The notes beneath the pieces are model-generated. The model searched no databases. It saw nothing but the letters and a program-made list of their open reading frames with translations, and was not told where the DNA came from. A stretch of 8,177 nt of DNA from NCBI GenBank assembly GCA_005239585.1, contig SBBU01000167.1:1-8177 (forward strand), read 5' to 3'. Positions 1 to 8,177 of this stretch are shown here, in pieces (positions within the stretch are counted from its first letter, which is position 1; each line of letters begins with the position of its first letter). Position numbers and translations under genes: made by a program. This DNA comes from Planctomycetaceae bacterium. GTDB lineage: Bacteria; Planctomycetota; MHYJ01; SBBU01.

Positions 1-290
1 GAAGTTACGGCGGTTACGGTGGATATGGTAGCAGATATGGAAGTTATGGCGGATACGGTGGATATGGCGGTGGATACGGCGGTTACGGTGGAGGATATGG
101 AGGATACGGCGGATATGGTGGTTATGGAGGATACCCATACGGTTATGGAAGTTACGGCTATTCAAACTATGGCAATTATTATAATCCGTATGGATACAAC
201 AACTACGGTTATAATTACGGATACAATAACTACACAAATAATACCCCTCCACCACCCCCGCCAAACATAGTTCCAGGGCCGACTAGATAA
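1..290 (+). CDS. Gly/Tyr-rich low-complexity protein, C-terminal part (5' end outside window)
   Basis: The frame starting at base 3 stays open for 95 residues to a TAA at 288-290. It begins before the window, so only the C-terminal end is seen. About the first 44 residues are near-perfect GGY and GSY repeats. The next 35 or so are Tyr/Asn-rich (NYGYNYGYNNY type), followed by six consecutive prolines and a short tail ending in GPTR. Codons for Gly and Tyr vary (ggc/ggt/gga, tat/tac), as expected for a repeat selected at protein level rather than a recent DNA duplication. Such sequence is intrinsically disordered and can be adhesive or phase-separating. It is found in surface proteins, RNA-binding proteins and tails of secreted proteins, and nothing here decides among these. 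No Cys is present and no folded domain is visible. The function is not recognised. Confidence 0.75.
   Translation, partial: SYGGYGGYGSRYGSYGGYGGYGGGYGGYGGGYGGYGGYGGYGGYPYGYGSYGYSNYGNYYNPYGYNNYGYNYGYNNYTNNTPPPPPPNIVPGPTR
3..134 (+). repeat. tandem GGY-coding low-complexity repeat
   Basis: Degenerate tandem units of 9 bp (gga-tac-ggc type) encode repeated Gly-Gly-Tyr, with a few Ser and one Arg substitution. The repeat lies in frame inside the Gly/Tyr-rich gene. Its regularity also keeps other frames open, which gives a spurious Met/Asp/Val/Thr-rich reading at 19-270. Confidence 0.8.
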
Positions 291-394
291 AAGAAATCAC
301 CAAGGTTAGGGTATAAGACAGAACAGAGTTTTTGATTTAATCTTACTGTCAAATAGATAATTTGTAACAAATCTTATTCTGATGTGTTGTGGCC
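291..394. other. short intergenic stretch left of the IS
   Basis: This AT-rich spacer separates the Gly/Tyr-rich gene from the left end of the insertion sequence. I see no strong terminator hairpin, no promoter and no coding sequence. In particular it does not contain the missing 5' end of the hicA remnant found on the other side of the element, and its last bases do not match the first bases after the right IS end. Confidence 0.5.
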
Positions 395-407
395 TCCTGA
401 CTTCCTA
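395..407 (+). repeat. left terminal inverted repeat (IRL) of the IS
   Basis: TCCTGACTTCCTA matches the reverse complement of 2002-2014 at 13 of 13 positions. The match stops both inside and outside this core, which sets the most likely ends of the element. Confidence 0.85.
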
Positions 408-431
408 TAACAAGTATTTTATGAGCCTCAA

Positions 432-453
432 GAAACATAAGTACTTATCTTTC
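432..453. repeat. 22-bp near-perfect palindrome in the IS leader
   Basis: The 12-bp core ATAAGTACTTAT (437-448) is a perfect palindrome. It is extended after one mismatched pair (C/C) by GAAA (432-435) and TTTC (450-453). It lies between IRL and the transposase start, about 50 bp upstream of the ATG. It could be a repressor operator for a dimeric protein or an RNA hairpin limiting read-through from outside promoters, a known strategy in other IS families. The role is inferred only from position and symmetry. Confidence 0.4.
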
Positions 454-502
454 AATGAAATTGCATCAGCACTGTGCATATTTGTAATACTAAGGGTAAA
501 AT

Positions 503-1999
503 ATGCCCATGTATTTTGTCAGGACCACAAGAACTGCTTCTATGGCTACTGCTGTACAAATAGTTCGATACGAAAACAGGAAGCAGATAATTGTCAGGCA
601 TGTAGGCAGCGCTCATAATCAAGAGCAGCTTCTTTCTCTGAAACAAACAGCTTTGGAATGGATTGCAAAAGAAAGCGATCAACTATTTCTTTTTCATTCC
701 GGGAATCAAAAACAGGCACTCATTTCCCTGAACAAGTGTGAATATCTTGGGGTCAGATACAGTTACATTTATGAGGTTCTTTTCCAGATTCTTGGTCTGT
801 TTGGATTCCAGAAGCTAAAGAACCAGCTTCTGTTAGATTTGGTTATAATGCGCGTCATCCAGCCCGTATCCAAGCTTGAATCATTAGAGTATTTATCAGA
901 AATGTTCGGGATAACATATAAAAAGGGCAGCCTGTATCAAGCCCTTAAAAGCTTTCCAGCGTTAAAAAGCAGCATTGAGAAAAATACAGTTGCTTTCGCA
1001 AAAGATCATTTTCATTTTGATTTTTCAATTGTTTTCTATGATGTAACAACACTCTATTTTGAATCATTTAAGGAGGATGGGTTTAGGAAGTATGGTTACT
1101 CCAAAGACAATAAAGCAAACCAGCCGCAGATAGTCATAGGATTAATTGTAACCCATGAAGGCTTTCCTGTGGCCTATGAAGTTTTTGAAGGAAATACGTT
1201 TGAAGGGAAAACATTTATCCCAACTATTTGTAAATTCAAAGATGCCTATAAGATTAAAAACCTAACAGTGGTTGCCGATGCTGCCATGATAAGCCTTGCG
1301 AATGTAGAGAGCTTGGTAGCAAACAATCTCTCATATATTGTTGGGGCAAGGGTGGGGAATCTGAAGCTTGAACAGATCCAAAAGGTCAGCAAAGAGCTGG
1401 GAGGTGTGGACGGGAAATCAACACGAATACAAACAGAACGAGGGGCGCTGGTTTGTGATTTTTCCTTTAAGAGGTACCAGAAGGATAAACGGGAAATGGA
1501 AAGACATATACACAAGGCCGAATATCTTATAAACGAGCCATCAAAAGTTAAAAGGAGCAAATTTTTAAGGGGTACAGGACAATCCAGCTATGTTCTAAAC
1601 ACGGAGCTCATTGAAAAGACAAGGCTTCTTCTGGGGATCAGAGGATACTATACGAGTCTTAACGATCAAACTGACCAAACCATCATTTCCCAGTATCATA
1701 ACCTATGGCATGTTGAGCAGGCATTCAGAATTGCCAAAAGTGATCTGGCTATGCGGCCAATCTACCACTTTAAGAGGCAAGCTATAGAGGCACATATCTT
1801 GATTTGTTTTATGGCGCTTGCCGTATGTAAATACATGGAATTACGAACAGGCAAGTCATCAAAGAGGATAGTGAAGCTTTTGAAAAGCATTACTGAGGCA
1901 AGAATTAAAAACAAGCTCACGGGAGAACTTATACTGATGCGTAAGGAACTAACAGGAGAAATTGAACAATTGTGGAAAACTTTGTTGCCGCAATACTAA
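503..1999 (+). CDS. IS1634-family DDE transposase, intact
   Basis: This 498-residue protein has the organisation of IS4-superfamily transposases with a DDE_Tnp_1 core. The catalytic acidic residues appear to be D180 (in FYDVTTLYFES), D259 (in VVADAAMIS) and E405 (in LWHVEQAFRIAKSDL). The last motif carries the conserved W-x2-E-x3-R-x2-K arrangement around the catalytic Glu. The N-terminus (MYFVRTTR...) matches the usual start of IS1634 transposases, and the first roughly 150 residues form the DNA-binding and insertion region. ATG 503 is preferred because AAGGG at 492-496 lies 6 nt upstream. ATG 509 is possible but 12 nt from that site. It cuts and inserts the element by a DNA-strand transfer reaction on the inverted repeats. 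No frameshift or stop interrupts it, so it is predicted active. Assignment to IS1634 rather than a neighbouring IS4-like group rests on motif memory. Confidence 0.92.
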   Translation: MPMYFVRTTRTASMATAVQIVRYENRKQIIVRHVGSAHNQEQLLSLKQTALEWIAKESDQLFLFHSGNQKQALISLNKCEYLGVRYSYIYEVLFQILGLFGFQKLKNQLLLDLVIMRVIQPVSKLESLEYLSEMFGITYKKGSLYQALKSFPALKSSIEKNTVAFAKDHFHFDFSIVFYDVTTLYFESFKEDGFRKYGYSKDNKANQPQIVIGLIVTHEGFPVAYEVFEGNTFEGKTFIPTICKFKDAYKIKNLTVVADAAMISLANVESLVANNLSYIVGARVGNLKLEQIQKVSKELGGVDGKSTRIQTERGALVCDFSFKRYQKDKREMERHIHKAEYLINEPSKVKRSKFLRGTGQSSYVLNTELIEKTRLLLGIRGYYTSLNDQTDQTIISQYHNLWHVEQAFRIAKSDLAMRPIYHFKRQAIEAHILICFMALAVCKYMELRTGKSSKRIVKLLKSITEARIKNKLTGELILMRKELTGEIEQLWKTLLPQY

Positions 2000-2001
2000 A
2001 G

Positions 2002-2014
2002 TAGGAAGTCAGGA
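2002..2014 (-). repeat. right terminal inverted repeat (IRR) of the IS
   Basis: TAGGAAGTCAGGA is the exact reverse complement of the left end at 395-407. It begins 2 nt after the transposase stop codon. The hicA remnant starts with the very next base. Confidence 0.85.
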
Positions 2015-2180
2015 AAGATTGGCTTTTCTATTGCAAGGGAAGGCCACAGCCATACAATACTTGTGCGTGGGACAAAATTAATTCCAGTTCCGCGCCACCC
2101 AGGTGATCTTAGGATGAGCACTTCACAGGATTTTGAAGGAGGCTGGCCTGAGTCTGCAAGATTATCTGTCGCTCCGATAA
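2015..2180 (+). pseudogene. hicA: hicA toxin remnant: 5' truncated at the IS end and frameshifted
   Basis: From 2015 to 2122 the frame reads IGFSIAREGHSHTILVRG and then TKLIPVPRHPGDLRMST, which is the middle of a HicA mRNA interferase. It shows the REG-x-x-H segment holding the presumed catalytic His (codon 2051-2053) and the VPRHPGDL strand and loop. After a frame change near 2123 the reading continues HRILKEAGLSLQDYLSLR to a TAA at 2178-2180, the typical HicA C-terminus (family pattern GTL-x2-ILK-x-AGL). Only one base separates the ACT and CAC codons where a Leu codon is expected, so the lesion is a net -2 (or +1) shift. About the first 13 residues and the start codon are missing, and an in-frame stop lies at 1997-1999 inside the IS. 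HicA normally cleaves mRNA and is neutralised by HicB. No hicB is seen nearby. The gene cannot make an intact toxin. Confidence 0.82.
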
Positions 2181-2199
2181 AAAAAATACTAATTATTTT
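2179..2199 (-). terminator. weak candidate terminator downstream of the minus-strand operon
   Basis: Read on the - strand, a 6-bp A/T-only stem (AAAATA paired with TATTTT, 5-nt loop, 2183-2199) runs into a tract of eight T residues (2186 down to 2179). It lies 36 nt after the stop of the last operon gene, which is a sensible place. The stem contains no G-C pair, so an efficient intrinsic terminator is doubtful. Confidence 0.25.
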
Positions 2200-2234
2200 A
2201 ATGTTGTTCCAGTTTAGATGGTCCCAGATTCGTT

Positions 2235-2672
2235 CTAATATTGAATGGTGACCGTTTTCATAGGCTTGTAATCTGCCCCATCTTTGAGATAGTGAACCAT
2301 CTGTATACCTTCATCCATTTGCTTTTGCCGTACAATTTCTCTAGTTCTAGAGACCATTCTATCAAACTCTGCCCTGCTACACTCGCGCACATGGATCATA
2401 ATTTTATATAGCAAGGGTAATTGGCTCTCCTCGTTGGAGTCACGCTGACCACCCACTATGATCTCCTGCCATATCATACCCCGTCCTAATTCAAATTCGC
2501 TTTTCAATGTATCCACTAGCAACTTTGCATTACGAGAATGCGAATCACCTGAGTCCAAGATTCGCTCCGGCCATAACAAGGTCATAGCAACAAACAGAGC
2601 TAAAATTATTACTACTCCATACAAGACCTTAATTAAATTCTCTCCAACACGGTCAAAGTCAGATTTCGACAT
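2235..2672 (-). CDS. small single-pass membrane protein of unknown function
   Basis: This 145-residue protein has one hydrophobic segment at about residues 14-34 (IKVLYGVVIILALFVAM region), preceded by basic residues. An N-in topology with a roughly 110-residue C-terminal domain outside the cytoplasmic membrane is therefore likely. The soluble part is charged, with a likely helical Arg/Glu-rich stretch (about 98-120, RAEFDRMVSRTREIV type). I do not recognise a family. The start is set by AAGG at 2680-2683, 7 nt upstream, which overlaps the TAA of the preceding HtrA protease gene. The intergenic gap is only 9 nt, so it is almost surely co-translated with that protease. A role as membrane anchor, adaptor or substrate of the secreted HtrA-like proteins is inferred from context only. 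Confidence 0.8.
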   Translation of the reverse strand: MSKSDFDRVGENLIKVLYGVVIILALFVAMTLLWPERILDSGDSHSRNAKLLVDTLKSEFELGRGMIWQEIIVGGQRDSNEESQLPLLYKIMIHVRECSRAEFDRMVSRTREIVRQKQMDEGIQMVHYLKDGADYKPMKTVTIQY

Positions 2673-2679
2673 TTCCTAA

Positions 2680-2683
2680 CCTT
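2680..2683 (-). promoter_or_regulatory. ribosome binding site overlapping the protease stop codon
   Basis: On the - strand AAGG lies within TAAGG, so the stop codon of the HtrA protease and the Shine-Dalgarno of the small membrane protein share bases. The spacing to the ATG is 7 nt. This arrangement supports coupled translation. Confidence 0.5.
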
Positions 2684-3971
2684 AATCCTGTGGGTGTTTG
2701 ACTAGAATAATGCTGGCGTCGTATTCTGTGTCGCCGCGCTTGAGGGTAAGTTTGACAGTGTCGCCCGGTTTTTTCTTCCAGAGCGCATCCAGAAACTCTT
2801 TGGCGTTGGCTGGTTTTTTGCCTTCGAATTTTAGGATAATATCTCCTTCCTGAATGCCTGCATCATCTGCAGGTGAGCCCGGGGTAAGTTTAGTTATCTT
2901 GACTCCTTCTTCAGCATCGTCAACTTGAATCCCCATGTATCCAGCGCCTTTGGGTCTGGGATCTATCGCTATCTCTGGCCTATCGAGCTTCACTTTGATC
3001 TTCAAAATCTCCTTTTCATCGCCCTCTTTCTTTCGCTCAACTGTTACCGTAATCTCATCATCCATTGGATATGTACCAACAACACTCCAATATCTGTAGG
3101 AGGATGTTATAGACTGATCATCTATCTTCAAGATGAGATCATCTGCCTTGAAGCCTGCCTTGGCCGCGGACGAACCCTCCTTTACCTCACGAATCTTTGC
3201 GCCTCTACCATCTGTATGATCTGATGAAATCAAAAGGCCGCCTATCTGTCCATGCAACACTTCACCGCCATCCCTGACCTGCATCATTGCCTTCATGAAT
3301 CTCTTTACCCTGTTAGATGGAATTGCATAACCAACGCCAGTAAAAATTCGCGCAGGAAATCTCGGTGCAATCCTGCCATTTATACCAACTACCTTACAGT
3401 CAAGAGTTATTAGCGGGCCACCTGAATTCCCGGGATTAAGCGCCGCATCTGTCTGGATACAGTCAAAATAAGTTCCTTGATATCTGTGTATTGCGCTTAC
3501 AATACCGACACTTATCGAGGGATACAACTTGCCATCAGGGCCCCCTACAGTCCCAAGTAAAAATGGATTCCCAATTGCTATGCAGTACTGACCCACCTCG
3601 AGTTTATTCGAGTCGCCGAGTTCCAGATAATCGAATTTCTTGTCAGACTCAATCTTGAAAAGCGTAAGATCGCCATAAGGATCAGTTGCAATTTTCTTGG
3701 CTGTGTATAATGAACCGTCAATCAGGTGGATCTTGATCGTTTTCTTACCTCCTGCAACGTGATGATTTGTAAAAAAGTAGCCATCCCCCGAAACTATTAC
3801 CCCAGACCCGCCTTCAACAAAAACATAGGCTTTTTGCGACTTGGCAGTGGCCTCTTTTATTATTGATTCTAACTTTTTTGCATCATCCTGAACCACAACA
3901 AGGAAAAGGAATGCAAGCACCCAACATTTATACTGTTTCCGGTTGCATCGTTCTAAAATCGTTTGCATCAT
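2682..3971 (-). CDS. secreted HtrA/DegP-like serine protease with two PDZ domains, triad intact
   Basis: This is a trypsin-fold S1C peptidase that would degrade or chaperone misfolded envelope proteins. With the ATG at 3971 it has 429 residues. It begins with a signal peptide or anchor (hydrophobic CWVLAFLFLVVVQ, about residues 16-28) and continues with a protease domain (about 40-235) and two PDZ domains (about 241-326 and 344-424). The triad is H71 (in FTNHHVAGG), D101 (in YGDLTLFKI) and S183 (in NPGNSGGPL), with the oxyanion-loop GNSGG intact. The start at 3971 is chosen over an in-frame ATG at 3998 because GAGGA lies 8 nt upstream and because 3998 would overlap the previous gene by 26 nt. 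From 3971 only one base separates it from the previous stop. PDZ domains normally bind C-termini of substrates or regulators. It is the only catalytically competent member of the three adjacent HtrA paralogues. The exact subfamily (DegP, DegS, DegQ) is not determinable. Confidence 0.92.
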   Translation of the reverse strand: MMQTILERCNRKQYKCWVLAFLFLVVVQDDAKKLESIIKEATAKSQKAYVFVEGGSGVIVSGDGYFFTNHHVAGGKKTIKIHLIDGSLYTAKKIATDPYGDLTLFKIESDKKFDYLELGDSNKLEVGQYCIAIGNPFLLGTVGGPDGKLYPSISVGIVSAIHRYQGTYFDCIQTDAALNPGNSGGPLITLDCKVVGINGRIAPRFPARIFTGVGYAIPSNRVKRFMKAMMQVRDGGEVLHGQIGGLLISSDHTDGRGAKIREVKEGSSAAKAGFKADDLILKIDDQSITSSYRYWSVVGTYPMDDEITVTVERKKEGDEKEILKIKVKLDRPEIAIDPRPKGAGYMGIQVDDAEEGVKITKLTPGSPADDAGIQEGDIILKFEGKKPANAKEFLDALWKKKPGDTVKLTLKRGDTEYDASIILVKHPQD

Positions 3972-3972
3972 A

Positions 3973-4989
3973 TTATTCGTCCTCAGGCGCCTCGCCAAGA
4001 ATCACTTTGAATTCGAGTTCCTGACCGTCCCTAATCACCTTGACAATCACAGGATCACCAGGCTGGAGCTTTATGACCATATTTTTCAGCTGTGAAAAGG
4101 TCTGCATCTCCTTGCCGTTAAACTCTATGATAATATCTCCTCCCTTTATACCGGCCTTTTTTGCCGCTCCGTCCTCAGACACATCTCTGACCTTTAATCC
4201 CTTGGGGACATCACCTTGCGTATCAATAAATACACCCAGCCGTGTCTGCTTTGATTTTTCTACCCTTTCGCCCTTTTTGAGCTTTTCAAAAATATCATCA
4301 ACTTTGTCATACGTTATCGCGAATCCGACCCCAGAACTCTGACCGTACATGCTATTAGTAGAAACCTTACAGATAATACCTATCAGTCGTCCCTCTGAAT
4401 CTACCAGCGGTCCACCAGCATTCCCGTAGTTTATCTTAGCATCAGTCTGCACAGCACGCCCGCTCGCTCTCTGCATTGCACTAAGAACTCCAGCATTGAT
4501 TGTAAGGCCATTGCATGCGCCCAATGCAAATACTGACTGCCCAAGCTCAAGTGATTTCAGATCGGCTCGTTTTAGCGCCTTGAGATCATCCTTATTCACC
4601 TTGATTAATGCAATGTCAAAAGTACCATTGAATCCCAAGAGTGCTCCCTCGATGTATTCATCGCTCCCGGGCAGCATAACCTCCACCTCATCATCCTTTG
4701 CACCCTTGACATTAAAGTAACTTGTGAGGATATAACCATCACTTGAGACAATCGTTCCTGTCACTGGAGTCTTTGGGCGCTTTTTAAAAGGTGAAAACAT
4801 GTCTGCGGGCTCATCTGGTTCCTTGTCACGCGTAATTTTTATGCTTACCACAGAAGAAGAGCACTTGGCCATAATGCCCTGGTAAAGTTTTTCCAGAGAG
4901 GTATTTAGCTTCTCCTGATCAGTCTGAGGCAGAGCGTCAATGCCACTTACAGAAATAGCGCTAATTAGAAATAGTACCCTTGTCAACAT
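3973..4989 (-). CDS. HtrA-like pseudoprotease with one PDZ domain (His to Phe, Ser to Ala)
   Basis: This 338-residue secreted protein is clearly homologous to the downstream protease: trypsin-like domain at about 40-235 and one PDZ domain at about 249-332. The hydrophobic N-terminus (MLTRVLFLISAISVSG) looks like a signal peptide. The catalytic His position is Phe (F92 in ILTSYFNVKG, where active relatives have T-N-x-H). The Asp is kept (D125 in GTFDIALIK). The nucleophile is Ala (A191 in NYGNAGGPL instead of NPGNSGGPL). It should therefore fold like HtrA but not cleave. The Ala codon is GCT, one base from a Ser codon. The start at 4989 is supported by AGGAG (4998-5002) 8 nt upstream. It overlaps the preceding pseudoprotease gene by 29 nt and ends one base before the active protease starts. 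A scaffold, substrate-binding or regulatory role in a complex with its paralogues is inferred. Confidence 0.9.
   Translation of the reverse strand: MLTRVLFLISAISVSGIDALPQTDQEKLNTSLEKLYQGIMAKCSSSVVSIKITRDKEPDEPADMFSPFKKRPKTPVTGTIVSSDGYILTSYFNVKGAKDDEVEVMLPGSDEYIEGALLGFNGTFDIALIKVNKDDLKALKRADLKSLELGQSVFALGACNGLTINAGVLSAMQRASGRAVQTDAKINYGNAGGPLVDSEGRLIGIICKVSTNSMYGQSSGVGFAITYDKVDDIFEKLKKGERVEKSKQTRLGVFIDTQGDVPKGLKVRDVSEDGAAKKAGIKGGDIIIEFNGKEMQTFSQLKNMVIKLQPGDPVIVKVIRDGQELEFKVILGEAPEDE
3980..3984 (-). promoter_or_regulatory. ribosome binding site deciding the protease start
   Basis: GAGGA on the - strand sits 8 nt before ATG 3971 and lies inside the end of the preceding gene. It is downstream of the alternative ATG 3998, so it can serve only the shorter start. 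Confidence 0.55.
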
Positions 4990-5863
4990 TTATATTGCTC
5001 CTAACTTTGTTTTCTCCATCTTCTCTTTCCACCTCTATGCTGAACTTTTTACCGGCTTTTGCCATCTCCTTGTCAAAAGTAGCAATCGATTTGATTTCAA
5101 CCTCTTCAATCTTTGTTATAAGATCTCCCTGCTTGAAACCTGCTTTTTCTGCGGGCGAATCCTTCTCCACATTTTTAACAGTAACCTTTTCCTTTGACTC
5201 GGCAAGTTCAAGACCATAGATAACCCTGCCAAGCGCCGGCTTGAAGAGATTAACAGGGATAGCCAGACCTGCATAGCGGGCATCGTGATAACTCAATGTC
5301 AGCATCCCGACGAGCTTACCCTTTGAATCTAGGAGCGCACCCCCATCCTGATTTGGATTAACAGATGCACTTGTCTCAAAAACAGTTCCCTTGTAAGTTC
5401 CACCCTTTGGTTCATCGATCTTGTATACCCCGCTAATCACTCCGACAGAAAAGGCTACCTGATCATCAGTAAAGATAGAATAATTACTATCTCCAAGCGT
5501 GTAAGCGACTTGACCCACTTTGACTTGATCTGAATCTCCAATCTCAATATGCGTTGTGATTTTATCTTTTGGAATTCTTACAACTACCAGCTCCAACTTT
5601 TTATCGAAATATATCACTCGACCAGTTACTTTTTTATGACCGGTGAGGATTACCTCAATTTTCTCATCTTTCTTCGTACCAGTGGCAGTTGTAGAAGTCA
5701 GAATCACTCCATCTGACGAGACGATTACCCCTGTTCCTATCTGGCCTGAACCTTTTACCCCAACTACTGCAGGGGATATCTTTTTATAAAGTTTTATATG
5801 TGTCTTTGTAATTTCGTCTTGTGCTTGTACCAGAAAAAGGCTTGCCAGCAATAATATCTTCAT
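4961..5863 (-). CDS. HtrA-like pseudoprotease with one PDZ domain (all three triad residues lost)
   Basis: This 300-residue secreted protein has a short signal peptide (hydrophobic KILLLASLFLVQA, likely cut before QDE), a trypsin-like domain at about 25-210 and one PDZ domain at about 214-290. Alignment by eye to the active paralogue gives Thr for the catalytic His (T59 in ILTSTTATG), Glu for Asp (E91 in KKLELVVVRI) and Asp for Ser (D173 in NPNQDGGAL). The surrounding structural motifs (GTGVIVSSDG, SVGVISG, the SPAEKAGF-x-QGDLI PDZ motif) are well kept. This points to selection on fold rather than decay. The start is firm because an in-frame TAG immediately precedes the ATG. There is no clear Shine-Dalgarno. 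The gene follows thyX after 32 nt and overlaps the next pseudoprotease gene by 29 nt. It is the most diverged of the three paralogues. A non-catalytic partner role is inferred. Confidence 0.88.
   Translation of the reverse strand: MKILLLASLFLVQAQDEITKTHIKLYKKISPAVVGVKGSGQIGTGVIVSSDGVILTSTTATGTKKDEKIEVILTGHKKVTGRVIYFDKKLELVVVRIPKDKITTHIEIGDSDQVKVGQVAYTLGDSNYSIFTDDQVAFSVGVISGVYKIDEPKGGTYKGTVFETSASVNPNQDGGALLDSKGKLVGMLTLSYHDARYAGLAIPVNLFKPALGRVIYGLELAESKEKVTVKNVEKDSPAEKAGFKQGDLITKIEEVEIKSIATFDKEMAKAGKKFSIEVEREDGENKVRSNINVDKGTISN
4998..5002 (-). promoter_or_regulatory. ribosome binding site of the second pseudoprotease gene
   Basis: AGGAG on the - strand, 8 nt before ATG 4989, lies inside the coding end of the preceding pseudoprotease gene. 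The two genes overlap by 29 nt, so ribosomes finishing one gene pass over this site. Confidence 0.55.
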
Positions 5864-5895
5864 CTATCTATTAATACGACATTTGCAAACCATCG

Positions 5896-7458
5896 TTAGA
5901 TAAGACGATTAAAATCCTCAAGTTTCAGCTCCCACACACGAACACCGCAGTATCTATTTCCCTCCGGGCAATAGGGTGAATCTTTTGTCAGGACCCTAAG
6001 ATAACATGGCGCATGGATGAACTCTGCAAATTGAGGGAAAACCTGCTTGGCTTGTGTAACCTCTTCTAGACAAGTTCGCCATATCTCTTCCTGAGCAAGG
6101 TAGCAAAGCCGCTGCACCCACTTGTGATGCAAATTCAAGAGATCACCAGATTCGATAAATCTTATCGCATAAGCATTTGGAAGGAGATACTGCGCAAACT
6201 CAAAGCTCACGCCCATATCAAGAAGCTGATCGATCGATCTCCATACAAAACGCATCAAATTGTCAAAGTAATCGTGAAGCTCCGGGATATTTGCCACTAT
6301 TTCAGGGAGAATATAATCCGGTTCATCACGGACAAACTGACACATCAAAATAGGTCTCGTGCCCGGGGTCATCCTGTGGCGCTGATTCTGCGAGTCGGCA
6401 GTGTGGCTCAGTTTTTTCATGAACGTAAAGTGCGGATGGAACATGGCACGTGAGAGTTTAGTAAGGGTGTTTACGTTTAGTCTGGACGAAAGATAAGTAT
6501 TCTCGCGCGGATCCAAGACGAGCCGTACAGCCTCTTCATCTGATAATTTTTCCTTGGTGGCGCCCAAAAGCGCCCTTACTGCCATTGCCATCGAACTGAC
6601 TGCGTTGACTTTATAATCCACAAGCTTTGATCTATAGTTTCCCAGCTGACTATCAAATTCTCTTATGAATGGTTTGCCCCCTTCAGTCTGAGCCCCATTC
6701 GATTTGAACCGCTGATACATCTCGTATTCAGGCGTCTTTTCAAGTGGTATTGCATCATCGACGAATTCAAAAAACATAGGGTCTATCTTTCTGACCTCAT
6801 CGGCCATCTTGTCCACCACAATTTTCGTTTCAAGAGGCGTATCGAACTGCTGACAGATTCGAATATATCTGTAAAGCGTCAGTCCTGCTATCGTGTGATA
6901 CATGTGAGCATGGGTGGCTACCGGAAGCACATACCTCGCCGTCTCGAGGGTCTTTTTGTGAATGTTGCTTTCATATTTTTCTGCTGAAGACCTTCTGCCA
7001 GGGAAGATTCGAAAATATTCCGCTTTAATATGCGGATAAAGAAGATCATTCAGCTCATGATAGGCAGCCATCTGTTTTTTCGCTGTCTCAACATAAAACT
7101 CTCTCTCCCTCCCCTCAATTGGCGGGACAGAGTAATTCTCTTCCTTTACTTCAACATAGCGCTGGCTTACTTGTTCCGAGTTGTAAAACGGGTGGCTGTG
7201 AAGAAAACTCCATATGAACTGTCTCGATACTTTTCTCAGCACAAACTGGAATGTTGGATGTTGCATAGTAGTATGATGTCCAGCCTCGTAAATCGACTTG
7301 AATATCCTATCCCGCGTCTCGCGGGATTTTTCAGTCTTTGAAACGTCCTCAGGCTCGACCACCTTTGAAGAATAGCATGTCCTTGCCGTAGCAACGACAT
7401 TGTCGTACGGATTCTGAAAATAATTTACAAGTTCAACTTCAGGTTCAGGATTCAACAT
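5896..7458 (-). CDS. thyX: long two-domain ThyX-like protein (putative flavin-dependent thymidylate synthase)
   Basis: ThyX methylates dUMP to dTMP using methylene-tetrahydrofolate, FAD and NADPH. This protein has 520 residues, about twice a standard ThyX (220-250), and looks like two Thy1 domains in tandem. The N-terminal half (about 8-235) has AARTCYS-like residues, GHHTTMQH (60-67), SEQVSQRY (94-101) matching the NE-x-S-x-RY part of the signature, and ARYVLPVATHAH (174-185). The usual RHR just before it is replaced by LHSH. The C-terminal half (about 285-510) has SHTADSQNQRHR (351-362) with the RHR triplet, YLLPNA (424-429) and AQEEIWR (455-461), the usual Q-x-EIR position, but lacks the S-x-RY part. 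A GAGG at 7469-7472 lies 10 nt before the ATG. It is the first gene of the probable operon. Related long ThyX proteins are known in Chlamydiae (from memory). Actual thymidylate synthase activity is likely but not certain, given the divided motif. Confidence 0.85.
   Translation of the reverse strand: MLNPEPEVELVNYFQNPYDNVVATARTCYSSKVVEPEDVSKTEKSRETRDRIFKSIYEAGHHTTMQHPTFQFVLRKVSRQFIWSFLHSHPFYNSEQVSQRYVEVKEENYSVPPIEGREREFYVETAKKQMAAYHELNDLLYPHIKAEYFRIFPGRRSSAEKYESNIHKKTLETARYVLPVATHAHMYHTIAGLTLYRYIRICQQFDTPLETKIVVDKMADEVRKIDPMFFEFVDDAIPLEKTPEYEMYQRFKSNGAQTEGGKPFIREFDSQLGNYRSKLVDYKVNAVSSMAMAVRALLGATKEKLSDEEAVRLVLDPRENTYLSSRLNVNTLTKLSRAMFHPHFTFMKKLSHTADSQNQRHRMTPGTRPILMCQFVRDEPDYILPEIVANIPELHDYFDNLMRFVWRSIDQLLDMGVSFEFAQYLLPNAYAIRFIESGDLLNLHHKWVQRLCYLAQEEIWRTCLEEVTQAKQVFPQFAEFIHAPCYLRVLTKDSPYCPEGNRYCGVRVWELKLEDFNRLI
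7309..7331 (+). terminator. GC-rich hairpin plus T tract, antisense inside the thyX 5' region
   Basis: An 8-bp perfect stem (ATCCCGCG paired with CGCGGGAT, loop TCT) is followed on the + strand by a run of five T residues (7327-7331). On that strand it has the form of an intrinsic terminator. It lies inside thyX, over about codons 43-50, which encode SRETRDRI. It may stop antisense transcripts or, as a sense-strand hairpin, affect translation. It may also be a by-product of Arg-rich coding. Confidence 0.35.
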
Positions 7459-7549
7459 ACTCCCACCGCCTCGAATTATATTAACTGAGATGTTAGTAGC
7501 AAGCCTGTACAGAACCTACTTACTGCTGTCTCCTTTCTTTACGAAACCA

Positions 7550-7577
7550 ATTCTATCGAATAGACGTTGCATGTCAA
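7550..7577 (-). promoter_or_regulatory. sigma70-type promoter for thyX and the HtrA-like genes
   Basis: On the - strand TTGACA (7572-7577) and TAGAAT (7550-7555) are separated by 16 nt. The -35 is a perfect consensus and the -10 matches at five of six positions. Transcription would start near 7543 and leave a leader of about 85 nt before the thyX ATG. No riboswitch is evident in the leader. Confidence 0.5.
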
Positions 7578-7587
7578 ACTACATCCA

Positions 7588-7616
7588 TTGACTCGGAAAA
7601 AATATGATGTTATAAA
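7588..7616 (+). promoter_or_regulatory. sigma70-type promoter for the rightward lipoprotein gene
   Basis: TTGACT (7588-7593) and TATAAA (7611-7616) are separated by exactly 17 nt, and each matches consensus at five of six positions. A start near 7623 would give a short leader of about 18 nt before ATG 7641. The -35 box is 10 bp from the -35 box of the opposing thyX promoter. Confidence 0.6.
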
Positions 7617-7640
7617 TATCGAAATCTCTTGAAAATTTAT

Positions 7641-8177
7641 ATGAATGTACGAAGTAGCGCTACTCTTGTGATATTTCTTGTGGTGGTAGTATCAACCTTC
7701 AGTTGTGGACCATACATCCGCCCCGAGCTGCAAAAAGAGATCGATGATACGATCAAAAAATATGGTTCAGCCTCCAGAAAAGTAGTATACGACAATGCCG
7801 ACAATGTTAAGATAAAGCCATGGAGGGTGGGACAATGGGTACTGCTCAAGAGTATTGATAGAGATAACAATGTCTCACTAGTTAAGGTCAGCATCACAAA
7901 ACAACAAGGGACTGCTTTCGTGATTGAAACATCTTCCAGCACCTATTTTGGCAAGTCTGACACAGCTTTGTTTATAGACGGTTTTAACCATACGGATGTC
8001 ACAAAAATGAAGATCCTCAAGGCAAAGTTTCGAAACCAACAAGGTAAGATCACCGAAGTCCCGGAAGAACAGCTAAACGAGTACAATATCAGCGATACTT
8101 TCCTTCAAATAATTAAACAATCAAACAAGGCAGGCCAAAAGGATACAGTGAACATAAATAACCTGGTGTTCAAAGAC
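7641..8177 (+). CDS. putative secreted lipoprotein, 3' end outside window
   Basis: The frame is open for all 179 codons from ATG 7641 to the end of the window, so the protein is incomplete. The first roughly 21 residues form a signal peptide with Arg at position 4 and a long hydrophobic core (ATLVIFLVVVVSTFS). A Cys follows at residue 22 (FSCGPY), fitting a lipoprotein, although Thr at -3 and Phe at -2 are not the classical lipobox. The mature part is hydrophilic, with an early helix-like segment (ELQKEIDDTIKKYG) and a WRVGQWVLLKSI motif near residues 60-71 that suggests a beta-rich domain. I do not recognise the family. The start is supported by the signal peptide and a well-placed promoter; there is no clear Shine-Dalgarno. 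It diverges from thyX and may share regulation with it. Confidence 0.75.
   Translation, partial: MNVRSSATLVIFLVVVVSTFSCGPYIRPELQKEIDDTIKKYGSASRKVVYDNADNVKIKPWRVGQWVLLKSIDRDNNVSLVKVSITKQQGTAFVIETSSSTYFGKSDTALFIDGFNHTDVTKMKILKAKFRNQQGKITEVPEEQLNEYNISDTFLQIIKQSNKAGQKDTVNINNLVFKD

What the first reader, a model, noticed from the sequence alone, without database searches (positions are those of the whole stretch)
2682..5863. One active HtrA protease encoded with two catalytically dead HtrA paralogues: possible mixed trimer
Three adjacent genes encode secreted trypsin-fold plus PDZ proteins. Only the last keeps His-Asp-Ser (H71, D101, S183). The other two keep fold and PDZ motifs but lost the catalytic residues. 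HtrA proteases work as trimers (established), and three tightly coupled, diverged paralogues could assemble as a heterotrimer or mixed cage in which dead subunits bind substrate or control the active one. That architecture is inference. I know of no standard system with one live and two dead HtrA genes in tandem.
Basis: partly seen in the sequence, partly recalled or inferred. Interest (0 to 1): 0.72.

Follow-up and report, generated by a model that had tools for sequence, protein, structure and literature searches.

The report
Three-gene HtrA protease, two parts dead
A planctomycete operon encodes one working HtrA protease with two broken look-alikes, and many related bacteria keep the same set of three, sometimes fused into one chain, which suggests a lopsided three-part enzyme whose dead parts control the live one.

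Summary
Minus-strand genes a (4961-5863), b (3973-4989) and c (2682-3971) encode protease-fold + PDZ proteins with signal-like N termini; only c keeps His-Asp-Ser (a reads T-E-D, b F-D-A).

The set is widespread. In 29 Planctomycetota genomes sampled without regard to it (bar the centre genome), at least 13 carry tandem S1C triplets; all 17 triplets have two dead members and one with His-Asp-Ser (one of these cut before its Ser). The a, b and c lineages each group on a tree. dN/dS in relatives is below 1 for a, b and c alike. Natural a-b fusions are common; 13 database proteins carry dead-dead-live in one chain.

Most telling is the HtrA activation cluster (DegP Arg187/Gln200), by which one trimer subunit switches on its neighbour. 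Dead b keeps both residues in 34 of 34; live c in 19 of 33; ordinary HtrAs in 34 of 37; a always has Glu for Gln200. That is expected if a, b and c form an obligate heterotrimer in which b triggers c. The assembly itself is inferred: AlphaFold models of natural fusions score well, but interface geometry was not visible. Nearest precedents: MamO/MamE, Deg5/Deg8, Deg7.

The parts
4961..5863 (-). HtrA-a, 300 aa: signal-like N terminus, dead S1C domain (triad places T-E-D), one PDZ
   Evidence: family a P0001-P0029 aligned
5375..5377 (-). Glu163 of a, at the place of DegP Gln200; invariant Glu in family a
3973..4989 (-). HtrA-b, 338 aa: signal-like N terminus, dead S1C domain (His to Phe, Asp kept, Ser to Ala), one PDZ
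   Evidence: family b aligned
4468..4470 (-). Arg174 of b, at the place of DegP Arg187 (activation cluster), invariant in family b
4447..4449 (-). Gln181 of b, at the place of DegP Gln200 (activation cluster)
2682..3971 (-). HtrA-c, 429 aa from ATG: hydrophobic N-terminal stretch, live S1C domain, two PDZ
3759..3761 (-). catalytic His71 of c
3669..3671 (-). catalytic Asp101 of c
3423..3425 (-). catalytic Ser183 of c
4961..4989 (-). 29-base overlap of a and b; AGGAG then ATG of b (translational coupling)

Best explanation
Genes a, b and c encode the three subunits of one exported HtrA-type protease that assembles as an asymmetric a:b:c heterotrimer instead of the usual homotrimer. Only c cuts. 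Dead b has kept the activation-cluster residues with which an HtrA subunit acts on its neighbour's LD loop, so b is the trigger that switches c on, probably when its PDZ binds a substrate tail. Dead a has exchanged those residues for its own invariant ones (Glu at the Gln200 place, Thr-Glu-Asp in the old active site) and probably holds substrate or caps the third seat. One cut site per trimer would favour controlled clipping over shredding. Shown: the genes, their conservation, the triads, the fusions, and the partition of the cluster residues. Inferred: the assembly, which subunit touches which, export (from signal-like N termini), and the roles of a and b.
For: Conserved set: of 29 distinct Planctomycetota genomes in two samples, 13 have tandem S1C triplets in the listed rows, and all 17 triplets hold two dead members and one with His-Asp-Ser, one of which runs off its contig before the Ser. 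14 of 17 run dead-dead-live, 3 live-dead-dead. Three lineages: A clade with 21 of 21 a and 13 of 13 a-fusion domains (SH-aLRT 89), B clade with 21 of 21 b and 13 of 13 b-fusion domains (98), C clade with 21 of 22 c, 12 of 12 c-fusion loci and 10 of 10 live domains of the other trios (80). Selection: dN/dS 0.11-0.51 for a (16 pairs), 0.14-0.35 for b (13), 0.14-0.64 for c (13). Covalent links: 52 of 52 scored two-domain fusions pair an a-type with a b-type domain; 13 of 13 three-domain chains are dead-dead-live. Models: a-b fusion pLDDT 92.3, pTM 0.87; three-domain chain 84.4 and 0.76. Division of labour: Arg187 and Gln200 places both kept in b 34 of 34, ordinary HtrA 34 of 37, c 19 of 33, although c is the most conserved lineage overall and b the least. 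Mechanism of the cluster: PMC11642142, passages.
Against: No multimer could be folded and neither coordinates nor PAE were returned, so the domain packing in the fusions may or may not be the HtrA trimer. Deg7 shows that a fused dead domain can form homotrimers, so (a-b)3 plus c3 is possible. 16 of the 29 sampled genomes show no triplet in the listed rows (the lists were cut). Some loci have the two dead domains without a live gene in reach (L101, L118, not near a contig end). G088 (L139) has two live and one dead S1C gene spread over about 5 kb, just outside my spacing rule. The cluster counts rest on related sequences; on the tree the losses in c need 6 (Arg) and 5 (Gln) changes against 0 in b and 1 each in ordinary HtrAs. 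In the single chains the Arg place is not kept in a pattern like that of b and c.
Confidence: 0.66

Rival explanations
1. Each paralogue forms its own homotrimer; the dead ones are exported chaperones or holdases that bind unfolded proteins and pass them to c, or to other proteases, without sharing a trimer.
For: HtrAs are homotrimers as a rule, and the dead members keep PDZ domains. Deg7's degenerate domain mediates a homotrimer (PMC4754418, passages).
Against: The set is 1 live: 2 dead in all 17 sampled triplets; a-b fusions and dead-dead-live single chains are common or present; c has lost the Arg/Gln pair in 14 of 33, which a c homotrimer would be expected to need.
Confidence: 0.2
2. A dead-dead dimer or fusion acts as an activator or anchor of a c homotrimer from outside, as MamO activates MamE, with no shared trimer interface.
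For: MamO, a dead trypsin-like protein, is required for MamE-dependent proteolysis (PMC4794232, abstract and passages). Live plus one dead pairs also occur in planctomycetes (L132, L133, L141, L142).
Against: b keeps the within-trimer relay residues invariant, which an outside activator has no evident need for.
Confidence: 0.1
3. The dead copies are decaying duplicates kept by chance.
For: Tandem duplicates often decay; a and b are less conserved overall than c (mean top-residue frequency 0.54 and 0.52 against 0.66).
Against: Deep A and B clades, dN/dS below 1 in every pair, and a pseudo-active site fixed as T/S-E-D in 52 of 52 fusion first domains.
Confidence: 0.02

Closest known systems
MamE / MamO of magnetotactic bacteria (PMC4794232)
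   Same: A live HtrA-type protease acts with a related protease-fold protein that has lost its triad; the dead one is needed for proteolysis by the live one (abstract and passages).
   Different: One dead partner, not two; MamO carries a TauE-like transporter domain and binds metal; no fusion of dead and live domains was mentioned in the passages that I saw. The window's proteins score 48-173 bits against the MamE and MamO models, cut-off 800.
Plant Deg7 and its kin (PMC4754418, PMC3473262)
   Same: One active and one degenerate HtrA protease domain in one chain; the degenerate one serves trimerisation (passages).
   Different: Two protease domains, live first; homotrimer; here two dead and one live, mostly dead-dead-live and mostly on separate genes.
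Plant Deg5 / Deg8 (PMC4754418)
   Same: Two HtrA paralogues in one hetero-oligomer, only recombinant Deg8 being active (passages).
   Different: A 1:1 heterohexamer of two kinds; PMC3473262 lists 14 Arabidopsis Degs, with Deg5 among them, as keeping the triad, so Deg5 is not dead by sequence.
DegP / DegQ / DegS
   Same: c aligns with DegP over protease and both PDZ domains (166.6 bits); a and b profiles hit DegP/DegQ-like chains as best matches.
   Different: Those are homo-oligomers of live subunits; here the triad and the relay residues sit in different genes.

Membership tests
HtrA/Do family (S1C + PDZ) | Trypsin-like protease domain followed by PDZ | tested here: met
   a, b and c all over Pfam cut-offs for PF13365 and PDZ
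HtrA/Do family (S1C + PDZ) | Catalytic His-Asp-Ser | tested here: not met
   met by c only; a is T-E-D, b is F-D-A
HtrA/Do family (S1C + PDZ) | NCBIfam curated score for Do family (TIGR02037) | tested here: not met
   a 110.9, b 189.4, c 276.5 bits against a cut-off of 416.2; c is a diverged but plainly homologous HtrA
HtrA/Do family (S1C + PDZ) | Trimeric assembly | not testable with these tools
   only single chains can be folded; no coordinates returned
MamO-type pseudoprotease | NCBIfam MamO score and TauE-like transporter domain | tested here: not met
   48-49 bits against 800; no TauE match in Pfam
Deg7-type two-domain HtrA | Live domain first, dead domain second, in one chain | tested here: not met
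   separate genes in the window; relatives are a-b dead-dead or dead-dead-live
Planctomycete dead-dead-live trio (described here) | Window a, b and c fall in the A, B and C clades | tested here: met

The most novel reading that the evidence does not exclude
Planctomycetota evolved an obligate asymmetric HtrA heterotrimer in which the jobs of the classical subunit are dealt out to three polypeptides: c cuts, dead b carries the trans-activating relay, and dead a provides a third, differently wired seat; the same 1 live : 2 dead design also arose as a single-chain pseudo-trimer (HGD-HNG-HDS), possibly independently. It would give a natural HtrA with one cut site and a fixed direction of allosteric signalling.
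Probability: 0.45. Interest if true: 0.87.

Novelty: new variant of a known kind. Interest (0 to 1): 0.76.

Why it matters
HtrA trimers are textbook allosteric proteases, but because all subunits are alike it is hard to tell which subunit signals to which. A natural trimer with one cutter and two dead subunits that kept different residues would make the direction of that signal directly testable. It would also show a conserved bacterial group using pseudoproteases as fixed regulatory subunits, as proteasome and Clp systems do (recalled), in an ATP-independent protease. An a-b fusion and an adjacent live gene lie on the 9,503,417-base contig that also holds the Candidatus Uabimicrobium amorphum protein P0293.

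Tried and rejected
Genome of the window: none is held, so neither other S1C genes of the same organism nor dN/dS for the window's own genes could be measured; relatives were used.

Neighbouring genes as partners: in 32 loci with a naive gene caller, no flanking protein family recurred in more than 6 loci, and those were close kin. So the trio looks self-contained; the ThyX-like gene upstream and the 145-aa protein downstream are not conserved partners.

Co-divergence: identity matrices of a, b and c over 31 loci correlate (r 0.55, 0.59, 0.46; highest of 999 permutations 0.22, 0.26, 0.23), but species history alone can do this. The better control is genomes with two trios (G002, G003, G194): in a, b and c alike the sets group as whole units (within-set identity 0.52-0.72 on average, between 0.37-0.55).

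Domain packing from the models: the fold searches matched known HtrA chains over residues of the live domain mainly and cannot tell whether the three domains pack as a trimer. The A4 model was not searched.

Single chains as members of the A/B/C clades: not supported; they fall outside. The quick tree has no bootstrap, and the branch that sets them with ordinary HtrAs has support 41.

Odd loci: L126 has an a-type and a live domain in one frame with no b seen on a 3.6-kb contig; L108 has b in another frame inside a long a-c frame, perhaps a sequencing artefact; L098 has four S1C domains, two of them live. Not mended, not used as support.

Literature: nine searches of an open-access library gave no paper on such a trio in planctomycetes. 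Subscription papers and preprints are not held, so this is no proof of novelty. Only abstracts, listings or passages were seen, as cited; Schuhmann 2011 and Sun 2007 are known here only through the reviews.
Full report
WHAT IS THERE. The minus strand of the window carries, in order of transcription, a ThyX-like gene (7458-5896), HtrA-a (5863-4961), HtrA-b (4989-3973), HtrA-c (3971-2682 from the ATG) and a 145-aa protein (2672-2235). a, b and c pass the Pfam cut-offs for Trypsin_2 and PDZ, c with two PDZ stretches. Only c keeps the triad: H71, D101, S183 from its ATG. a has Thr, Glu, Asp and b has Phe, Asp, Ala at those places. The genes are coupled: b starts 29 bases inside a behind AGGAG, and c's ATG comes one base after b's stop.

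FAMILIES, NOT DECAY. A protein search with a found 28 close relatives of 180 bits or more besides itself, then a drop to 108 bits (best 120 of 1346 listed). In these 29, the His place is T 25, S 2, A 2; the Asp place E 27, D 1, G 1; the Ser place D 26, N 3. In the 23 best of b, the His place is Phe in 23 of 23, Asp is kept in 23 of 23, and the Ser place is V 15, A 6, T 1, S 1. Named members are mostly planctomycete MAGs. dN/dS (Nei-Gojobori, in two groups of related loci) ran 0.11-0.51 for a (16 pairs), 0.14-0.35 for b (13 pairs) and 0.14-0.64 for c (13 pairs); in the least saturated informative pair, L087/L090, it was 0.112, 0.194 and 0.144; in the closest pair, L091/L102 (dS below 0.1), a was higher than c (0.397 against 0.190).

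HOW COMMON THE SET IS. In 60 neighbourhoods, 59 taken mostly from the top of the list of a-like hits in 392 planctomycete genomes and one, 38 show two dead domains then a live one in that order (22 plain, 11 with a and b fused, 4 near a contig end, and L098, which has an extra live domain); 1 is live-dead-dead; 1 is dead-dead-cut; 7 have two dead only, 4 of them near a contig end; 4 have one dead and one live; 5 have one dead only; 4 are single live HtrAs. That choice favours dead a. The fairer count is two samples of genomes searched with Trypsin_2: 17 of the phylum and 14 of the class, 29 distinct, G003 being the centre and chosen because it has trios. 13 of 29 (12 of 28 without G003) hold tandem triplets in the listed rows, 17 triplets in all. 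Read with my own S1C model, each has two dead and one His-Asp-Ser member; G015's live member is cut by its contig end before the Ser, and in G008 the His place of b was unaligned and read by eye as Trp. 14 run dead-dead-live, 3 live-dead-dead (G013 and two in G020). The lists were cut, so 13 is a lower bound; G016 shows a further trio on re-scan (L146). Near miss: G088 has two live genes and one dead just outside my spacing rule (L139).

THREE LINEAGES. A quick IQ-TREE of 185 S1C domains sets all 21 a and 13 a-fusion domains with 5 dead domains of other trios in one clade (SH-aLRT 89), all 21 b and 13 b-fusion domains with 11 more dead domains in another (98), and 21 of 22 c with 12 c of fusion loci, the 10 live domains of other trios and one row labelled ordinary in a third (80). 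The 22nd c is an ordinary HtrA near L087 that my labels had caught. So the trio looks old and inherited as a set, with the order changed in some. There is no bootstrap, and several rows are long.

FUSIONS. A third protein search, with the L096 a-b fusion, gave many two-domain proteins. In the 52 that I scored, the first domain is T (49) or S (3), E 52, D 52; the second keeps Asp in 52 of 52 but has no full triad. One is from Candidatus Uabimicrobium amorphum, one from a Verrucomicrobiae MAG. The search also gave 13 chains of 952-1002 aa with three S1C domains, of which the third is His-Asp-Ser in 13 of 13 and the first two are dead in 13 of 13 (mostly H-G-D and H-N-G). They occur at full length in 3 of 392 genomes, with G274 split over contig ends. 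Their domains lie outside the A, B and C clades, so the design may have arisen twice. L131 joins a b-type with the live domain.

MODELS. AlphaFold2 gave pLDDT 92.3, pTM 0.87 for a natural a-b fusion (56 sequences) and 84.4, 0.76 for a three-domain chain (13 sequences). The fold searches of the three-domain model return HtrA chains only for its live part in the main.

DIVISION OF LABOUR. In DegS and DegP the L3 loop of one subunit, with an Arg, contacts the LD loop of the neighbour; in DegP Thr176, Ser183, Arg187 and Gln200 form the cluster (PMC11642142, passages). The alignment of c with DegP places these residues. Both Arg187 and Gln200 are kept in b in 34 of 34, in ordinary HtrAs in 34 of 37, in live c in 19 of 33 (Arg 24, Gln 25). 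In the protein sets, b-type domains keep Arg in 23 of 23 and 52 of 52, and Gln in 22 of 23 and 52 of 52. In a, the Gln200 place is Glu in 21 of 21, 13 of 13, 29 of 29 and 52 of 52, and the Arg place drifts. On the tree, losses in c need 6 (Arg) and 5 (Gln) changes; none in b; 1 each in ordinary HtrAs. As a control, c is the best conserved lineage overall (0.66) and b the least (0.52), yet the two columns rank first in b and about 70th in c. In the window itself c still has both residues. In the single chains the pattern is different: the live third domain mostly lacks both, and the second keeps Gln in 5 of 5 scored but Arg in 2 of 5. A Fisher test of c against ordinary HtrAs (p = 0.0017, with the one ordinary row still among c) ignores kinship.

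READING. A homotrimer of c would need c's own Arg and Gln; c can lose them, and dead b never does. The simplest account is that b sits beside c in one trimer and supplies the relay. Because the set is nearly always two dead and one live, the third seat would be a's. This remains inference until a complex is seen. Rivals are separate homotrimers, with Deg7 as a warning, and outside activation as by MamO.

KNOWN AND NEW. Dead HtrA partners are known: MamO with MamE (PMC4794232, abstract and passages), the degenerate domain of Deg7, and Deg5/Deg8 hetero-oligomers (PMC4754418 and PMC3473262, passages). Two dead plus one live as a conserved set was found in no paper in my searches, which cover open-access papers only. 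I therefore call it a new variant of a known kind.

Noticed in passing
window 395-2014: Complete IS1634-family element: transposase 503-1999 (+), 343.8 bits over a cut-off of 100, with perfect 13-base inverted ends at 395-407 and 2002-2014.
   Followed up: partly
window 5896-7458 (-): ThyX-like protein of 520 aa with two Thy1 stretches, about twice the length of the ThyX model; it stands directly upstream of the trio.
   Followed up: no
window 2235-2672 (-): 145-aa protein directly after HtrA-c with a hydrophobic stretch and no Pfam or NCBIfam match.
   Followed up: no
window 3-290 (+): Gly/Tyr-rich frame cut by the window edge, in repeats of the GGYGGYGG kind.
   Followed up: no
window 7629-8177 (+): Lipoprotein-like frame (Cys after a hydrophobic start), cut by the window edge.
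   Followed up: no
L132, L133, L141, L142: Pairs of one live and one dead S1C domain in other planctomycete genomes, not shown to belong to the trio.
   Followed up: partly
L107, L129, L130, L135, L136: Live-first trios (live-dead-dead); in the tree their dead members fall partly in the B clade.
   Followed up: partly
L126 and L108: L126: an a-type and a live domain in one frame with no b in sight; L108: b in another frame inside a long a-c frame.
   Followed up: no
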